A DNA stretch of 64,000 nucleotides, from contig NZ_JADYWW010000001.1 in assembly GCF_015864575.1 (NCBI RefSeq), positions 558,001 to 622,000 of the forward strand, read 5' to 3'. This DNA is from Salinibacterium sp. SWN248 (GTDB lineage: Bacteria > Actinomycetota > Actinomycetes > Actinomycetales > Microbacteriaceae). The position numbers and the translations under genes were made by a program. This document shows, one piece after another, positions 1-64,000 of this stretch (the stretch's first letter is position 1; each line of letters starts with the position of its first letter). The notes under the pieces are model-generated. The model did no database searches and had not been told where the DNA came from. It saw only the letters and a list, made by a program, of their open reading frames with translations.

Positions 1-2
1 CT

Positions 3-680
3 GAGCCTGTTCTCACCCTTGCCGACCTCGCGGGTAAGCAGATTCGCGCCGGCGGAGTCGCGCAGTCTCGTCAAATCGAAGAGCTGGGTGCAGTGCCGGT
101 TTCGATGCCGTATACCGAGGTGTATGAAGCACTGCAGCGAGGGATACTTGACTGCTCGATGTCAGCTCATGCAATTGCTGTTATTGCCGGTCACACCGAG
201 GTTGCTCCGTTCATCATGCACACCACTGCCGCGAGCTTCGTGTCGACTCCGTCGAACTTGTACGCCGGGCCGGTGTTCACGACGCTCCCCGTCGTGGCGC
301 AGCAGCTCATCCTTGAATCGGTCGACATCATGCGGGGAGCGTCCATTGAGTCTGGCCTCAGTCGTATCGCTACTACTTTCGCTGATTCCGTCGCTGACAA
401 TGGCGGGGCCTTACTGGCCTTCGACCCCGAGGTCGACGCGAGACTTGCCGAGATCAACGAAGGTATCGTCCAGGATGCGATTGACTCGGACTTGCTCGAT
501 GGAGCATCGCTGGTACAGCGCATCGAGGCGGCGAACGTCGAATGGCTGGAAATCGGTACTGAGCTCGGTTATACCGAAGACGGTCCCGTCGAGGAATTCC
601 CGGAGTGGTATATCGGTACCGACTCGGAGCCGTGGGCAAGCATGGTGAGCGAAATGATCACGCAGAAGCGGTTCAGCTAG
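3..680 (+). CDS. dctP: TRAP transporter solute-binding protein, DctP family (5' truncated)
   Basis: The reading frame is open from the left edge of the window, so the signal peptide and N-terminal lobe are missing; about 225 residues remain. The visible part has the DctP-type segment 'VPVSMPYTEVYEALQRG', followed by a stretch on removal of the ligand-binding helix and the C-terminal long-helix region. In this family the protein binds a carboxylate outside the membrane and hands it to the DctQM permease, and both permease genes follow directly. The ligand cannot be told from this fragment. An internal ATG at 93 is not a credible start because homology-like sequence continues upstream of it. 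Confidence 0.88.
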   Translation, partial: EPVLTLADLAGKQIRAGGVAQSRQIEELGAVPVSMPYTEVYEALQRGILDCSMSAHAIAVIAGHTEVAPFIMHTTAASFVSTPSNLYAGPVFTTLPVVAQQLILESVDIMRGASIESGLSRIATTFADSVADNGGALLAFDPEVDARLAEINEGIVQDAIDSDLLDGASLVQRIEAANVEWLEIGTELGYTEDGPVEEFPEWYIGTDSEPWASMVSEMITQKRFS

Positions 681-790
681 AGCTGCCTGCGAGGGCTCGG
701 TGCCACCTGGCCCCGAGCCCTCGCAACCCTCGAGGCTCGTCCGCGTGCCAACCCCTCACTACCCACCGACCCAAAGGAGCAACGACAACG

Positions 791-1381
791 ATGTCCCAAT
801 CCGCAGCGTCGCCGCCGACAGTAGGCGGCATAATCATAAAACTCCCGGACAGGCCAGCGAAACGCTTCGCGCACCGGGCCACCTTCATACTTGAGGTGAT
901 TGCCTCGGCACTCATCTTCGTCATGATGCTGATCGTGCTGGTGAACGTGATTAGCCGCTACGCATTCGGTCAACCGATCCAGGGCACAAACGAACAGGTT
1001 GGATTCATCCTGCTCCCGGCAGTGGTATTCATCGGCTATGTCGTGGCCCAGGTGCGTGGCGCGACGATCGAAGCCGACATCGTCTACCAAAAGTTCCCGA
1101 GGCAGATTCGACGTGAAGTCCGGTTTGTCACTGGTATCTTCTCGATGATCGTCACTTTTGGCTTCGGCTGGTACGGCATGATCGAGGCAATTCACGCAAA
1201 CGAAATTGGTAAGAGTGCCCCGGCAAGCGATGTTTTCATCGCCCCAATTTACTGGTTCGTGCCTGCCGCTTTTGCGGTGCTAGTTGTTCTGTTCGCCCTC
1301 GACGCCTTTCGCGCCATCCGGGGCCGTTTCGACAAAGAGGACTTCACCGAAGAAGCCCTTACAGATGCGGCGATAGGTTAG
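791..1381 (+). CDS. dctQ: TRAP transporter small permease, DctQ family
   Basis: A 196-residue membrane protein with four hydrophobic segments, roughly residues 33-53, 68-90, 107-128 and 152-174, the usual DctQ layout. The second gene of the TRAP set, it lies 110 bp after dctP and 9 bp before dctM. The ATG at 791 was chosen because a purine-rich site, aaaggag at 773-779, precedes it at a suitable distance; an upstream in-frame start at 605 would run inside dctP. DctQ pairs with DctM to form the Na+-driven carboxylate importer. Substrate is unknown. Confidence 0.88.
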   Translation: MSQSAASPPTVGGIIIKLPDRPAKRFAHRATFILEVIASALIFVMMLIVLVNVISRYAFGQPIQGTNEQVGFILLPAVVFIGYVVAQVRGATIEADIVYQKFPRQIRREVRFVTGIFSMIVTFGFGWYGMIEAIHANEIGKSAPASDVFIAPIYWFVPAAFAVLVVLFALDAFRAIRGRFDKEDFTEEALTDAAIG

Positions 1382-1390
1382 GACCCAGCT

Positions 1391-2902
1391 ATGACTGATC
1401 AAAAGACCAGCGTGTTCGAGCCCGGTGTCGCCGTGGGTCGCACAGCTGTGGCGCAACAATTTACCAAAGAGAACCCGAGTCCCGGCCGCCTCTGGGCCTA
1501 TCGGGTCGGCATTGCCCTTGCTCTCGCCGTCCCCCTGAGTGGCGTGTTCATTGCTCCAACTCGTGAGCTCGTCGGACTCTCCGCGATTTTACTGATGTTC
1601 GTTTTGATGCTCATGAGAATCCCCATCGCTTTCGCGCTGGCGATACCTGGGCTCCTCGGTGTTTACTCGCTCAACGGGATTGCCGCGCTGGCAAATCTAC
1701 TTAAGGGAGAGCCTCTTATCGCGGCCTCACAGTGGGCACTGAGCGTGCTGCCGATGTTCGTGCTGATGGGGCTGTTGCTGTGGCAGTCAGGAATCACGAC
1801 CAAGATGTACGAAACTGCGCGCAACTGGTTGGGCTGGCTGCCCGGCGGCTTGGGCGTCGGCACGAACATGGCAGGCGCAGGACTGGCTGCTGTATCGGGG
1901 TCGACCATGGGCACGACGTATGCGCTGGCCCGCATTGGAATCCCTGAGATGCTAAAGGCCGGGTATGGGAAGCCGATCGCTATCGGTTCGGTTATCGTAG
2001 CCGGACTTCCCGGGCAGCTAATTCCGCCCAGTATCTTCCTTGTGGTCGTTGCCGGACTTCTTGAGAACCCTGTGGGCCCTCAGCTGATGGCGGGGCTCAT
2101 TCCGGGCATTACGGTGGCACTCCTCTTCTCTCTGATGATCGTCGTCTTTTCTGTGTTCATCCCGAAGTGGGCTGGCCGCGGAGCAACGGCCGCGGTGAGG
2201 CCGACCATTAGCTGGAGCGGGCGTTGGCGTTCGCTAGCCGATATCTGGCCGGTAGCTGTGCTCATCTTGGTCGTTCTCGGCGGCATGTTCATGGGCGTGT
2301 TTACCGCCACCGAGGCAGGAGCCGCGGGCGCGTTTGGTGCACTCATCTTTTGTGTGTGGTTCCAGCGCAAGAACAAGCCGTTGGCAAAGGTCGGAACCTC
2401 GGCCGTGGAGACGGTCAGCAGCGTGGGTTCCATCTTCTTGATGATCGCTGGCGCGCACATACTCGGCTCGCTGGTTGCCGTCTCAGGTCTGGGGAGATTG
2501 TTCTCCGATTTTGTCTCGAACACCGGGATGGGGCGCGTTGAATTCCTGATCCTCGTCATGTTCATCTACATCCTCTTGGGCATGTTCATGGATCCGCTCG
2601 CGATTTTGCTGACGACCATTCCCATTCTGATGCCTGTACTAAATCAGCTCGGTGTTGACCCACTCTGGTTTGGCGTCTTCGCCGTCTTCATGGGTGAGCT
2701 CGCGATTCTCACACCGCCAGTGGGCATGCTGAGTTTTGTGATCCACAAGATCGTTCAGGATCCGGCGGTCAATCTGGGCCAGCATTTCAAGCTGACGGAC
2801 GTGTTCAAGGCCGTGATGCTGTTCCTGCCGATGGCGATCATCGTGGTTCTCATCTGGATCTTCTTCCCAGAGATTGTTACCTGGTTGCCTAACCAGATGT
2901 AG
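1391..2902 (+). CDS. dctM: TRAP transporter large permease, DctM family
   Basis: 503 residues with about 12 or more hydrophobic segments, somewhat longer than the common DctM of about 430 residues because of a roughly 40-residue polar N-terminal lead. Typical large-permease features are visible, such as the glycine-rich 'GSTMGTTYALARIGIPEM' region and the 'PILMPVLNQLGVDPLWFG' segment near the C-terminus. DctM forms the ion-coupled transport channel. The gene closes the TRAP operon and is followed 15 bp later by a strong intrinsic terminator. TRAP systems are not a common feature of this actinobacterial group, so acquisition with the neighbouring CoA genes is possible, though that is an inference. 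Confidence 0.9.
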   Translation: MTDQKTSVFEPGVAVGRTAVAQQFTKENPSPGRLWAYRVGIALALAVPLSGVFIAPTRELVGLSAILLMFVLMLMRIPIAFALAIPGLLGVYSLNGIAALANLLKGEPLIAASQWALSVLPMFVLMGLLLWQSGITTKMYETARNWLGWLPGGLGVGTNMAGAGLAAVSGSTMGTTYALARIGIPEMLKAGYGKPIAIGSVIVAGLPGQLIPPSIFLVVVAGLLENPVGPQLMAGLIPGITVALLFSLMIVVFSVFIPKWAGRGATAAVRPTISWSGRWRSLADIWPVAVLILVVLGGMFMGVFTATEAGAAGAFGALIFCVWFQRKNKPLAKVGTSAVETVSSVGSIFLMIAGAHILGSLVAVSGLGRLFSDFVSNTGMGRVEFLILVMFIYILLGMFMDPLAILLTTIPILMPVLNQLGVDPLWFGVFAVFMGELAILTPPVGMLSFVIHKIVQDPAVNLGQHFKLTDVFKAVMLFLPMAIIVVLIWIFFPEIVTWLPNQM

Positions 2903-2917
2903 AGAAGCCCCACAACG

Positions 2918-2953
2918 AACAAAGACCGTACGCACCCGCGTACGGTCTTTGTT
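2918..2953 (+). terminator. Rho-independent terminator after the TRAP operon
   Basis: A perfect 16-bp inverted repeat (arms 2918-2933 and 2938-2953, loop ACCC) ending in a TTTGTTTT tract. It sits between the convergent dctM and DUF35 genes and could serve both strands, because the left arm also begins with an A-rich stretch. Confidence 0.9.
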
Positions 2954-2973
2954 TTATGCAGTGACTGCGCGCA

Positions 2974-3372
2974 TCACGGGATGCGCGGAACGAAGAACGG
3001 GATCACTTCCCCGCCACGATCCACGCTGGACTTGTCGAACGCGACCCTCATCCGCGCCCCCTCCGGCAGGAGCGAATCCACTTCGCCAAACCGGGTCCAC
3101 CACCATGGGCCCTCATCCAATCGGACGATTCCGACGAAGTCGCGGCTCGGTACGCCGCCCGCCCCGCGAATGTGGATGATGGATGAACTGACGACGGTGG
3201 CGTACCCCGATGCCGCAAACTGTTCGATCCGGTCCGGATCCATGTGTGGGGTTTCTTGCACGTCAAGCACTCGGCCCGTTTCTCGATCACGGGTGAGTAG
3301 GAACACATCGCGGCTCAAGGCTTCAAAGAAGTCTGATGATGCGGCGTCGCGAATTACGATGGGATGGTTCAT
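2974..3372 (-). CDS. DUF35 OB-fold protein without zinc-ribbon cysteines
   Basis: 132 residues. The C-terminal half has the DUF35 OB-fold pattern (the 'SSSIIHIRGAG' strand, 'FVGIVRLDEGPWWWTRF', and 'LPEGARMRVAFD'). DUF35 proteins normally start with a rubredoxin-like four-cysteine zinc ribbon and act as obligate partners of thiolase-fold enzymes, as in the ChsH2-Ltp2 sterol aldolase. This copy contains no cysteine at all, so the metal site is absent. It is the last gene of the minus-strand operon, 9 bp after the thiolase-like gene, and has a good AGGAGG site before the ATG. It most likely forms a complex with that upstream product. Confidence 0.82.
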   Translation of the reverse strand: MNHPIVIRDAASSDFFEALSRDVFLLTRDRETGRVLDVQETPHMDPDRIEQFAASGYATVVSSSIIHIRGAGGVPSRDFVGIVRLDEGPWWWTRFGEVDSLLPEGARMRVAFDKSSVDRGGEVIPFFVPRIP

Positions 3373-3381
3373 CTGTGCCTC

Positions 3382-4554
3382 CTAGTTAGTTCCGAGGATG
3401 AGGGTCGAGTGGTGGTCGAGGATCCCGCCGTTGCCCGAAACCAGAACCCGGTCGTGAGAGACGGACTGCCGCTCGCCTGCTTGCCCCCGTGCCTGGATGA
3501 TGCCCTCTGAGAGTGGCGTCATCCCCCACATGTAGTAGGAGGAGAGTTGTCCGCCGCCCGTGTTGAGCGCGAGATGACCGCCAGGGCCGAGCATTCCGGG
3601 CTCCGATACAAACGCCCCGCCCTCACCTTTGTCGCAGAAGCCATAATCTTCGAGGCTGACGAGCACCGTGTAGGTGTAGCAATCGTAGAGTTCAACTACG
3701 TCGATCTCGTCAAGGTTCGTGCGTGCCATTTCGAGCGCTCTGCGGCCAGATTGTGCGGCCCCGGTCACAAGTCCGAAGCTATCGTTGCGCCGCCCTGTCG
3801 AGCCAGGATGGCCTTGGCCCCAGCCGAGGACTTCCACCGGAGGTTGCTTGAGTGATCGTGCTCGCTCGGCCGACGTGACAATTACGGCGATGCCGCCATT
3901 GGAGACTAGGCAGCAGTCGAAGAGGTGGAACGGCTCCGCGATCCACCGCGAGGCGTGATACTCCTCGAGGCTGAGGGGCGTTCTGAATTGGGCGTGCGGG
4001 TTAAGTTCTGCCCATCGCCGCTGAGCTACGGCGATAGCCGCGAAGTCGTCGTTAGTGGTGCCGTACGCGTTCATGTGGCGCTGTGCTGCTAGGGCGTACA
4101 TGGTCGTCGGTGAGGTGATGCCGCTCGCGGCCGTTAACCCTGGCCAGCCCGTTAAGGTCGGGGCCACTTTGTTGTAGGACGCCCCCGAGCTTGCTCCGCT
4201 GACGAGCGGAGCGTCCGCCCACACACAGGCGACTGTCGTCGCCGTACCCGACATTATGGCCATCGCAGCGTGCTGAATCATTTGGCCGGCGGTAGAGCCA
4301 AAGGCTTGCATCTTCGTGAGGAGACGGAGATCCTTGAGTTGCAGGTCAGTTTGGAGTGAGAGGCCGACTGAGTCGTCGAGCCCACCGGAGACAATGAGCC
4401 CGTCGATATCTCCGAGGTTGAGGCCGGCGTCGACGGTGGCCGCGCGCACCGCCTCGCCCGCAAAATCCCGAGCAGTGGACCCGTAGACCTTGCCGAGAGG
4501 GGTCATGCCCAGGCCGACGATCGTCGGGTTCAGAGCCCTGCGGGAGCCGTTCAT
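3382..4554 (-). CDS. Thiolase-fold protein lacking catalytic residues (possible retro-aldolase)
   Basis: 390 residues of the SCP-x/acetyl-CoA acetyltransferase branch of the thiolase superfamily. The usual nucleophilic Cys position reads 'AFGSTAG' (residues 84-90), the GHPxG histidine region reads 'NTGGGQLSSYYMWGM', and the C-terminal CxG cysteine region reads 'SGNGGILDHH', so all three classical catalytic residues are missing. Such proteins paired with DUF35 subunits are known to act as CoA-side-chain aldolases (Ltp2 type), so carbon-carbon cleavage of a beta-hydroxyacyl-CoA is more likely than thiolysis. The start at 4554 overlaps the upstream stop as ATGA; another ATG lies 12 bp upstream at 4566. 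Confidence 0.84.
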   Translation of the reverse strand: MNGSRRALNPTIVGLGMTPLGKVYGSTARDFAGEAVRAATVDAGLNLGDIDGLIVSGGLDDSVGLSLQTDLQLKDLRLLTKMQAFGSTAGQMIQHAAMAIMSGTATTVACVWADAPLVSGASSGASYNKVAPTLTGWPGLTAASGITSPTTMYALAAQRHMNAYGTTNDDFAAIAVAQRRWAELNPHAQFRTPLSLEEYHASRWIAEPFHLFDCCLVSNGGIAVIVTSAERARSLKQPPVEVLGWGQGHPGSTGRRNDSFGLVTGAAQSGRRALEMARTNLDEIDVVELYDCYTYTVLVSLEDYGFCDKGEGGAFVSEPGMLGPGGHLALNTGGGQLSSYYMWGMTPLSEGIIQARGQAGERQSVSHDRVLVSGNGGILDHHSTLILGTN

Positions 4555-5372
4555 CGTCCGGTCCATTCTGGCTCGCGCTTCTCGACGAAAGCCCTCAAGC
4601 CTTCGCCGGAGTCGTGACTCTTTCTGAGCCTCGCCATCTCATCGTTCGATCGTGCCCAGTAACTTGACTCCTCGATGGCGGTGCCTTGGCTGATCGCTTT
4701 TGCGATTCTCTTGCTGGCCTGAACTGACAGAGGGGAATTCGCAGAAATTCGCTGAGCAAGCGCAAGCGCGTTCGGCATCAGGTCCTTCGCCGGCACCACG
4801 GTGTTGATGAGGCCAAGGCGTAACGCCGTGTCAGCTTTCATCGATTCACCGGTGAGGATCGCCTCCATGGCCACCTTGCGTGGTATCTGCTGAGGGAGGC
4901 GAAAGGCACCTCCCGCGGCCGCCAAGATTCCTCTTCGCACCTCGGGCAGCCCGAATGTGGCGTGTTCAGCAGCCACGGCAAGGTCGCTCGCTAGAACGAG
5001 TTCAGTGCCTCCGCCGAGCGCGTAGCCGTTCACCGCCGCGATGATCGGCTTAGAAATCTCGTGATGGGCGAAGCCCCCGAAACCCCAGACCTCAAGCCGT
5101 GGGTCGCGGGGAAGTCCTACATCGGCGGATGCTTCTTTGAGGTCAGCCCCCACACAGAAACTCTGCTCGCCCGCTCCGGTAATGATGACAGCTCGCACGG
5201 CAGGATCGTCGTCAGCGAAGTCGAGCGCGATGCCGATTCCCAGCGCCATTCCCTGGGTGATCGCGTTGTGTGCTTCGGGGCGGTTCAGCGTCACGACGAG
5301 GGTGTGACCCTCCACCCGGGTGACTACCAAGCCACCGCTTGCGGTGTGTATCTGTTCGCTGGCGCTGATCAT
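4551..5372 (-). CDS. Enoyl-CoA hydratase/isomerase (crotonase family)
   Basis: 273 residues, the usual crotonase length. The oxyanion-hole segments are clear: 'GAGEQSFCVGADLKE' and 'VNGYALGGGTELVLASDLAVA', followed by 'FGLPEVRRGI'. A glutamate lies at the usual acid/base position in 'GLPEVRRG'. It probably hydrates an enoyl-CoA to the beta-hydroxyacyl-CoA that the next gene's product could cleave. A strong GAGGAG site precedes the ATG. It is the second gene of a four-gene minus-strand operon, 43 bp after the HIBCH-like gene, and its stop overlaps the thiolase-like start. Confidence 0.9.
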   Translation of the reverse strand: MISASEQIHTASGGLVVTRVEGHTLVVTLNRPEAHNAITQGMALGIGIALDFADDDPAVRAVIITGAGEQSFCVGADLKEASADVGLPRDPRLEVWGFGGFAHHEISKPIIAAVNGYALGGGTELVLASDLAVAAEHATFGLPEVRRGILAAAGGAFRLPQQIPRKVAMEAILTGESMKADTALRLGLINTVVPAKDLMPNALALAQRISANSPLSVQASKRIAKAISQGTAIEESSYWARSNDEMARLRKSHDSGEGLRAFVEKREPEWTGR

Positions 5373-5415
5373 TCGTACTCTCCTCGTTCGCCGGCCTGAT
5401 CATCGTGACGACGAG

Positions 5416-6522
5416 TCAGGGAGATGATTGTTGGCTCGGGGTGGGGGAGTGCCGCGGTTCGGCTCCCAAATCGACGGGGAAGTTGGCAATGTCGCGGAGA
5501 CTTTCCTCGCTGACATCCGCGAGATTCCTAGGCTCCCAGCGCGCCGCTCGTTTTTCGAGGAGCGTCGCGGTGACACCTTCGGCTAGGTCGCTGCGCGCAC
5601 TGAGACCAACCATGTAGCGAAACTCCTGCTGCAAACACCCCCAGAGATCTAGATCGGCGGCGGATCGAATCGCGGAGAAGGTGGCTTTCACTGCAAACGG
5701 CGATGCAGCACGTATTTTTTCAGCCGCGCTGGTGGCGGTATCTGACGAGCTCGCATCGAGGCGGTTGAGAATATCTTCAATGCTGTCAGCGTTGTACCAG
5801 TACTCGGCCATCGCGCTCTGCGCTGCCACGGTGGCCGCAGGCGCCCGGGAAGCGAACCTATTTATGACGTCCTGGACGGTGCTTTCGCCGCGGGCAGAGA
5901 GTGCGGAGACAAGGCTGTCGAGTGCGGAATGCGGCACATAATCATCGGCGAGGCCACAAAATAGGGCATCAGCTGCATCCATGGTTGAGGATGTGAGAGC
6001 CCAGTGCATTCCCCATCCGTGCCGCACGCGCGCGAGGTGGTAACTCATTCCCGCATCAGGGGTAAGCCCGATTTTGGTCTCGGGCATCGCCAGGCGAGAG
6101 CGTTCCGTAACGATGCGGTGCGATGCATGCCCAGCGAGACCGAAGCCTCCGCCCATCACAATGCCGTCCATCAAAGCCACCACGGGCTTGGGGTAGGTGG
6201 CGATCAGAAAATCTAGCGCGTACTCCGCTCGCAGGAAGTGATGGTCGCCCTCGCCCTCGCTCGCACCGTCTGATCGTAAGTCCCCTCCAGCGCAAAACCC
6301 TCGGTCGCCGGCGCCGCGGAGCACCACGAGCTTAACCGCCGGGTCCGAACGCCACAGCGTAAGTGCGGTCATCAACTGGGAGACGAGATTCAGATCCAGC
6401 GCGTTGATTCGGTGAGGGCGATTAAGGGTGGCTATTCCTACGTCGCCTGAGACCTCGAGAAGAAGGCTTCGGTCGTGTGTCACATCGAACCCCGCATTCT
6501 TTGGCCGAGTCGGATTGCTCAT
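5416..6522 (-). CDS. HIBCH-like crotonase (3-hydroxyisobutyryl-CoA hydrolase family)
   Basis: 368 residues, longer than a simple hydratase and matching the 3-hydroxyisobutyryl-CoA hydrolase subgroup. Visible motifs are 'GAGDRGFCAGGDLRSDG' and 'MDGIVMGGGFGLAGHASHRI', then 'MPETKIGLTPDAGMSYHLAR'. In HIBCH enzymes these build the oxyanion hole and the catalytic glutamate. The real substrate may be a different hydroxyacyl-CoA or enoyl-CoA, because the genes around it do not form a valine pathway. It is the first gene of the operon; a promoter with a 17-bp spacer lies about 90 bp upstream. The Shine-Dalgarno before the ATG is weak. Confidence 0.82.
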   Translation of the reverse strand: MSNPTRPKNAGFDVTHDRSLLLEVSGDVGIATLNRPHRINALDLNLVSQLMTALTLWRSDPAVKLVVLRGAGDRGFCAGGDLRSDGASEGEGDHHFLRAEYALDFLIATYPKPVVALMDGIVMGGGFGLAGHASHRIVTERSRLAMPETKIGLTPDAGMSYHLARVRHGWGMHWALTSSTMDAADALFCGLADDYVPHSALDSLVSALSARGESTVQDVINRFASRAPAATVAAQSAMAEYWYNADSIEDILNRLDASSSDTATSAAEKIRAASPFAVKATFSAIRSAADLDLWGCLQQEFRYMVGLSARSDLAEGVTATLLEKRAARWEPRNLADVSEESLRDIANFPVDLGAEPRHSPTPSQQSSP

Positions 6523-6605
6523 CGGCGAGACCCACGACTCTTCGAGAAGGCGAGCACATCATGCGCGGGCAGACGTGACATCCAAAGCTCTCAAGATGGG
6601 CTTTC

Positions 6606-6641
6606 GTATGCAATTATCGTCAATGAAGCAAATATCGTCAA
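6606..6641 (-). promoter_or_regulatory. Promoter of the CoA operon with overlapping direct repeats
   Basis: Read on the minus strand, a -35 TTGACG (6641-6636) and a -10 GATAAT (6618-6613) are separated by 17 bp. The TTGACG hexamer recurs exactly 18 bp downstream, overlapping the -10, so a repressor reading this repeat would cover the promoter. The transcript would start near 6606, leaving about 84 nt of leader before 6522. Confidence 0.65.
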
Positions 6642-6668
6642 CTAAAACGAGCGCAATTTGATCCAATT

Positions 6669-6685
6669 GTATGCATTAGCGTCAA
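6669..6685 (-). promoter_or_regulatory. Third copy of the operator-like repeat
   Basis: On the minus strand this reads TTGACGCTAATGCATAC, closely matching the promoter-overlapping copy TTGACGATAATTGCATAC at 6606-6623. It lies about 28 bp upstream of the -35 box, a position typical of an auxiliary operator. No regulator gene is adjacent in the window. Confidence 0.5.
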
Positions 6686-6778
6686 CCCGGTCTGATCATC
6701 ACGAGAGCGATTCAGGCCCTGCGGGCCGCAATAACAGAGTAGGCGTTGAGCGAAAGCCCGAGGCGTTTCTTGCCGCTC

Positions 6779-7816
6779 TTAGCCCGTGGTCGAATCTCCA
6801 CCGAGAAACGCTTCGGCGGCACCAGACCGAACGAAGTCCATGTGCATCTCAGTTTGCAGGAGTGCCGACGCAATATAGAACCCAGCAAGGTTCTCCCAGC
6901 CAGCAGTCCACGTAAGTCGGGAAGCGACCTCCCAGACCGTTGACTCACCGTTCGTCGCGAGAGCATCCGCAACTTCCTTCGTGCGTCTGAGGTGGTGAGC
7001 CGCCATTGACTCGGAACGTTTCGCTAAGCCGCGGAAGCGATATTCGTGGCCAGGGGCCGCTTCGCACCCGTCTAGCTCGGCTGTGCGGCGCAGTCCCTTG
7101 AGGTACGCAGCCATAGGATTCTCCTGGCTTTTCCCACCGAGCCCCAACCCCGGATGGATCCGGGGCAGGACATGGTCGCCGGTGAACACGAGCGAGGCTT
7201 CGGGATCGTGAAAGCACAGGTGTCCGGTGGTGTGACCGCCGGTGTGCATCGCGCGAATGTGACGTCCCGGTATTGCGAGTTCTTCCCCGTCAGCGAGCAG
7301 CACATCGGGCGTCGGGGCGAGTGGCGGCTTGGCACCCTCCAGCTGGCTCAGCTCACGGAGTTGTGCGGCGGGGATACCCCAAGACCCGAGGTCCCAGCGT
7401 TTATCGCGACCGGCTGCAGCGGCAACGGATGCAGTGAACTCATCGGCGCCCACCATCAGCGATGCGCCAGTAGCATCACGGAGTTGCTCCACCTGCCCGG
7501 AGTGGTCGGGATGCAAATGCGTCACCACGATCGACTGGATTTGCGAGAGGTCGGAGCCGATCTCCGGGAGGAAAGACTCGAGCCGGAGCGCATTTTCTTT
7601 CGTTCCCCAACCCGGGTCGATTACATGCAGGCTGTCATCGGAGCCGACGATCACGTAGCAAAAGCTGTATCGCAAGTGTGGGCCAGGCATTTCCATTGTC
7701 ACCGACCAGACTCCATCGGCTACTCGATCGGGAGCGGGAAGCTGCCCGTCAGCGATCGCGCTGGCTTGTGTCGGACTGACGGGGGCGGGAGCGTGCGCTG
7801 AGGAAGGCCTGACCAT
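6779..7816 (-). CDS. Metallo-beta-lactamase-fold hydrolase (glyoxalase II-like)
   Basis: 345 residues. The zinc-binding motif 'THLHPDHSGQ' (HxHxDH) is intact, followed by 'MHTGGHTTGHLCFH', 'FTGDHVLPRIHPG' and 'APGHEY', together giving the full binuclear metal set. A C-terminal winged-helix-like extension is typical of this actinobacterial group of MBL hydrolases. It may hydrolyse a thioester or lactone; position beside a CoA-intermediate operon favours a thioesterase role, but this is inference. The ATG at 7816 was chosen because the 45 residues encoded upstream of it do not look like protein and an operator-like palindrome lies there. Confidence 0.85.
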   Translation of the reverse strand: MVRPSSAHAPAPVSPTQASAIADGQLPAPDRVADGVWSVTMEMPGPHLRYSFCYVIVGSDDSLHVIDPGWGTKENALRLESFLPEIGSDLSQIQSIVVTHLHPDHSGQVEQLRDATGASLMVGADEFTASVAAAAGRDKRWDLGSWGIPAAQLRELSQLEGAKPPLAPTPDVLLADGEELAIPGRHIRAMHTGGHTTGHLCFHDPEASLVFTGDHVLPRIHPGLGLGGKSQENPMAAYLKGLRRTAELDGCEAAPGHEYRFRGLAKRSESMAAHHLRRTKEVADALATNGESTVWEVASRLTWTAGWENLAGFYIASALLQTEMHMDFVRSGAAEAFLGGDSTTG

Positions 7817-7833
7817 AACGTCAGCATATCTGA

Positions 7834-7845
7834 AATGTATACATT
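7834..7845. promoter_or_regulatory. Perfect 12-bp palindrome upstream of the MBL gene
   Basis: AATGTATACATT, 18 bp upstream of the MBL start codon. Its TGTATACATT half matches 9 of 10 bases of TGTATGCATT at 6668-6677, upstream of the CoA operon. The GT-N-N-AC core fits a GntR-family operator, but no regulator is next to it. Confidence 0.55.
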
Positions 7846-7930
7846 GAACCCTCGCGGTGTTTCGTGTGGTAGAGCCAGTCCCTACCGAATGGTCTATTCC
7901 CGAATTGAATCTGGGAGTGTGCTGGCGGCC

Positions 7931-7961
7931 TTGACCTAGAGTGCACTCCAACTCTTAGAGT
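7931..7961 (+). promoter_or_regulatory. MerR-type promoter (19-bp spacer) for the SDR gene
   Basis: -35 TTGACC (7931-7936) and -10 TAGAGT (7956-7961) are 19 bp apart, the over-long spacing that MerR activators correct. The spacer contains the palindrome GAGTGCACTC. The predicted start site falls on the ATG at 7969, so the message is probably leaderless. Confidence 0.7.
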
Positions 7962-7968
7962 CAGGACC

Positions 7969-8952
7969 ATGATCTCCCTCGAAGAAATGACAGCCCGCCA
8001 GCAACCCCTCGAATCGAACTTCGGATACCGCAGCACAGCATCCGAAGTGATCGCCGGCTTCGACCTCGCCGGCAAGACCGCCGTCGTCACTGGCGGCTAC
8101 TCAGGCCTCGGCTTCGAAACGGTGAAGGCGCTCGCCGAAGCGGGCGTTGCCGTGATCGTTCCCGCCCGTCGACCGGAGAAGGCGACCGAAGCGCTCGAAG
8201 GCCTGGCGAACGTTCGCGTCGAGAAGATGGACCTCGGCGACCTCGACTCTGTTGCCGCCTTCACCGCTGGGATGCGCGAAGCCGGCACCCGCGTCGACAT
8301 CATGATCAACGCCGCCGGAGTCATGGCAACCCCCGAACTGCGCACGCCCCGGGGCTGGGAAATGCAGTTTGGAACCAACCTTCTCGGACACTTTGCTCTC
8401 GTTGCCGGCCTCGAAGCCCTGCTGCAGGATGGCGCGCGAATCGTGTCGTACTCGTCGATCGGCCACTGGCGTTCGCCCGTGAACTTCGACGACATCAACT
8501 TCGACACCACCGACTACGAGCCCTGGGTTGCCTACGGCCAGTCGAAGACAGCGGATGCCCTGTTCGCTGTTGCTCTGGATGCTCGCCTGGCCGGCCGCGG
8601 CATCCACGCGTTCTCGGTGCACCCCGGTGGCATCATGACCGACCTGCAGCGCAACATGCCTCGCGAAGAGTTGCTCGCACGCCAGTGGATCGACGAAGAG
8701 GGCAACCCGAATCCGCTGTTCAAGACGCCGGCTGAAGGTGCGTCGACCGGCCTCTGGGCGGCAACTGCTCCTGAGTTGGCCGAGCGTGGCGGTGCGTACT
8801 GCGAAGACTGCTCCATTAAGGGAGTCGTGGCGGATGACCAGACCGACATGATGATCGGCGGCGCTAAAGCATGGGCGATCGATCCCGAAGCCGCCGAAAA
8901 GTTGTGGGCGGTCGCGGTGAAGGCGACCAGCTTGGATCCGTTCTCTAGCTAA
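7969..8952 (+). CDS. Short-chain dehydrogenase/reductase
   Basis: 327 residues, the longer retinol-dehydrogenase/protochlorophyllide-reductase-like SDR type. A cofactor motif 'TGGYSGLGFE' (TGxxxGxG) lies near residue 44, followed by 'NAAGVM', a serine segment 'VSYSSIGHW' and the catalytic 'YGQSK' (YxxxK). It is expected to reduce or oxidise an aldehyde or ketone with NAD(P)H in the cytosol. The gene stands alone, with a MerR-type promoter directly before it and no Shine-Dalgarno at usable distance. The partner regulator is not adjacent, which is unusual for this promoter class. Confidence 0.88.
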   Translation: MISLEEMTARQQPLESNFGYRSTASEVIAGFDLAGKTAVVTGGYSGLGFETVKALAEAGVAVIVPARRPEKATEALEGLANVRVEKMDLGDLDSVAAFTAGMREAGTRVDIMINAAGVMATPELRTPRGWEMQFGTNLLGHFALVAGLEALLQDGARIVSYSSIGHWRSPVNFDDINFDTTDYEPWVAYGQSKTADALFAVALDARLAGRGIHAFSVHPGGIMTDLQRNMPREELLARQWIDEEGNPNPLFKTPAEGASTGLWAATAPELAERGGAYCEDCSIKGVVADDQTDMMIGGAKAWAIDPEAAEKLWAVAVKATSLDPFSS

Positions 8953-8987
8953 GCCAGCGGACGCGAGCCGGTCGCCGCGGCGGCGCG

Positions 8988-10064
8988 CTAGCTCGGTTCG
9001 AAGGTGGGGTAGTCGGTGTAGCCCTCGGGGCCGTCTCCGTAGAAGCTGGCGGCATCGGGGGTGTTCAGCGGTAGGTTTTCTTGCCAGCGGTACACCAGGT
9101 CGGGATTCGCGATGGCCGGGCGGCCGACGACGACACCTTCGGCGTGGCCGTCACTCACCAGGCTGAGTGCCTCGTCGCGTGTGGTCATCTGCTGGAAGCC
9201 ACTATTGAGCAGCACGGGCCCTCCGAAGCGGGTGCGCAGTTCTTGCACGAAGGCGCCGGTGGGTTCGGCGTGCAGAATGCTGAGGTAGGCAAGACCGAGC
9301 GGGGCGAGACCGTCGACGAGGGCGCCGTAGGTCGCAAGTACGTCGGCGCTGTCTGTCTCCAACGCACCTTGGATGTTGTGTGCTGGCGAGATGCGGAGCC
9401 CCACGCGGCCGGCGCCAATCGCCTCGGCGACTGCGGTCGCAACTTCGATCACGAAGCGAGCACGGTTTTCGGGGGAGCCGCCATACTGGCCCTCGCGCTG
9501 GTTGGAAGCGGGGGAGAGAAACTCGTGCAGCAGGTAGCCGTTGGCGGAGTGCAGTTCGACGCCGTCGAATCCCGCTGCAACAGCGCTGCGCGAGGCCGTG
9601 ATGAACTCGTCAATCACGCCGGCGAGCTCGCCATCGGTGAGGGCATGGGGAACTTGGAAGGGCTGCTTGCCCTCGTAGGTGCGAGTTTCACCCTCGATTG
9701 CGATCGCGCTGGGGGCGACCGGAGTGTGTCCGCCGTTGGTGGCTTCGTGGCTCACTCGCCCGGCGTGCATGACCTGCGCAACGATCTGCCCGCCCGCCGC
9801 GTGCACTGCGTCAGTGACGTGCTTCCAGCCCTCTAGTTGCTCGGGCTCGACCAGTCCGGGCTGGCCCGGGAAACCGCGCCCAGCATGGCTCGGGTAGGTG
9901 CCCTCGGACACAATCAGACCGAGCGAGGCACGCTGCGCGTAATGTTCGGCGACCATTGGGCCGGGAATGCCCGCTTTGCCCGAGCGGGTGCGAGTGAGTG
10001 GTGCCATCACCAAGCGGTTGGTCAGGTTCAGCTCGCCGAGGGTCGTGGGGGAAAACAAGTTCAC
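8988..10064 (-). CDS. Old yellow enzyme-type alkene reductase (NemA-like)
   Basis: 358 residues, full length for an FMN-dependent OYE TIM barrel. Typical segments are 'NRLVMAPLTRTRS' at the N-terminus, 'LHSANGYLLHEFLSP' carrying the His/Asn pair that binds the substrate oxygen, and 'SPENRARF'. These enzymes reduce activated C=C bonds of enals, enones, maleimides or nitro compounds using NAD(P)H. The start is GTG at 10064 with a GAAAGAG site upstream. It converges with the SDR gene, so the two are not co-transcribed, though both fit handling of reactive carbonyl compounds. Confidence 0.9.
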   Translation of the reverse strand: MNLFSPTTLGELNLTNRLVMAPLTRTRSGKAGIPGPMVAEHYAQRASLGLIVSEGTYPSHAGRGFPGQPGLVEPEQLEGWKHVTDAVHAAGGQIVAQVMHAGRVSHEATNGGHTPVAPSAIAIEGETRTYEGKQPFQVPHALTDGELAGVIDEFITASRSAVAAGFDGVELHSANGYLLHEFLSPASNQREGQYGGSPENRARFVIEVATAVAEAIGAGRVGLRISPAHNIQGALETDSADVLATYGALVDGLAPLGLAYLSILHAEPTGAFVQELRTRFGGPVLLNSGFQQMTTRDEALSLVSDGHAEGVVVGRPAIANPDLVYRWQENLPLNTPDAASFYGDGPEGYTDYPTFEPS

Positions 10065-10142
10065 AGCAGATCTCTTTCTGTCGGTCGTATCAAATTCAAC
10101 ATCACCCGGCGTGCACTATTCCTCCCTGAGAAGATGCTCCGA

Positions 10143-10538
10143 CTAGGGGTTCGGGCTGAGGGTTTTGCGCATCTGCTGGGTCGTGACGGTGTATCCCGAG
10201 GAACCGTAGAGCGAGACAGCGGGGGTGTTGTGCCCGAACACGTTCAGCTCAAGGGCTGGCACGCCGGCATCCAGCACCGCAGCTTCGACCGCGGCCAGAA
10301 GAGCGCGACCAAGACCGCTGCCTCGGCGCTCTTCGACCACTTGGATGTCGAACAAATAGGCGAGGTCGGGTGACCCCTGCGGGAGGAGCGAGGCATTGTC
10401 GGCGACAGCGCGCTCAATTGAGCCCTCGAGTGGCCAGCGCCCGATCGCGACTTGCTCGGCAGCGAACTCCTCCGTTGTTGCGTGCTGCCAAGCGTCGAAC
10501 TCGCTCGTGGTCATGGGGCGGACGTTCACGGTTGTCAT
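10143..10538 (-). CDS. GNAT N-acetyltransferase
   Basis: 131 residues from the ATG at 10538. The acetyl-CoA-binding motif 'ERRGSGLGRALLAAVE' and the final 'HNTPAVSLYGSSGY' strand-turn are those of the GNAT superfamily. The substrate is unknown. A start nine codons upstream (10565) is possible, but its extra residues are cysteine-rich and look non-coding. No clear Shine-Dalgarno is visible. It lies 48 bp downstream of a membrane protein gene on the same strand. Confidence 0.82.
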   Translation of the reverse strand: MTTVNVRPMTTSEFDAWQHATTEEFAAEQVAIGRWPLEGSIERAVADNASLLPQGSPDLAYLFDIQVVEERRGSGLGRALLAAVEAAVLDAGVPALELNVFGHNTPAVSLYGSSGYTVTTQQMRKTLSPNP

Positions 10539-10586
10539 AAAGCAATGATTGCAGCGGGAGGCCAAGTTCGCGCCGATCGCGCGGGC

Positions 10587-11162
10587 TTAGGCCGGGGTAA
10601 AGGTTGCAAACGGCGACGCAGCCACTATGTAGGTGACCCACAGCGCGGTGATGATTGCGATGCTCGTGATCACTCGCGGCGTGGTCAGGGGCCGGGCGCG
10701 AGGGTTGGCGGCCGCGAGAATGACGACCGATACTGCGGGAAGGTGCAGCGACATCCCCCGGGCAAGAGCGATCCACTCGCTAGTGCCACAGGCTTCGCGA
10801 AAACTCTGCCCGGAGTCGCCCCATGCTGCTGCGGCGAAGAGATGAAGAGGAACGACCGCGATGAGAAGGATTGCGACGACAGCGGCGGTGGTCAAGGGCA
10901 ACAGCTCGGGGCGTGCCGCGTGAATAAGGCGTCGCAGCCAAAACCACGCACCGATAGCAGCGGCGGCGAGCAATGGAGAGGCCACGGCGGCAAGATCGAG
11001 TTCAGAGGCGACGCGCCCGCAATCATTCCAGCGGTCGAGGGCGGGAAACATGGCGATGCTCGAGCCCAGGCTGAGCGCCACGCAGGAGAGAAGCGCAACC
11101 CAAATCACCGCGACTCTCCGCAGTGGTGTCAGGTGAGGGACGTGTTCAGCGTGGTCGGTCAC
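10587..11162 (-). CDS. Hypothetical membrane protein
   Basis: 191 residues from a GTG at 11162 that overlaps the stop of the upstream lipoprotein gene as GTGA, which argues for translational coupling. Hydrophobic segments suggest about five membrane spans (roughly 20-40, 60-76, 92-115, 140-150 and 168-185). No known motif was recognised. Its coupling to a lipoprotein suggests a two-component envelope unit, but no function can be given. Confidence 0.7.
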   Translation of the reverse strand: MTDHAEHVPHLTPLRRVAVIWVALLSCVALSLGSSIAMFPALDRWNDCGRVASELDLAAVASPLLAAAAIGAWFWLRRLIHAARPELLPLTTAAVVAILLIAVVPLHLFAAAAWGDSGQSFREACGTSEWIALARGMSLHLPAVSVVILAAANPRARPLTTPRVITSIAIITALWVTYIVAASPFATFTPA

Positions 11163-11575
11163 GGCGTGATGTCGGCGTCGTCCGACGAATGCTCCGGCTC
11201 GACGGGATACTGCACGAAGCATACGTAGTGCGCTACCTCGCGCTCCTCGGTGGAGAACTCCGAAGATGAGGTCTCGTTGAGGCAGTCGCGTAACTGTTCA
11301 GAGCCGCCGAGCGCTGGAGCGGTGCTCCACTCTACGAACTTCGCTTCGGGCCTCACGGCATCCGGAAACTGTCGTTCGACCGCATTCCACAGCTCATCCG
11401 CCTTCTCCTGCAGTTGTTCCTGCTGCCAGTCGAATTCGTCTGTCGGCGTGCTGGATGCCGCACCGGGGTTGGGGGCGGCATTCGGTTCATGTGCGCGGCA
11501 CGCAGAAAGCGCGAGCGAAGCCATGCTCAAGGCCACGATCGCTGCGGATAAACGAGAACGCTGCGCGACATTCAT
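11159..11575 (-). CDS. Hypothetical lipoprotein
   Basis: 138 residues from the ATG at 11575. A signal peptide ends in the lipobox 'LALSAC', so the protein is probably anchored on the outer face of the cytoplasmic membrane through this cysteine. The mature part is acidic with two further cysteines ('LRDCLNE', 'VCFVQ') that could form a disulfide. No family was recognised. It is translationally coupled to the membrane protein downstream. Confidence 0.7.
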   Translation of the reverse strand: MNVAQRSRLSAAIVALSMASLALSACRAHEPNAAPNPGAASSTPTDEFDWQQEQLQEKADELWNAVERQFPDAVRPEAKFVEWSTAPALGGSEQLRDCLNETSSSEFSTEEREVAHYVCFVQYPVEPEHSSDDADITP

Positions 11576-11700
11576 AAATCGAATGTAGCTCAACTTGTCG
11601 AACTTGTCGCTCGTTCATTGTCTGGTTGTCGCTGCGGTTAGGTGCCTGGATCGCGCGCAGCGCACGGGTCGTTTCTTCGAGAACAATCTGAGCACCGATT

Positions 11701-12165
11701 CTAAGCGAGGGCGATCAGCCGGTCGCGCGCTGCGTGCCGGTCAACTGCAAGCGCGGTTAGGAGGGCTGCGGCTGAGTCGGGCTCGCGGCGGTCGAGGAGC
11801 GCGAGGAGGAGGTGGCGCGACGTCACTGTTTGCGCCTTTTCGGCGGCAGCGCTGACCAGAGTCTGTTGAAGAACGGCCTTAGCGCCCGCCGTCAGGGGAA
11901 CTCGTTTCGAGGCGGCGGCGTGGGCGGTTGGGCTGAACGTGCCGACATCGAGCCCGATCGCCGTCAAGGCATCTCGGTCGAGTTGGTCGGCGGCTTCCGC
12001 GGCACTCGTAGCGTCGACTCCAACGGCTCGAGCGAGCTCCTCTTCGTGCAGCAGAGCCAGCAGAAGGTGGTCGGTGCCGAGGCGCCGGTCGCCCCGCCGC
12101 GCTGCCTCGTGCCGGGCATCCTCGACGGTGGTTCTCGCAGATTGTGTCAACGTCTCAAACATCAT
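11701..12165 (-). CDS. Clp N-terminal domain protein
   Basis: About 154 residues made of two Clp-N repeats ('ARRGDRRLGTDHLLLALL' and 'AEKAQTVTSRHLLLALL'), like the substrate-recruiting N-domain of ClpC/ClpA but with no ATPase module. Stand-alone Clp-N proteins are thought to bind adaptors or unfolded proteins. It overlaps the stop of the small HTH gene, with an AGGGA site and two adjacent ATGs (12165, 12162), so translation is coupled. The pair forms a regulator/Clp-N cassette under a large inverted-repeat operator. Confidence 0.82.
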   Translation of the reverse strand: MMFETLTQSARTTVEDARHEAARRGDRRLGTDHLLLALLHEEELARAVGVDATSAAEAADQLDRDALTAIGLDVGTFSPTAHAAASKRVPLTAGAKAVLQQTLVSAAAEKAQTVTSRHLLLALLDRREPDSAAALLTALAVDRHAARDRLIALA

Positions 12166-12373
12166 TTCCCTGCTTTCCATATTTGAGGTGAACGGACTGT
12201 CGTGTGACACCCAGCGCGTCGCCGATCTGCTCCCACGACCAGCCATCGCGGCGAGCCTGCGCAACATGGGTCGCTTCGACGTGCTCCGCGAGGCGGTGTA
12301 GTGCCCCGACCGCACGCAACCCGGTTGCGGGAGTGGCGGTGCGGAGCTGTTCGCCCAAGTTCACTGAATCCAT
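12155..12373 (-). CDS. Small HTH DNA-binding protein
   Basis: 72 residues from the ATG at 12373. The C-terminal half carries a helix-turn-helix ('GWSWEQIGDALGVTRQSVHLKYG') of the sigma-like HTH type often found beside Clp-N proteins in actinobacteria. The start is immediately downstream of a 45-bp inverted repeat, so the protein probably represses its own operon. Longer in-frame starts would run through that operator and are rejected. Confidence 0.8.
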   Translation of the reverse strand: MDSVNLGEQLRTATPATGLRAVGALHRLAEHVEATHVAQARRDGWSWEQIGDALGVTRQSVHLKYGKQGNDV

Positions 12374-12375
12374 AG

Positions 12376-12420
12376 TGTCAGTTTCACTTGACGAAGCGAT
12401 GTTGTCAAGTAAAACTGACA
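12376..12420. promoter_or_regulatory. Double operator upstream of the HTH/Clp-N cassette
   Basis: Two 17-bp arms, 12376-12392 (TGTCAGTTTCACTTGAC) and 12404-12420, are inverted copies matching at 16 of 17 positions with 11 bp between. Each arm is itself a weak dyad (TGTCA...TGAC). A TTGACA -35 box for the minus strand lies inside (12409-12404). Confidence 0.7.
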
Positions 12421-12588
12421 AACCTTACGTGTTTGACTCATTTCAAGCCCCGCCGCCGTGCACACAGGAGCCGCGTCTACTCTGGGTTAGACCTCCCGTT
12501 TCCGCGGTTCTGGAAGTGGAGGGGTGAACTCCAGCCCGGCGTCTAGACCTACGGTCTCTCGTCTTACTAAGGAAGAAGCGATTCGCCT

Positions 12589-14241
12589 GTGACCTCCGCG
12601 ACGAAGACTGCCCCGCCCGCCGCTCTCAGTGTGAAACGCATTCGCAGCTGGGCGGCACTGCTGGGTGTGCTCAGCGCCGCCGTCGTGCTCGCCGTTGCCG
12701 AGTTCTTTGCCGTCTTCATCTCTCCCGCCAGCAGCCCGGTGCTTGCCGTGGGATCGCTCGTGATCGACCTCGCGCCGCCGTGGTTGAAAGACCTCACGAT
12801 CGCGCTCTTCGGCACCAATGACAAGATCGTGCTGTTGCTCTGCGTGGGGCTCTTGGTGCTCGTTCTTGCTGTGGCAGTTGGCCTCGTGGAGTATGCGCGG
12901 CCCAGCTGGGGCGTCATCCTGCTCGTCTTCATCGGCGTCGTCGCGACGATCGCGGTCACGACCCGCGCCCAAGCGTCCGCAAGCTGGCCAATGCCGACCG
13001 TTCTCGGCGTTGTTGCCGGTGTACTCGTGTTGCGCATCACGATGATTCGCTTGCGTCGTTGGGTCAGTTCCATTCCGGTCGCGCCTGCCACGACGCCCGC
13101 CGGTACCGCGGCGGCCGCGCGCGCTGCTAGCGCTCAACGGTCATCCGCCACTCCCACCCGTGTGCCGGCCGCCTCGCGACGTGACTTTCTGCGCATCGTC
13201 GGCGTCGCCTCCGTCGGTGCGGTGCTCGTGGGAGTCGGCGCGCGCGTCGTCAACGCCAGTGCCACCGTCGTGGATGCCGTGCGCACTGCTCTCAAGCTGC
13301 CGGCGCCGGCCATTGCTGCCCCTGCAATTCCGGCCAGCGCGAGTCTCGATGTGCCCGGAATCTCATCGCTCATCACCCCGAACTCAAACTTCTACCGCAT
13401 CGATACCGCCCTCGTCGTTCCTAACGTCGACGCGGATGAGTGGCGACTGCGCATCACGGGAATGGTCGAAAACGAGATCGAAATTTCGTTCGCCGAACTG
13501 CTCGAGCTTCCCCTCGTCGAGACCGCCGCGACACTCTCGTGCGTATCGAATGTGGTCGGCGGCAACCTCGTGGGCAACGCGATGTGGCTCGGCTACCCCA
13601 TCCGGGATCTGCTGGCGAAGGCGAAGCCGCTGGCCGGCGCCGACATGGTGCTCTCCCGCAGCATCGACGGGTTCACCGCGAGCACTCCGCTCGAAGCGCT
13701 GCAAGACGAGAACCGCGAGAGCATTTTGGCGGTCGGGATGAACGGCGAACCGCTTCCGCAACAGCACGGCTTTCCGGTGCGGATGGTTGTCCCCGGCCTC
13801 TATGGCTACGTGTCGGCGACCAAGTGGGTTGTCGAAATGCAAGTCACGCGCTTCGCTGACGCGACCGCCTACTGGACCGATCGCGGATGGTCGGCCAAGG
13901 GCCCCGTCAAGACTCAGTCACGCATCGATGTGCCGAGCTCAAGCGCCACGGTCACCGCAGGTAGCGTCGCTGTCGCGGGTGTCGCCTGGGCTCCGCACAC
14001 GGGAATCACCGGCGTCGAAGTCCGCATTGACGGCGGCGAGTGGCAGGCCGCCGAGCTGGCGACCGCAATCTCCGCCGACACGTGGGTGCAGTGGGTGTAC
14101 CCGTGGGAAGCCACGAGCGGCAGCCACATCATCGAATCACGCGCGACGGATGCCGGCGGCACCACTCAATCCGGAGACCCCGTGCCCGTCGTGCCCGACG
14201 GTGCCGAGGGTTGGCACCGTGTTGGGGTGCAAGTCTCGTAA
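12589..14241 (+). CDS. Membrane-anchored molybdopterin oxidoreductase (sulfite-oxidase fold)
   Basis: 550 residues. The N-terminus has four hydrophobic segments (about 21-45, 78-100, 106-125, 136-152), then a polar linker with a twin-arginine motif 'SRRDFLR' (196-202) and a fifth hydrophobic segment (202-220). The outer domain has the sulfite-oxidase fold with the molybdenum-ligating cysteine in 'LSCVSN' (Cys318) and a C-terminal dimerisation Ig-like domain. The layout matches actinobacterial proteins inserted jointly by Sec and Tat. The start is GTG at 12589 with an AAGGAAG site 14 bp upstream. The natural substrate is unknown. Confidence 0.85.
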   Translation: MTSATKTAPPAALSVKRIRSWAALLGVLSAAVVLAVAEFFAVFISPASSPVLAVGSLVIDLAPPWLKDLTIALFGTNDKIVLLLCVGLLVLVLAVAVGLVEYARPSWGVILLVFIGVVATIAVTTRAQASASWPMPTVLGVVAGVLVLRITMIRLRRWVSSIPVAPATTPAGTAAAARAASAQRSSATPTRVPAASRRDFLRIVGVASVGAVLVGVGARVVNASATVVDAVRTALKLPAPAIAAPAIPASASLDVPGISSLITPNSNFYRIDTALVVPNVDADEWRLRITGMVENEIEISFAELLELPLVETAATLSCVSNVVGGNLVGNAMWLGYPIRDLLAKAKPLAGADMVLSRSIDGFTASTPLEALQDENRESILAVGMNGEPLPQQHGFPVRMVVPGLYGYVSATKWVVEMQVTRFADATAYWTDRGWSAKGPVKTQSRIDVPSSSATVTAGSVAVAGVAWAPHTGITGVEVRIDGGEWQAAELATAISADTWVQWVYPWEATSGSHIIESRATDAGGTTQSGDPVPVVPDGAEGWHRVGVQVS

Positions 14242-14306
14242 CTGCCACCGCTCATCGCTAGCCGGCTCTGATCTCGGCCCGCGACTGTCCGCCGCGCCCC
14301 TGCCCG

Positions 14307-14675
14307 CTAGGCGCGGTCGTGCAGCGTGATGTTGTAACCGTCAAGGTCGGCGAACGTGAAGGTGCGACCGAACGGACCATCGACGGGTGCCGCGGTGATG
14401 GTGATGCCGTCGGCAGCGAGAGTGTCGTGGATGCCCTGAGCGTCGGGAGCGTGCATCCAGATGCCGACACCCAGCCCGAGTTGCGTGACCGAATCGAGGT
14501 CAACGCCGGGGGCAGCGGAACGTACGGCGAATGCGGCCGGGGTGGTGCCGAAAACGATCGCGTGGGGTGGGCCTGGCTGGCGGGTCAGACCGAGGTACTT
14601 TTCGTAGAAGGCGCCGGCGGCGTCGAGGTCGCGAACCTGCAGTGAGATGAAGTCGGGGCCGGATGCGGTAGTCAT
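14307..14675 (-). CDS. VOC (glyoxalase/bleomycin-resistance fold) protein
   Basis: 122 residues from the ATG at 14675, which has an ideal AGGAGG site. The sequence fits a single VOC domain pair: 'FISLQVRDLDAAGAFYEKYLGL' at the N-terminus and 'GRTFTFADLDGYNITLHD' at the C-terminus. Such proteins bind a metal and act on small electrophiles or sequester drugs. It is divergent from a MarR regulator and shares two MarR-type operators with it, so it is the probable target of that regulator. Confidence 0.85.
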   Translation of the reverse strand: MTTASGPDFISLQVRDLDAAGAFYEKYLGLTRQPGPPHAIVFGTTPAAFAVRSAAPGVDLDSVTQLGLGVGIWMHAPDAQGIHDTLAADGITITAAPVDGPFGRTFTFADLDGYNITLHDRA

Positions 14676-14692
14676 GGTCCTCCTTGGATGCA

Positions 14693-14736
14693 TGTCAATT
14701 AGTTGACACTGCACACTCTATGTCAGAATATTGACA
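14693..14736. promoter_or_regulatory. Two MarR-type operators between the VOC and marR genes
   Basis: Two dyads of identical geometry, TGTCA-N6-TGACA, at 14693-14708 and 14721-14736, with centres 28 bp apart. The plus-strand -35 (14703-14708) and -10 (14726-14731) boxes overlap them; the second dyad runs into the marR start codon. The minus-strand promoter uses the same sites in mirror order. Confidence 0.75.
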
Positions 14737-15224
14737 TGACGCAACAGGCGACCGGAATCGATCTTGAAACCTCGCTGGGCTACCTCCTGAAGGAAGCCTC
14801 CAGCGCCCTCCGGTCGTCGATGGAGGCCGTGCTGCGCCCGCACGGGATGAACATCACGCATTACTCCTGCCTCGAACTGCTGGCCCAGCGCCCCGGCCTC
14901 TCGAACTCTGAACTTGCTCGCGGAGCTTTCGTTACACGCCAAGCCATGAACGTGCTGCTGCAGTCCCTTGAGCGCGACGGACTCATCACTCGAGCAGAGC
15001 AGCCGGTTGCCGGGCGCGTTCTGCCGGCCGAACTCACGGTGAAGGGTCGTGGCCAGTTGGCCACTGCCAGTGCGGCCGTCAAAGAAGTTGAAGACCGGAT
15101 GAAGTCCACCCTGAACGCGGGCGAGCAAGCGATGCTGGGGGATCTCCTCTCGCGGTGCGTGACATCGCTGCGCGAGCAACCGGCATCCGTTGCCCAGCAG
15201 GCCGGATCACGGCCGCGATCGTGA
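14736..15224 (+). CDS. MarR-family transcriptional regulator
   Basis: 162 residues from the ATG at 14736. The winged HTH is clear ('GLSNSELARGAFVTRQAMNVLLQSLERDGLI'), followed by the wing and a long dimerisation helix. It probably represses itself and the divergent VOC gene by binding the twin dyads in the 60-bp intergenic region, and would release on binding a small aromatic or reactive ligand. The start lies about 7 nt after the -10 box, so the mRNA is likely leaderless. It overlaps the next gene by GTGA. Confidence 0.88.
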   Translation: MTQQATGIDLETSLGYLLKEASSALRSSMEAVLRPHGMNITHYSCLELLAQRPGLSNSELARGAFVTRQAMNVLLQSLERDGLITRAEQPVAGRVLPAELTVKGRGQLATASAAVKEVEDRMKSTLNAGEQAMLGDLLSRCVTSLREQPASVAQQAGSRPRS

Positions 15225-15802
15225 GCGAGTCGGTCTATCGTCGCGTGCTCGGTGCCGAACTCGACGAGCTAGCACCCGAGCTTCGCCCCTACTTCGACGG
15301 CGGGCAGCGCGTCGGCGTCGGCAGCGGCGTTTTCGACGTTGCTGGGTCGCCGCTGCGCATCCTGAAACCGGTGCTGGCGTTCATGGCGTGGCAGCGCATC
15401 CTCTTCCCGGAATACGCACGAAACGTGCCGTTCGATGTCACCAACACCCCAACCGCGGATGGTGCCCTTGGCGCGGTGCGCACCTTCCACTTCCCTGGTC
15501 GTGACCGCGCACTTAACGACGAGATGCGCGTCGTTGACGGCCAGTTGCACGACTTTCTGGGGCGCAACGGCGGCTTCGAGGTTCGCATGGCGCTGAGTGT
15601 GACCGCTGGGAGGATGCGGCTGCGCTCCGACCGCCAGTGGCTGCACCTCGCTGGCCTGCGCCTCCGCATCCCCGCGCTCGCCACCGTCACGGTCGACGAG
15701 TCCTGGGCCGACGGCCGTCAGCACGTGGATGTTCGGCTCACCACCCCGCTGCTGGGCGACTGGTTCCGCTACGCTGGGCACTTCACCTACGGCTACCAGT
15801 AG
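15221..15802 (+). CDS. DUF4166-type protein
   Basis: 193 residues from the GTG at 15221, which overlaps the marR stop (GTGA) and shows coupling. The sequence 'YRRVLGAELDELAPELRPYFDGG' at the start and 'FRYAGHFTYGYQ' at the end fit the DUF4166 family, which has no known activity. Internally there is a conserved-looking 'RTFHFPGRDRALNDEMR' stretch. Being in the marR operon, it may be part of the same stress response; this is inference. Confidence 0.65.
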   Translation: MSESVYRRVLGAELDELAPELRPYFDGGQRVGVGSGVFDVAGSPLRILKPVLAFMAWQRILFPEYARNVPFDVTNTPTADGALGAVRTFHFPGRDRALNDEMRVVDGQLHDFLGRNGGFEVRMALSVTAGRMRLRSDRQWLHLAGLRLRIPALATVTVDESWADGRQHVDVRLTTPLLGDWFRYAGHFTYGYQ

Positions 15803-15868
15803 ATCGGTGGCGGGGATCCCCGCAACCACCCGTTTACATCGGCGTACCTCAGGCGCAGTATTGGACTC

Positions 15869-16195
15869 ATGAGCCCACAGCGCGAGTTGCTTCAGGTCGA
15901 AATCGAAAAAGTCGAGATTTCCGGTTTGGCGAGGATGCTCACCACGTTCACCACCGGCGTTCCGAACCAAACGCTGCGGTTCATCGGTCGCGTCGGCGAC
16001 GAAGCCCGCTATACGAGCGGCCCTTTCTCGTCGAACCACATGTTCGACCCGATGAACCCGGATGAGGCTTACGCGCCCCGCATGGCCGAAATCTTGGCCG
16101 AGCTTCGCCACGAGATCGAAGCGGATGGCTGGGTTGAGACCGCCCAGGGCGAACAATCGTGGGCGCTCACATTCGGTCGACCGATTAGCGAGTAA
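15869..16195 (+). CDS. Hypothetical protein
   Basis: 108 residues, no recognised family. It is soluble-looking, acidic at the C-terminal half ('MAEILAELRHEIEADGWVE'), with no cysteine or membrane segment. It starts 66 bp after the DUF4166 gene; the gap includes a perfect hairpin (15810-15823) that could end the upstream transcript. Codon use is like that of its neighbours, which is the main reason to accept it as a gene. Confidence 0.6.
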   Translation: MSPQRELLQVEIEKVEISGLARMLTTFTTGVPNQTLRFIGRVGDEARYTSGPFSSNHMFDPMNPDEAYAPRMAEILAELRHEIEADGWVETAQGEQSWALTFGRPISE

Positions 16196-16222
16196 GGCGA
16201 ACCGCTCTGAGGTCGCTGCTTC

Positions 16223-17119
16223 TCACCTCCAGAGCTGGAAGGTCCGCCAATGCTCAGTCGTACCGAGAGCGCCAAAGTTGAGGCCACTGTCGAGTGGGAA
16301 TGAGCTGAGTGCAGCGGGGAGCAATCTTTTGTTGTGCCCCTGAGTTTTCGAGCTGAGGTGCTGCACCAGAGAGAGCATCCCGAAGGTGCTCTGCTTTGAC
16401 GCTGCGATCTCGTCGAGGGCAGGGTTTTCGCCAAGTCTCGTTAGCTTGGGCGATATGGCGTAGTGGCGATTGAAGAAACGTGAGTGATGAGCGCAGACAT
16501 TTCGTGCCGTGTTGAGGGATCTGAGCCACGAGAGAAGCTGCGCCGCGCTGAGATCGAAGTGCGCGGCCACGGTCTCGCGCTCGCGAAGCGGCATGAAGCT
16601 GTAAAGGTACGAGAGTCCGCCCCAGTCGAGAACGTCGACGGCGACCCACACGGGGATAACGTTCTCACGGTTATCGCGATGGTGGATCACGAAGTCTTCG
16701 CGCGAATCCTCTACTTTTGCCTTGAGCTTTGCCGACCACACGCGGTAGTCCTTCGTTCTCGAGATCGACAGCAGCGCGGGCTTCATATGGATGAGTGGAT
16801 CAACCGCTCCCAATGAGTATCCGATGAGGGCTCGAAGGTGGGTCTCAACTGTCTGTAGCGAGGCAAAAGTAGCTGCTCGGAGTCGATTGTCGAATGCCCA
16901 CAGGGCATGGATGCTCTCGAACGTAGTGCCCTCGCGGAATCGTTCAGAGCGCGAGCCGTCAGCGGCCTTAAGCCTGAACGTATGTGAGTACCCGCTCAGC
17001 GTGTAGTAACCGGCCCGTTGAAGAAGAGCCAGCGCCGCGCCATCATCCTCAACTAACATGCTGCGATCTTTAAGCACCGCTAGCTGTTCGGCGTATGTTT
17101 TGTGCGGCTTTGGTTCCAC
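16223..17119 (-). CDS. Abi_2 (AbiD/AbiF) family HEPN protein
   Basis: 298 residues, the normal length of the Abi_2 family linked to phage abortive infection. The diagnostic motif 'NTARNVCAHHSRFFNR' is present and contains the HEPN ribonuclease signature RxxxxH (Arg206-His211). A conserved helix with 'RLRAATFASLQTVETHLRALIGY' (79-101) is also typical. The expected role is cleavage of RNA once phage infection is sensed. The start is GTG at 17119. A stable RNA hairpin lies 28 nt upstream, and recently such genes have been reported with structured upstream RNAs that may act as antitoxins. It is flanked by unrelated housekeeping-type genes. Confidence 0.85.
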   Translation of the reverse strand: MEPKPHKTYAEQLAVLKDRSMLVEDDGAALALLQRAGYYTLSGYSHTFRLKAADGSRSERFREGTTFESIHALWAFDNRLRAATFASLQTVETHLRALIGYSLGAVDPLIHMKPALLSISRTKDYRVWSAKLKAKVEDSREDFVIHHRDNRENVIPVWVAVDVLDWGGLSYLYSFMPLRERETVAAHFDLSAAQLLSWLRSLNTARNVCAHHSRFFNRHYAISPKLTRLGENPALDEIAASKQSTFGMLSLVQHLSSKTQGHNKRLLPAALSSFPLDSGLNFGALGTTEHWRTFQLWR

Positions 17120-17147
17120 GGGCGAGGACCTGTCTGGGCAAAGTAAA

Positions 17148-17182
17148 GACCGGCCCTGGACCCCTCAGGGGCGGAACCGGTC
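17148..17182 (-). ncRNA. Structured RNA/attenuator hairpin upstream of the Abi_2 gene
   Basis: On the minus strand a 6-bp outer stem (GACCGG/CCGGTC) closes an inner CCCC-TGA-GGGG hairpin, and it is followed by TTTACTTT. It lies 28 nt before the GTG start. It could be an intrinsic terminator separating a short upstream RNA from the toxin gene, or the RNA partner itself. Exact ends of any transcript cannot be read. Confidence 0.55.
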
Positions 17183-17291
17183 GTGTTGGTACTAATTTAG
17201 CAGACCCCGCGGAGAACAGCGGAGTTTTCCACAGAGTTTAATCCGTCGTGAACAAGTTTCCGCGGTCTGAAGCGGAGCGGGAGAGGCGCCG

Positions 17292-17981
17292 CTAGATCCA
17301 CCCCTGCTGCCACGCCTTGTCGGCGGCATCGTGCCGCGATTGCGCGTCGAGTTTCGTCATCGCCGCCGACAGGTAGTTGCGCACAGTCCCGGGAGCCAAG
17401 TGCAGAGCGTCGGCGATTTCTTGCACGCTCATCGTGGAGCGGCTGAAGCGCAGCGCGTCCAGCTCGCGGTCAGTAAGAGGGCAGCGTTCGGCGGTGAGGG
17501 CCGTCGCCGCAATTTCTGCATCGATGTAGCGTTTGCCGGCCACGACATCCCGAATCACGGTGGCCAAATCTTCGGCGGGCGTCGACTTGGGAACGAAGCC
17601 CGAGACGCGGGCGGCGAGAGCGCGACGCAGCACTCCGGGGCGAGCGTGGCGGGTCACGATCACGACTTTCGTCGCGACAGTCGAGAGGATGCGCGTGGCC
17701 GCTTCGATCCCGTCGGCCCGGGGCATTTCTAGATCGAGCAGGCAGACATCCGGTTGCAGCTCAAGGGCTTGCTCGGCTGCCGCATCACCGTTGTCGACGC
17801 TCGCGACGACCTCGATGTCGGGCTCGAGATTCAGCAGCGCGCTGAGGGCGCCGCGAATGAGGTGTTCGTCGTCGGCAATCAGAAGGCGGATGACGCGGGC
17901 AGGCGCCTTAGGCTCCGGTGCCGCAGGTGCAGTCAGGCCAGTCTCGCTCACGCCAGTCTCGCGCATGCCAGTCTCGTTCAC
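17292..17981 (-). CDS. NarL/LuxR-type response regulator
   Basis: 229 residues. The receiver domain is at about 31-145 ('RLLIADDEHLIRGALSALL', phosphoacceptor Asp in 'VCLLDLEMPRADG', conserved Lys in 'GFVPKSTP'). The LuxR HTH is at about 165-225 ('LTDRELDALRFSRSTMSVQEIADALHLAPGTVRNYLS'). It belongs to the DesR-like group that pairs with 7TMR/DesK kinases, and its kinase is immediately upstream in the operon, 4 nt away. The N-terminal 17 residues come from a 15-bp tandem DNA repeat, so the true start could be any of three in-frame codons (17981, 17966, 17951). Confidence 0.9.
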   Translation of the reverse strand: MNETGMRETGVSETGLTAPAAPEPKAPARVIRLLIADDEHLIRGALSALLNLEPDIEVVASVDNGDAAAEQALELQPDVCLLDLEMPRADGIEAATRILSTVATKVVIVTRHARPGVLRRALAARVSGFVPKSTPAEDLATVIRDVVAGKRYIDAEIAATALTAERCPLTDRELDALRFSRSTMSVQEIADALHLAPGTVRNYLSAAMTKLDAQSRHDAADKAWQQGWI

Positions 17982-17982
17982 G
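17938..17982. repeat. 15-bp tandem repeat (3 copies) in the response-regulator 5' end
   Basis: Three copies of a 15-bp unit (gccagtctcg + 5 variable bases) encode the peptides SETG, RETG and NETG on the minus strand. Each unit holds a possible start codon (GTG, ATG or GTG), so copy number changes would alter the N-terminus without breaking the frame. Confidence 0.8.
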
Positions 17983-17985
17983 CCT

Positions 17986-19191
17986 TCACGCCTTCACTCC
18001 CTCACGAGCGGGAATCCGCACGCTCAGTTCGAAGCGCTCGCCGCTGGAGTCGAGAGCGGCCACAAGTTCCCCATCAAGCGCGGCGACCCGACCGCGCAAT
18101 CCGGCGAGCCCGCTGCCGGGAGTGCTGCTCGAGGAGACATTGGTCTGCACAGCATCATTGCTGATCGAAAGAGTGCTTTCGGCGTCAGTGGAGTCGAGGT
18201 GAAACGACACCTGAGTGGCTTCGCTGTGGCGCAGGATGTTCGTGGTGGCTTCCCGCACGACCAGACCAAGCACGCGCCGAGCGTCAGCGTGCGCTGGCAT
18301 CTCGCCGACAACGAGCTCGCACGCTGCGCCAGCTGCGGTCAGTACTTCGCGCGCATTCTCCAGCTCGTCGCCGAGCTCGACTTCGCGATAGCCGGCCACG
18401 AGCGAGCGAGTTTCTTCCATGGCCTGTTTGGCGATCATCCGCGTCTCGTGAATGTGTTCGCGGGCTGCTTCGGGATCGATGGCGAGCATCCGTTCGGCTA
18501 GCTCAGATTTAAGGGCGATCACTTGCAGGTGATGTCCCTGAATGTCGTGCAGGTCGGAGGCGAAGCGCAGTCGTTCTTCGGCGACCGCAAGTTCGGCGGT
18601 GCTGGAACGGAGTCGGTCCAGGGTGACAACAATGTCCCACCACCACAGCCCAGAGAGCACCATAAGTGGCAGGAGTAGCCCGTAGAAAAGCACGAGCCAG
18701 GCATCGGCAGTCGATTCGGCACTGACGGGGTTGCCAAAAATGGCGGCCGCGAGCACAGGGTGGGCGATCGATACTGCGAGCCCGCCCGCCAAGAGGCTCC
18801 AGCGTTGGCGTCGAGGAAAGAGAGGCGCGATCACGCAGGCGGCCATCCAGAGCGGAACTGCTGCCAAGAACCCGACCTCAGGCCGGAAAAGCCCTATCGC
18901 CCACACTGCAGCGGCGGGCGCCACCAACGTAATCAGCCAGACAGCGTTCGGGATGCCCTCTCCGCGCCCCGTGCGCAGGAACCAGCATCCGCGTATCTGG
19001 GCCGCAGCCGCAACCAGAGTGAGCGCGATGAGAAGCGCGTCGACCGGTGAGCGGCTGAGCGCGAGAACCGCCAACAGATTCAGCACCACGACCGCGTTCA
19101 AGACGACGTAGAAGAACACAATAGAGCCGAGCGTGTAGTTCCAAGTGGCGCGCACTCCGCGAACAGGCGCAAGGGCAGTCGAGGCAGGCAT
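17986..19191 (-). CDS. DesK-type sensor histidine kinase
   Basis: 401 residues from the ATG at 19191 (GGAGG immediately upstream). About six membrane segments fill residues 20-200. The HisKA_3 box 'DLHDIQGHHLQVIALKSEL' carries the phosphoacceptor histidine, and the HATPase N-box 'VVREATTNILRHSEA' and G-box 'GSGLAGLRGRV' are intact. With the response regulator 4 nt downstream, it forms a membrane-stress or lipid-sensing two-component system of the DesKR class; the actual signal is not evident. Confidence 0.9.
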   Translation of the reverse strand: MPASTALAPVRGVRATWNYTLGSIVFFYVVLNAVVVLNLLAVLALSRSPVDALLIALTLVAAAAQIRGCWFLRTGRGEGIPNAVWLITLVAPAAAVWAIGLFRPEVGFLAAVPLWMAACVIAPLFPRRQRWSLLAGGLAVSIAHPVLAAAIFGNPVSAESTADAWLVLFYGLLLPLMVLSGLWWWDIVVTLDRLRSSTAELAVAEERLRFASDLHDIQGHHLQVIALKSELAERMLAIDPEAAREHIHETRMIAKQAMEETRSLVAGYREVELGDELENAREVLTAAGAACELVVGEMPAHADARRVLGLVVREATTNILRHSEATQVSFHLDSTDAESTLSISNDAVQTNVSSSSTPGSGLAGLRGRVAALDGELVAALDSSGERFELSVRIPAREGVKA

Positions 19192-19368
19192 GGCCTCCAG
19201 CGTAGAGCAGTGACATTTGTCACGGTCGCGGGTGCGAAAGTGCTGCGGATGCCGTGACACGGGGGCACTGCCGGGCCGCGTAATCCGCGGCGAAGATTGA
19301 ATCATCGCCGGCACCCCAGCCGATGACGAGCCGGGCGATTCACGTCATCACCTCACGAAAGGCATTTC

Positions 19369-19842
19369 ATGTACGACGCTTTCACCTCTTTCACTTCTGG
19401 ACTCCCCGAACTGCTGCAGTGGGTGGGCGTGATGTTGATCGCGGCGATCCCGTACGTGGAGTCGTATGGCGGCTCGGTGATCGGGATTGTCGCCGGCGTG
19501 AATCCGGGCGTGGCGATCATCGCTGCGATCGTCGGAAACGTGATCTCGATGCTGATCTTCGTGTTCGTCGCCCACGGGGTTCGCGCCACGGTGGCAGCGG
19601 GTCGTGAGCCCAAGCCGGAAACGCCGCGTCGCCAGAAGTTGCGCGAGCGTTTCGACCGCTACGGAGTTGTCGGAGTCAGCCTTCTCGGCCAAACCCTGCT
19701 GCCTAGCCAGATCACCTCGGCCGCGATGGTGTCATTCGGGGCTTCGCGCAACGCCGTGATCCTCTGGCAGATCATCTCGATAATCATCTGGGGCGTCGCC
19801 TTCGGGGTGCTCGCCACGTTCGGGATCACCGCTCTGCGCTGA
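19369..19842 (+). CDS. Small multidrug export protein (PF06695-like)
   Basis: 157 residues with four to five hydrophobic segments. The 'MLIAAIPYVESYGGSVIGI' and 'GVVGVSLLGQTLLPSQITSA' stretches are typical of the Sm_multidrug_ex family, whose real substrates are poorly known. A GAAAGG site precedes the ATG. It is divergent from the DesK-type kinase, a common arrangement for a target gene, but control by the two-component system is only a guess. Confidence 0.78.
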   Translation: MYDAFTSFTSGLPELLQWVGVMLIAAIPYVESYGGSVIGIVAGVNPGVAIIAAIVGNVISMLIFVFVAHGVRATVAAGREPKPETPRRQKLRERFDRYGVVGVSLLGQTLLPSQITSAAMVSFGASRNAVILWQIISIIIWGVAFGVLATFGITALR

Positions 19843-19947
19843 GCGACGCGACGCGGCGTGCGTGCGGGTGTGATTGCGCAACAACACCCGCGCGCTGTCG
19901 GTCAATTCGACACTTTCTCTTGTTTAACTCTTGCGACACAAGGTATG

Positions 19948-19965
19948 TTCAACCGCATGGTTGAA
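19948..19965. promoter_or_regulatory. Palindrome over the padR start codon
   Basis: Perfect inverted repeat TTCAACC-GCAT-GGTTGAA. It spans the ATG at 19957, where bound PadR would block both initiation and early elongation. A TATGTT -10-like box lies just upstream (19944-19949). Confidence 0.55.
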
Positions 19966-20319
19966 AGCGCAGCAAGCACCCAACTCCGACGAGGAGTCGT
20001 TGGCCCGTGCATCCTTGCGCTGCTCTCGACCGGCCCGCGCTTCGGGCTACAAATCGTTCGCGAACTGAATGACGTCGGTCAGTTGCTCACGAGCCAGGGC
20101 ACCGTCTACCCGCTGCTCAGCCGACTGCAAGAGGCCGGGCAAGTCAGCAGCCACTGGGAAGTGAGTGACAGCGAGCGACCGCGCCGCTATTACAGCCTTA
20201 CGGATGTCGGTCGTCGCGACCTCGAACTCTTCCGTGAAGATTGGCGCCAATTTTCGGGCTCTGTCGGAACGCTTCTGCAGACCATCCCTTCCGCATCCAC
20301 TGAAAGCGAGCAGTCATGA
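19957..20319 (+). CDS. PadR-family transcriptional regulator
   Basis: 120 residues. The winged-helix segment 'GPCILALLSTGPRFGLQIVRELNDVG' and the 'GTVYPLLSRLQEAGQV' recognition helix plus 'RPRRYYSLTDVGRRDL' wing are those of PadR subfamily 1. It sits in a two-gene operon with a HAAS-domain membrane protein, a frequent pairing in which PadR represses the pair. The start at 19957 was chosen from its position under the palindrome; an alternative ATG lies at 19945. It overlaps the next gene by ATGA. Confidence 0.88.
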   Translation: MVESAASTQLRRGVVGPCILALLSTGPRFGLQIVRELNDVGQLLTSQGTVYPLLSRLQEAGQVSSHWEVSDSERPRRYYSLTDVGRRDLELFREDWRQFSGSVGTLLQTIPSASTESEQS

Positions 20320-21149
20320 ATTCTGCAGCCGAGCATCCACTGGTCACGGCCTACCTTCGCGAGTTCGATGCCTCCTCCGTGCCCCTCTCTGCACCTCGTC
20401 GTCTCGAGCTTCGCGAAGAAATTGCGAACCACCTGCGCGAGACGGTTCCGCCGGAGTCGTCTGATCTCGAGGCGATGCATTCGATCGCCGCCTTCGGCTC
20501 GCCCGCCGAGATTCTGGGGCAAGAGGGCGTCACGGATCGCGGCGGCGCAACTACTGACCCCCAGCAACGCCGTACAGCGCTCGTGCTCGGCGCCGTCGTT
20601 ATCGCTGCTGCGGGTCTCGCGGCCGGGATGTTCTTCTGGCCGCCGACACCGACGGGCAGCGGCACCGACTCAGAACCGCAGCAGCCCGCGGCCGGGCCAA
20701 CCTCGGTGGTGAACGAAAGCCCGACGGGGCCTGATCGCGTCACCGATGGCACCGCTTATTTCGAGTATCTCGCCGCCATCGAAACTATGCCCGAGCCGCT
20801 GCCTGCCGGTGCGGCCTACCCCACTGGGGTGCCAGCGGGTTTGGATTCCGGACAAACGGATGACGGACTGCTGCAGTCTGGTGCGGGCGCAACGGTCGCC
20901 CGCTTCAGCTGGTTGTGCGCGTGGGAAGCGGAGTACTTGAACGCCGCCGCGGGTGGCGATGCCGAACGCCAAGTCGCCGCCGGGGCGATGCTCGCGGAGT
21001 GGCCAAGCTACGGTTTCGTCGCTGACCCCGATGGCGGCTGGGCGACGAACGTTCTCGAACCCTTGAGTTTCGGTGATGTGGGTGGGCTGCAGAAAGATCT
21101 CCCGCAGACATGCGCGCAGGCGGGCATCCTTAACGTCACTGCTCCGTAG
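20316..21149 (+). CDS. HAAS-domain single-pass membrane protein
   Basis: 277 residues. The N-terminal HAAS/DUF1700-like part ('LELREEIANHLRETV', 'IAAFGSPAEIL', about 22-75) is cytosolic, followed by one membrane helix at about 90-109 and an outer domain of about 165 residues with two cysteines. HAAS domains are encoded next to PadR regulators across many phyla and are thought to couple to them; the outer domain was not recognised. Translation is coupled to padR by the ATGA overlap. Confidence 0.75.
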   Translation: MNSAAEHPLVTAYLREFDASSVPLSAPRRLELREEIANHLRETVPPESSDLEAMHSIAAFGSPAEILGQEGVTDRGGATTDPQQRRTALVLGAVVIAAAGLAAGMFFWPPTPTGSGTDSEPQQPAAGPTSVVNESPTGPDRVTDGTAYFEYLAAIETMPEPLPAGAAYPTGVPAGLDSGQTDDGLLQSGAGATVARFSWLCAWEAEYLNAAAGGDAERQVAAGAMLAEWPSYGFVADPDGGWATNVLEPLSFGDVGGLQKDLPQTCAQAGILNVTAP

Positions 21150-21252
21150 AGGGCAGCGCTGCGGTGAGTCGAAGCGGCGGTATCGACCCGGCTGCCTTGT
21201 GTCGTTGGGAATAGTGCTGTTTCCCGTGGTTCGCGTTAGATGTTTCATTTTG

Positions 21253-21288
21253 CGTACATTGTGAGCGACGATGCGTTGCACGTACATT
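21253..21288. repeat. Direct repeat CGTACATT upstream of the small HTH gene
   Basis: CGTACATT occurs at 21253-21260 and 21281-21288, 28 bp apart, each followed by a similar TGAAGCG/GTGAGCG tail. The spacing puts both on one helical face, as expected for an operator pair. It lies 55-90 bp before the HTH start. Confidence 0.45.
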
Positions 21289-21342
21289 TGAAGCGCCGGC
21301 GAGCTGTAAGCGTGGCGACTTCCGCAGGAAAGGGCGCAGACG

Positions 21343-21612
21343 ATGGCAATCCTTACTACGTCAATGGCTTTGAGTTTCGGGATCCGCGAAAAACGCAGAG
21401 AATTGGGCCTCACTCAACAAGAACTGGCTAATCGAGTTGGTGTTGCTCGCCAATGGGTAGTAAAAATCGAGAGCGGTAAAACCCGAATCGACCTCGAAGC
21501 GCTGCTTCGCACTCTGGTGCTGCTCGAGCTCGAGCTGCACCTCGATGACGCACCGCCGGCAGGCGACCTCGACGACTACGTGCAGTCGTTCGTGAGTGGC
21601 GACTTCGCCTGA
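21343..21612 (+). CDS. Orphan XRE-family HTH protein (HipB-like)
   Basis: 89 residues. A Cro/C1-type HTH ('RRELGLTQQELANRVGVARQWVVKIESGK') fills most of the protein and resembles the HipB antitoxin. No HipA-like kinase or other toxin follows, and the next gene is an acetyltransferase 60 bp away. It is therefore an orphan regulator or a remnant of a toxin-antitoxin pair. A GGAAAGGG site lies 9 nt before the ATG. Confidence 0.8.
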   Translation: MAILTTSMALSFGIREKRRELGLTQQELANRVGVARQWVVKIESGKTRIDLEALLRTLVLLELELHLDDAPPAGDLDDYVQSFVSGDFA

Positions 21613-21672
21613 TCCCGACTGCTATAGCGACGGCGTATCGGCTGACACCGTTCGCAGTTCTACACTGGGCAA

Positions 21673-22185
21673 ATGCCGATCCGCCTACTCAATGCGTCTG
21701 ACCGGCCGCTTCTGAGAGAGGCGACGCTGGCGAACATGAACTGGTGCGGTTCACGCTTCAGCTTCGACGACCTCGACCAGTCAGCAGAACTCGCGCACTA
21801 CTACTCCGACTTCCCGGGCGAGAACGACTTCGGGATGCTGGACGAAGCTGGCGGTGTTGCCCGCGCAGTCGCCTGGCTGGTTTTCTTTTCCGCAGAGCAC
21901 CCCGGCTACGGTTTCATCGAGGCGGCCACACCCGAGCTGAGCATCACGACGTTCGAAGGTTTTCGCGGGCAAGGCGTCGGCTCGGCCCTCCTGGAGCAAC
22001 TCATCGCGGAAGCCGCAGCGAGAAGCGTGCCCGGCATCAGTCTGAGCGTGGAAGATGGCAACCAGGCCCGCTCGCTGTACGCGCGGCTGGGGTTTCAGGT
22101 GGTCGGCCGCTCGGGCGACTCCGACACGATGCTGCTGCGATTGCCGCGATTGCCGCGAACGGCGTCGACGAAGTCGCAGCCTTAA
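21673..22185 (+). CDS. GNAT N-acetyltransferase
   Basis: 170 residues with the GNAT acetyl-CoA loop 'FEGFRGQGVGSALLEQLIAEA' and the 'NQARSLYARLGFQVVG' segment near the C-terminus. Substrate unknown. It is a single-gene unit that ends in a hairpin terminator facing purC. Confidence 0.85.
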   Translation: MPIRLLNASDRPLLREATLANMNWCGSRFSFDDLDQSAELAHYYSDFPGENDFGMLDEAGGVARAVAWLVFFSAEHPGYGFIEAATPELSITTFEGFRGQGVGSALLEQLIAEAAARSVPGISLSVEDGNQARSLYARLGFQVVGRSGDSDTMLLRLPRLPRTASTKSQP

Positions 22186-22190
22186 AGAAA

Positions 22191-22222
22191 ATCAGCCCGA
22201 GCCGTGAGGCGAGCGGGCTGAT
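22191..22222. terminator. Hairpin between the GNAT gene and purC
   Basis: 9-bp perfect stem (22191-22199 with 22214-22222) preceded by an A-rich stretch, so it reads as a terminator best on the minus strand for purC and less well on the plus strand. Confidence 0.6.
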
Positions 22223-22248
22223 CGTGATTCATTCAAGCTAACACTCAA

Positions 22249-23184
22249 CTACGCCGTAAGTCGCTCAATTAGCTCGCGATAGCGCGCCGCGGTCTGCTCC
22301 ACGATGTCGGCGGGCAGCTCAGGCGGAACGCCCTGCTTGTCCCAGTGGGCGGAGAGCCAGTTGCGCACGATCTGCTTGTCGAAGCTGGCGAGGCGGCCGG
22401 GGCCGCCGGCGGCGTAGAGTTCGGCATCCCAGTAGCGGCTCGAGTCGCTTGTCAGCACTTCGTCGGCCAGCACGAGAGCACCGGTCTCGGGGTCAGCGCC
22501 GAATTCGAACTTGGTATCAGCGAGAATCACGCCACGAGTTTCCGTAATGGCGGAGGCACGGGCGAAGATGTCGAGCGAAGCATCCCGAAGCGCAGTCGCA
22601 ACCTCAGCACCGACGAGTTCGACGGTGCGCTCAAAGCTGATGTTCTCGTCGTGCTCGCCCAGCGGCGCTTTCCACGCCGGGGTGTAAATCGGCTCGGGCA
22701 GGCGGTCGCCATCGCTCAAACCGGCCGGCAGCGCGATGCCGCACACGCTCTGCGATTCCTGATATTCGAGCCAGCCACTTCCCGACAGGTAGCCGCGAAC
22801 GACACATTCCACGGGATACATCTCCAGGCGCTTCACGATCATCGACCGATCGGCGAGCTCTGCCGGAGCCTCGACGTTGGGATTCGCGACACCGGCGGCA
22901 TCCGCCAAATGGTTCGGCATGTCTGCCAGCTGCTCAAACCACCACTTGCTCAGTTGCGTCAGCAAAGCACCCTTGCTCGGGATGCCCGGCTCCAGCACAT
23001 GGTCAAACGCACTGACCCGATCACTGGCCACCATGAGCACAAGCTGTGGCTCGTCGGCGCGCACGTACAGGTCACGGACTTTGCCGGAATACGTCAGCGT
23101 CCAGGCGCTCGACGCAGCATCAGCCGAAGCCGAGTCAGAGCCAGCAGCATCAGCCGGCGCAACACCGTTCACAGCGTCACTCAC
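22249..23184 (-). CDS. purC: SAICAR synthetase (PurC)
   Basis: 311 residues. It catalyses the ATP-dependent joining of CAIR and aspartate in de novo purine synthesis. The start of the fold 'LTYSGKVRDLY', 'VASDRVSAFDHVLEPGIPSKGALLTQLS' and 'DTKFEFG' are family hallmarks. A roughly 25-residue alanine/serine-rich lead precedes the fold. The start is GTG at 23184, overlapping the purD stop as GTGA, so the two are co-translated. Confidence 0.95.
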   Translation of the reverse strand: MSDAVNGVAPADAAGSDSASADAASSAWTLTYSGKVRDLYVRADEPQLVLMVASDRVSAFDHVLEPGIPSKGALLTQLSKWWFEQLADMPNHLADAAGVANPNVEAPAELADRSMIVKRLEMYPVECVVRGYLSGSGWLEYQESQSVCGIALPAGLSDGDRLPEPIYTPAWKAPLGEHDENISFERTVELVGAEVATALRDASLDIFARASAITETRGVILADTKFEFGADPETGALVLADEVLTSDSSRYWDAELYAAGGPGRLASFDKQIVRNWLSAHWDKQGVPPELPADIVEQTAARYRELIERLTA

Positions 23185-24431
23185 TGGGCGACGCGCAAAG
23201 CGATATCGCTGCGGAAGTGTGAGCCCTCGAGGTGAATATGCTCGAGAGCTTCGTAGGCACGTTCGCGGGCGACCGCAAAGGTTTCGCCGGTCGCGACGAC
23301 GCTCAGCACGCGTCCGCCGGTGGCGACAAACTCGTCACCCTTTTTGGCGGTGGCCGCGTGGGCGATGGTGATGCCGGGAACGGCGAGGGCGGCATCCAGT
23401 CCGGTAATCGGGCGACCGATCTTGGGGTTCTCGGGGTAGCCCTCGCTCGCGAGAACAACCGTCACGGCAACGTCGTCGCTGAAAACAGGCGATGCGTGGT
23501 CGGCAAGGCCGCCAGTTGCTGCGGCGTAGAGCAGCGAGCTGAGCGGGGTGACCAAGCGGGGGAGCACAACTTGCGTCTCGGGGTCACCGAAGCGGGCGTT
23601 GAACTCGATGACGCGGATGCCGTCCCGAGTGACAATGAGGCCACAGTAGAGCAGTCCGATAAATGGTGTCTGTTCTTCGGCGAGCTGGCGGATCGTGGGC
23701 AGCGCGATGGTGTTGATCACTTCGTCAATGAATCCGTCGGGGAGCCAGTTGAGCGGCGAGTACGCACCCATGCCGCCCGTGTTGGGTCCGTCATCGCCGT
23801 CGTAGGCGCGCTTGTAGTCCTGCGCAGGCGAGAGCGGAACAACGTTGTGGCCATCGCTCAGCAGGAAGAGGGAAACTTCTTCGCCGGCTAGGTATTCCTC
23901 GACGAGCACGCTGCCGTAGGTGAGCCAGTGCTTGGCGTGATCGACGGCGGCGTTGCGGTCGCCCGTGACCAGAACACCCTTGCCGGCAGCGAGGCCGTCG
24001 GCCTTCACCACGTAAGGGGCGCCGAACTCATCGAGAGCCGCAGTGGCTTCGTCGAGCGAGCCGGCGCGGTGGGCGCGACCGGTGGGCACGTTGGCGGCAT
24101 CCATGATGCGCTTGGCAAAAGTCTTGCTGCCCTCAAGAGCAGCGGCAGCCTTGCCGGGGCCGAACACGGCGATGCCGCGGCGGCGAAGAGCATCAGCGAC
24201 GCCCTCAACCAGGGGAGCCTCGGGCCCGATGATGACCAGTTCGATGTCATTGTCGAGGGCGTATTCGGTAACAACGCTTCCCCGAGTGGGGTCAAGCGCG
24301 ACCGTCTCCACGACCGATGCGATACCGGCATTGCCGGGCGCAGCCGTGATTTCGTGCGTCTCCTCCTCACTGAGAAGTGACGTCACAATGGCGTGCTCGC
24401 GGGCACCGGATCCAAGAACAAGAATTCGCAC
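23181..24431 (-). CDS. purD: Phosphoribosylamine-glycine ligase (PurD)
   Basis: 416 residues of the ATP-grasp GAR synthetase, which joins glycine to phosphoribosylamine. Clear motifs are 'RILVLGSGAREHAI' at the N-terminus, 'IGPEAPLVEGVADALR', 'VVKADGLAAGKGVLV' and 'RFGDPETQVVL'. Two adjacent in-frame GTGs (24437 and 24431) are possible starts; 24431 gives the usual MRILVLG N-terminus. It is the first gene of the purD-purC operon. Confidence 0.95.
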   Translation of the reverse strand: MRILVLGSGAREHAIVTSLLSEEETHEITAAPGNAGIASVVETVALDPTRGSVVTEYALDNDIELVIIGPEAPLVEGVADALRRRGIAVFGPGKAAAALEGSKTFAKRIMDAANVPTGRAHRAGSLDEATAALDEFGAPYVVKADGLAAGKGVLVTGDRNAAVDHAKHWLTYGSVLVEEYLAGEEVSLFLLSDGHNVVPLSPAQDYKRAYDGDDGPNTGGMGAYSPLNWLPDGFIDEVINTIALPTIRQLAEEQTPFIGLLYCGLIVTRDGIRVIEFNARFGDPETQVVLPRLVTPLSSLLYAAATGGLADHASPVFSDDVAVTVVLASEGYPENPKIGRPITGLDAALAVPGITIAHAATAKKGDEFVATGGRVLSVVATGETFAVARERAYEALEHIHLEGSHFRSDIALRVAQ

Positions 24432-24478
24432 AAGCACAGCCTAACCAAGCCCACAGCCACAGTTGTTAGCGTTAAGCT

Positions 24479-24850
24479 ATGGCACAGCTGAAAATAGCCC
24501 CCATTGCTGGTGAAGCGAGCATCCGGATGGTGCGCGACGGTCGAGCCGACCGCGACGCCACCGCAACCGCGGTGCGCTACCTCTTGCAGGTGCTCGCGAA
24601 GAATGCCGAAGGCAACTCGGTTGAAGTGCGAGTGCCGCCGTTCGGTGCCGTTCAAGCGATCGAAGGCCCCAACCACACGCGCGGCACCCCGCCCAATGTT
24701 GTTGAGATGGATGCCGCGACCTGGATTGCCTTGGCCACAGGAACACGAGAGTGGGCCGAGGCCCTCGACTCCGGCGACATCAGTGCCTCAGGGTCGCGTG
24801 CCGACCTCAGCGAATACCTCCCAGTTGTGTGGGAGAGAATAGTGCCGTGA
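24479..24850 (+). CDS. SCP2-like (sterol carrier family) conserved protein
   Basis: 123 residues. The stretch 'VEVRVPPFGAVQAIEGPNHTRGTPPNVVE' followed by 'WIALATG' is highly conserved in an actinobacterial SCP2-fold family that regularly sits between purine genes. No enzymatic activity is known; the fold can bind lipids or similar hydrophobic molecules. It is divergent from purD and overlaps the downstream membrane-protein gene by GTGA. Confidence 0.85.
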   Translation: MAQLKIAPIAGEASIRMVRDGRADRDATATAVRYLLQVLAKNAEGNSVEVRVPPFGAVQAIEGPNHTRGTPPNVVEMDAATWIALATGTREWAEALDSGDISASGSRADLSEYLPVVWERIVP

Positions 24851-25209
24851 GTATTACGCCAGATCATGAGCCCGCGGCATCCGCCCCGCAGCAGCCTGCG
24901 ATGAAGACCACGGTCGAATCAACGGGCGTGAGCATTCGCCGTGCGCCTAAGTACAGCGCGTTCATGATTGTCGGTGGTGGGCTCGGTGCCGCCGCCACGT
25001 TCATTCTCACGATGTCGTTCCCCGCTGACCCTTCGGTCGGATTCGGGGCTCTCTTTGGCTACTTCAGCCTCTTTGGAATTCCTGCCGGTGTTGCCGTCGG
25101 AGCTCTCGTCGCGCTCATCGCCGACCGTTCCTCGCGCCGTCGTGCCAAGACCGGCACGGCCGAGCACGAGATCTCGGAGCCAGAAGCGTACGAGGGCACG
25201 CTCGAATAA
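24847..25209 (+). CDS. Conserved two-helix membrane protein
   Basis: 120 residues from a GTG at 24847 overlapping the SCP2-like stop. Two hydrophobic segments (about 38-60 and 75-98) are separated by a short outside loop, with basic 'DRSSRRRAK' and acidic C-terminal residues that place both ends in the cytosol. It accompanies the SCP2-like gene in related genomes as far as I recall; its function is unknown. Confidence 0.72.
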   Translation: MSITPDHEPAASAPQQPAMKTTVESTGVSIRRAPKYSAFMIVGGGLGAAATFILTMSFPADPSVGFGALFGYFSLFGIPAGVAVGALVALIADRSSRRRAKTGTAEHEISEPEAYEGTLE

Positions 25210-25237
25210 CGAGCGCTTTGCTGGTTGTCACTAAATC

Positions 25238-25286
25238 GAGGATTTTTTAACAAGGAGACTCCATCTGCTGCTCTGAATGGCATACT
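25238..25286 (+). promoter_or_regulatory. Promoter-like block of lipoprotein copy 1
   Basis: GAGGATTTTTTA (25238-25249) and TGGCATACTCC (-10 CATACT at 25281-25286) are separated by exactly the same distance as in copy 2. The ATG follows 7 nt after the -10 box, so the mRNA may be leaderless. Confidence 0.6.
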
Positions 25287-25293
25287 CCACTCT

Positions 25294-25785
25294 ATGAAGC
25301 GCACGAGAATGGCTGAGGCGGGGAAGTGCGCGGTTTCCGCGGGAACGATGTTGCTCCTAGCCATCGGGCTTGGCGGCTGTAAACAACTCGACCGAGAATG
25401 GGTTCAAGAACGCCAAGACAATCTCAATGCGGCCGTGGCGGAATTCCCAACATCGACTCTCGGAGAAGTAACCTGCGAAGGATCCGGGGGCAAGCCAACC
25501 CCCAACAATGGTTTTACCCATTTCTTCGTTATAGAAGGCGACGATATCGTCGCGAAGGTCGCCACACACCTCGAAGCGGCGGGTTATCTCGGAACCCATC
25601 GCCCAGACATCATCACGTACTCGCGCGAAGACGGGATAACTATAGAAGGATATTCGATTGGCGACAGCGACTACGCGGATGAGCTTAAGTCTTCACTGAT
25701 AGACAGCGAATGCAGTGTTCCGACTACCGACGCGATCTGGGTTCAGTTCCGCGAACGTATTCCTACGACAGGGACTGCTGGCTAG
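25294..25785 (+). CDS. Lipoprotein, duplicated copy 1
   Basis: 163 residues. A signal peptide ends in the lipobox 'LGLGGC', so it should be lipid-anchored outside. The mature part starts 'DREWVQERQDNLNAAVAEF' and continues with 'GEVTCEGSGGKPTPNNGFTHFF'; two cysteines ('VTCEG' and 'SECSVP') may form a disulfide. It has no recognised domain. It is paralogous to the next gene along its whole length (shared RQDNL, GEVxCEG, PTPxNG, TDAxWVxF), including the promoter. Confidence 0.75.
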   Translation: MKRTRMAEAGKCAVSAGTMLLLAIGLGGCKQLDREWVQERQDNLNAAVAEFPTSTLGEVTCEGSGGKPTPNNGFTHFFVIEGDDIVAKVATHLEAAGYLGTHRPDIITYSREDGITIEGYSIGDSDYADELKSSLIDSECSVPTTDAIWVQFRERIPTTGTAG

Positions 25786-25833
25786 GCGCCTGCGTGTGTC
25801 ATTGTGCGTAGCGCCCACTGGGCAGCGCAAGCC

Positions 25834-25882
25834 GAGGATTTTTTAGTAAACACGCTTCCGTCGGTGCTTCAACTGGCATACT
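25834..25882 (+). promoter_or_regulatory. Promoter-like block of lipoprotein copy 2
   Basis: GAGGATTTTTTA (25834-25845) and CATACT (25877-25882) repeat the elements of copy 1 with an identical 31-bp spacing, followed by ATG 6 nt later. The preserved spacing argues that both are functional. Confidence 0.6.
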
Positions 25883-25888
25883 CCCGCT

Positions 25889-26359
25889 ATGAAGCGAACG
25901 AGAACTGCAGCGGCAGGCAAGCGCGCAGTTGCCGCAGGAATGGTGTTGCTCGTCGCCGGCTCGCTCAGCGGCTGCTTCTTGTTGGACCCGAACTGGAAGC
26001 AAGAGCGCCAAGATAACCTCGACGGAGCGGTAGCCGAATTTGAGGCAATGACCGTTGGTGAAGTTATTTGCGAAGGGGCCGGTGGCGAGCCCACTCCGAA
26101 GAACGGGTACACCCACTACTTCGTCTTTGCGGGAGCCGATATTCCCGCAGCGGTCGGCGCCCGACTCGAAATGCTGGAGTACACCGGGTTCACTCGGCCA
26201 GATTCTCTGAGCTACACACGGCCCGATGGAATTGCGGCCGTTGGGTATGTGATGGACGACAGTGATGAAGCCGGCCGAATTGAAGTGTGGCTGGCGGAAG
26301 ACGGTTGCGAGTTCCCGAGTACCGATGCGATGTGGGTGGAGTTTCAAGAGTCGCCTTAG
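25889..26359 (+). CDS. Lipoprotein, duplicated copy 2
   Basis: 156 residues with lipobox 'GSLSGC'. It shares the start 'MKRTR', the mature motif 'ERQDNL..AVAEF', 'GEVICEGAGGEPTPKNGYTHYF' and the end 'STDAMWVEFQE' with copy 1, while the middle has diverged, suggesting an old tandem duplication. The two lie between the purD and purF genes, away from other envelope genes. Function is unknown. Confidence 0.75.
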   Translation: MKRTRTAAAGKRAVAAGMVLLVAGSLSGCFLLDPNWKQERQDNLDGAVAEFEAMTVGEVICEGAGGEPTPKNGYTHYFVFAGADIPAAVGARLEMLEYTGFTRPDSLSYTRPDGIAAVGYVMDDSDEAGRIEVWLAEDGCEFPSTDAMWVEFQESP

Positions 26360-26438
26360 GCAGGAGGTGCTTTCAGGTACACGATCCGGAAGAAGGCACC
26401 GCCAATTTCGAGCGAACCGGAAACTGGCATAACGAGCG

Positions 26439-27896
26439 CTAGCTCAGCTGCGTCTTCTCGAGCCAGTCGAGGTAGTCGGGCGTGATGTTGCCCGAGACGT
26501 ATTCGCCCGTGAAGCAGCTCATTTCGAGCTCGGAAACGTTCGAGCCCTCCACGATGGCGGCTTGCATGTCGGCGACCTCTTGGTAGATGAGGGCGTCAGC
26601 ACCCATTTCCATGGCGATCTCGGGAATCTTGCGACCGTGAGCGACGAGTTCGGCGCGAGTCGGCATGTTGATTCCATACACGTGGGGGTAGCGCACGGGC
26701 GGTGCTGCTGAGGTGAAGGTGACCTTGTTGGCGCCAGCTTCGCGGGCCATCTGCACGATCTCTTTCGAGGTGGTGCCACGCACGATGGAGTCATCCACGA
26801 TCAGGATGTTCTTGCCCTTGAACTCGGTGCCCATGGCGTTCAGCTTCTGCTTCACGCTCTTTTTGCGCTCGGCCTGGCCGGGCATGATGAAGGTGCGACC
26901 GACGTAGCGGTTCTTGTAGAAACCTTCGCGGTACTCAACGCCGAGCTTCTGTGCAACCTGCATGGCGGCGGGGCGTGACGAATCCGGGATGGGCATCACA
27001 ACGTCGATGTCGCCCATCGGCGTGTACTTCGAAATGGTGTCGGCGAGCTTGTCACCCAAACGCAGGCGAGCTTCGTAAACGGAGATGCCGTTCATGATCG
27101 AGTCCGGACGAGCCAAGTAAACGTATTCGAACGAGCACGGAATCAGCACCGGTGCCTTGGCGCACTGCTTGGAGAACATTTCACCATCGGGCGTAATGAA
27201 GATCGCTTCGCCGGGCTCAACATCCCGCACCAATTCGTAGCCGGCACTTTCAAGCACGAGAGATTCGGATGCCACGATCCACTCGTTGCCGACCAAGCCA
27301 GTCTGGCGGCGGCCCAATACGAGCGGGCGGATGCCGTAGGGGTCGCGGAACGCGAGCAAGCCGTGCCCGGCGATCAGTGCGATCGCGGCGTACGAGCCCT
27401 CAACGCGGTCGTGCACGCGCGAGATGGCGGTGAAGACTTGCTCGGGGTCGAGGTCGTTTCCCGAAACCTGCTCTTGAAGTTCGTTGGCCAACACGTTGAC
27501 GAGAAGTTCGGTGTCGCTCGTGGTGTTGAGGTGGCGGCGGTCAATGCGGAACAGTTCGTCAGTGAGCTGCTGCGTGTTGGTGAGATTGCCGTTGTGAACA
27601 AGGATGATGCCGTACGGCGCGTTCACATAGAACGGCTGCGCTTCGTTCTCATTGAAGGCGTTGCCCTTGGTGGCGTAACGCACGTGGCCGAGGCCCGAGG
27701 TGCCCACGAGGTTGCGCATGTCGCGAGTGCGGTACGCCTCGCGAACCTGACCGTTGGCCTTCTGCAAGTGCAGGGTGCTGCCGTCGGAGGTGGCGATACC
27801 CGTGGAGTCCTGGCCGCGGTGCTGCAGAAGCAGCAATGCGTCATAAACCTGCTGGTTGACGGGCTGAGAAGAGACGATACCGACAATGCCGCACAT
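26439..27896 (-). CDS. purF: Amidophosphoribosyltransferase (PurF)
   Basis: 485 residues; first committed step of purine synthesis, transferring glutamine nitrogen to PRPP. The N-terminus 'MCGIVGIVSSQ' places the catalytic cysteine at position 2 with no propeptide. The glutaminase segment includes 'QHRGQDSTGIA', and the PRPP-binding loop is 'NILIVDDSIVRGTTSKEIV'. It is divergent from purM, with about 140 bp between, where both promoters must lie. Confidence 0.96.
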   Translation of the reverse strand: MCGIVGIVSSQPVNQQVYDALLLLQHRGQDSTGIATSDGSTLHLQKANGQVREAYRTRDMRNLVGTSGLGHVRYATKGNAFNENEAQPFYVNAPYGIILVHNGNLTNTQQLTDELFRIDRRHLNTTSDTELLVNVLANELQEQVSGNDLDPEQVFTAISRVHDRVEGSYAAIALIAGHGLLAFRDPYGIRPLVLGRRQTGLVGNEWIVASESLVLESAGYELVRDVEPGEAIFITPDGEMFSKQCAKAPVLIPCSFEYVYLARPDSIMNGISVYEARLRLGDKLADTISKYTPMGDIDVVMPIPDSSRPAAMQVAQKLGVEYREGFYKNRYVGRTFIMPGQAERKKSVKQKLNAMGTEFKGKNILIVDDSIVRGTTSKEIVQMAREAGANKVTFTSAAPPVRYPHVYGINMPTRAELVAHGRKIPEIAMEMGADALIYQEVADMQAAIVEGSNVSELEMSCFTGEYVSGNITPDYLDWLEKTQLS

Positions 27897-28035
27897 GCTT
27901 TCGCGTGGCTCCCTGAGGTCGTAGAGCGCGTACCCGGTGTGAGTACGGTCTAGCTTCTCACATCCGGCCGTTCTGCTGCTGCGCTGTGGCCGTCGCGACT
28001 GCGTGCGAGAAGGCGCAGACCGGTACGCTGGAGCC

Positions 28036-29142
28036 GTGACCGAGAACTCTTCTTCTAGCTATGCCGCAGCCGGTGTTGACACCGCCGCTGGCGACCGTGC
28101 CGTCGAACTCATGAAGGCGGCCGTCAGTGCCACTCATGGGCCCAACGTTGTGGGAGGGTTCGGCGGTTTCGCAGGTCTCTACGACGCTTCGTTCCTCAAG
28201 GACTACACGCACCCGCTGTTGGCGACATCGACGGATGGCGTGGGCACGAAGGTTGCGATCGCTCAGGCGCTCGACAAGCACGACACCATCGGCCAAGACC
28301 TCGTCGGCATGGTTGTTGACGACATCATCGTCGTGGGCGCTAAGCCCCTCTTCATGACCGACTACATCGCGTGTGGCAAGGTCGTTCCCTCGCGCATTGC
28401 TGACATCGTTGCCGGTATTGCTCGTGGATGCTCGGCTACTGGCACTGCGCTGGTTGGCGGCGAAACGGCAGAACACCCCGGTCTTCTTGGGCCAGACGAC
28501 TACGACGTTGCCGGTGCGGCAACCGGTGTGGTCGAAGCCGGATCGCAGCTCGGCCCGCACCTCGTGGCCGATGGCGATGTTGTGATCGCGATGGAGTCCT
28601 CAGGCATCCACTCCAATGGTTTCTCGCTTGTTCGCCACATTCTGGCCAACAACAAGGTCGGTTACAGCGACCACCTCAACGAACTCGGCGGAGTTGTCGG
28701 CGAAGTGCTCCTCGAGCCGACCCGCCTCTACACAATGCCGCTGCTCAACCTGCTCGATGCGCAGCCCGGCGCTGTGCACTCGCTCAGCCACGTCACCGGT
28801 GGCGGAATCGCCGCCAACCTCGCACGCGTGCTGCCGGTTGGCTCGTGGGTTGAAGTTGAGCGCTCGACCTGGTCGCCGCCCACCGTATTCCGGGTGCTGT
28901 CTGATCTGGCTGGTTCCAGCCTCGAAAGTGCCGAAGGAACCTGGAACCTCGGGATCGGCATGATCGCGATTGTGGCCGCGGATGCTGCTGACGCGACCAT
29001 CGCCGCCCTGACCGCCGACGGCATCCCGTCGTGGGAAGTCGGTCGCGTCTCGATGACCGCTCGCGATTTCACCGGCTTCGAACAGGGTGCCAAAGGCGTC
29101 AACGGTGGTGCGGTGCGCCTGAGCGGTTCATACGCGAACTAG
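28036..29142 (+). CDS. purM: AIR synthetase (PurM)
   Basis: 368 residues from the GTG at 28036, preceded by GGAG. It closes the imidazole ring of FGAM to AIR using ATP. Motifs visible are 'YAAAGVDTAAGDRAVELMK', 'LATSTDGVGTKVAIAQ', 'DDIIVVGAKPLFMTDYIA' and 'GGETAEHPG'. The stop overlaps that of the convergent LysR gene by a shared CTAG. It completes the cluster with purC, purD and purF; the other purine genes are not in the window. Confidence 0.95.
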   Translation: MTENSSSSYAAAGVDTAAGDRAVELMKAAVSATHGPNVVGGFGGFAGLYDASFLKDYTHPLLATSTDGVGTKVAIAQALDKHDTIGQDLVGMVVDDIIVVGAKPLFMTDYIACGKVVPSRIADIVAGIARGCSATGTALVGGETAEHPGLLGPDDYDVAGAATGVVEAGSQLGPHLVADGDVVIAMESSGIHSNGFSLVRHILANNKVGYSDHLNELGGVVGEVLLEPTRLYTMPLLNLLDAQPGAVHSLSHVTGGGIAANLARVLPVGSWVEVERSTWSPPTVFRVLSDLAGSSLESAEGTWNLGIGMIAIVAADAADATIAALTADGIPSWEVGRVSMTARDFTGFEQGAKGVNGGAVRLSGSYAN

Positions 29143-30098
29143 CTTTTTGAAGCGCGAGCCGCGGTTGCGGCTTCGAGCGCGAGCTCAGGTGCAAGCTTGG
29201 GCTCTCGTTCAGGTGTGTTGAGTAGCGCGCGGATGGCACGCACGGCTGGTGCCTCCGTCATCGTTGCTCGCCAGATCAGCGTGACGGGCCGCGTGGGCAC
29301 GGGTTCCCTCAAAGGGATTGCCACAACGCCAGAGGGAAGCAGCCCTCGTCCGAGGCGGGGCACGAGAGCAACAGCGAGTCCGGCCTCCACGAGCGCAATC
29401 TGCGACGCGAACTCGCCGCACCGGTAATCGATGCGGGGCGGGTTCGGGTCGCCTTGATACATGTGGCAAAACCACTCGTAACAAATCGTGCCGTCGGGGG
29501 TGCACGTCCACGTGTGGTTTCGCACATCGCTCGGCGTCACGAATGCGCTGTGCGCGAGGGGATCGTCTTCGTGCACCAGCACGTCAGCAACATCGCGAAA
29601 GAGTTCTTCGCTGCAGAGGCTCGGCGGCATCGTCATTCCCACGCCCTCCCAGTGATGCACGAGTGCAATGTCGAGGGCACCAGCGGCAACGGCGGCAACC
29701 GCATCCCAGGGCTCGAACTCGGAAACCGTCACGCGAAGCTCGGGAAAGTCCGATCTGACGTGGGCGAGAAGTTCGGGAATTACCCCGCGCACCGCCGTGG
29801 AAAACGCGCCCAGCTTAAGGGTGCCTGCCGGGCGGGTGCCGGCGTCGTGCAATCGTGAACGGAGTTCTTCCACGCGTTCGCGCAGCATCCCGCCTTCGTC
29901 AACAACGCGGCGGCCGGCAGCAGTGAGCACCACTCCGCGACCTTCTCGATCGAGCAATCGCGCACCAAGGTCGCGCTCAAGTCGTTTGATCTGTTGCGAC
30001 ACTGCGGAGGGCGTAAAGCCGAGATCGGTGGCGGCGGCGTGAACCGTGCCTGTTCGCGAAATGGCGATGAGAGCGTCGATGGCAGCCAAATCGATCAT
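29139..30098 (-). CDS. LysR-family transcriptional regulator
   Basis: 319 residues from the ATG at 30098. An N-terminal winged HTH ('ALIAISRTGTVHAAATDLGFTPSAVSQQIKRLERDLGARLLDREG') is followed by a periplasmic-binding-fold effector domain. It is divergent from an EamA-family exporter gene only about 80 bp away, the standard arrangement for control of that exporter. Its effector could be an amino acid or related metabolite. Confidence 0.88.
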   Translation of the reverse strand: MIDLAAIDALIAISRTGTVHAAATDLGFTPSAVSQQIKRLERDLGARLLDREGRGVVLTAAGRRVVDEGGMLRERVEELRSRLHDAGTRPAGTLKLGAFSTAVRGVIPELLAHVRSDFPELRVTVSEFEPWDAVAAVAAGALDIALVHHWEGVGMTMPPSLCSEELFRDVADVLVHEDDPLAHSAFVTPSDVRNHTWTCTPDGTICYEWFCHMYQGDPNPPRIDYRCGEFASQIALVEAGLAVALVPRLGRGLLPSGVVAIPLREPVPTRPVTLIWRATMTEAPAVRAIRALLNTPEREPKLAPELALEAATAARASKS

Positions 30099-30182
30099 GC
30101 AGTCATTATGTACCCACGGCACTGAATAACGTGCAAAATTGTGCGCTGGTGCTTCCTGATTGAAGCCGTGAGACTACTGAGC

Positions 30183-31082
30183 ATGCCCCTTCGTTCCGCT
30201 CTCGCCGCTGTTCTTGTCGCCGTCATCTGGGGCCTGAACTTCGTCGTCATCGATCTCGGGCTCGAGGGTATGCCACCAGCGCTGTTCGTCGCGCTGCGTT
30301 TCGCTGCCGTCGTGGTGCCCGCAATCTTCTTTGTGCCGAGGCCCACCGCACAGTTTCGCGACGTGCTCCTCATCGGGGTGTTTATGAGCTTGGGCCAGTT
30401 CGGGCTGCTCTACACGGCACTCGCGATCGGGATGCCGGCTGGCCTCGCCTCGCTCGTGCTTCAAGCTCAGGTCGTGTTCACCGTTCTTTTCGCGGCGCTC
30501 ACCCTCCGCGAGATGCCCACGCGGCACCAGCTCGTCGGGGTGGCGATCGGTGCCGTCGGACTCGTCGTGGTCGGCAGTGGGCGTGGGGTCGATACCCCCG
30601 CACTCGCCTTCATCGTCACGCTTGCCGCCGCGGCATCCTGGGCGCTGGGCAACGTCGTCGCTCGCCGCATTGGACGCACCAGCACGTCATCCGCACCGCT
30701 TGCAGGGCTTTCTCTCACCGTCTGGTCAGGGCTCGTAGTTCCCGTGCCCATGGTGTTGCTCGCCCTTGTTCTGGACGGACCAGACGCTGTCGGCTTCGCC
30801 CTCACCCACCTCACCATTCCGCAACTGCTGTCGACGGCCTATACCGCGTGGCTCGCGAGTCTCGTGGGCTACGGCATCTGGAACACGCTGCTGGCGCGCC
30901 ATGCGGCATCCGCAGTCGTGCCGTTCACGATGCTCGTACCCGTCGTAGGAATGGTGACCGCCTGGTTGGTCTTGGCTGAGATTCCGACACCGGCCGAAGC
31001 GGGCGGCGGCGCGATGCTGCTGCTGGGCGTCGCGATCACCACGGGGATACTGCGCCGTCGCCGTGGGCGCGCGCCCAGCTAG
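30183..31082 (+). CDS. EamA/DMT-family transporter
   Basis: About 299 residues with ten hydrophobic segments forming two EamA repeats ('ALAAVLVAVIWGLNFVVIDLG' and 'LLSTAYTAWLASLVGYGIWNTLLARH'). Members export amino acids and similar metabolites by proton antiport. GTG at 30168 is an alternative start. It is divergent from the LysR gene at 30098, which probably controls it. Substrate is unknown, although cysteine/O-acetylserine exporters belong to this family. Confidence 0.85.
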   Translation: MPLRSALAAVLVAVIWGLNFVVIDLGLEGMPPALFVALRFAAVVVPAIFFVPRPTAQFRDVLLIGVFMSLGQFGLLYTALAIGMPAGLASLVLQAQVVFTVLFAALTLREMPTRHQLVGVAIGAVGLVVVGSGRGVDTPALAFIVTLAAAASWALGNVVARRIGRTSTSSAPLAGLSLTVWSGLVVPVPMVLLALVLDGPDAVGFALTHLTIPQLLSTAYTAWLASLVGYGIWNTLLARHAASAVVPFTMLVPVVGMVTAWLVLAEIPTPAEAGGGAMLLLGVAITTGILRRRRGRAPS

Positions 31083-31166
31083 GCAACGACTTCGCCGCAG
31101 CAGTGTTTTCGCTATGACCCGGGTGCCACCGAAGCGAATCCGGTGCTGTGCGCTTGAATGGGCGCT

Positions 31167-32501
31167 ATGGCAACTAAGCAGCCCGATAACTCGGTTGACG
31201 TCGATAACGGCGAGCAACTCGCAGAACCCGAACACGAGCACACCGTGGTGGATGAGCAGCACGACGGCGACGACGATGTCGCGGATCAAGCGGACGCCAC
31301 AAACCGCCCCGAACCGCTGCTGACCCGCGATGGTTCCCCGGCCGCCGCACTCTGGAGTCTGAACTCCCGCTGGCGCCACATCAACCACGGCTCCTTCGGT
31401 GCAGTCCCCGTCTTTGCCCAACTACGTCGCCTCGCCTACCTGCAAGAAACCGAGAGCGCACCGCAGCGTTGGTTCATGGCCGCACCCGAGCGTCTCGCTC
31501 AGGCCCGCGAAGGTCTCGCCGATTTCCTTGGCGTGGATGCCGACCGTTTCGGTTTCGTCCCCAACGCCAGCGCCGGAATGACGGCCGCCATCCGCGCCCT
31601 CATGCTCAACGTCGGTGACGAGCTACTCATCACCGACCACGCCTACGGAGCGGTCGCGTTCTCGGCTCGCCGTGAAGCCCGCCAGCGCGGAGCCAAAGTG
31701 CGCACCGTGCCCATCGAACTCGATGCCACGCCCGAGCACATCCTTACGGTTCTCGGCAAAGCACTCGCCAAGAAGCCTGCCGGCCTCATCATCGACGCCT
31801 CAACCTCGTCCACCGCGCGCGAGTTCCCGGTCGTGGCGCTCGCCGAGTTGGCCACGAAGCACGGGGTGCCTCTGCTCGTGGATGCAGCCCACGCCCCGGG
31901 AATTCAGCACCGCCCGGCCGAGGGCATTGCGGCATCCGCCTGGGTCGGCAATTTGCACAAGTTTGCCTGCGGTTTTCGGGGCAGCGCAGTGCTCGTGGCC
32001 GAAAAGAAGTTCGCCAAAAACCTGTACCCGATAATCGATTCCTGGGGAATGGATGAGCCCTTCCCCGGTCGCTTCGACCACCAGGGCACATTCGACTACA
32101 CGCCGTACCTTGCTAGCGTCGACGCCATCACGGGGCTCGAAGACCGCATCGGCTGGGATTCCATTCGCGGCTACATCGAGTCACTGCTCGACTACTCGAC
32201 CGACGTTGTTGCCGATGCGCTCGATGCTGCGTCCGGTGAAGAGTCGCGGGTGGATGTCGCAGCCCCCGCTCCGGGAATGACCCTCTTGCGGCTCCCCGGC
32301 ACCCTCGGCGCAAGCCATGACGATGCGCAAGCTGTTCGCCAACGCATCACGGACGAACTCGGATTCGAGACTCAAGTCACTAGCTTCCGTGACACCGGCT
32401 ATCTGCGGCTTTCGGCGCACGCCTACAACACTGCCGACGACTACGAGCGCTTTGCCGAAGACGCTGTGCCGACTCTCGTGGAGTGGTCGCGCGAGCGCTA
32501 G
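31167..32501 (+). CDS. Class V aminotransferase (isopenicillin N epimerase-like)
   Basis: 444 residues. The first 50 or so are a very acidic, low-complexity lead ('EQLAEPEHEHTVVDEQHDGD'); the PLP fold starts near residue 58 with 'WSLNSRWRHINHGSFG'. The PLP-lysine is in 'GNLHKFACGFRGSAVL', and 'VDAAHAPG' holds the conserved Asp. The family includes epimerases, lyases and desulfurases; activity cannot be fixed. Two closely spaced ATGs (31158, 31167) exist. Confidence 0.85.
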   Translation: MATKQPDNSVDVDNGEQLAEPEHEHTVVDEQHDGDDDVADQADATNRPEPLLTRDGSPAAALWSLNSRWRHINHGSFGAVPVFAQLRRLAYLQETESAPQRWFMAAPERLAQAREGLADFLGVDADRFGFVPNASAGMTAAIRALMLNVGDELLITDHAYGAVAFSARREARQRGAKVRTVPIELDATPEHILTVLGKALAKKPAGLIIDASTSSTAREFPVVALAELATKHGVPLLVDAAHAPGIQHRPAEGIAASAWVGNLHKFACGFRGSAVLVAEKKFAKNLYPIIDSWGMDEPFPGRFDHQGTFDYTPYLASVDAITGLEDRIGWDSIRGYIESLLDYSTDVVADALDAASGEESRVDVAAPAPGMTLLRLPGTLGASHDDAQAVRQRITDELGFETQVTSFRDTGYLRLSAHAYNTADDYERFAEDAVPTLVEWSRER

Positions 32502-32525
32502 CCCGGCGCCGCGTTAACGCACGAA

Positions 32526-32559
32526 GCGAGCATCCGACCCCGGAGGGTCTGGTGCTCGC
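32526..32559. terminator. Bidirectional hairpin between aminotransferase and DUF3073 genes
   Basis: A 7-bp outer stem (32526-32532 with 32553-32559) plus an inner GACCC/GGGTC stem sits between two convergent genes. The short CTTGTG and CACGAA flanks give only weak U-tracts. Confidence 0.65.
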
Positions 32560-32581
32560 CTTGTGTGCAGAAGGTGCGTTA

Positions 32582-32815
32582 TTAGGCGCTACGAGTTTCC
32601 TCGTCGTCCTCGTCATCTTCTTCAACGTCGTATTCGTCGCTGTATGAACTACCAGCGGAGTACTCCGGCCACTTTTCGCTGTCTTCCGACACCGGAGCAG
32701 CGCTTTCTGACCCGCTCAACTCGCGAGCGAGTGCACCATAGTTGGTGTCTGGGCTGAAGTACTTCAAATCCCGAGCAACCTTGGTGTGCTTTGCCTTTTG
32801 ACGGCCGCGTCCCAT
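32582..32815 (-). CDS. DUF3073 family protein
   Basis: 77 residues from the ATG at 32815. The N-terminus 'MGRGRQKAKHTKVARDLKY' with 'FSPDTNYGALARELSG' defines DUF3073, a small, conserved actinobacterial family; the rest is an acidic tail ('DEYDVEEDDEDDEETRSA'). The basic head and acidic tail suggest binding of nucleic acid or ribosome, but no function is known. Longer in-frame starts were rejected because the family always begins at MGRGRQK. Confidence 0.88.
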   Translation of the reverse strand: MGRGRQKAKHTKVARDLKYFSPDTNYGALARELSGSESAAPVSEDSEKWPEYSAGSSYSDEYDVEEDDEDDEETRSA

Positions 32816-32970
32816 TCGAGACCCCCTCATGCTTCTGTCCCGGTGCACTGACGGTGGCCAGCGAACGAGCGAACAGGGATGGATGAAAACTAACCTGAAG
32901 TTTAGCACGATGGACAGAAAGGTCTTCGTGGGCGGTGCACAGGTGGGGTGTTCACGGGTAACGTTAGCCC

Positions 32971-34092
32971 GTGACATCCACCACTGAAACCGACACCTCT
33001 GTTGTCGTTATTGGTGCTGGCCAAGCGGGCCTCTCTGTTGCCTACTATTTGCGACGACTTGGCCTCGACCCCGGCAACGACTTTGTGCTCCTCGACCGCG
33101 GCCCCAATACGGGGGGCGCGTGGCAATTCCGGTGGGAAGCGTTGCGCATTGGTTCCGCCCACCGCATCAATGATCTTCCCGGTCTCGACGAGCTGGGGCT
33201 CAGCTTTGAGACCGCCGACAAACACATGCCGGCCAAGAAAGTTGTCGCCGACTACTACCGCGCGTATGAAGAGCACTACGGACTGCAGGTCGTGCGAAAT
33301 GCGGATGTCATCGCCGTCGATAACCTCGGCGAACATCTGAATGTGACCTTCACCCTCGATGGCGAAGAAACAAAAACTGTCAGCACGATGCTCGTCATCA
33401 ACGCCACGGGCACTTGGGGTGCACCGTTTATTCCGTGGTACCCGGGGCTCAAGTCGTTTGAGGGCCGCCATCTTCACACGAGCGAATACCGCAGCGCCCG
33501 CGAGTTCACCGACCAGAGTGTTGTCGTGGTTGGCGGAGGAACGTCAGCGATCGGGTTCCTGCTCGAACTCGAAAACATCGCCAGCAATCTCACCTGGGTG
33601 AGCCGCCGCCCCATCGACTTCCTCGAAGATGGCGGCCTCAACCTTGAAGCGCGCAAAGAAGCTGTGCTGGTGCAGGATGAGGCGGCGCGAGCAGGCCGAG
33701 CCCTCCCCAGCATCGTCAGCGGCACGGGCGTTCCGCGCACCCGCCGCATTCAAGCCGGCATCGAGCGGGGCGTTTTGACGCCGCGCCCCATGTTCTCCAG
33801 CATCGAACCCGGTGGGGTGCGATGGAAAGACGGTGCCTTCCAGCAGGCGGATGCCATCATCTGGTCCACCGGATTCCGCCCAGAACTGCGCCACCTTGCT
33901 CCGCTGAAACTGCGCGAGAAAGAGGGCGGCGTGGCCGTCGGGCAGGGCGTGGCGTGGAAAGACCCTCGCATCTTCTTTGCCGGGTATGGGCCGCAGGCAT
34001 CCACTATCGGTGCCAACCGTGCGGGGCGGATGATCGCCCGCCAGGCCATCGCCACCCTCAGCAAGATTCAAGCCATGAAGAACGGGCGCTAG
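32971..34092 (+). CDS. FMO-like flavoprotein oxidoreductase
   Basis: 373 residues. The FAD motif 'VVVIGAGQAGLSVAYYLRRLG' is at the N-terminus, and an NAD(P)-binding loop 'VVVVGGGTSAIGFLLELE' at about residue 178. 'GAWQFRWEALRIGSAH' and 'IIWSTGFRPELRHLAPL' are typical of flavin monooxygenase/thioredoxin-reductase-like proteins. Substrate is unknown. The start is GTG at 32971, with a TAACGTTAG sequence just upstream. Confidence 0.86.
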   Translation: MTSTTETDTSVVVIGAGQAGLSVAYYLRRLGLDPGNDFVLLDRGPNTGGAWQFRWEALRIGSAHRINDLPGLDELGLSFETADKHMPAKKVVADYYRAYEEHYGLQVVRNADVIAVDNLGEHLNVTFTLDGEETKTVSTMLVINATGTWGAPFIPWYPGLKSFEGRHLHTSEYRSAREFTDQSVVVVGGGTSAIGFLLELENIASNLTWVSRRPIDFLEDGGLNLEARKEAVLVQDEAARAGRALPSIVSGTGVPRTRRIQAGIERGVLTPRPMFSSIEPGGVRWKDGAFQQADAIIWSTGFRPELRHLAPLKLREKEGGVAVGQGVAWKDPRIFFAGYGPQASTIGANRAGRMIARQAIATLSKIQAMKNGR

Positions 34093-34132
34093 CGAGCTGA
34101 TCTTGCACGAACCGCTGGCGAGAGTGCGGTGG

Positions 34133-35026
34133 CTAGCCAACGGATGCCACCTCGCGAATAAGATCGCGAAGAGCGGCGAGCTGGGGCCGGTTGTCGTTTG
34201 CGCGCCATTGCATTTCGAGCGGCAGCGTTGCGGGCTGCGCGAGTGGAATCGCCACGAGGTCTTCTGGCAGATGACCGATCAGGGCAGCGGAGACGAGTGA
34301 GAAAGCGCGAGACTCTGAGAGCAGGTAGAGCCGCGACCCCACAATGCGGGGTGGGCTGACGAGCAGCAGCGGGCTGAGCCCGCGCGAGGTGCAGATCTCC
34401 AATAGGTAGTCGAAGTAGGCCGGGTTTTGTTCGCGAGGCCACAGCAGCAAAGGTAGGTCACCGAGTTCGGGCAATTCGATGTCGGTCGTGTTTGCCAGTG
34501 GGTGGTTGCGGCTGACGGCGACGAAGATTTGTTCGCGCACGATCACTTCGCTCTCGTAACCTTCGGTAGCCTCCAGAAAACGGCCGAGGCCGATATCAGC
34601 GTGCTCGCTCACGAGGTGGGCGGAGACTCCACCCGTGTCGACGAGAACATCTTCGATACGAACGGAGGAGAGGCTCTGCTCGGCCCGGCTGATCACGGCG
34701 GGGAGAAGTCGGTTGACTACGCTGGGGGAGGCCACGACGCGGGCGGTGCGGATGCGGCTCGGCTCGAACAACTGCACATCGCGAACAACCTGATTCGCGT
34801 GGGTGAGCAGGTGACGGCCCTCGGTCGCCATCGCCTCGCCCGCCTGAGTGAGCGTTGCTGAACGGCCGGAGCGGTCGAGCAGCGCGACTCCGAGAGCGCG
34901 TTCGAGGCGGCTCACTTCTTGGCTCACCGTCGGCTGTGAGATCTCCAGTGCCTCAGCGGCTCGTCCAAAGTGCCCGGCATCGGCCACGGCAACGAAAATC
35001 TCTACCTGACGAAGCGTAATTTTCAT
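34133..35026 (-). CDS. LysR-family transcriptional regulator
   Basis: 297 residues with the HTH 'EIFVAVADAGHFGRAAEALEISQPTVSQEVSRLERALGVALLDRSG'. It is divergent from psuG across about 127 bp, which holds an ATCCA-N7-TGGAT dyad (35049-35065) as a possible LysR site. This makes control of the pseudouridine operon likely, though this has not been described to my knowledge. Confidence 0.88.
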   Translation of the reverse strand: MKITLRQVEIFVAVADAGHFGRAAEALEISQPTVSQEVSRLERALGVALLDRSGRSATLTQAGEAMATEGRHLLTHANQVVRDVQLFEPSRIRTARVVASPSVVNRLLPAVISRAEQSLSSVRIEDVLVDTGGVSAHLVSEHADIGLGRFLEATEGYESEVIVREQIFVAVSRNHPLANTTDIELPELGDLPLLLWPREQNPAYFDYLLEICTSRGLSPLLLVSPPRIVGSRLYLLSESRAFSLVSAALIGHLPEDLVAIPLAQPATLPLEMQWRANDNRPQLAALRDLIREVASVG

Positions 35027-35153
35027 AGGCTAAGGCTATCTAAACTGCATCCACTCTTTCTGGATTCTTTGCTATCGACTAGTTACGGTTGAAGCAGCGG
35101 TACGCCTCCGGCGAAGCTGCAGCAACGAGCACCAGCGAAGAAAGAGATTGACC

Positions 35154-36065
35154 ATGTCTACACCTGTCATTCACGTTTCCCAAGAAGTTCAGGATGCGGT
35201 TCGCGAGAACCGTCCCGTGGTCGCCCTCGAATCGACCATCTTCACTCACGGCCTTCCTCGCCCGCGCAACCTCGATGTCGCGCTTGAGGCAGAAGCCGGT
35301 CTTCGCGCGCAGGGCGTCACGCCCGCCACGATCGGTGTCTTCAACGGAGTGCCGACTGTCGGTCTCAGCACTGAACAGATCACGGAACTCTCGAACACCG
35401 ACAACATGGCCAAGGCCAGCCTGCGCGACCTTCCCGTCGTGCGCGCCCTCGGCATCCACGGTGGCACCACGGTTGCCGCAACGGCATTCCTCGCCCACCA
35501 CGCTGGCATCAAGGTCTTCTCCACCGGTGGCCTCGGTGGCGTGCACCACGGTGCAGCCGCGTCATTCGATGAGTCTGCAGACATGACCACGTTGGCGCAG
35601 GTTCCGATCCTGGTGATCAGCGCCGGCGTGAAGTCGATCCTCGACATCGCCGCGACCCTCGAACGGTTCGAGACCCTCAACATCCCCGTTATCGGTTACG
35701 GCACCACCCAGTACCCCGGCTTCTACGTCACCGACTCCGGCTTCACGATCGGTTACTCGGTCGACACTCCTGAAGAGGTTGCCGCCGTCGTTGCCGCCCG
35801 CGATGAGCTCGGACTCCCGCAGTCGGTGCTACTGGCCAACCCCATCGCCGCCGACAAGCAGCTTCCGCCGGAACAGCTCGACGACATCCTCGCTCGTGCC
35901 TGGGCTGAGGCCGAGAAGCAGGGCATCAGCGGCAACGCCTCGACCCCGTTCTTGCTCGACTTCATCCAGAAGGACACCAAGGGCGTCAGCCTCGACGTCA
36001 ATGTCGAGGTCTACCGCGGCAACGTTGCGCTCGGTGGACTCGTCGCCACGGCGCTCACGCGCTAG
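35154..36065 (+). CDS. psuG: Pseudouridine-5'-phosphate glycosidase (PsuG)
   Basis: 303 residues from the ATG at 35154 (AAAGAG site). The enzyme splits pseudouridine 5'-phosphate into uracil and ribose 5-phosphate. Family stretches are 'VVALESTIFTHGLPRPRN', 'GLSTEQITEL', 'STGGLGGVHHGA' and 'TQYPGFYV'. The matching kinase follows 13 bp downstream, giving the two-step pseudouridine salvage path. A TTG two codons upstream is not preferred. Confidence 0.93.
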   Translation: MSTPVIHVSQEVQDAVRENRPVVALESTIFTHGLPRPRNLDVALEAEAGLRAQGVTPATIGVFNGVPTVGLSTEQITELSNTDNMAKASLRDLPVVRALGIHGGTTVAATAFLAHHAGIKVFSTGGLGGVHHGAAASFDESADMTTLAQVPILVISAGVKSILDIAATLERFETLNIPVIGYGTTQYPGFYVTDSGFTIGYSVDTPEEVAAVVAARDELGLPQSVLLANPIAADKQLPPEQLDDILARAWAEAEKQGISGNASTPFLLDFIQKDTKGVSLDVNVEVYRGNVALGGLVATALTR

Positions 36066-36078
36066 CGGCAGTCGACAC

Positions 36079-36963
36079 GTGCTCGGAATCATCGGCGACC
36101 TCGTTGAAGACGTGGTCGTCTGGCTGGCTGAACCGCTGAGGCATGGCACCGATACGGCGGCGGAGATCTTCCACACCCGCGGCGGTAGCGGTGCGAACGT
36201 TGCCAGCTTCGCCGGCCGCCTCGGCCCCACGCGCTTCATCGGCTGTGTCGGCAACGACCACCTCGGCACCCTGCTTGTTGAGGGTCTCGAGGCGGAAGGT
36301 GTTGACGTACGCGTGCAGCGCAAACACGTCACCGGCACCGTCATCATCCTGATCGACCAAGACGGCGAACGCAGCATGGTGCCGAACCGGGCGGCAGCGA
36401 CAATGCTCGATGAGGTTCCGGATGAGTGGCTCGACGGCCTCGAGCTGCTGCACGTCTCGGCCTATTCCTTCAACGGTGCTCCGGTCGGGGAAACCGTGAT
36501 TAACGTCATCCGTCGCGCTAAGAAGCGGGGCATTCTGGTCTCGATCGACGTCTCCTCCACGGGGATGCTCGCCCAGTACGGCATCGACCGTTTCATTGAT
36601 CTCATGGCTGACCTCAGCCCCGACTTCTTGATCGGCAACGCGAGCGAAATGGAATGCCTTGGAGTCGTCGTTGACGGGCACCCCGGCGCTGTTGCCGCCC
36701 GGCTCTCGAAGACCATCATCGTGACGAAAGCGGGAGCGGATCCCACCCTCGTTCACGAGCCTGGTCGGGAGCCGCTGACGGTTGCGGTGCCACCGGTTCC
36801 CGAGGTCCGAGACCTCACCGGTGCCGGTGATGCTTTCGCAGCGGGATTCTTGACGTCGTACTTGGCTAGCCGCGACCTGCAGAAGGCGTGCGTGGGCGGT
36901 CACGCCTCCGCGGCCCTCGTGCTGGCATCGCCGGGAGCATCCTCCGGAGCAGCGTCGAAGTGA
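36079..36963 (+). CDS. psuK: PfkB-family kinase, probable pseudouridine kinase (PsuK)
   Basis: 294 residues from the GTG at 36079. PfkB signatures are 'TRGGSGANVASFAGRLG' at the N-terminus and 'DLTGAGDAFAAGFL' carrying the catalytic Asp at the C-terminus. Next to psuG it almost certainly phosphorylates pseudouridine at O5'. It overlaps trpF by GTGA. A ribokinase role is the main alternative. Confidence 0.87.
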   Translation: MLGIIGDLVEDVVVWLAEPLRHGTDTAAEIFHTRGGSGANVASFAGRLGPTRFIGCVGNDHLGTLLVEGLEAEGVDVRVQRKHVTGTVIILIDQDGERSMVPNRAAATMLDEVPDEWLDGLELLHVSAYSFNGAPVGETVINVIRRAKKRGILVSIDVSSTGMLAQYGIDRFIDLMADLSPDFLIGNASEMECLGVVVDGHPGAVAARLSKTIIVTKAGADPTLVHEPGREPLTVAVPPVPEVRDLTGAGDAFAAGFLTSYLASRDLQKACVGGHASAALVLASPGASSGAASK

Positions 36964-37589
36964 CTCGCCTCTTTGTGAAAATCTGTGGCATCAGCACTGC
37001 GGATGCCGCAGCGGCGGTCGCCGACAGCGGCGCAGACGCGATCGGGTTCGTTTTCGCTCCCGGCAGCCCCCGTGAGGTCAGCGCCGAGCACGCGCGTTCC
37101 CTCATCGCGGGCCTTCCGTCCGCGTTGGAAACGGTGGGCGTTTTTCGCAACCAGCCGATCGATACGGTGCTCCGCACCGCGAGCGCTGCCGGGGTAGCGA
37201 CTGTGCAGTTGCACGGTGATGAAACTGAGGCAGAGTTCGACCGGCTGCGGGCGGAGGGCTTCGGCACGATCCGCGCCCTGTCGATTGATGATTACCGCCG
37301 GCTCAGTCGTGACGGAGCGTTGCGCGCCGACGACCGATTGCTGATCGATGCGGTAACTCCGGGTGGGGGAGCAGCGTTCGAACCCACCCTGCTGACGGAT
37401 GCTGCGCCTGACGGCTTCTGGATTCTGGCCGGTGGCCTCACCCCGCAGAATGTGGCGGAGCTTGTCGGCATCATGCAGCCGGGTGGTGTTGACGTCTCAA
37501 GCGGCGTCGAGGCGAGTCGCGGAGTCAAAGATCCAGCCCTCATCCGAGCATTCGTGGAAGCCGTTCGCGCCGTCTCAGCGGCGAGGTAA
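36960..37589 (+). CDS. trpF: Phosphoribosylanthranilate isomerase (TrpF)
   Basis: 209 residues from the GTG at 36960 (GTGA overlap with psuK). The TIM-barrel motifs 'VKICGISTADAA', 'GFVFAPGSPREV', 'VQLHGDE' and 'LAGGLTPQNV', with 'VDVSSGVEA' at the end, define TrpF of tryptophan synthesis. No other trp gene is nearby, and it is translationally tied to a pseudouridine kinase. Both pathways handle ribose-phosphate compounds, but the link is probably only genetic. Confidence 0.92.
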   Translation: MTRLFVKICGISTADAAAAVADSGADAIGFVFAPGSPREVSAEHARSLIAGLPSALETVGVFRNQPIDTVLRTASAAGVATVQLHGDETEAEFDRLRAEGFGTIRALSIDDYRRLSRDGALRADDRLLIDAVTPGGGAAFEPTLLTDAAPDGFWILAGGLTPQNVAELVGIMQPGGVDVSSGVEASRGVKDPALIRAFVEAVRAVSAAR

Positions 37590-37620
37590 ACCCCACTGGC
37601 GACGCAGCCGAACGACGAGG

Positions 37621-37998
37621 CTAAGTCGCGAGCGCGATGAGGCCGAAGTAGGTCGCGGCGGCGACGCCGATGCCGAGCACGAGGTTGGCGGCAACGCTAG
37701 CGACGGCGGTCTGGAGTCGCTTCATGGTGGCGATCTGCATTGTTTCAACGCTGAGGGTGCTGAAGGTGGTGAGTCCGCCGCAGAGTCCGGTGAGCAGCAC
37801 GAGCTCGAGGTTGGGGTCGATCGTGCCAATGTGCGCCATACCAGCCAAGGTGCCGCCGAGGGCAGAGCCGATGACGTTGACGACGAGCACGGCCCACGGG
37901 AACCGCTTGTTCGGAACAAACGCGCGTGCGGTGAGGTAGCGCAAGACGGCCCCGGCGGCTCCGGCGCCCAGGATCGCAAACACCACGCCCGCGGTCAT
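37621..37998 (-). CDS. crcB: Fluoride channel subunit CrcB/FluC (copy 1)
   Basis: 125 residues with four hydrophobic segments. 'GAVLRYLTAR', 'NVIGSALGGTLAG' and 'GLCGGLTTFSTLSVE' are the FluC signatures (the fluoride-lining Phe and the central Na+ site). FluC is a dimer, and two-gene types form heterodimers; the partner gene lies immediately upstream with an ATGA overlap. It exports fluoride from the cytosol. Confidence 0.92.
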   Translation of the reverse strand: MTAGVVFAILGAGAAGAVLRYLTARAFVPNKRFPWAVLVVNVIGSALGGTLAGMAHIGTIDPNLELVLLTGLCGGLTTFSTLSVETMQIATMKRLQTAVASVAANLVLGIGVAAATYFGLIALAT

Positions 37999-38390
37999 TC
38001 GTTCACCAAATCAGGGCGGCGTGCGCGAGCGAAACCGAGGCGCAGGCCCAGTGCGGCTGCGGCGAGTCCGAGCACCATGGTGGCCGCGAGGTAAATGAGG
38101 GCGGGGATGAGCTGGTCAGCTCCAATGAGTTGCACGACGGCGACGGCCAAAGCAGAGAACGTCGTGAAGGAACCGAGAAGACCGGCACCTAAGCCGGCGC
38201 GGGCCCAGACCGGAGCGGGTGTCCATAGCTCGGCGACGACGAGCGCCAGCACGAAACTGCCGACGATATTGGCGATCAGGGTGGAGAGGGGAAACAGCCC
38301 ATCGTCGGTGGCAAAGGCAAGATCGAGAGCGAACCGCATTCCGGTGCCGATAGCACCGCCAACGGCAACGGCAGCGAGTTCACGGATCAT
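37995..38390 (-). CDS. crcB: Fluoride channel subunit CrcB/FluC (copy 2)
   Basis: 131 residues, four hydrophobic segments, with 'GGAIGTGMRFALD', 'NIVGSFVLALVVAE' and 'GLLGSFTTFSALAVAV'. It is the first gene of the pair and probably forms a hetero-dimeric fluoride channel with the downstream copy. No fluoride-riboswitch-like structure could be recognised in its 100-bp leader. Confidence 0.92.
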   Translation of the reverse strand: MIRELAAVAVGGAIGTGMRFALDLAFATDDGLFPLSTLIANIVGSFVLALVVAELWTPAPVWARAGLGAGLLGSFTTFSALAVAVVQLIGADQLIPALIYLAATMVLGLAAAALGLRLGFARARRPDLVNE

Positions 38391-38494
38391 GCGCTGCCTT
38401 TCAGATGCCAGTTCTGGGGGCTGTACTGCCTACCAGTCACCTTATGGCAACCGGGCGCGGACCTGTGCCACGCGCGCAGTCCTAGACTGAAGCC

Positions 38495-39136
38495 ATGACC
38501 CGAACTGCTGCGCGCCGCCGCCGTTGGCCGTGGATCGTGCTCGCCGTAGTTGTGGTGTTGCTCGTGCCCATCGCCATCATCGTCGTGCCGATTCTCACGC
38601 ACGAGAGCGCGGGCCAGTCGAGCCAGCAGCTCGTCGACGGAGAATGGCCGCTCTCGGTCACCGCCGAGGGGGATGACGGTCGTACCCGCACGTTGACGCT
38701 CGCCGGTGAAAATGGCGAGCCTATCGACACGGAAGCACTCGTTCGCGACGAGCGCGTCGTCGTGACAGGAACCGGGTATGACGGAACGCAGGGTGTGTAC
38801 GTTGCCGTGTGCGTCATCCCAGAAACGTCTGCCGACAAGCCGGGGCCCTGCATCGGCGGAGTGCCGTCGCAGCAGCAAGAAAACGTGGCCGAAGGCACCG
38901 TGCAGTGGGCCCCGAGCAACTGGATCAACGCCGATTGGGCGTGGCGGCTCTTCGGCGCTCGCAGCTATGACGACACCGCCACGGGCACCTTTACCGCGTA
39001 TCTCGAGCTGGGCGACCCGCTCGGCGAGGACGCTGATTGCATCACCAATGAGTGCGGCATTTTCACCCGCAACGACCACACGGCGCTCAACGACCGGGTG
39101 CAGGATGTCTACGTACCGGTGAAATTCACCGAATAG
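38495..39136 (+). CDS. Membrane-anchored secreted protein, unknown
   Basis: 213 residues. A single N-terminal membrane helix (about 13-34) after the basic 'TRTAARRRRW' is followed by an outer domain with four cysteines ('AVCVIP', 'GPCIGG', 'DCITNECGIF'), suggesting two disulfides in an Ig-like fold ('VVTGTGYDGTQGVYVAVC', 'RVQDVYVPVKF'). No named family was recognised with confidence. It is divergent from crcB and followed by a MerR gene. Confidence 0.7.
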   Translation: MTRTAARRRRWPWIVLAVVVVLLVPIAIIVVPILTHESAGQSSQQLVDGEWPLSVTAEGDDGRTRTLTLAGENGEPIDTEALVRDERVVVTGTGYDGTQGVYVAVCVIPETSADKPGPCIGGVPSQQQENVAEGTVQWAPSNWINADWAWRLFGARSYDDTATGTFTAYLELGDPLGEDADCITNECGIFTRNDHTALNDRVQDVYVPVKFTE

Positions 39137-39147
39137 TGCCGCGCCGC

Positions 39148-39178
39148 TTGACATTGACGTAACGTCAACCTCTACCGT
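39148..39178 (+). promoter_or_regulatory. MerR autoregulatory promoter (19-bp spacer)
   Basis: -35 TTGACA (39148-39153), 19-bp spacer holding the perfect palindrome TTGACGTAACGTCAA minus its centre, and -10 TACCGT (39173-39178). The predicted start coincides with the ATG at 39185, so the mRNA is probably leaderless. Confidence 0.7.
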
Positions 39179-39184
39179 CGAGGT

Positions 39185-39970
39185 ATGGCCCACGACACCC
39201 CACCACTCGCCGACCGTTCGATCAACGATGTCGCCCGCATCACGGGAACGACATCGCGCACGCTGCGGCACTACGACGACACGGGGCTCCTGAAGCCGAG
39301 CCGAGTGGGCACCAATGGCTACCGCTATTACGACGCGGATGCTCTCGCTCGCCTTCAACGCATTCTGCTGTTGCGCGAACTCGGGCTCGGCCTTCCGGCC
39401 ATTGCCGAGATTCTCGCCGGGCAACGGGATGACACGGCCGCACTCAGAGAGCACGTGCGCCTGCTCGAAAGCGAGAAGCAGCGCATCGATCGGCTCATTG
39501 CATCGGTGAGCACCACGATCCATAAACTCACAGAAGGAGAGCCACTCATGGCTGAAGAAATGTTCGACGGATTCGACCACACCGCCCACAAAGACGAAGT
39601 GGAGCAGCGCTGGGGTTCAGACTCTTACGCGGCGAGCGACAACTGGTGGAAGGGGATGGGCGCCGCCGACCGGGCAGCTTTCGTTGCAACGCAGAAGCAG
39701 TTAGCTGCAGACTGGGCCGCTACTGCCGAGCGCGGCGATGACCCTGCGGGGGCTGCCGCTCAGGCGCTCGCGCAGCGTCAGTTCGACGGCCTCGTCGGAA
39801 TCCCCGGCACCCCCAGCGAGGGCAAGTTGGGCCCGCCGCGCGAGTACTACCTAGGTTTGGCCGATATGTACGTCGCCGACCCGCGCTTCGCTCGTAACTA
39901 CGGCGGGCAGGCCGGTGCCGAATTCGTGCGCGCCGCTATGGTCGCGTTTGCGACCGAGCGCTGGGGCTAG
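39185..39970 (+). CDS. MerR-family regulator with TipAS-like drug-sensing domain
   Basis: 261 residues. A MerR HTH fills residues 11-80 ('SINDVARITGTTSRTLRHYDDTGLLKPSRVGTNGYRYYD'). A coiled coil follows, and the C-terminal part ('EMFDGFDHTAHKDEVEQRWG...') matches the TipAS antibiotic-binding domain that traps thiopeptides. Its own promoter has the MerR geometry, so it probably activates itself when drug is bound. No efflux gene follows. The stop overlaps the convergent LacI gene by CTAG. Confidence 0.9.
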   Translation: MAHDTPPLADRSINDVARITGTTSRTLRHYDDTGLLKPSRVGTNGYRYYDADALARLQRILLLRELGLGLPAIAEILAGQRDDTAALREHVRLLESEKQRIDRLIASVSTTIHKLTEGEPLMAEEMFDGFDHTAHKDEVEQRWGSDSYAASDNWWKGMGAADRAAFVATQKQLAADWAATAERGDDPAGAAAQALAQRQFDGLVGIPGTPSEGKLGPPREYYLGLADMYVADPRFARNYGGQAGAEFVRAAMVAFATERWG

Positions 39971-40992
39971 ACGGGAACTGGCCCGGTGGAGTCGCGCACT
40001 ACGAGCTCGGTGGCGAGCTCAAGGCGATGTGTCGCCAAGGTTTGCCCTTCCAGCAGTTGCGCGAGCATCTGCACCGCCGTCGACCCAATCTCAAGAAAAG
40101 GCTGTTTGACGGTCGTGAGCCTCGGCGAGGCAGACGTCGCTTGAACCGCATCGTCAAAGCCAACAACCGACAGGTCGCGGGGGATCCCCACTCCCATACC
40201 GCGGGCGGCGTCAAGAACCCCGAGTGCCTCGAGATCATTGGTCGCGAAGATCGCAGTCGGAGGTGTCGGTAGCGAGAGCAGTTGCTGGGCGGCTTCGCGG
40301 CCCTTCGCGTACTGGAACCCACCGTTGACGAGGTATTCCGGATTGGGGGCGATGCCCGCACTCTGGAGTGCGGAGTGGTAGCCAGCTAGGCGAGCGTTCG
40401 CGCACTCAGACGAAATCCCCTGAACGATTGCGATATTGGTGTGGCCCAAGTCGATGAGGTGGCGCGTGGCGAGGTAGCCGCCGTTGAAGTTGTTGGCGCC
40501 CACGGAGGGCAGGGGACGCTTCGGTGTGTTTGCGGGATCGATCACCACGAGGGGAACGCCGGCTCGCGAGAACTCGTCCTGGTTCTTCTCGTCTAGCCGT
40601 GAGGTCACGAGAATGAGCCCGGAGTGATGAGCTTCAGTAACGATGTCTACCCATCGTCTGCCGCCGAAGTCTCGGGGGGTAATTTTGACGACTACGTCGA
40701 GGCCCGCTGCTTCGCCGCCCGCGATAACCCCCTCCAGGATGCGGAGCACGTTGGTGTTGGTGAGGGAGTCGAAGTGCAGCTCGATGGCTCCGGCATCGGC
40801 TGAGCTCAACGGCGAGCGGTAACCGTGCTCGGTGAGTAACTCTTGGATGCGAGCGCGCGTAGCGGCGGAAACATCTTTTCGCCCTTTGACCACTTTCGAG
40901 ACGGTGGGCACAGAGACGCCGGCTTGTTCTGCGATGTCGCGCAGGGTCGGTTTGCGATCTCCCTGCGAATCCGTCGATGGATTAGTAGTCAA
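39967..40992 (-). CDS. LacI-family regulator of the xyloside unit
   Basis: 341 residues. HTH at the N-terminus ('TLRDIAEQAGVSVPTVSKVVKGRKDVSAATRARI') and a sugar-binding periplasmic fold. It is divergent from the ABC importer/GH43 operon and likely represses it until xylo-oligosaccharide or xylose is present. The intergenic region contains several TTTNCG/CGNAAA boxes of the LacI operator type. Confidence 0.9.
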   Translation of the reverse strand: MTTNPSTDSQGDRKPTLRDIAEQAGVSVPTVSKVVKGRKDVSAATRARIQELLTEHGYRSPLSSADAGAIELHFDSLTNTNVLRILEGVIAGGEAAGLDVVVKITPRDFGGRRWVDIVTEAHHSGLILVTSRLDEKNQDEFSRAGVPLVVIDPANTPKRPLPSVGANNFNGGYLATRHLIDLGHTNIAIVQGISSECANARLAGYHSALQSAGIAPNPEYLVNGGFQYAKGREAAQQLLSLPTPPTAIFATNDLEALGVLDAARGMGVGIPRDLSVVGFDDAVQATSASPRLTTVKQPFLEIGSTAVQMLAQLLEGQTLATHRLELATELVVRDSTGPVPV

Positions 40993-41045
40993 TGACGCCT
41001 CCGCTACTTGACAGTGTGTGTGGGTAACCGTAACCTCTCACAAGA

Positions 41046-41081
41046 ACTTTACGCAAGGTTTCGCGCAAAGTTTCGTAAAAT
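41046..41081. promoter_or_regulatory. LacI-type operator cluster
   Basis: Overlapping boxes TTTACGCAA, TTTCGCGCAAA and TTTCGTAAA sit about 35-70 bp before the solute-binding-protein gene. The middle box is near-palindromic, and the outer ones form TTTACG...CGTAAA. Confidence 0.6.
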
Positions 41082-41114
41082 TCAATTAATCAACCACAGC
41101 GTAGTGAGGGAAAA

Positions 41115-42416
41115 ATGAGTAGACCATCATGGCGGGCGACCGCGGCTACCGCGTTGGCCATTGGCGTTGCATTGGGAACAATCGGATGTTCGAGTGACAG
41201 CACTGGCGCAAGCGGCAGCGGAGTTTCAGTCTGGACAACGTCAGGCACCGAGTCGGTGCTCATGACGTCGCAAGAGCAGCACAATGCCGAAGAGGGCTCC
41301 GTGCCGCTCGACGTGCAGGTCTACGAGAACGACCCGTACAAGACCAAGCTTCGCACCGCCATCAGCGCCGGTCAGGGCCCGACCGTCTTCTCCGGCTGGG
41401 GCGGCGGCGGACTCGCCGCCTATGTCGAGGCTGGCGAAGTTGAATCGCTGCAGGCGGCGTTTGATGCCGCTCCCGAGCTGCGGGACCGTATCTTTCCCTC
41501 GGTTCTCGCCGGTGGAACGATCGACGGCGAAATCTACGGCACGCCTTACAACGGCGTTCAGCCCGTCGTGATCTATTACAACGAAAACGTCTTCGCCGAC
41601 AACGGCGTAAAGGTCCCCGAGACCTGGGACGAGACGATGGACGCTGTTGCAGCGTTCAAGGCTGAGGGCATCACGCCGTTCTCGATCGGTGGAGCCGGGC
41701 GCTGGCCGTACCTGATGTGGATCGCGTACCTCACCGACCGCATCGGAGGCCCCGAGGTATTCGACGCCGTGGTTGCTGGTGAAGAGGGTGCGTGGGAAGA
41801 CCCCGCCATCGTCACGGCAGCATCCATGATTCAAGATCTCGTTGAAGCCGGCGGCTTCGGCGATGGCTTCTCCTCAGTTGACCCCAACCAGGGTGCACCA
41901 GAGGCTCTCGTCTACACCGGACGCGCCGCAATGCAGTTGCAGGGCGCCTGGGGCTATTCCAGCGCCTACCTCAGCGGAGATCCCGAGTTCGTCGAAGATG
42001 GCCTCGGGTGGACAACCTTCCCGTCTGTCGAGGGTGGGCTCGGAGACCCGAGCAATGTCACCGGAAACCTCTCAGCGTTCTTCTCCGTGAGTTCCAAGGC
42101 AGACGCCGAGACAAAAAAGGCCGCAACCGACTGGCTTGTCAATGGTGTGTTTGACGACGACTACATTGACGGCCTCATCGGGATCGGAGCAGTTCCTCCC
42201 GTATCGGGAATTGAAGACAAGATCGCGGCCGCTCCCGCTGCGGACTGGAACACCTTCGTGTACAAAACCGCTCAAAATGCCGGTAACTTCCAGCTCTCGT
42301 GGGACCAGGCCATCAGCCCGGAAGAAGCAGAAGTGCTTCTCACCAACCTCGAAAAACTGTTCTTACTCGAGATCACGCCCGACGAGTTCGCTAGCAACAT
42401 GAACGCGGCTGCGTAG
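41115..42416 (+). CDS. ABC sugar-binding lipoprotein
   Basis: 433 residues. Lipobox 'GTIGC' near residue 25, then a family-1 solute-binding fold. 'GQGPTVFSGWGGGGLAAYVEAGEVESL' and 'PYNGVQPVVIYYNENVFADNGVKVPETWDE' are typical of CUT1 oligosaccharide binders. GAGGG lies before the ATG. It precedes two permease genes and a beta-xylosidase, so xylo-oligosaccharides are the probable ligand. The ATPase subunit is not encoded here; CUT1 systems often share one (MsiK). Confidence 0.9.
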   Translation: MSRPSWRATAATALAIGVALGTIGCSSDSTGASGSGVSVWTTSGTESVLMTSQEQHNAEEGSVPLDVQVYENDPYKTKLRTAISAGQGPTVFSGWGGGGLAAYVEAGEVESLQAAFDAAPELRDRIFPSVLAGGTIDGEIYGTPYNGVQPVVIYYNENVFADNGVKVPETWDETMDAVAAFKAEGITPFSIGGAGRWPYLMWIAYLTDRIGGPEVFDAVVAGEEGAWEDPAIVTAASMIQDLVEAGGFGDGFSSVDPNQGAPEALVYTGRAAMQLQGAWGYSSAYLSGDPEFVEDGLGWTTFPSVEGGLGDPSNVTGNLSAFFSVSSKADAETKKAATDWLVNGVFDDDYIDGLIGIGAVPPVSGIEDKIAAAPAADWNTFVYKTAQNAGNFQLSWDQAISPEEAEVLLTNLEKLFLLEITPDEFASNMNAAA

Positions 42417-42421
42417 TTTTC

Positions 42422-43327
42422 ATGACTCACGTTTCGAAGGGAGGGGCCGTGGCGGTTCGCCGCCAGGGTCCCTCGCCCCTTCTCGCCCTTCCCGCGCTCA
42501 TCTTCTTCGGAGTCTTCGCGATCATCCCGCTCTTCGTGGCGCTCTATCTCAGTTTCACGAAGTGGAGCGGGCTGGGCTCGCCGACGTGGGTGGGCTTCGA
42601 CAACTGGGGCACGCTCTTCAGCACGCCCGATACGTTTCGATCTTTCGGACTAACCCTGTTGCTCATGGGGCTGTCGTGGGTGTTCCAAACGCCTATCTCG
42701 ATCCTTCTTGGTGTCTTTCTTTCCGGACACCAGCGCTACCGCGAAATCTTCGCGGTTATCTACTTCGTTCCCTTGCTGCTGTCCTCCGCAGCAATCGGTA
42801 TCGCCTTCCGCAACCTTCTTGATCCCAACTTCGGCCTCTTCGCCTCGCCCGGGCTGGAATGGTTGAACCTCGGTTGGCTCGGCAACCCCGACCTCGCGTT
42901 TTACGCAATTGTGTTCATCATTTCGTGGCAGTTCATCCCCTTCCACACACTCCTCTATCAGGGCGGTGCCCGTCAGGTGCCGCAGTCGCTGTACGAGGCA
43001 GCTGCGCTGGACGGCGCAGGTCGAATGGCTCAGTTCTTCTCGATCACGCTTCCTCAACTGAGGTACACGATCGTCACGTCAACGACGCTCATGCTGATTG
43101 GGGCGCTCACCTATTTCGACATCATCTTCATCCTCACGCAGGGTGGCCCCGGTGATGCGACCCGCATCCTTCCGGTCGACATGTACCTCACGGGGTTCGT
43201 CGGCAACCAAATGGGTCTCGCAAGCACGATCGCCATTGTGCTCGTGCTCTTCGGGATGCTTGTTTCCTTGACCATCTCAAAACTGTCCGGCTTCACGCGG
43301 ATGGAAAGCCAACTGGACGGGGAATGA
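42422..43327 (+). CDS. ABC sugar permease 1 (CUT1)
   Basis: 301 residues with six membrane segments and the inner-membrane EAA motif 'EAAALDGAGRMAQFFSITLPQL', which contacts the ATPase. It follows the binding protein by 5 bp. Together with the next gene it forms the transmembrane channel of a sugar importer. Confidence 0.9.
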   Translation: MTHVSKGGAVAVRRQGPSPLLALPALIFFGVFAIIPLFVALYLSFTKWSGLGSPTWVGFDNWGTLFSTPDTFRSFGLTLLLMGLSWVFQTPISILLGVFLSGHQRYREIFAVIYFVPLLLSSAAIGIAFRNLLDPNFGLFASPGLEWLNLGWLGNPDLAFYAIVFIISWQFIPFHTLLYQGGARQVPQSLYEAAALDGAGRMAQFFSITLPQLRYTIVTSTTLMLIGALTYFDIIFILTQGGPGDATRILPVDMYLTGFVGNQMGLASTIAIVLVLFGMLVSLTISKLSGFTRMESQLDGE

Positions 43328-43328
43328 G

Positions 43329-44255
43329 ATGACAACAACAGCTCGCCGCGCATCGCCGGCAAAAATCATCAACTCGGGCCGCCCAGACTCGGGCCGGAGC
43401 AGTACCCGTCGTCCTAGTCGAGTGCGCGCAAGCAATCGTGGTCTTCGGCCGAACTTCCTCGGTGCAAGCGCATCCGTGGTCTGGCTCATCATTGTGCTCA
43501 TCCCGCTGTACTGGATCGTCATCACGAGCTTCCGTAGCCAAGAGGGGTTCTTCGACGACCATCCGTTGGCTTTCCCGGCACAACCGACGCTAGACAACTA
43601 CGTGTTGGTGCTGGAGAACGACTTCGCGAGATACCTCATGAACTCGGCCATCGTGACCGTCGTGGCCGTTGCCCTGATCGTGGTGTGCGGATTTCTCTTC
43701 GCCTACACGATCTCCCGCACGACGAGTCCGCGCGTGCGCAAACTCTTCAACTTAATGTTGCTGGGTTTGGCGATTCCTCTTCAAGCGACGATCATCCCGG
43801 TGTATCTGATGATCGTAAAAGCCGGTCTCTACGACAGCCTGCTGGCGATCATCCTGCCGTCGGTGGCGTTCGGACTCCCCATCACAGTGCTGATTCTCGT
43901 GAACTTCATGCGAGACATCCCGGGCCAGCTTTATGAGGCGATCCGCATCGATGGGGCCTCGGAGTGGGTAACGATTCGCAGCCTCGCGCTCCCGCTGTCG
44001 CGACCGGCCATCACCACGGTCGCGATCTACAACGGGCTCAACGTGTGGAACGGATTCCTGTTTCCGCTGATCCTGACGCAGAGCGCAGACAATCGCGTAT
44101 TGCCGCTGGCTTTGACCTCCTACCAAGGGCTCTTCAGCATCAACGTGCCCGCCGTTATCGCAGCTGTCGTCCTGTCTAGCCTGCCCATCATCGCGCTCTA
44201 CATTCTGGGGCGACGACAACTACTTGCTGGCATGACCGCCGGCTTCGGAAAGTAA
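43329..44255 (+). CDS. ABC sugar permease 2 (CUT1)
   Basis: 308 residues. An arginine-rich lead of about 50 residues is followed by six membrane segments and the EAA motif 'EAIRIDGASEWVTIRSLALPLSRPAI'. It begins 1 bp after the first permease stop, in the same operon, and is the heterodimer partner. Confidence 0.9.
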   Translation: MTTTARRASPAKIINSGRPDSGRSSTRRPSRVRASNRGLRPNFLGASASVVWLIIVLIPLYWIVITSFRSQEGFFDDHPLAFPAQPTLDNYVLVLENDFARYLMNSAIVTVVAVALIVVCGFLFAYTISRTTSPRVRKLFNLMLLGLAIPLQATIIPVYLMIVKAGLYDSLLAIILPSVAFGLPITVLILVNFMRDIPGQLYEAIRIDGASEWVTIRSLALPLSRPAITTVAIYNGLNVWNGFLFPLILTQSADNRVLPLALTSYQGLFSINVPAVIAAVVLSSLPIIALYILGRRQLLAGMTAGFGK

Positions 44256-44260
44256 TTTAC

Positions 44261-45904
44261 ATGCCACACACTGTTCCAGCATCGCCGTCTGCGGTCGTGC
44301 GCAATCCGATCATCCCGGGGTTCAATCCCGATCCGGTGATCGTGCGTCGTGGTGATGACTACTACCTGGCGACATCCACTTTCGAGTGGTTCCCGGCGGT
44401 GCAGTTCCACCACTCGACCGACCTCGCGAACTGGTCACTGATCGGTCATGCCATTACGGATGACAGCATCGATCTTCGGGGCATTCCTGCGTCGGGCGGG
44501 GTGTGGGCGCCGTGTCTCACCGTGGAACCTAGCACCGGCCGTTTTTACCTGGTTTTCTCTGTGATGAAGAGCCAAGAGGCTGAGGTCTTTGATGTAGACA
44601 ACTACATCATCTGGGCAGACGACATACTTGGCCCGTGGTCCAAGCCGCTCTACGTGAACAGCTTGGGCTTCGATTCCTCGCTCTTTCACGATGACGACGG
44701 CACCAAGTGGCTGGTTACGTTGGAGTGGGAGACGCGGCCGGGACATGAGCATCCGGGCTGGATTGTTGCCCAGCAGTTCGACCCCGAAGATGGAACTCTC
44801 ACCGACCCCGTTCGTATTCATTATGGTTCCACCGACCGCGGTGCCCTCGAAGCACCGCACCTTTACAAGGTTGACGGTCGCTACTACCTCATGACTGCTG
44901 AGGGCGGAACGGGATACGGCCACGGGGTGTGCTTGGCGCGGGCAGATTCGCCGCTCGGCCCCTATGAGTCTGACCCGGGTAGTCCTTTTATTACGAGTTC
45001 ACCGGAGCCCTATAACGGTCGCAATTACCGAGACTTTCTGCGACCAGAATTCTTCAACCCTCAAGCATCCATGCAGAAGGCCGGGCACGGCAGTCTTCTT
45101 CAGGCTGCCGATGACAACTGGTACGTGGCGCATTTGTCGTCGCGACCGTTGCCCGGCACTACCTCCTCAGTGCTCGGGCGAGAGTCATCGCTGCAAGCAG
45201 TGCACTGGGATGACGACGGCTGGCTGCGGATGACCGCCGGCGGCGTATTGCCGCAGGAGTACATCACGATCCCGGGTGCCACTATTGATGAAGAGCGTTC
45301 GTCGCTGGATGTCGTGACCGATTTCCGAACGCCACTGTCGCCGCACTTTGCGGTTCCGCGTGGTCCCATCGATGAGTCGTGGTGCGCGCCCACCCAGAAC
45401 GGTCTGGAACTTCGTGGTCGCGATTCGTTGCACTCGCGATTCGACGTCTCGTTAGTGGCGACGCGCTTGCGCGCATTCGAGGCAACGGCAGAAGCGGAAA
45501 TCGAGTTTGATGCCCGCCACTTCGCTCATGCCGCCGGGCTCACCGTGTACTACGACATCAAGAATTATGTCTTCGCGCGGATATCGTGGAGTGAGATGGA
45601 GAATTCTCGCACTATCGCGCTAGTGATCGCGCGCTCTGGCCCTGGAATTGACGAGGTGATCGGCGAGGTCACGATCGCCGACGGACCGGTGCGGTTGCGT
45701 GCAGAAATCACGCAGGGCGACCTTCGGTTCGCCTGGCAGATGGCGGGAGGCCAGTGGAGCGAACTCGGGGGCGTTGTCGGCTCCCAGTTCATGTCCGACG
45801 ACGCGATCAGTGGGTTCACGGGGCAGTTTGTGGGCGTGGCGGCGGTGGATGCCGCCAACAAGAGCACGATTGCCCGAGTGAAGTCGTTCGGGCTGACCTA
45901 CTAA
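44261..45904 (+). CDS. GH43 beta-xylosidase
   Basis: 547 residues, cytosolic (no signal peptide). The five-bladed GH43 propeller begins 'NPIIPGFNPDPVIVRRGDDYYLATSTFEWFPAVQF', with the first catalytic Asp in 'NPDP'; the second is in 'FDSSLFHDDDG', and the catalytic Glu is in 'GALEAPHLYK'. The C-terminal beta-sandwich ('GLTVYYDIKNYVFARIS') is the GH43_11 accessory domain. It would split imported xylo-oligosaccharides to xylose. It ends the operon and its stop overlaps the convergent YczE gene. Confidence 0.9.
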   Translation: MPHTVPASPSAVVRNPIIPGFNPDPVIVRRGDDYYLATSTFEWFPAVQFHHSTDLANWSLIGHAITDDSIDLRGIPASGGVWAPCLTVEPSTGRFYLVFSVMKSQEAEVFDVDNYIIWADDILGPWSKPLYVNSLGFDSSLFHDDDGTKWLVTLEWETRPGHEHPGWIVAQQFDPEDGTLTDPVRIHYGSTDRGALEAPHLYKVDGRYYLMTAEGGTGYGHGVCLARADSPLGPYESDPGSPFITSSPEPYNGRNYRDFLRPEFFNPQASMQKAGHGSLLQAADDNWYVAHLSSRPLPGTTSSVLGRESSLQAVHWDDDGWLRMTAGGVLPQEYITIPGATIDEERSSLDVVTDFRTPLSPHFAVPRGPIDESWCAPTQNGLELRGRDSLHSRFDVSLVATRLRAFEATAEAEIEFDARHFAHAAGLTVYYDIKNYVFARISWSEMENSRTIALVIARSGPGIDEVIGEVTIADGPVRLRAEITQGDLRFAWQMAGGQWSELGGVVGSQFMSDDAISGFTGQFVGVAAVDAANKSTIARVKSFGLTY

Positions 45905-46545
45905 ACCTTCTCAGGGCTCGGCTTCGCCGTCTCGACGCTATCGCCAGAGACGGCGGCCGGCACCATCAGCCGCGGAATCGTGAAGTGCACAAGGGGGCCG
46001 ATGAGCAGCGCGAACGCGAGCGTGCCCCAGCCGAGGTTTCCGCCGAGGATCGCGCCGATCGTCAGCACGACGAGTTCGATGCTGCTGCGCACGATCCAAA
46101 TCTTGCCGCCGTAGCGGTGGTGGATGCCGGTCATGAGGCCATCGCGCGGGCCCGGCCCGAAGCGTGCGCCAAGGTAGAGGCCGGTTGCGATTCCGAGCAG
46201 TAGCAGGCCGGCGACGAACACGAGGATGCGCAGGGCAAGTCCCTCAATCTCGGGCAGCATCCACAATCCAAGTTGGGCGCTGGGGCCGACGAGCGCCACG
46301 TTGAAGACGGTTCCGATGCCGGGCTTCTGGCGGATCGGGATCCACAGCAGCAACACGATGAGGCCAATGATGTTGGTGACGAAGCCAAAGGGGATGCCAG
46401 TGCTGAGCGAGACGCCCTGGCCGAGAACGTCCCAGGGCGCGACACCGATTTCCGCACGAATCATCAGCGCGATGGCGAAGCCGTAGAGGAAGAGGCCGGT
46501 GCCGAGCTGAACGATGCGTCGTGTCATGGTGAGGCGGGGAGTCAT
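45901..46545 (-). CDS. YczE-family membrane protein
   Basis: 214 residues with five hydrophobic segments. 'GTGLFLYGFAIALMIRAEIGVAPWDVLGQGVS' and 'LGARFGPGPRDGLMTG' are hallmarks of YczE/YyaS-type proteins, of unknown function. Divergent from a MocR regulator, as yczE is near the MocR gene ycxD in Bacillus subtilis, so its expression is probably under this MocR. A start at 46557 is possible but less likely. Confidence 0.82.
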   Translation of the reverse strand: MTPRLTMTRRIVQLGTGLFLYGFAIALMIRAEIGVAPWDVLGQGVSLSTGIPFGFVTNIIGLIVLLLWIPIRQKPGIGTVFNVALVGPSAQLGLWMLPEIEGLALRILVFVAGLLLLGIATGLYLGARFGPGPRDGLMTGIHHRYGGKIWIVRSSIELVVLTIGAILGGNLGWGTLAFALLIGPLVHFTIPRLMVPAAVSGDSVETAKPSPEKV

Positions 46546-46552
46546 GTAAGTA

Positions 46553-46589
46553 TCCAATTACGGAATTGGACTCGGAACAAGAGTCCAAT
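46553..46589. promoter_or_regulatory. MocR/YczE intergenic operator array
   Basis: Contains TCCAATT-ACGG-AATTGGA (46553-46570) and the perfect 9-bp inverted repeat ATTGGACTC-N7-GAGTCCAAT (46565-46589), sharing one half-site. Three TCCAAT half-sites occur in 37 bp, so a MocR dimer could bind in alternative registers. Confidence 0.7.
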
Positions 46590-46606
46590 CGCGGTATTGT
46601 GGCCTC

Positions 46607-48028
46607 ATGAATAGCCTTTCTGCCCGCGCATTGGTCGTGATGATGGGCGAGTGGCGTGCGAGTGGATCGAACGCTGCCTATCTGGCCGTCTCTGACCGCA
46701 TCCGCCTCCTCATCATGGATGGCCGCATTCTGACCTCGACGCGCCTGCCAGCCGAGCGCGAGTTGGCGCTCGCTCTCGGGGTGAGCCGCACCACGGTGAC
46801 GGCGGCCTATTCGGCGCTCCGCGAGGGCGGTTACGTCGAGAGCACGCGTGGCTCAGGCAGTGTTGCTCAGTTGCCGCATCGCGCGAGTCTGATTCCCGAT
46901 TCGGCGGCCCCGCAGATGCTCGATTTCAGTAAGTCGACCATTTCGGCCGCTCCCGAGGTGATTGAGGCATCCCGTCGTGCTGCCGAACAACTGCCGGCCT
47001 ACCTGGGGGAGTCTGGCTTCGACCCGGTAGGGATCCCGGCGTTGCGTGAGGCCATTGCCCAACGCTATGTCGACCGCGGCCTGCCGACGAGCCCCGACCA
47101 GATCATGGTGACGCTCGGCGCACAGCACGCCATCGCGCTGATTTCGCGCACCCTCATGTCACGCGGTGACCGCGCCCTCATGGAAAACCCGAGCTACCCG
47201 CACGCCCTCGATGCGCTCCGGGCGGCTGGCGCGCGACTCGTGCCGGTCGGTGTTTCGACCGAAACCGGTTGGGATGCCATCGCTGTCGAGCAGGCTATCC
47301 AGCGCACGAGCCCCTCGCTTGCGTACCTCATGCCCGACTTTCACAACCCGACCGGTCAGTCGATGCCCGAAGAGCTGCGCGAAAAAATACTGACCCTCGC
47401 GGAACGCCACGGCACGGCAGTCATCGCCGACGAGACAATGGCCGAACTCGATCTGGACGGCAACGGCATCCGGCTGCCCTTCGCCGCTCACGGCAACGCG
47501 ATCTCCGTGGGTTCGGTCGGCAAGACAGTGTGGGGCGGTCTGCGCACCGGCTGGATCCGCGCCGACCACGCCACCATCCGCCAGCTCGTTCGTGCTCGCT
47601 CCGCCGGTGACCTTGGCACCCCGCTGCTCGAACAGCTCGTCGTCACCAACATTCTTGAGAGCTATCCGGCGATTCTGGATGCTCGGCGCACTTCTCTTCG
47701 GGCCGGGCGCGAGCACCTCTCCTCCCTGCTGGCCGAGCAACTGCCGTCGTGGCAGGTGCCGCACACCCCGGGTGGAATGACTGCGTGGATCAATCTCGGC
47801 CAACCCGTGAGCTCGCAGCTCGTGCTTGCAGCCCGCAACGAGGGTCTCGTGATTGCTGCTGGTCCGCGGTTCGGCATGGATGGCGCCTTCGAACGCTTCC
47901 TGCGCATTCCGTTCAGCGGGGGCGCGGCCGACCTGGAACAGGGCGTCTCGGCGCTCGCCGCAGCGTGGTCGACGGTGATGCGGCATCCGTTCTCGCCAGC
48001 GAGCAGTGAATTCGCGAACGTCGTCTAA
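46607..48028 (+). CDS. MocR-family regulator (GntR HTH + aminotransferase domain)
   Basis: 473 residues. The N-terminal GntR HTH ('RIRLLIMDGRILTSTRLPAERELALALGVSRTTVTAAYSALREGGYVESTRGSGS') is joined to a class-I aminotransferase fold (about 100-460) with PLP-lysine region 'SVGSVGKTVWGGLRTGW'. MocR proteins sense PLP or an amino acid through this domain. The divergent YczE gene is its probable target. Confidence 0.88.
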   Translation: MNSLSARALVVMMGEWRASGSNAAYLAVSDRIRLLIMDGRILTSTRLPAERELALALGVSRTTVTAAYSALREGGYVESTRGSGSVAQLPHRASLIPDSAAPQMLDFSKSTISAAPEVIEASRRAAEQLPAYLGESGFDPVGIPALREAIAQRYVDRGLPTSPDQIMVTLGAQHAIALISRTLMSRGDRALMENPSYPHALDALRAAGARLVPVGVSTETGWDAIAVEQAIQRTSPSLAYLMPDFHNPTGQSMPEELREKILTLAERHGTAVIADETMAELDLDGNGIRLPFAAHGNAISVGSVGKTVWGGLRTGWIRADHATIRQLVRARSAGDLGTPLLEQLVVTNILESYPAILDARRTSLRAGREHLSSLLAEQLPSWQVPHTPGGMTAWINLGQPVSSQLVLAARNEGLVIAAGPRFGMDGAFERFLRIPFSGGAADLEQGVSALAAAWSTVMRHPFSPASSEFANVV

Positions 48029-48186
48029 GTCACACGACGGAGAGAGCGTCGTTTCGGCTTCGCACCTTTAACGTAGATGTAATCTCGCGAGAGTACGCGG
48101 AATAATGAGCGTGCTGAGAGAATTGCACTAACCAAGAAGTGGTTTTTGCGACCGCGCCCGCGTTTAACAGCAACGAAAGTTCTCTC

Positions 48187-51100
48187 GTGCACCTGCTTTC
48201 TGTCTTCTCCCTGCGTAACCGAGCGCTCATCGCGCTCGTGACGATTGTTATCGGAATCTTTGGTGGCGTTGCTTTGACGTCGCTCAAGCAAGAGCTCATT
48301 CCATCGCTGTCGCTGCCGCAAATCTTTATCGTCTCGACGTACCCTGGCGCATCGCCCGAGGTCGTTGACAATGACCTCGCCGGTCCCATCGAAGCTGCCA
48401 TCCAGGGCGTTGAGGGGCTCGAGTCGACCACGTCGACCTCGAACTCGAACTTCGCCAACATTTCGGCCTCGTTCGAATATGGCACCAACATCGCCACCGC
48501 TGAGCAGAAGATTCAGCTCGCCATCAACCGCATCTCTGGCCAGCTACCCGACTCGGCAGACACTCAAGTCTTTACCTTCAACTTCACTGATCTTCCGGTC
48601 GTGCAGATCGCGGTATCCAGCGACCTCGACCCACTTGAGCTCTCCACCAAGCTCGAAGCATCCACCCTCGTTGAGCTCAATAAGTTGGATGGCGTCAGTG
48701 ACGCAAGCCTGTTGGGCACGTCGACCCAGCGCTTGGTCATCACTCCCGATCAAGATGAACTCTTCCTCAACGGTCTGAGCAATCAAGACATCATTTCCGC
48801 ACTCGACGACAACGGCGTGCTGCTGCCCGCCGGTGAAATCACCGAGGATGGCCAAACCCTCACCGTGCAGGCCGGTCAACGCATCACGACAGCCGACGGT
48901 GTAGCCGAACTACCTCTGCTGGGCGGATCGAGCACCGAGATCGTGACGATCGCTGACGTCGCAACCGTTGAAGTGATTGACGACCCGGCAACCGGAATCT
49001 CTCGCGTGGATGGTGAGCCTTCACTCACCATTGCGATCACCAAGAGCCCCGCCGGCAACACTGTCGCCGTCTCCGAGGCCGTTCTTGAAGCAATTCCTGA
49101 ACTCGAAAGCGCCCTCGGAAGCAACACCAAATTCACGGTCGTCTTCGACCAAGCCCCCTTCATCCAAGAGTCGATTGACAGCCTCACCACCGAGGGATTG
49201 CTCGGTCTTGTCTTCGCCGTGATCGTGATTCTGGTGTTCTTGCTGTCGATTCGATCGACGCTGGTCACCGCGATCTCGATCCCGGCATCCGTTCTCATCA
49301 CCTTCATCGGTATGCAGGTCTCGGGCTACACCCTCAACATCATCACCCTCGGAGCCCTCACGATCTCGATTGGTCGAGTGGTGGATGACTCGATTGTGGT
49401 TATCGAGAACATCAAGCGACACGTGTCGATGGGGGAGCCAAAACTGCTGGCCATCCAGACCGCGGTGAAGGAAGTTGCGGGAGCCATCACGGCATCCACC
49501 GTGACGACGATCGCGGTGTTCTTGCCGCTCGCCCTTGTCGGAGACATCACGGGAGAACTGTTCCGCCCGTTCGCGCTGACGACCGCCATTGCGCTTGCCG
49601 CATCACTCTTTGTGTCGCTCACCATCGTGCCGGTGCTCGCCTACTGGTTCCTCGGTAACAAGGCTGTTCCGCGTCACACCGAAGACGCTGTCGAGCACGC
49701 GCACGCAGCGGGTATGCCTCAGGAGGAGAAGACCAACGCCCTGCAGCGCGGCTACCTGCCCGTGATCAAGTGGACGCTTAAGCGCCCCGTTGCCACACTC
49801 ATGACTGCTGTTCTCCTGCTCGGTGGAACCGTGGCACTCGTGCCGTTCATGAAGACCAACTTCATTGGTGACAGTGGACAGAACACGCTGACCGTCAACC
49901 AGTCGCTGCCACTCGGCGCAAGCCTCGAAGCTCGTGACGAAGCCGCGAAGAAGGTTGAAGAGGTCCTCATGGATCTCGACGGCATCGAAACCGTGCAACT
50001 CTCCATCGGCTCCAGCGGCGGCTCACTGCGTGCCGCATTCTCCGGCAGCGGAGCGAACGCATTCTCGCTCACCACTGACCCCGATCTCGATCAGACCGAG
50101 CTGCAAGAAGACGTGCGCGAGGCTGTTGCCGACATCGAGGATGCCGGTGAGATCACTTTGGCCGCGGCATCGAGTGGTTTCGCCTCGAGTGACATCGAGA
50201 TCAACCTCACAGCCACCAGCGATTCTGAACTGCGTGAAGCATCGGATGCCCTGCTCGAGCAGGTGCGCGACCTCGACGTCGTAGCCGAAGCCACGAGCAA
50301 CCTCTCGGAGCAGCAGCCGTTCATCTCGATCGTTGTTGACCGTGACAAGGCCGCGAAGGTCGGACTGAGCGAAATTGCAGTTGGCGGAATCGTCACCGGT
50401 GCGATGAACCCGAATGCGGTCGGTAGCGCCGTCATCGACGAATCGACGCTCTCGATTTACATTCTCAATGACCTTGCGCCCACCACGATTGAAGAGTTGG
50501 AAGACTTCGAGATCCCGGGTGCCACCGGACTCATCCCGCTGACGGATGTCGCCACAGTGTCCGTCGATGACGGCCCCGCGAGCATCACCTCGGTCAAGGG
50601 CGTACGCAGTGCGACCTTGAGCGTGACGCCGAGCAGCGACGACGTGGGAACGGCATCCGCTCTGGTTGCTGCCGCTGTTGACGAAGCAGAATTGCCCGCG
50701 GGCGCTTCGGCTGAACTGGGCGGCGTCGCTACTGAGCAGACGGATGCGTTCCAGCAGCTTGGCCTCGCGCTCCTGGTCGCAATTCTCATCGTGTACGTCG
50801 TGATGGTGGCAACCTTCAAAAGCCTCCGCCAGCCGTTGCTGCTGCTGGTCTCGGTGCCCTTCGCGGCAACCGGTGCCATTGCGCTTCAGGTGATCTCGGG
50901 CATCCCACTCGGGGTCGCCTCGCTCATCGGTGTGCTCATGCTCATCGGTATCGTCGTGACGAACGCCATCGTGCTCGTTGACCTCATCAACCAGTACCGC
51001 GTGAAGGGCATGCGTGCTCGCGAAGCCATCATCGAGGGTGCATCGCGTCGACTTCGCCCCATCCTGATGACCGCTGCGGCGACAATCTTCGCGCTCCTTC

Positions 51101-51342
51101 CCCTCGGCATCGGTGTCACGGGTCAGGGCGGCTTCATTTCGCAACCGCTCGCCATCATCGTGATCGGTGGACTCGTCTCCTCGACGGTTCTCACCCTCGT
51201 GGTGCTCCCCGTTCTCTACTACCTCGTTGAGGGAGCCAAGGAACGTCGCGAAGACAAGAAGGCAGCCGGCACCGATCGCAAGAGTCGTCGCGCGGCCAAG
51301 AAGGCCGGTCGCGAGACTCCGGTGGTTGCCACCGCAGAGTAA
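48187..51342 (+). CDS. RND-family (HAE1) efflux permease
   Basis: 1051 residues from the GTG at 48187 (GAAAG 7 nt upstream); an in-frame GTG at 48139 is less likely. Twelve membrane segments in two repeats, with large outside loops and the proton-relay aspartates in 'GRVVDDSIVVIENIK'. 'VPFMKTNFIGDSGQNTLTV' begins the second loop. Gram-positive members (SwrC-like) export surfactants or lipids. No membrane-fusion or outer partner gene is nearby. C-terminal tail is highly basic. Confidence 0.9.
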   Translation: MHLLSVFSLRNRALIALVTIVIGIFGGVALTSLKQELIPSLSLPQIFIVSTYPGASPEVVDNDLAGPIEAAIQGVEGLESTTSTSNSNFANISASFEYGTNIATAEQKIQLAINRISGQLPDSADTQVFTFNFTDLPVVQIAVSSDLDPLELSTKLEASTLVELNKLDGVSDASLLGTSTQRLVITPDQDELFLNGLSNQDIISALDDNGVLLPAGEITEDGQTLTVQAGQRITTADGVAELPLLGGSSTEIVTIADVATVEVIDDPATGISRVDGEPSLTIAITKSPAGNTVAVSEAVLEAIPELESALGSNTKFTVVFDQAPFIQESIDSLTTEGLLGLVFAVIVILVFLLSIRSTLVTAISIPASVLITFIGMQVSGYTLNIITLGALTISIGRVVDDSIVVIENIKRHVSMGEPKLLAIQTAVKEVAGAITASTVTTIAVFLPLALVGDITGELFRPFALTTAIALAASLFVSLTIVPVLAYWFLGNKAVPRHTEDAVEHAHAAGMPQEEKTNALQRGYLPVIKWTLKRPVATLMTAVLLLGGTVALVPFMKTNFIGDSGQNTLTVNQSLPLGASLEARDEAAKKVEEVLMDLDGIETVQLSIGSSGGSLRAAFSGSGANAFSLTTDPDLDQTELQEDVREAVADIEDAGEITLAAASSGFASSDIEINLTATSDSELREASDALLEQVRDLDVVAEATSNLSEQQPFISIVVDRDKAAKVGLSEIAVGGIVTGAMNPNAVGSAVIDESTLSIYILNDLAPTTIEELEDFEIPGATGLIPLTDVATVSVDDGPASITSVKGVRSATLSVTPSSDDVGTASALVAAAVDEAELPAGASAELGGVATEQTDAFQQLGLALLVAILIVYVVMVATFKSLRQPLLLLVSVPFAATGAIALQVISGIPLGVASLIGVLMLIGIVVTNAIVLVDLINQYRVKGMRAREAIIEGASRRLRPILMTAAATIFALLPLGIGVTGQGGFISQPLAIIVIGGLVSSTVLTLVVLPVLYYLVEGAKERREDKKAAGTDRKSRRAAKKAGRETPVVATAE

Positions 51343-51357
51343 TCCGTGAGTGGTCTA

Positions 51358-51392
51358 GTTTCCCCACGCCGGTTCAGCTGCCGTGGGGAAAC
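51358..51392. terminator. Stem-loop after the RND gene
   Basis: Perfect 11-bp inverted repeat (51358-51368 and 51382-51392, GTTTCCCCACG). Flanked by weak T-tracts on either side, so it is a probable terminator, though only moderately convincing. Confidence 0.6.
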
Positions 51393-51445
51393 AGAATTTC
51401 TGTCACTATTGCAACTGGCTTGCCGCGGATAGAAACGGATCACTC

Positions 51446-51670
51446 ATGCTCGACAACATGTCATCGTTCACGACTCTCGCCATACTGCTGCCCGTTGTGC
51501 TGCTTCTTGTGGGGGTATTACTGGTTTACGGCATCATTCGAGCTGCCGTGGTCGGAGCACTGCGCGATCACCACAAGTGGCTCGAGCGTCGCGACGTGAA
51601 GGCGAATTCGCAACCGCAGCCTGTTCAGCAGACTGACCTCCGGGACTTCCCCTACAACCACAACGTTTAG
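51446..51670 (+). CDS. Small single-helix membrane protein
   Basis: 74 residues from the ATG at 51446. One hydrophobic helix (about 10-32) is followed by a polar tail ('HHKWLERRDVKANSQ'). No family was recognised. The AGAAACGGATC before the start is a modest ribosome site. It lies between a hairpin and a 285-bp gap, so it is probably its own unit. Confidence 0.55.
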   Translation: MLDNMSSFTTLAILLPVVLLLVGVLLVYGIIRAAVVGALRDHHKWLERRDVKANSQPQPVQQTDLRDFPYNHNV

Positions 51671-51955
51671 CTGGCGGCTTGGGCTGAGCCGAAACCTGGC
51701 TGCAGCACCGTGCTCGCTGCTGCGCCTCGTCCGGTAGACCACTTGGCCTGATGCGCTCGTTCAATTGAACAAATGTCAGTGCCGTCCGACAGGGTGAGTA
51801 AGTAACCACGCGGGGGCGTCTAGGCGATACCGGCCAGATGAGATCACTCATCACTCGGCCAATTGTCGTGTGCCTCGGCGTGCGCGCACAACAACGTGCG
51901 CGGCGTGAATCACAGTGCGCGCGTTTCTCTTCATTACCCGAACGAAAGAGGCTCC

Positions 51956-53020
51956 ATGTCAGACGCCACACCTACACCCGAATCGAACGCGCAAGACATT
52001 CCGGATAGTGCACCTCCTGCAGCTCCGACTGCACCTCCTGCAGCTCCGACTGCGCCCCCACTGCCTCCGATCGCTGGCAAGTCGTTTGTCATCACGTGGC
52101 TTTTCGCTCTCCTGCTTGGTTTCTTCGCCGTCGACCGTTTCTACCTCGGCAAAGTCGGTACCGGAATTCTGAAGCTCATCACTTTCGGTGGTGCAGGAAT
52201 CTGGGTCTTAGTTGACATCATCCTCACGCTCAGCGGGGCTCAGCGCGACAAGGCAGGCAATGCGCTTGTCGGATACAACGAGAACAAGAAGGTTGCTTGG
52301 ATCGTTACCGGCGCACTCATCGTTCTCTCGATCGTCACGTCGAGCCTCAACGGAGGCAACACCGAGACAACTGATTCGAGTGACACGAGCGCTATCTCAG
52401 AGAGCGCTGACGTAGAAGAGTCGGACGCTGCTGAGGAAGAGCCTGCTGAACCAGAAGTACCGGCAGTGCAGGGGTGGGCGGATGACGCCTTCGGCACGTT
52501 CGACGCCATCACCGAGACTGGCACGGGCGACAGCATTGTCGATCTGCCTGTCGGCGCGACAGCAGGAATCGTTACCGCTTCACATTCCGGAGCGTCGAAC
52601 TTCGCAGTCTCAGTACTCAACGAAGATAACGAGAGCACTGGCGAACTGTTGGTGAATACGATCGGAGACTACGCGGGCACAACGTCGTATGGATTCAATG
52701 CGCTCTCAGACGGCGTTACGCTTCAGATCAAGGCGGATGGTGCGTGGTCGTTGCTCATTGCTCCTGTTTCGGCAGCCCCGCTGCTAGCCGAATCTGGCAC
52801 CGGCGATGCAGTGTTCCTGTACAACGGCGATGCGGCTAAGCTCACGGCTACCCACTCGGGCGATAGCAACTTCTCCATTATTGAAGAAACCGACAAGGCC
52901 TTCGCGTTTGGCCTCCTCGTTAACGAAATCGGCTCCTACAATGGCACCGTTGCACTGAGCACGGGTCCGTCGGCGATCACGGTAGGCGCTGACGGCGCCT
53001 GGACGCTCGCAGTCGAGTAA
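51956..53020 (+). CDS. TM2-domain membrane protein
   Basis: 354 residues (AAAGAGG before the ATG). A Pro/Ala-rich N-terminus encoded by a 21-bp DNA repeat precedes the TM2 domain ('FVITWLFALLLGFFAVDRFYLGKVGTGILKLITFGGAGIWVLVDIILT', about 42-90). Then come a further helix, an acidic linker (about 137-165) and an outer beta-rich domain built from two similar halves ('TGTGDSIVDLPVGATAG' and 'SGTGDAVFLYNGDAAKL'). TM2 proteins are of unknown function; the duplicated outer module looks like a binding domain. Confidence 0.8.
   Translation: MSDATPTPESNAQDIPDSAPPAAPTAPPAAPTAPPLPPIAGKSFVITWLFALLLGFFAVDRFYLGKVGTGILKLITFGGAGIWVLVDIILTLSGAQRDKAGNALVGYNENKKVAWIVTGALIVLSIVTSSLNGGNTETTDSSDTSAISESADVEESDAAEEEPAEPEVPAVQGWADDAFGTFDAITETGTGDSIVDLPVGATAGIVTASHSGASNFAVSVLNEDNESTGELLVNTIGDYAGTTSYGFNALSDGVTLQIKADGAWSLLIAPVSAAPLLAESGTGDAVFLYNGDAAKLTATHSGDSNFSIIEETDKAFAFGLLVNEIGSYNGTVALSTGPSAITVGADGAWTLAVE
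52010..52051 (+). repeat. 21-bp tandem repeat in the TM2 gene
   Basis: Two exact copies of a 21-bp unit encode APPAAPT repeats in the cytosolic proline-rich segment; the reading frame is kept for any copy number. Confidence 0.8.
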
Positions 53021-53026
53021 TTGATC

Positions 53027-53061
53027 GCTGGGGTCGAGCGGCTGTGTCGCTTGACCCCAGC
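53027..53061 (+). terminator. Hairpin after the TM2 gene
   Basis: GCTGGGGTC (53027-53035) pairs with GACCCCAGC (53053-53061), and the inner AGCG/CGCT lengthens the stem. No U-tract follows, so termination strength is uncertain. Confidence 0.65.
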
Positions 53062-53390
53062 ATCCGCTCGGCCCTCGCTATTGAGGGCTCGATCGAGTAA
53101 CGTAGTCAAGTCGGCTCAAGACAGCGCGAAATCTCGCGTATGGGTTTGTAAGTCTTGCGGGCCGGTTTGCCAGTCCATCCAACTGGTGACAATCACACGA
53201 ATGTATGTGACGGCCTCGGTCAAAGACTGCCCGGGTTCAGTAGTGCAGCGTACGAATACTCAAGCTAATTAGAAGACAGCCAATCGGTTTCTAACCAATC
53301 GGTGTCTCGCTAACTAAATGGTGAGTGTTGGCGTGCGCGCGTGCTCCACGCACTAGATGTGTTCCATCTAAGAACAACCCGGAAAGAACA
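53062..53390. other. Non-coding leader region before the helicase gene
   Basis: No credible gene was found in this 329-bp stretch. It holds a direct repeat CCAATCGGT (53280-53288 and 53295-53303) and a short TGTTC-N7-GAACA dyad just before the helicase start. It may carry the promoter and a long 5' leader, as is common for DEAD-box and cold-shock genes. Confidence 0.5.
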
Positions 53391-55718
53391 ATGCCTAATT
53401 TCAATAAGCCTGCCACCGGTCGTGGCAACAAAAACTTCAACTCTGGAGCGCCCAAACGTGGCGGTTCACGCAGCGAAGGTCACCGCGGATTCCGTGCCGA
53501 TGAGGGCGATGCCCCCAAGCGTCGCTGGAGCGCGGATGACCGTGCCGCTCGCACCGGAGACCGCAAGCCAGGAGCCGCTCGTGGCGGACGCGACGAGCGT
53601 CGCCCCGACTGGACTCCCCGCGAAAAGCCTGCCCGTGGTGGACGCCCCGAGGCCGGCGGCCGCGGAGATCGCCCCTCCTACGGTGACCGCCCGCAGCGCA
53701 ACGAACGTGGCGCCTACGGCGACCGTCCCCAGCGCAGCAACGATCGTCCCTCGTCGGGTGACCGTCCCGAGCGCGGCGGACGCCCCACGTATGGCGACCG
53801 CAACGAGCGCCCGCAGCGCAGCAACGATCGCCCGTCTTACGGCGACCGTCCTGACCGCGGCGGCAACGCCGGTCGCAGTGAGCGTCCGTCGTACAACGAC
53901 CGCAATGACCGCAACGAGCGCCCGCAGCGCAGCAATGACCGTCCTTCGTATGGTGACCGCCCCGACCGTGGCGGCAACGCCGGTCGCAGCGAGCGTCCGT
54001 CGTACAACGACCGCAACTCGAGCGGCCGCAGCGAGCGTCCGTCGTACAACGACCGCAATGCTGGTGGCCGTTCAGAGCGTCCCTCCTACGGTGACCGCCC
54101 CGACCGCGGTGGCCGTCCCTCCTACAACGACCGCACTGAGCGTCCGTCGTACAACGATCGCAACGCTGGTCGCACTGAGCGTCCCTCGTACGGTGACCGC
54201 GGCGCATCCGCTGGTCGCACCGAGCGTCCGTCGTACAACGACCGTGCTCAGCGCACCGAGCGCCCCGCGTACGGTGACCGTCCCGACCGCGGTTCACGCC
54301 CCGAGCGTTCAGAGCGTCCCGCCTACAACGAGCGCCCGCAGCGTTCCGAGCGTCCCTCGTATGGCGACCGCCCCGACCGTGGTTCGCGCCCGTCGTACAA
54401 CGACCGCAATGACCGCAACGATCGTCCGCAGCGTTCAGAGCCGCGCGAAAGCGCCTACTACCCGGCCCGCGATGGCAAGTCGTCGCACTCGCAGCAAGAA
54501 GACGTTGTACTTGAGCGTCTCGTAGCCAAGACCGTTACCGCCAGCGATGTTGAAGGCAAGTCCTTCATCGACCTAGGCATCGGTTCGAACATTTCGCGTC
54601 AGCTCGCATCCATGGGCGCAGAGTCGCCGTTCCCCATCCAGGCAGCAACCATCCCCGACGTTCTCGCCGGCAAAGATGTTCTTGGCCGCGGAAAGACCGG
54701 ATCGGGCAAGACCATTGCTTTCGGTGCGCCCCTCGTTGAGCGCCTCATGGAAAACAACGGTGGCAAGGATCGTCAGATGGGTCGCAAGCCTCGCGCCCTC
54801 ATCCTCGCTCCGACCCGCGAACTTGCTCAGCAAATCGACCGCACCATTCAGCCCATCGCTCGCAGCGTTGGCCTGTTCACCACGACCATCGTGGGTGGCG
54901 TTCCTCAGTACAAGCAGGTTGCAGCTCTCACCCGTGGCGTCGATGTCATCATCGCGACCCCCGGCCGTGTTGAAGACCTCATCGAGCAGGGTCGTCTCGA
55001 CCTCAGCCAGGTGAAGGTTACTGTTCTCGACGAAGCAGACCACATGTGCGACCTCGGGTTCCTTGAGCCTGTTCAGCGCATTCTGCGTGAGACCAGCGAG
55101 GGCGGCCAGAAACTGCTGTTCTCGGCAACCCTCGACAAGGGTGTTGCCACTCTCGTCAAGGAATTCTTGGTTGACCCGGCCGTGCACGAGGTTGCTGGTG
55201 AAGACCAGGCTTCTTCCACGATCGACCACAAGGTTCTGCTGATCGAACAGCGCGACAAGCGTGCGATCATCAAGCAGCTTTCCGCCGGCACGGGCAAGAC
55301 TCTCGTCTTCACCCGCACGCGTGCGTTTGCTGAAGAGATGGCCGAATTCTTGAGCATGGGTGGAACCCCAGCCACGAGCCTTCACGGTGACCTCAACCAG
55401 TCGCGTCGTACCCGCAACCTGCAGATGCTTACGAGTGGCAAGGTCAACGTGCTTGTCGCGACAGACGTTGCAGCCCGCGGCATCCACGTGGATGACATCA
55501 GCCTCGTTATTCAGGCTGACGCTCCTGAGGAGTACAAGACGTACCTGCACCGCGCTGGCCGTACCGGTCGCGCAGGCAAGGCCGGAACTGTTGTCACGCT
55601 CATCCCGCGCAACCGTCGTCGCAAGATGGACGAACTCCTCGGCCGCGCCGAGATCGATGCAGAGTCGGTCGACGTAGCGCCTGGCGATTCGTTCGTCGAC
55701 AAGCTGGCTGCGCTCTAA
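53391..55718 (+). CDS. DEAD-box RNA helicase with repetitive disordered N-terminus
   Basis: 775 residues. Residues about 1-370 are a low-complexity Arg/Asp/Tyr/Pro-rich region built of repeats such as 'RPSYGDRPDRGG' and 'ERPSYNDRN' (about seven PSYNDR copies). The helicase core follows: Q-motif region 'SPFPIQAATIPDVLAGKDVLGRGKTGSGKT', 'PTRELAQQI', 'VLDEADHM' (547-550), 'LFSATLDKG' and 'HRAGRTGRAGK'. Bacterial RNA helicases usually bear such tails at the C-terminus. It probably unwinds RNA in the cold or in ribosome assembly, with the tail aiding RNA binding or condensation. Confidence 0.92.
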   Translation: MPNFNKPATGRGNKNFNSGAPKRGGSRSEGHRGFRADEGDAPKRRWSADDRAARTGDRKPGAARGGRDERRPDWTPREKPARGGRPEAGGRGDRPSYGDRPQRNERGAYGDRPQRSNDRPSSGDRPERGGRPTYGDRNERPQRSNDRPSYGDRPDRGGNAGRSERPSYNDRNDRNERPQRSNDRPSYGDRPDRGGNAGRSERPSYNDRNSSGRSERPSYNDRNAGGRSERPSYGDRPDRGGRPSYNDRTERPSYNDRNAGRTERPSYGDRGASAGRTERPSYNDRAQRTERPAYGDRPDRGSRPERSERPAYNERPQRSERPSYGDRPDRGSRPSYNDRNDRNDRPQRSEPRESAYYPARDGKSSHSQQEDVVLERLVAKTVTASDVEGKSFIDLGIGSNISRQLASMGAESPFPIQAATIPDVLAGKDVLGRGKTGSGKTIAFGAPLVERLMENNGGKDRQMGRKPRALILAPTRELAQQIDRTIQPIARSVGLFTTTIVGGVPQYKQVAALTRGVDVIIATPGRVEDLIEQGRLDLSQVKVTVLDEADHMCDLGFLEPVQRILRETSEGGQKLLFSATLDKGVATLVKEFLVDPAVHEVAGEDQASSTIDHKVLLIEQRDKRAIIKQLSAGTGKTLVFTRTRAFAEEMAEFLSMGGTPATSLHGDLNQSRRTRNLQMLTSGKVNVLVATDVAARGIHVDDISLVIQADAPEEYKTYLHRAGRTGRAGKAGTVVTLIPRNRRRKMDELLGRAEIDAESVDVAPGDSFVDKLAAL
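53660..54440 (+). repeat. Coding repeat array in the helicase N-terminus
   Basis: About 780 bp of imperfect 20-60-bp direct repeats with units such as cgtccgtcgtacaacgaccg. It keeps the reading frame throughout and lacks frameshifts, so it is selected at the protein level. Confidence 0.8.
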
Positions 55719-55743
55719 CAAGCACCCCGCTCACTCGAGTATA

Positions 55744-55791
55744 AGAAAGCCCCGGATGCCCCACTCATGTGGTCGGCAGCCGGGGCTTTCT
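55744..55791 (+). terminator. Terminator after the helicase gene
   Basis: A 12-bp perfect stem (55744-55755 with 55780-55791, AGAAAGCCCCGG) ends in CTTTCT. The 24-nt loop is long for an intrinsic terminator, but its position is right. Confidence 0.75.
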
Positions 55792-55895
55792 GCATGTGTC
55801 CGCTGTGGTTGACGGGCATGGCATCCCGTGGTTCTATGGAGCGCACGCGTTGTTGCGATTAAACCTCAAATAACAAGATTGTTGGGTAACCACAG

Positions 55896-56744
55896 ATGAG
55901 TATTCGATCGCAACACACCTCTCGGATCGCGACCCCGGCGGGCGTTCTGCTCATCGCTGCCAGTTTTCTGCTGTCGTCATGCTCGACCGGCACTGTCGGG
56001 TTGGAGTCTTCAGGCATCGACATCGAGCCCTACGCACACGTAACCGCCACCCTCGACTTCGAGGCGGGCACCGTGGTTCTGCCGGTGGATGCCATTAATC
56101 GGAATGCGCCGCAGGTCGATGAACTCCGGCGTGAAGCGTGGCAGGTGTTGACTGACGCGTGTCTCGCCGAGAGTGGGCTGCCTGGCTACAGCCGGTCAGA
56201 GACGGTGTCGAGCGAAGAGGATCGGCTCTTTGGGCTGTGGAGCGTTCCGCTCGCTCAGAAGTACGGTTTCGAAATTGCCGCCCTCATCGACCAGGTACCC
56301 CCGACTCCGAGCGATGAGGAGCTGCGCTGCCTCGATGAATCCAAAGAAGAGATGAGAACACGCTTCAATCTGGACGACGGCTACTCGTTCGATGCGCAGA
56401 TCGCGGACGCTGCCTACGATGCCGCCTTCGCTTCGGAGCCAGGCCAAGTAGCGCTCGCTGTGGCCAAGGAGTGCATGGTTGAGCAGGGGCTAGAGTTCAG
56501 CGCCGACCTACCGATGCCTCAGTTCGACTACGAATCGGACGGCGACAGCGCCGAGAACCGACGAATCGCGGTGATTCAGGCCACCTGCAACGTTGAGACC
56601 GGCGCTATTCAGACGCTCTACGACCTCACTGCTCGCTACCAGTCGGCACTTATTGAGGCGAGCGAAGCCGATGTCAAGGAAGCTGCTGAGGTTGTCGCGA
56701 CGCGCATCGCCGACTTCGAGGGCGTTATTTCGACGAGCAAGTAG
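55896..56744 (+). CDS. Hypothetical lipoprotein
   Basis: 282 residues with a signal peptide and lipobox 'FLLSSC' (about 24-29). The mature part is acidic, alpha-helical and has four more cysteines ('LTDACLAE', 'LRCLDE', 'AKECMVE', 'ATCNVE'), which may pair. No domain was recognised. It stands alone behind the helicase terminator. Confidence 0.7.
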   Translation: MSIRSQHTSRIATPAGVLLIAASFLLSSCSTGTVGLESSGIDIEPYAHVTATLDFEAGTVVLPVDAINRNAPQVDELRREAWQVLTDACLAESGLPGYSRSETVSSEEDRLFGLWSVPLAQKYGFEIAALIDQVPPTPSDEELRCLDESKEEMRTRFNLDDGYSFDAQIADAAYDAAFASEPGQVALAVAKECMVEQGLEFSADLPMPQFDYESDGDSAENRRIAVIQATCNVETGAIQTLYDLTARYQSALIEASEADVKEAAEVVATRIADFEGVISTSK

Positions 56745-56768
56745 AGAACCCACTCGTAGAATCAGCCT

Positions 56769-57167
56769 ATGAACCAGAAACGAACAGTCGCCGCGCGTGC
56801 AGGCGTGGCGGTAGGGCACGCGGCAAGTTCCGCCGCTCATGGAACGCGCGAGGCGATCCGCAAGAACCCCAAGGCAGACCGCGTCTATCGCACGACCGTT
56901 GGTGTTGTTGGCGGCACGACCGTCGCTCTTGGTGTGGTGCTCATCCCATTGCCCGGGCCGGGTTCCCTCGTAGCGATCGGTGGGCTCGCGCTTCTGGGCA
57001 CCGAGTTTGAAATGGCAAAGAAGGCCAGCGGCAAAGCGAATGCCCTCGCCCGTAAGGCGCTTGCCGCGGCCAACGAGAAGCGTAAACGGCGGGCGGCTGT
57101 GCGGGCTGCCGCCGATACCGATGCTGCTGTTGCTGGCGTCGGCGACCACGACGCTTCCGGAGACTGA
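56769..57167 (+). CDS. PGPGW-family (TIGR02611-type) membrane protein
   Basis: 132 residues. The central 'RTTVGVVGGTTVALGVVLIPLPGPGSLVAIGGLALLGTEFEMAKK' matches the PGPGW/TIGR02611 family: a hydrophobic hairpin around PLPGPG. The tail is rich in Lys/Arg/Ala. Found in many actinobacteria, function unknown. It lies 24 bp after the lipoprotein gene and may share its transcript. Confidence 0.82.
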   Translation: MNQKRTVAARAGVAVGHAASSAAHGTREAIRKNPKADRVYRTTVGVVGGTTVALGVVLIPLPGPGSLVAIGGLALLGTEFEMAKKASGKANALARKALAAANEKRKRRAAVRAAADTDAAVAGVGDHDASGD

Positions 57168-57244
57168 GCGCTCTCGTTCAGTGATCTCCGTGGCGTGTTC
57201 GAAGCGCTGCGGACACCGCAGTCACGGCTCTAATCGGCGCTTGG

Positions 57245-57787
57245 CTAGTTGGCGGCATCCGCCAAGACGGCTTTCAGTACAGCCCCAATTCTCGCGGGGA
57301 AGCTGTCGGGAACATTCTCGGGCAGAGCGTTCGTGGCGAACCAGCGCACGTCTTCACTTTCGTCGCTGGCCGCGAAGACGGCATCAGCGGCGGCAATGGC
57401 AACGAATCCCACATCCCAGTGAGCGGCGCACGCGAAGCCTCCGTGCAGCTCGTGCCGGTCAAGATCAACGATCGAGTCCGAGTGGAGGGCGAGGGCGGCA
57501 ATGCCCGACTCCTCACGAGCTTCGCGTAGTGCGGCATCCGCGACGGACGCATCCTGTGGCTCAATGTGGCCACCGAATTGAACCCAAAACTGTCCTTTGC
57601 GGTGAAAGCACAACAGCACGCGCTCGAAGCCAGGCGAGAAGACGAAACAGGATGCCGTCACATGCTCGGGCCCACCATCGCGCTTGAGCGCATCCGATCC
57701 GCCCGCCGTAACAAAGGAGAGGTAGGACTCGCGGGCGGGTGAAGCCGGGAGTGCGGCAAGGCTGGTCAGGAAGTCATCGACGATCAC
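57245..57787 (-). CDS. NUDIX hydrolase
   Basis: About 180 residues. The Nudix box is 'GGHIEPQDASVADAALREAREESGI' (GX5EX7REUXEEXGU), so it should hydrolyse a nucleoside diphosphate linked to another group, often for clean-up of damaged nucleotides. Start is uncertain: GTG at 57787 is chosen, with GTG at 57805 and longer frames possible. It is divergent from the kynurenine operon. Confidence 0.85.
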   Translation of the reverse strand: MIVDDFLTSLAALPASPARESYLSFVTAGGSDALKRDGGPEHVTASCFVFSPGFERVLLCFHRKGQFWVQFGGHIEPQDASVADAALREAREESGIAALALHSDSIVDLDRHELHGGFACAAHWDVGFVAIAAADAVFAASDESEDVRWFATNALPENVPDSFPARIGAVLKAVLADAAN

Positions 57788-57927
57788 TTGGCCATTATCC
57801 GATACGACGGTCTCGGCGTCGGAGTGGCAACCGCGGGAGACTTCATATGCACTCCTGCAGAGCAGTTGTGCAGAAACACGCGAACACAAGTGTGGCGGCC
57901 GTCGCAAAAGTGCAATAGGGTGTCGGC

Positions 57928-58785
57928 ATGTCGGATACTCATAACGAACGTGCCCTTGAAGACGAGATCATCACCGACTTTAGTAAGCGGATGTCGTACG
58001 GCGCCTACCTAGAACTCGACACCCTGCTGAGCGCCCAGGCTCCGCAAAGCACCCCTGAGCATCACGATGAGATGTTGTTCATCATCCAGCATCAGACCAC
58101 CGAGCTGTGGCTCAAGCTCGTGATCCACGAACTCACCTCGGCCCGCGATCTCATTGCGAGCGACAACCTCTCTATTGCGCTCAAGCGCATTGCACGCGTC
58201 AAGCACATTCAGCGCACCCTCACTGAGCAGTGGTCGGTGCTCGCGACTCTCACGCCGAGCGAGTATTCGCAGTTTCGCGACTACCTGGGTAGCTCATCCG
58301 GGTTCCAGTCGTATCAGTACCGAGCGGTCGAATTTCTGCTCGGCAACAAGAATGCGGGCATGCTCAAGGTGTTCGAATCGCATCCCGAAGCGCACGCCCT
58401 GCTCAGCAAGTTGCTCGCCGAGCCCAGCGTCTACGATGAGTTCTTGCGCTACCTCAGCCGCCACGGCTACGAGATTCCTGACGCCGTGCTTAACCGTGAC
58501 GTGACTCGCGGCTACGAGCAAAACGACGAGCTCATCGAGACCTTCCGTCACATCTACGACAACGAAAGCGAGCACTGGCTCGCCTACGAAGCCTGCGAAG
58601 AATTCGTTGACCTTGAAGACAACTTCCAGCTCTGGCGCTTCCGTCATATGAAGACCGTCATGCGCATCATTGGTATGAAACGCGGCACCGGCGGCTCGAG
58701 CGGCGTCGGCTTTCTCCAGAAGGCACTCGACCTCACCTTCTTCCCTGAACTCTTTGCCGTGCGCACCGAGATCGGCCGCTCGTGA
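57928..58785 (+). CDS. kynA: Tryptophan 2,3-dioxygenase
   Basis: 285 residues of the heme dioxygenase that opens the tryptophan indole ring to N-formylkynurenine. Strong motifs are '[16 protein letters not shown]', '[25 protein letters not shown]' with the distal-site histidine, '[17 protein letters not shown]' and '[13 protein letters not shown]' at the substrate site. AGGG lies 8 nt before the ATG. It is the first gene of a four-gene operon and overlaps the next by GTGA. Confidence 0.95.
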
Positions 58786-59963
58786 CCGAACAACCGAACC
58801 CAGCTCCGCAGCTCCCCACGGCGACCGGACCAACTACCGAGTCGGCCCTCACCGTCGACTACGCCGTCGACGGCTACTGGCTGCGTGAATGGCACGGCCC
58901 GGCCACAGTGCGGGTCAGCCCCCATGGCATTCGAGCGATAGCGGATTCCGCAATCCCGACCGCGGTGCGTCTTCCGGGAGTGCTGCTGCCGGGCTTTCGC
59001 GACGCACACGTGCATCTCGGATTGACGGAGCCGCGCGCTCTCGTGGCTGGCGGCCTCGCTGCGGTCGACGATTTGGGTGGGCATCCCGATCGTCTTCAGG
59101 AGTGGGCTCTTGACGATGCGGTTCCCGCGCTGAACCACGCGGGCGCTTTCATCACCGCGCCTCATGCTTACCCGGCGAATCGTGCGTGGGCGGCCACGCT
59201 TGCGGTTGCTGAAGTGGAGACCGGTGAGCAGGCGATGGCTGCGGTCGCGCGGCAGCTCGCCGCTGGTGCGACCTTTGTGAAGGTTGCGTTGAACGCTGAA
59301 GATGGCCCGGTCATTGACGATGAGACCTTGTGCGCACTGGTGGAATACGCGCACAGTCGCGGCGCCGAAGTTGTCGTTCATGTCCAGGGGCCTGGGCAAG
59401 CGCAGCGGGCGTTTTCTGCCGGAGCCGATCGCCTCGCGCACACGCCCTGGACAGAGAAACTCAGTGACGCCCTGATTGCTGAGATGGCGCAGCCGAACTC
59501 CCGCTTTCTTGCCGGACGCCACTCGTGGATCAGCACCCTCGACATCCACGGCTATGGCCAGCGTGGTCGCGACTTCGAGACTGCGAGCGACAACCTGCGA
59601 CGCTTTCACGCCGCGGGCGGCACCGTTCGTTATGGCACCGACATGGGCAATGGCGATCTTCCTCCCGGCCTCAACCAGCGCGAATTGACGGCGCTGCAGG
59701 ATGCCGGGGTGCGCTACGACGCCCTGTTGCGGGCGCTGTGTTTGCCCGGTTTCGGCAGCACCGTGAGCTACTTGCCGACGGTGCCGACCGCGGATGCCGA
59801 TCTCGCGTCGTGGCTCATGACCGCCACCGTTGTCACGGCCCGCGAGCTGCTTCACCCTGACTTTGCCGTGAGCGCGACCCGCGCGCACGCGGCTTGGGAC
59901 GGCGACAGCGCTGTTCCCACCGCAACAACCCCCATCCCGACCCCATGGAGGATCGACCTATGA
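58782..59963 (+). CDS. Amidohydrolase-superfamily protein, candidate N-formylkynurenine formamidase
   Basis: 393 residues from a GTG overlapping the kynA stop. Metal ligands of a binuclear amidohydrolase are all present: His76-x-His78 ('DAHVHLG'), Lys167 ('TFVKVAL'), His200 ('VVVHVQ'), His220 ('RLAHTPW') and Asp287 ('YGTDMGNG'). It lies exactly between kynA and kynU with ATGA overlap, where the formamidase step belongs. It is not related by sequence to KynB cyclase-type or alpha/beta-hydrolase formamidases. The family is broad (imidazolonepropionase/dihydroorotase-like), so the role rests on context. Confidence 0.8.
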
Positions 59964-61246
59964 CCGACACCCACGCGCCGACTGCTGCGCACGATGACGC
60001 GACGGCTGCGCCCACCGGAGCCAGCTCTCCCGTCGACACGAGCGCCGCAGCTGCCGCAGTCTTGGATGCCGCTGACCCGCTGAAGCAGTACCCGACCAAG
60101 TTTGTGCGATCAACCGAAGTGCGCGCCTACCTCGACGGCAACTCGCTCGGGCGACCCACGACCGCGAGTGCGGCCCGCTTAGCCGAGTTCGTTGACGAAC
60201 AGTGGGGTGGCCGCCTCATCCGTGGCTGGGATGAAGCGTGGTACGAACTGCCTCTCACTTTGGGTGACCGCCTGGGCGCCGCCACTCTCGGGGCTGCGCC
60301 CGGCCAAACCTTCATCGGCGACTCGACCACGGTGGTGCTCTACAAGCTGATCCGCGCTGGCCTCAGTGCCCGCCCGGAGCGCAGCGAAATCGTCATCGAC
60401 ACCGGCAACTTTCCGACCGACCGCTATCTGGTCGAGGGCATCGCCGCCGAGCTCGGCAAGACGCTGCGCTGGATCGATCCCGCCAGCGACGAGGGAGTCA
60501 CCGCCGACGAAGTGAAGGCTGTGCTCAACGAGAACACGGCTCTCGTCGTGATCAGTCACGTCGCCTACCGCTCTGGTCACCTCGCCGATATGCCCGGCAT
60601 CACCACCCTCGTCCACGAAGCCGGAGCGCTCGTGCTCTGGGATCTCTGCCACTCCGCCGGCGTCGTCGAAACCGAACTCGATGCCTGGGGCGTCGACCTG
60701 GCTGCTGGATGCACGTATAAATACCTCAACGGAGGCCCGGGTTCCCCCGCCTTCGGCTACGTGCGCGCCGAGCACATCGAAGCCATGACGCAACCGATCC
60801 AGGGCTGGATGGGTAGCAACAACCCCTTCGAAATGGGTCCAGGCTATGCGCCGCACGAAGGCATCCGTCGTTTCATCAGCGGCACGCCATCGGTCGTCGG
60901 TTCGCTCGCCATGCAAGACATGCTCGGGCTCATCGAAGAGGCAGGCATCCCGGCGATCCGCGCCAAGTCGATCGCTCTCACCGAGTACGCCCTCGCGCTC
61001 ATTGACGAACTGCTCGTGCCGCTCGGCGTCACCGTCAGCTCGCCGCGGGATGCCGCCGAACGCGGCAGCCACGTCACGATCGACCACGAGAGCTTCGCCG
61101 CCGTGAATGCCGAACTCTGGAAGCAGGGGATCATTCCTGACTTCCGTCGGCCTCACGGCATCCGCCTCGGGTTGTCGCCGCTCAGCACGACCTTCGCCGA
61201 AGTGCAGCTCGGCATCGAGGCCATTCACGCACAGCTCACCACGTAA
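59960..61246 (+). CDS. kynU: Kynureninase
   Basis: 428 residues from the ATG at 59960 (ATGA overlap). PLP-dependent cleavage of kynurenine to anthranilate and alanine. Signature stretches are 'YLDGNSLGRPTTAS', 'GRLIRGWDEAWYELPLTLGDRLG', 'GDSTTVVLYKLIRA', 'LWDLCHSAGVVE' and the PLP-lysine 'GCTYKYLNGGPGSPAF'. An N-terminal acidic lead of 30 residues is extra. It ends the pathway at anthranilate, with the next gene 5 bp away. Confidence 0.95.
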   Translation: MTDTHAPTAAHDDATAAPTGASSPVDTSAAAAAVLDAADPLKQYPTKFVRSTEVRAYLDGNSLGRPTTASAARLAEFVDEQWGGRLIRGWDEAWYELPLTLGDRLGAATLGAAPGQTFIGDSTTVVLYKLIRAGLSARPERSEIVIDTGNFPTDRYLVEGIAAELGKTLRWIDPASDEGVTADEVKAVLNENTALVVISHVAYRSGHLADMPGITTLVHEAGALVLWDLCHSAGVVETELDAWGVDLAAGCTYKYLNGGPGSPAFGYVRAEHIEAMTQPIQGWMGSNNPFEMGPGYAPHEGIRRFISGTPSVVGSLAMQDMLGLIEEAGIPAIRAKSIALTEYALALIDELLVPLGVTVSSPRDAAERGSHVTIDHESFAAVNAELWKQGIIPDFRRPHGIRLGLSPLSTTFAEVQLGIEAIHAQLTT

Positions 61247-61251
61247 CCGCC

Positions 61252-62070
61252 ATGATTCTGGATGACTTCGACTCCCGCCCCGGGAGTGCAACAGCCCTGC
61301 TCCGCACCTTTGTGGGCTCGCAGCTGCGTCAGCTTGGCGGCTGGATCTCGTCGGCGCATCTCGTGCGCATCATGGAAGCGTTGGGAGTCTCTGCCAATGG
61401 CGCCCGCAGCGCCATTGCACGCGTTAAATCAAAGGGCCTGCTGGTGCCTGAAATGGTCGATGGCCAACAGGGCTACCGTGTGAACGCGGATGCCGTGCCG
61501 ATGCTCGAGAGTGGCGATCGCCGTGTCTTCAGCTTTCGCCAGCAGCGCGAAGATGACCCGTGGTGTCTGATCTCGTTTTCGATCCCCGAATCACGCCGCG
61601 ATGAACGCCACCAGCTTCGTCGCAGGCTCGGCTGGATCGGGTGCGGCACCGTCGCCACCGGGCTCTGGATTTGCCCGGCGCACCTCAAGCCAGAAGTGGT
61701 GCGCATTCTGGAACACCTCGAACTGAGTGAGTGCGCAACGCTGTTTATTGCGGGCCGGCCCGAGACGACTCAGTCGTTCGCGGATGCCGTAGCCCAGTGG
61801 TGGGACCTCGACCGCTTGCGTGAATTGCACGACAGTTTTCTGGCCCAGCACTCCGCCCTGGTGGGCCCGGCGTCGACCGATGCTGAAGCATTCGCGTGCT
61901 ACATCCATGCTCTCGATCAGTGGCGTGTGATCCCGTACGTCGATCCGGGGTTGCCGGATTCTGCGTTGCCCGAGGATTGGCCGGGGCGAGCAAGCATCGA
62001 CCTTTTCGGTCGACTTTCGCGTTCGTTGGCGGCGCGGGCGCACGCTTTTGTGCGCAACTCGGCCCAGTAA
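61252..62070 (+). CDS. PaaX-family transcriptional regulator
   Basis: 272 residues. N-terminal winged HTH ('LGGWISSAHLVRIMEALGVSANGARSAIARVKSKGLL'), central Cas2-like domain ('DPWCLISFSIPESRRDERHQLRRRLGWIGCGTVATGLWICP') and C-terminal domain fit PaaX, whose classical member answers to phenylacetyl-CoA. Here it closes the kynurenine operon, so it probably controls it, sensing kynurenine or anthranilate or its CoA ester. That effector is inference. Confidence 0.88.
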   Translation: MILDDFDSRPGSATALLRTFVGSQLRQLGGWISSAHLVRIMEALGVSANGARSAIARVKSKGLLVPEMVDGQQGYRVNADAVPMLESGDRRVFSFRQQREDDPWCLISFSIPESRRDERHQLRRRLGWIGCGTVATGLWICPAHLKPEVVRILEHLELSECATLFIAGRPETTQSFADAVAQWWDLDRLRELHDSFLAQHSALVGPASTDAEAFACYIHALDQWRVIPYVDPGLPDSALPEDWPGRASIDLFGRLSRSLAARAHAFVRNSAQ

Positions 62071-62212
62071 CGGCGTCGCAGACCGACGCACGGAGCGGGT
62101 AGCTGGCCGAGTCGCGAGGCCGCACGCTTCGCACAATAACAACGGGTTACGCGCACATGAGCAATTCGTTTAAAACCTTGGAATGAGCTGTGGGCAGGGC
62201 TATCGTCTGACA

Positions 62213-62229
62213 TACCCCCATTGGGGGTA
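62213..62229. promoter_or_regulatory. 17-bp palindrome upstream of the nuclease gene, CsoR-like
   Basis: TACCCCCA-T-TGGGGGTA, an 8-bp perfect inverted repeat. The G/C-run core flanked by TA resembles CsoR/RcnR copper operators. It lies 38 bp before the start of the nuclease gene, where it could overlap the promoter. Confidence 0.6.
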
Positions 62230-62267
62230 GACCGTTGATTTCACAATTCATAAGGGGACTGCCCGCT

Positions 62268-64000
62268 ATGTATCCACGAAGCAGCAGGCCAACGCGGCTC
62301 ACGATCGGGGCTCTTGCCACGTCGTGCGCCATCGCGTTGACCGCGATCACCGCTCCGGCCGCCCTAGCGGCCGAAGCAACAGCAACTATTGCCGACGTTC
62401 AAGGCACTTCAGCCTCGAGCACCATGGTCGGCACCACCGTCACCGTCGAGGGTGTTGTCACCGCTGACTACCGTGGGGCCTCCGGCTACCGTGGCATTGT
62501 CATCCAGACTCCCGGATCGGGTGGGGCGAACGATGCTACGCCCGGCGCCTCCGACGGAATCTTCATCTTCCTGGGCAGTGCGAACCCCGCAGTGTCAATC
62601 GGAGACAAGGTCACCGCAACCGGCCCCGTCGCTGAATACTTCGGGCTGACCCAGCTCGGTTCGGGCACGGCCGTCGAACTCGTGACGGCCGCCGCCGACC
62701 TTGACCCGGCTGACCGTGTTGAGGCGTCCGCCCTCGATGCGAGCGTCGTCGGCAACGACCGCGAGCCTTTCGAGTCGATGCTCGTTGCCCCCACCGGTGA
62801 CTACCTCGTCAGCTCGAGCCACCAGCTCTACAACTTCGGCACCCTCTGGCTCAGCCCAGAAGAGCTCGCCGTCAAGAGCACCGAGACTACGGATGCCGGA
62901 GCCGACGCCGACGCGATCGCCGCCGCCAACCGTGCCAGCCGCATCTTCCTCGATGATGGCTACAGCATCCAAATCTCTAACGGTTCTCACCCCGGTGAGC
63001 AGCCGTACTTCTCAGCAGACACTGTTGTGCGCAACGGTGACACTGTGGAGTTCCCGGCGAACCCGTACGTTCTGAGCTACGGCTTCGACGACTGGCGTTT
63101 GCAGCCGACCGTGGCGATCAACGATGCGAGCCCGGCGGAGTCCCTGCCCACGTTCGAGTCGACGAACCCGCGTGAAGAGTCGGCTCCTGTTGTGGGTGGA
63201 GACTTCAAGGTTTCGGCCTTCAACGTCTACAACTACTTCACGACGCTCACGAGTGAAGACTCGGATGCGCGTGGTGCAGATACTGCTGAAGAGTTCGCTG
63301 TTCAGCAGTCGAAGATCGTTGCGGCTATCAACTCGCTCGATGCGGATGTCATTGGTCTGATGGAGATCGAGAACTCCATCAAGCTGGGTGGCAACCTCGA
63401 CGAAGCGCTCATGGATCTCGTCGGTGCGCTCAACGCCGCCGCCGGTGCCGGAACGTGGGATTACGTTCGCACGCCTGCAGCGCTGAACGATGCGGCCATC
63501 ACGGACTTCATCACGAATGCGATCATCTTCAAGCCAGCAGCAGCCACTCCGGTGGGCGACAGCTTCACTGCCGTTGACGAGTCGGTCTGGGACATCGCGC
63601 GCGAGCCGATTGCTCAGACGTTCGAGTCGAACGGCGAGCTCATCACGGTGATTGCTAACCACTTCAAGTCAAAGGGTGGCTCGGGAGCCGTGCCAACTGA
63701 CGGCCAGGGTTACTTCAACGTGGAACGCGTTGAGCAAGCCAATGCGGTCAAGGATCTCGTTGACTCGATCTCTGCTGACGAAGCGAAGAGCGACCAGGTT
63801 GTTCTCGTCGGTGACTTCAACGCCTACTCCGAAGAAGACCCGATTCAGGTCTTCACCGAGGCCGGCTACGTCGACACCCTCGCCGCCGAAGGTGACAACA
63901 AGTACACCTACACCTTCGATGGTGAACTGGGATCGCTTGACCACATCATCGTCTCGCCGTCGCTTGCCGATCACGTGACCGACGCTGCTGTCTGGAACAT
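62268..64000 (+). CDS. ExeM/NucH-type extracellular nuclease (3' truncated)
   Basis: The first 577 residues run to the edge of the window. A Sec signal peptide ends near 'PAALAAEA' (about residue 35). An OB-fold-like module ('TVEGVVTADYRG...GIVIQTPG') leads into the endonuclease/exonuclease/phosphatase domain: 'KVSAFNVYNYF', 'DVIGLMEIEN', 'VIANHFKSKGG', 'VVLVGDFNAYSEEDP' and 'LDHIIVS'. These supply the metal and catalytic residues of extracellular DNases. The start has AAGGGG upstream. It probably degrades extracellular DNA for phosphate or nutrition. Confidence 0.9.
   Translation, partial: MYPRSSRPTRLTIGALATSCAIALTAITAPAALAAEATATIADVQGTSASSTMVGTTVTVEGVVTADYRGASGYRGIVIQTPGSGGANDATPGASDGIFIFLGSANPAVSIGDKVTATGPVAEYFGLTQLGSGTAVELVTAAADLDPADRVEASALDASVVGNDREPFESMLVAPTGDYLVSSSHQLYNFGTLWLSPEELAVKSTETTDAGADADAIAAANRASRIFLDDGYSIQISNGSHPGEQPYFSADTVVRNGDTVEFPANPYVLSYGFDDWRLQPTVAINDASPAESLPTFESTNPREESAPVVGGDFKVSAFNVYNYFTTLTSEDSDARGADTAEEFAVQQSKIVAAINSLDADVIGLMEIENSIKLGGNLDEALMDLVGALNAAAGAGTWDYVRTPAALNDAAITDFITNAIIFKPAAATPVGDSFTAVDESVWDIAREPIAQTFESNGELITVIANHFKSKGGSGAVPTDGQGYFNVERVEQANAVKDLVDSISADEAKSDQVVLVGDFNAYSEEDPIQVFTEAGYVDTLAAEGDNKYTYTFDGELGSLDHIIVSPSLADHVTDAAVWN

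What the first reader, a model, noticed from the sequence alone, without database searches (positions are those of the whole stretch)
57928..62070. Possible new class of N-formylkynurenine formamidase in the kynurenine operon
Seen: kynA, an amidohydrolase-superfamily gene and kynU are joined by GTGA and ATGA overlaps, and the middle protein keeps every binuclear metal ligand (His76, His78, Lys167, His200, His220, Asp287). Known: bacterial formamidases are KynB cyclase-type or alpha/beta-hydrolases. Inferred: this protein replaces them as a non-homologous enzyme. No other formamidase is seen in the operon.
Basis: partly seen in the sequence, partly recalled or inferred. Interest (0 to 1): 0.75.

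Follow-up and report, generated by a model that had tools for sequence, protein, structure and literature searches.

The report
Amidohydrolase in the kynurenine operon slot
A metal-dependent amidohydrolase gene sits between the first and third genes of a bacterial tryptophan-breakdown operon and most likely does the missing middle step, removing formate from N-formylkynurenine, a job that in other organisms is done by unrelated enzymes.

Summary
kynA (57928-58785), an amidohydrolase gene "AH" (58782-59963) and kynU (59960-61246) overlap at GTGA and ATGA, and AH keeps His76, His78, Lys167, His200, His220 and Asp287. A PaaX-type regulator follows. Of 79 relatives from other genomes, 63 lie kynA-AH-kynU and 11 more lie next to kynA. 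In 160 family genomes 36 of 42 AH genomes have kynA, and all 36 carry AH directly downstream of it. Some kynA genomes without AH carry an AFMID-like alpha/beta-hydrolase in the operon instead; at the thresholds used none of 53 (family) or 181 (class) kynA genomes has both. The window genome has no KynB over cut-off: its two cyclase-family proteins score 37 and 79 bits against 223. AH belongs to the prolidase/ochratoxinase branch of the amidohydrolase superfamily. So AH is most likely a further, non-homologous N-formylkynurenine formamidase of Actinomycetota. No activity has been shown. A 513-aa amidohydrolase was already proposed for this step in mycemycin biosynthesis; its homology to AH was not tested.

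The parts
57928..58785 (+). kynA, tryptophan 2,3-dioxygenase (285 aa), makes N-formylkynurenine
   Evidence: TIGR03036 404.8 bits over cut-off 390.7; Pfam Trp_dioxygenase
58782..58785 (+). GTGA overlap: kynA stop TGA overlaps the AH start GTG
   Evidence: sequence
58782..59963 (+). AH, amidohydrolase-superfamily protein (393 aa), proposed N-formylkynurenine formamidase
   Evidence: Pfam Amidohydro_1 24.5 bits, cut-off 25; profile hits to ochratoxin amidohydrolase and carboxypeptidase structures; AlphaFold2 model pLDDT 85.8 with PDB matches
59007..59015 (+). HxH metal motif, codons of His76 and His78
59280..59282 (+). codon of Lys167, inferred carboxylated bridging lysine
59379..59381 (+). codon of His200, metal ligand (inferred)
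59439..59441 (+). codon of His220, metal ligand (inferred)
59640..59642 (+). codon of Asp287, metal ligand and general base/acid (inferred)
59960..59963 (+). ATGA overlap: AH stop TGA overlaps the kynU start ATG
   Evidence: sequence
59960..61246 (+). kynU, kynureninase (428 aa), makes anthranilate
   Evidence: TIGR01814 234.5 bits (cut-off 246.4), KYNU_C over cut-off
61252..62070 (+). PaaX-family transcriptional regulator (272 aa), likely regulator of the operon (inferred)
   Evidence: three PaaX Pfam domains over cut-off; a homologue lies in 46 of 79 relative loci

Best explanation
AH is the N-formylkynurenine formamidase (EC 3.5.1.9) of this tryptophan-to-anthranilate operon. KynA opens the indole ring to N-formyl-L-kynurenine, AH hydrolyses the aryl formamide to L-kynurenine and formate, and KynU splits kynurenine to anthranilate and alanine. 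Inferred mechanism, by analogy with binuclear amidohydrolases: two divalent metals are held by His76, His78, carboxylated Lys167, His200, His220 and Asp287; the bridging hydroxide attacks the formyl carbon and Asp287 passes the proton to the aniline nitrogen. Other residues invariant in the 33-row alignment (Tyr130, Trp136, Arg209, His256, Asn290) are candidates for binding the amino-acid end. Shown by computation: operon place, ligand residues, fold class, co-occurrence, exchange with an alpha/beta-hydrolase. Inferred: substrate, metal content, mechanism.
For: Gene order: 63 of 79 loci kynA-AH-kynU, 11 kynA-AH with kynU not next, 2 AH-kynU, 3 neither. Phyletic profile in 160 family genomes: 36 of 42 AH genomes have kynA, against 17 kynA genomes among the 118 without AH (Fisher p 8e-17), and 36 of 36 lie directly downstream of kynA on the same strand. 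In the class sample 11 of 12 strong AH genes lie beside kynA by their coordinates; the twelfth (G185) lies beside kynU. Slot exchange: in G321, G386 and G408 (same family, kynA without AH) an alpha/beta-hydrolase gene overlaps kynU or kynA, homologous to the gene after kynU in the large-genome group f25/g31. AH and this hydrolase do not co-occur in kynA genomes at the thresholds used: 0 of 53 (family; p 5e-4) and 0 of 181 (class; p 3e-6). Ligands are invariant in 33 of 33 rows and fall on the matching stretches of three solved amide hydrolases. KynB is not the partner: no TIGR03035 hit over cut-off in 296 class genomes, 1 in 160 family genomes; 14 of 36 kynA+AH+ genomes have no KynB-like hit even at 1e-10.
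Against: No biochemical evidence. Six of 42 AH genomes lack any TDO; four of these keep AH-kynU, but G329 and G401 have AH with neither kynA nor kynU beside it, so the substrate may be wider or may have shifted there. L009 has AH with 5.9 kb upstream and no kynA. The window genome holds two PF04199 proteins that could in principle be formamidases, and the TIGR03035 cut-off is strict (0 of 14 control genomes pass it). Eleven of 53 kynA family genomes and 55 of 181 kynA class genomes have neither AH nor the alpha/beta-hydrolase. In the family sample that hydrolase family does not track kynA (6 of 53 against 14 of 107, p 1.0), though in the class sample it does (114 of 181 against 21 of 115, p 2e-14); G441, which has AH but no kynA, also has a member (175 bits). 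Fisher tests here ignore relatedness. In the large samples genome search scored only part of its first-look candidates (8 or 16 for the hydrolase); in the window genome all 37 were scored.
Confidence: 0.85

Rival explanations
1. Deformylation comes last: KynU cleaves N-formylkynurenine directly to N-formylanthranilate, and AH is an N-formylanthranilate deformylase.
For: Same operon and same bond type. AH stays coupled to kynU without kynA in four family genomes. One paper draws kynureninase acting on N-formylkynurenine to give formylanthranilate (PMC9058172, passages).
Against: Some relatives carry an AFMID-like enzyme in the operon in place of AH; AFMID acts on N-formylkynurenine (recalled). 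AH lies between kynA and kynU in 63 of 79 loci, and in 11 more it stays beside kynA while kynU is not next.
Confidence: 0.06
2. AH is a peptidase or carboxypeptidase, or acts on another acyl-kynurenine or acyl-tryptophan, as a feeder to the operon, and formamidase work is done by one of the genome's two cyclase-family proteins.
For: Nearest solved structures are prolidases, an arginine carboxypeptidase and ochratoxin amidohydrolases. Two PF04199 proteins exist in the genome. AH stands without kyn genes in G329 and G401.
Against: KynB-like hits do not track kynA (27 of 53 kynA genomes against 44 of 107 others, p 0.31) while AH does; 14 of 36 kynA+AH+ genomes lack a KynB-like hit at 1e-10. The two cyclases score 37 and 79 bits against a cut-off of 223 and lie far from the operon.
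Confidence: 0.06
3. AH is aminocarboxymuconate semialdehyde decarboxylase (ACMSD), an amidohydrolase-superfamily enzyme of the 3-hydroxyanthranilate branch.
For: Same superfamily and the same broad pathway (recalled).
Against: No match to Amidohydro_2 (recalled as the ACMSD family) at E 0.1 or better. 3-hydroxyanthranilate dioxygenase is not found in the window genome; of 29 kynA+AH+ genomes given (of 36) 1 has it over cut-off and 1 more has a weak hit (0 of 14 controls ring). AH has the lysine-bridged ligand set.
Confidence: 0.01
4. AH is an inactive remnant or a chance neighbour.
For: It evolves faster than kynA and kynU (87% against 96% and 94% identity over codons aligned to L003).
Against: dN/dS 0.11, invariant ligands, conserved order across several actinobacterial families.
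Confidence: 0.01

Closest known systems
KynB, cyclase-family bacterial kynurenine formamidase (PF04199 / TIGR03035)
   Same: Reaction (proposed), metal-dependent hydrolysis, place in kyn operons; one family genome, G314, has a KynB over cut-off beside kynU
   Different: Unrelated family: AH has no PF04199 match. PMC4243253 (passages) says KynB matches no known amidase or amidohydrolase.
AFMID / alpha/beta-hydrolase formamidase; in actinobacteria the protein beside kynA-kynU (SCO3644 of S. coelicolor, recalled)
   Same: Lies in the same operon in some kynA genomes where AH is absent
   Different: Alpha/beta-hydrolase (BD-FAE), a family AH does not match; serine mechanism (recalled), no binuclear metal site
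Ochratoxin A amidohydrolases (ADH3, LlADH) and prolidase/arginine carboxypeptidase group of the amidohydrolase superfamily
   Same: Fold and ligand motifs: HxH, Lys, His, His, Asp
   Different: 13-22% identity in the 50 best structure matches; AH has invariant residues of its own such as His256 and Asn290; some AH members have a much reduced N-terminal part (e.g. L014, L017, L042, L050); other substrates
MymD/MyeD, amidohydrolase of mycemycin biosynthesis in Streptomyces
   Same: Called an amidohydrolase and proposed to cleave the amide of (chloro-)N-formylkynurenine; the myeD deletion lost mycemycins A and B (PMC5867642, passages and the tables section)
   Different: 513 aa; activity not shown (MymD was expressed as inclusion bodies). 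Homology with AH was not tested; the sequence was not fetched.

Membership tests
Amidohydrolase superfamily (prolidase/ochratoxinase branch) | Barrel fold with HxH, Lys, His, His, Asp ligands | tested here: met
   Ligands at 76/78/167/200/220/287, invariant in 33 rows; aligned to solved members; model pLDDT 85.8, Foldseek E 3e-17 to 5e-17 to 2p9b, 8j85, 2qs8
Amidohydrolase superfamily (prolidase/ochratoxinase branch) | Score over the curated family cut-off | tested here: inconclusive
   PF01979 24.5 bits, cut-off 25
Amidohydrolase superfamily (prolidase/ochratoxinase branch) | Bound binuclear metal and lysine carboxylation | not testable with these tools
   needs protein
KynB (TIGR03035) | Cyclase-family profile match | tested here: not met
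   AH: no match. The genome's PF04199 proteins: 37.3 and 78.9 bits, cut-off 223.05
AFMID / alpha/beta-hydrolase formamidase | Alpha/beta-hydrolase fold match | tested here: not met
   AH has no such Pfam match; best match in the genome to profile A2 is a partial 56-bit hit
N-formylkynurenine formamidase (EC 3.5.1.9), by function | Gene in the kynA-kynU operon, not found together with another recognised formamidase | tested here: met
   at the thresholds used; weak KynB-like proteins do occur elsewhere in 22 of 36 kynA+AH+ genomes
N-formylkynurenine formamidase (EC 3.5.1.9), by function | Hydrolysis of N-formyl-L-kynurenine | not testable with these tools
   needs an assay
ACMSD | Amidohydro_2 match and 3-hydroxyanthranilate dioxygenase partner | tested here: not met
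   no Amidohydro_2 match; 3-HAO not found in the window genome, over cut-off in 1 of 29 AH genomes given

The most novel reading that the evidence does not exclude
In these actinobacteria the order of steps is changed: kynureninase takes N-formylkynurenine itself, and AH removes the formyl group afterwards from N-formylanthranilate, giving a kynurenine-free route from tryptophan to anthranilate; the AH-kynU pairs without kynA would then be salvage units for the same route.
Probability: 0.06. Interest if true: 0.8.

Novelty: new variant of a known kind. Interest (0 to 1): 0.62.

Why it matters
It would fill the formamidase step for a group of Actinomycetota in which the kyn operon holds neither KynB nor an AFMID-type enzyme, add another unrelated fold to the known ways of doing this reaction, and let annotators name a protein for which NCBIfam has no model over cut-off. 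It is directly testable with one purified protein.

Tried and rejected
KynB in the genome: two PF04199 proteins found and rejected as KynB by score. AFMID-type enzyme in the genome: no good match. ACMSD: rejected. Weaker AH homologues of 163-183 bits in nine class genomes were not counted as AH; all nine genomes also have kynA, and in the four whose kynA place is listed it is on another contig. Four of them (L118-L121) form a clade apart from the kyn-linked AH, and the neighbours scanned for three of the four (L118, L119, L121) have no kyn link. Whether they act on the same substrate is open. A first ORF caller and an all-against-all ORF clustering were too noisy with antisense frames; a codon-based caller replaced them. 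That caller starts AH of the window too late; the open frame, the overlap with kynA and the L003 relative support the GTG at 58782.

Paper searches for an amidohydrolase-type kynurenine formamidase: in an open-licence library. The only related item found was the mycemycin proposal (PMC5867642). Zummo 2012 and Kurnasov 2003 are not held; what I say of SCO3644 is recalled, and their titles were seen in the reference list of PMC4243253. PMC10608976, the only paper with kynurenine, Microbacterium and formamidase, was looked at by passages and speaks of a cyclase-type arylformamidase in Achromobacter.

Not tested: other amidase families (FmdA/AmdA, nitrilase type) in the genome; transcription; metal content.
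Full report
What is there. The window lies in a 3.05-Mb genome, 99.92% complete, at C1:558001-622000. Its closest named relatives are Salinibacterium (Microbacteriaceae). kynA (57928-58785), AH (58782-59963), kynU (59960-61246) and a PaaX-type regulator (61252-62070) run in one direction, with GTGA and ATGA overlaps at the first two joints and 5 bases at the third. kynA is over the TIGR03036 cut-off; kynU is under the TIGR01814 cut-off (234.5 against 246.4) but over that of Pfam KYNU_C; AH matches Amidohydro_1 just under its cut-off and no NCBIfam model over cut-off.

AH itself. In an alignment of 33 AH proteins (the window and 32 of the 79 relatives) all six ligands and Asp74 are invariant, together with Tyr130, Trp136, Arg209, Thr252, His256, Asn271, Asn290 and Glu301. 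A profile of that alignment finds ochratoxin A amidohydrolases, an arginine carboxypeptidase and prolidases among solved structures, and in the three printed alignments the HxH, Lys, His, His and Asp stretches fall on each other. AlphaFold2 gives mean pLDDT 85.8, and Foldseek returns the same group (2p9b, 8j85, 2qs8, 3mtw; E 3e-17 to 7e-17). So the protein is a member of the amidohydrolase superfamily, close to enzymes that cut amide bonds beside amino acids. Carboxylation of Lys167 and the metals are inferred.

Conservation of the operon. One scan of species genomes, which finds close relatives only, gave 79 relatives. Many are Microbacterium; others include Promicromonospora, Myceligenerans, Thermomonospora, Nocardioides, Kineosporia, Microlunatus, Conexibacter and Aurantimicrobium. 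63 of 79 are kynA-AH-kynU, 11 are kynA-AH with kynU not next (in 7 of these kynU lies further downstream in the locus), 2 are AH-kynU without kynA in the locus, and 3 are neither. Of those 3, L081 is a contig-end fragment, L080 is partly masked and has a kynA 1.8 kb upstream, and L009 is cut downstream but shows 5.9 kb upstream without kynA, a real exception. By my gene caller both joints overlap in Thermomonospora and Nocardioides, and the AH-kynU joint in Conexibacter. AH is under purifying selection (dN/dS 0.11), though it changes faster than its neighbours.

Phyletic profile. In 160 genomes of the family, 53 have kynA (E 1e-50 or better) and 42 have AH (1e-40 or better). 36 have both, and in 36 of 36 AH follows kynA on the same strand. 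Of the 17 kynA genomes without AH, six have an AFMID-like alpha/beta-hydrolase (profile A2, 1e-25 or better), five of them close to kynA (G321, G361, G386, G408, G446) and one far off (G430), and 11 have neither; none of the 53 has both. Of the 11, eight have the divergent kynA seen at 228-258 bits and one (G433, L135) has a broken AH in place. In G321 and G386 the hydrolase gene overlaps kynU, and in G408 it overlaps kynA; these three proteins are 49-52% identical to one another and homologous to the gene after kynU in a large-genome group, f25/g31 (kynA-kynU-X order printed for six loci, and a seventh, L086, has kynU and the homologue). In Streptomyces coelicolor that gene, SCO3644, has been reported as the formamidase (recalled), and in S. 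roseosporus Orf3245, Orf3244 and Orf3243 are named as TDO, kynureninase and formamidase (PMC9058172, passages).

In 296 class genomes, 181 have kynA (E 0.001 or better); 12 of these have AH at about 288 bits or more, 114 have the hydrolase, none has both, and 55 have neither. Eleven of the 12 lie beside kynA and the twelfth (G185) beside kynU. Five genomes are in both samples. The pattern is that of two unrelated hydrolases exchanged for one step. Limits: in the family sample the hydrolase family does not itself track kynA (6 of 53 against 14 of 107, p 1.0), while in the class sample it does (114 of 181 against 21 of 115, p 2e-14); so members outside kyn operons may do other work. G441, with AH and kynU but no kynA, also has such a protein elsewhere. 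The tests ignore relatedness, and the two large searches scored only part of the first-look candidates.

KynB. No class genome and one family genome (G314) has a KynB over its cut-off; the cut-off is strict, as 0 of 14 control genomes pass it either. G314 has it beside kynU and has no TDO, much the layout of AH-kynU in G299, G441, G330 and G402, which also lack TDO; G314 also has an A2-type hydrolase elsewhere. The window genome's two cyclase-family proteins score 37.3 and 78.9 bits against 223.05. Weak KynB-like hits do not track kynA (27 of 53 against 44 of 107, p 0.31), and 14 of 36 kynA+AH+ genomes have none at 1e-10.

Against the reading. No activity is shown. In G329 and G401 AH stands without kynA or kynU, in G329 near a GH18 gene and a FecCD-type transporter; a tree puts both in a clade with Promicromonospora, Myceligenerans and Conexibacter AH, so an AH may have been kept for another purpose. 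Many genomes with kynA have no recognised formamidase at all.

Other readings. N-formylanthranilate as the true substrate cannot be excluded by sequence. ACMSD is unlikely: no Amidohydro_2 match, and of 29 kynA+AH+ genomes given (of 36) only G117 has 3-HAO over cut-off and G410 a weak hit, the window's own none.

Known or new. Eight paper searches found no report of an amidohydrolase-superfamily kynurenine formamidase in kyn operons. The nearest is the mycemycin paper, which proposes amidohydrolase MymD/MyeD (513 aa) for N-formylkynurenine and shows that deleting myeD stops production of mycemycins A and B; MymD was expressed only as inclusion bodies, and in my reading the mutant does not show which step is lost (PMC5867642, passages and tables section). 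I rate the case as a new variant of a known kind: a known step, done by a family not known for it.

Noticed in passing
window 61252-62070: PaaX-family regulator next to kynU; a homologue lies in 46 of 79 relative loci, so it may control the operon in response to a tryptophan metabolite.
   Followed up: partly
L124:4946-5968, L125:4917-5954: AH in two genomes of one genus without kynA or kynU beside it and without TDO in the genome; the metal motifs are kept. The substrate there is open.
   Followed up: partly
L122, L123, L126, L127: AH overlapping or directly beside kynU in genomes with no TDO, with an alpha-L-arabinofuranosidase near it in L122 and a methyltransferase homologue in all four.
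   Followed up: partly
L141:3745-5633 (G314): The only KynB over cut-off in the family sample lies beside kynU, again with no TDO in the genome.
   Followed up: partly
L118-L121 and G052, G140, G150, G160, G170: Weaker AH homologues (163-183 bits) in nine class genomes that also have kynA but, where places are listed, on another contig; their role is unknown.
   Followed up: partly
L135:4577-4978 (G433): AH between kynA and kynU appears broken: only a 133-aa open part resembles AH. Described only.
   Followed up: no
L136, L138, L139, L140: Small Microbacteriaceae genomes (1.3-1.5 Mb) have a divergent kynA beside kynU and neither AH nor the AFMID-like hydrolase at the thresholds used; their formamidase is unknown.
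   Followed up: no
window 53325-55718: A DEAD-box helicase-like protein with a very long N-terminal repeat rich in RPSYGDRPDR-type units (helicase name from reading the sequence, not from a search).
   Followed up: no
window 57245-57907: NUDIX hydrolase gene divergent from kynA.
   Followed up: no
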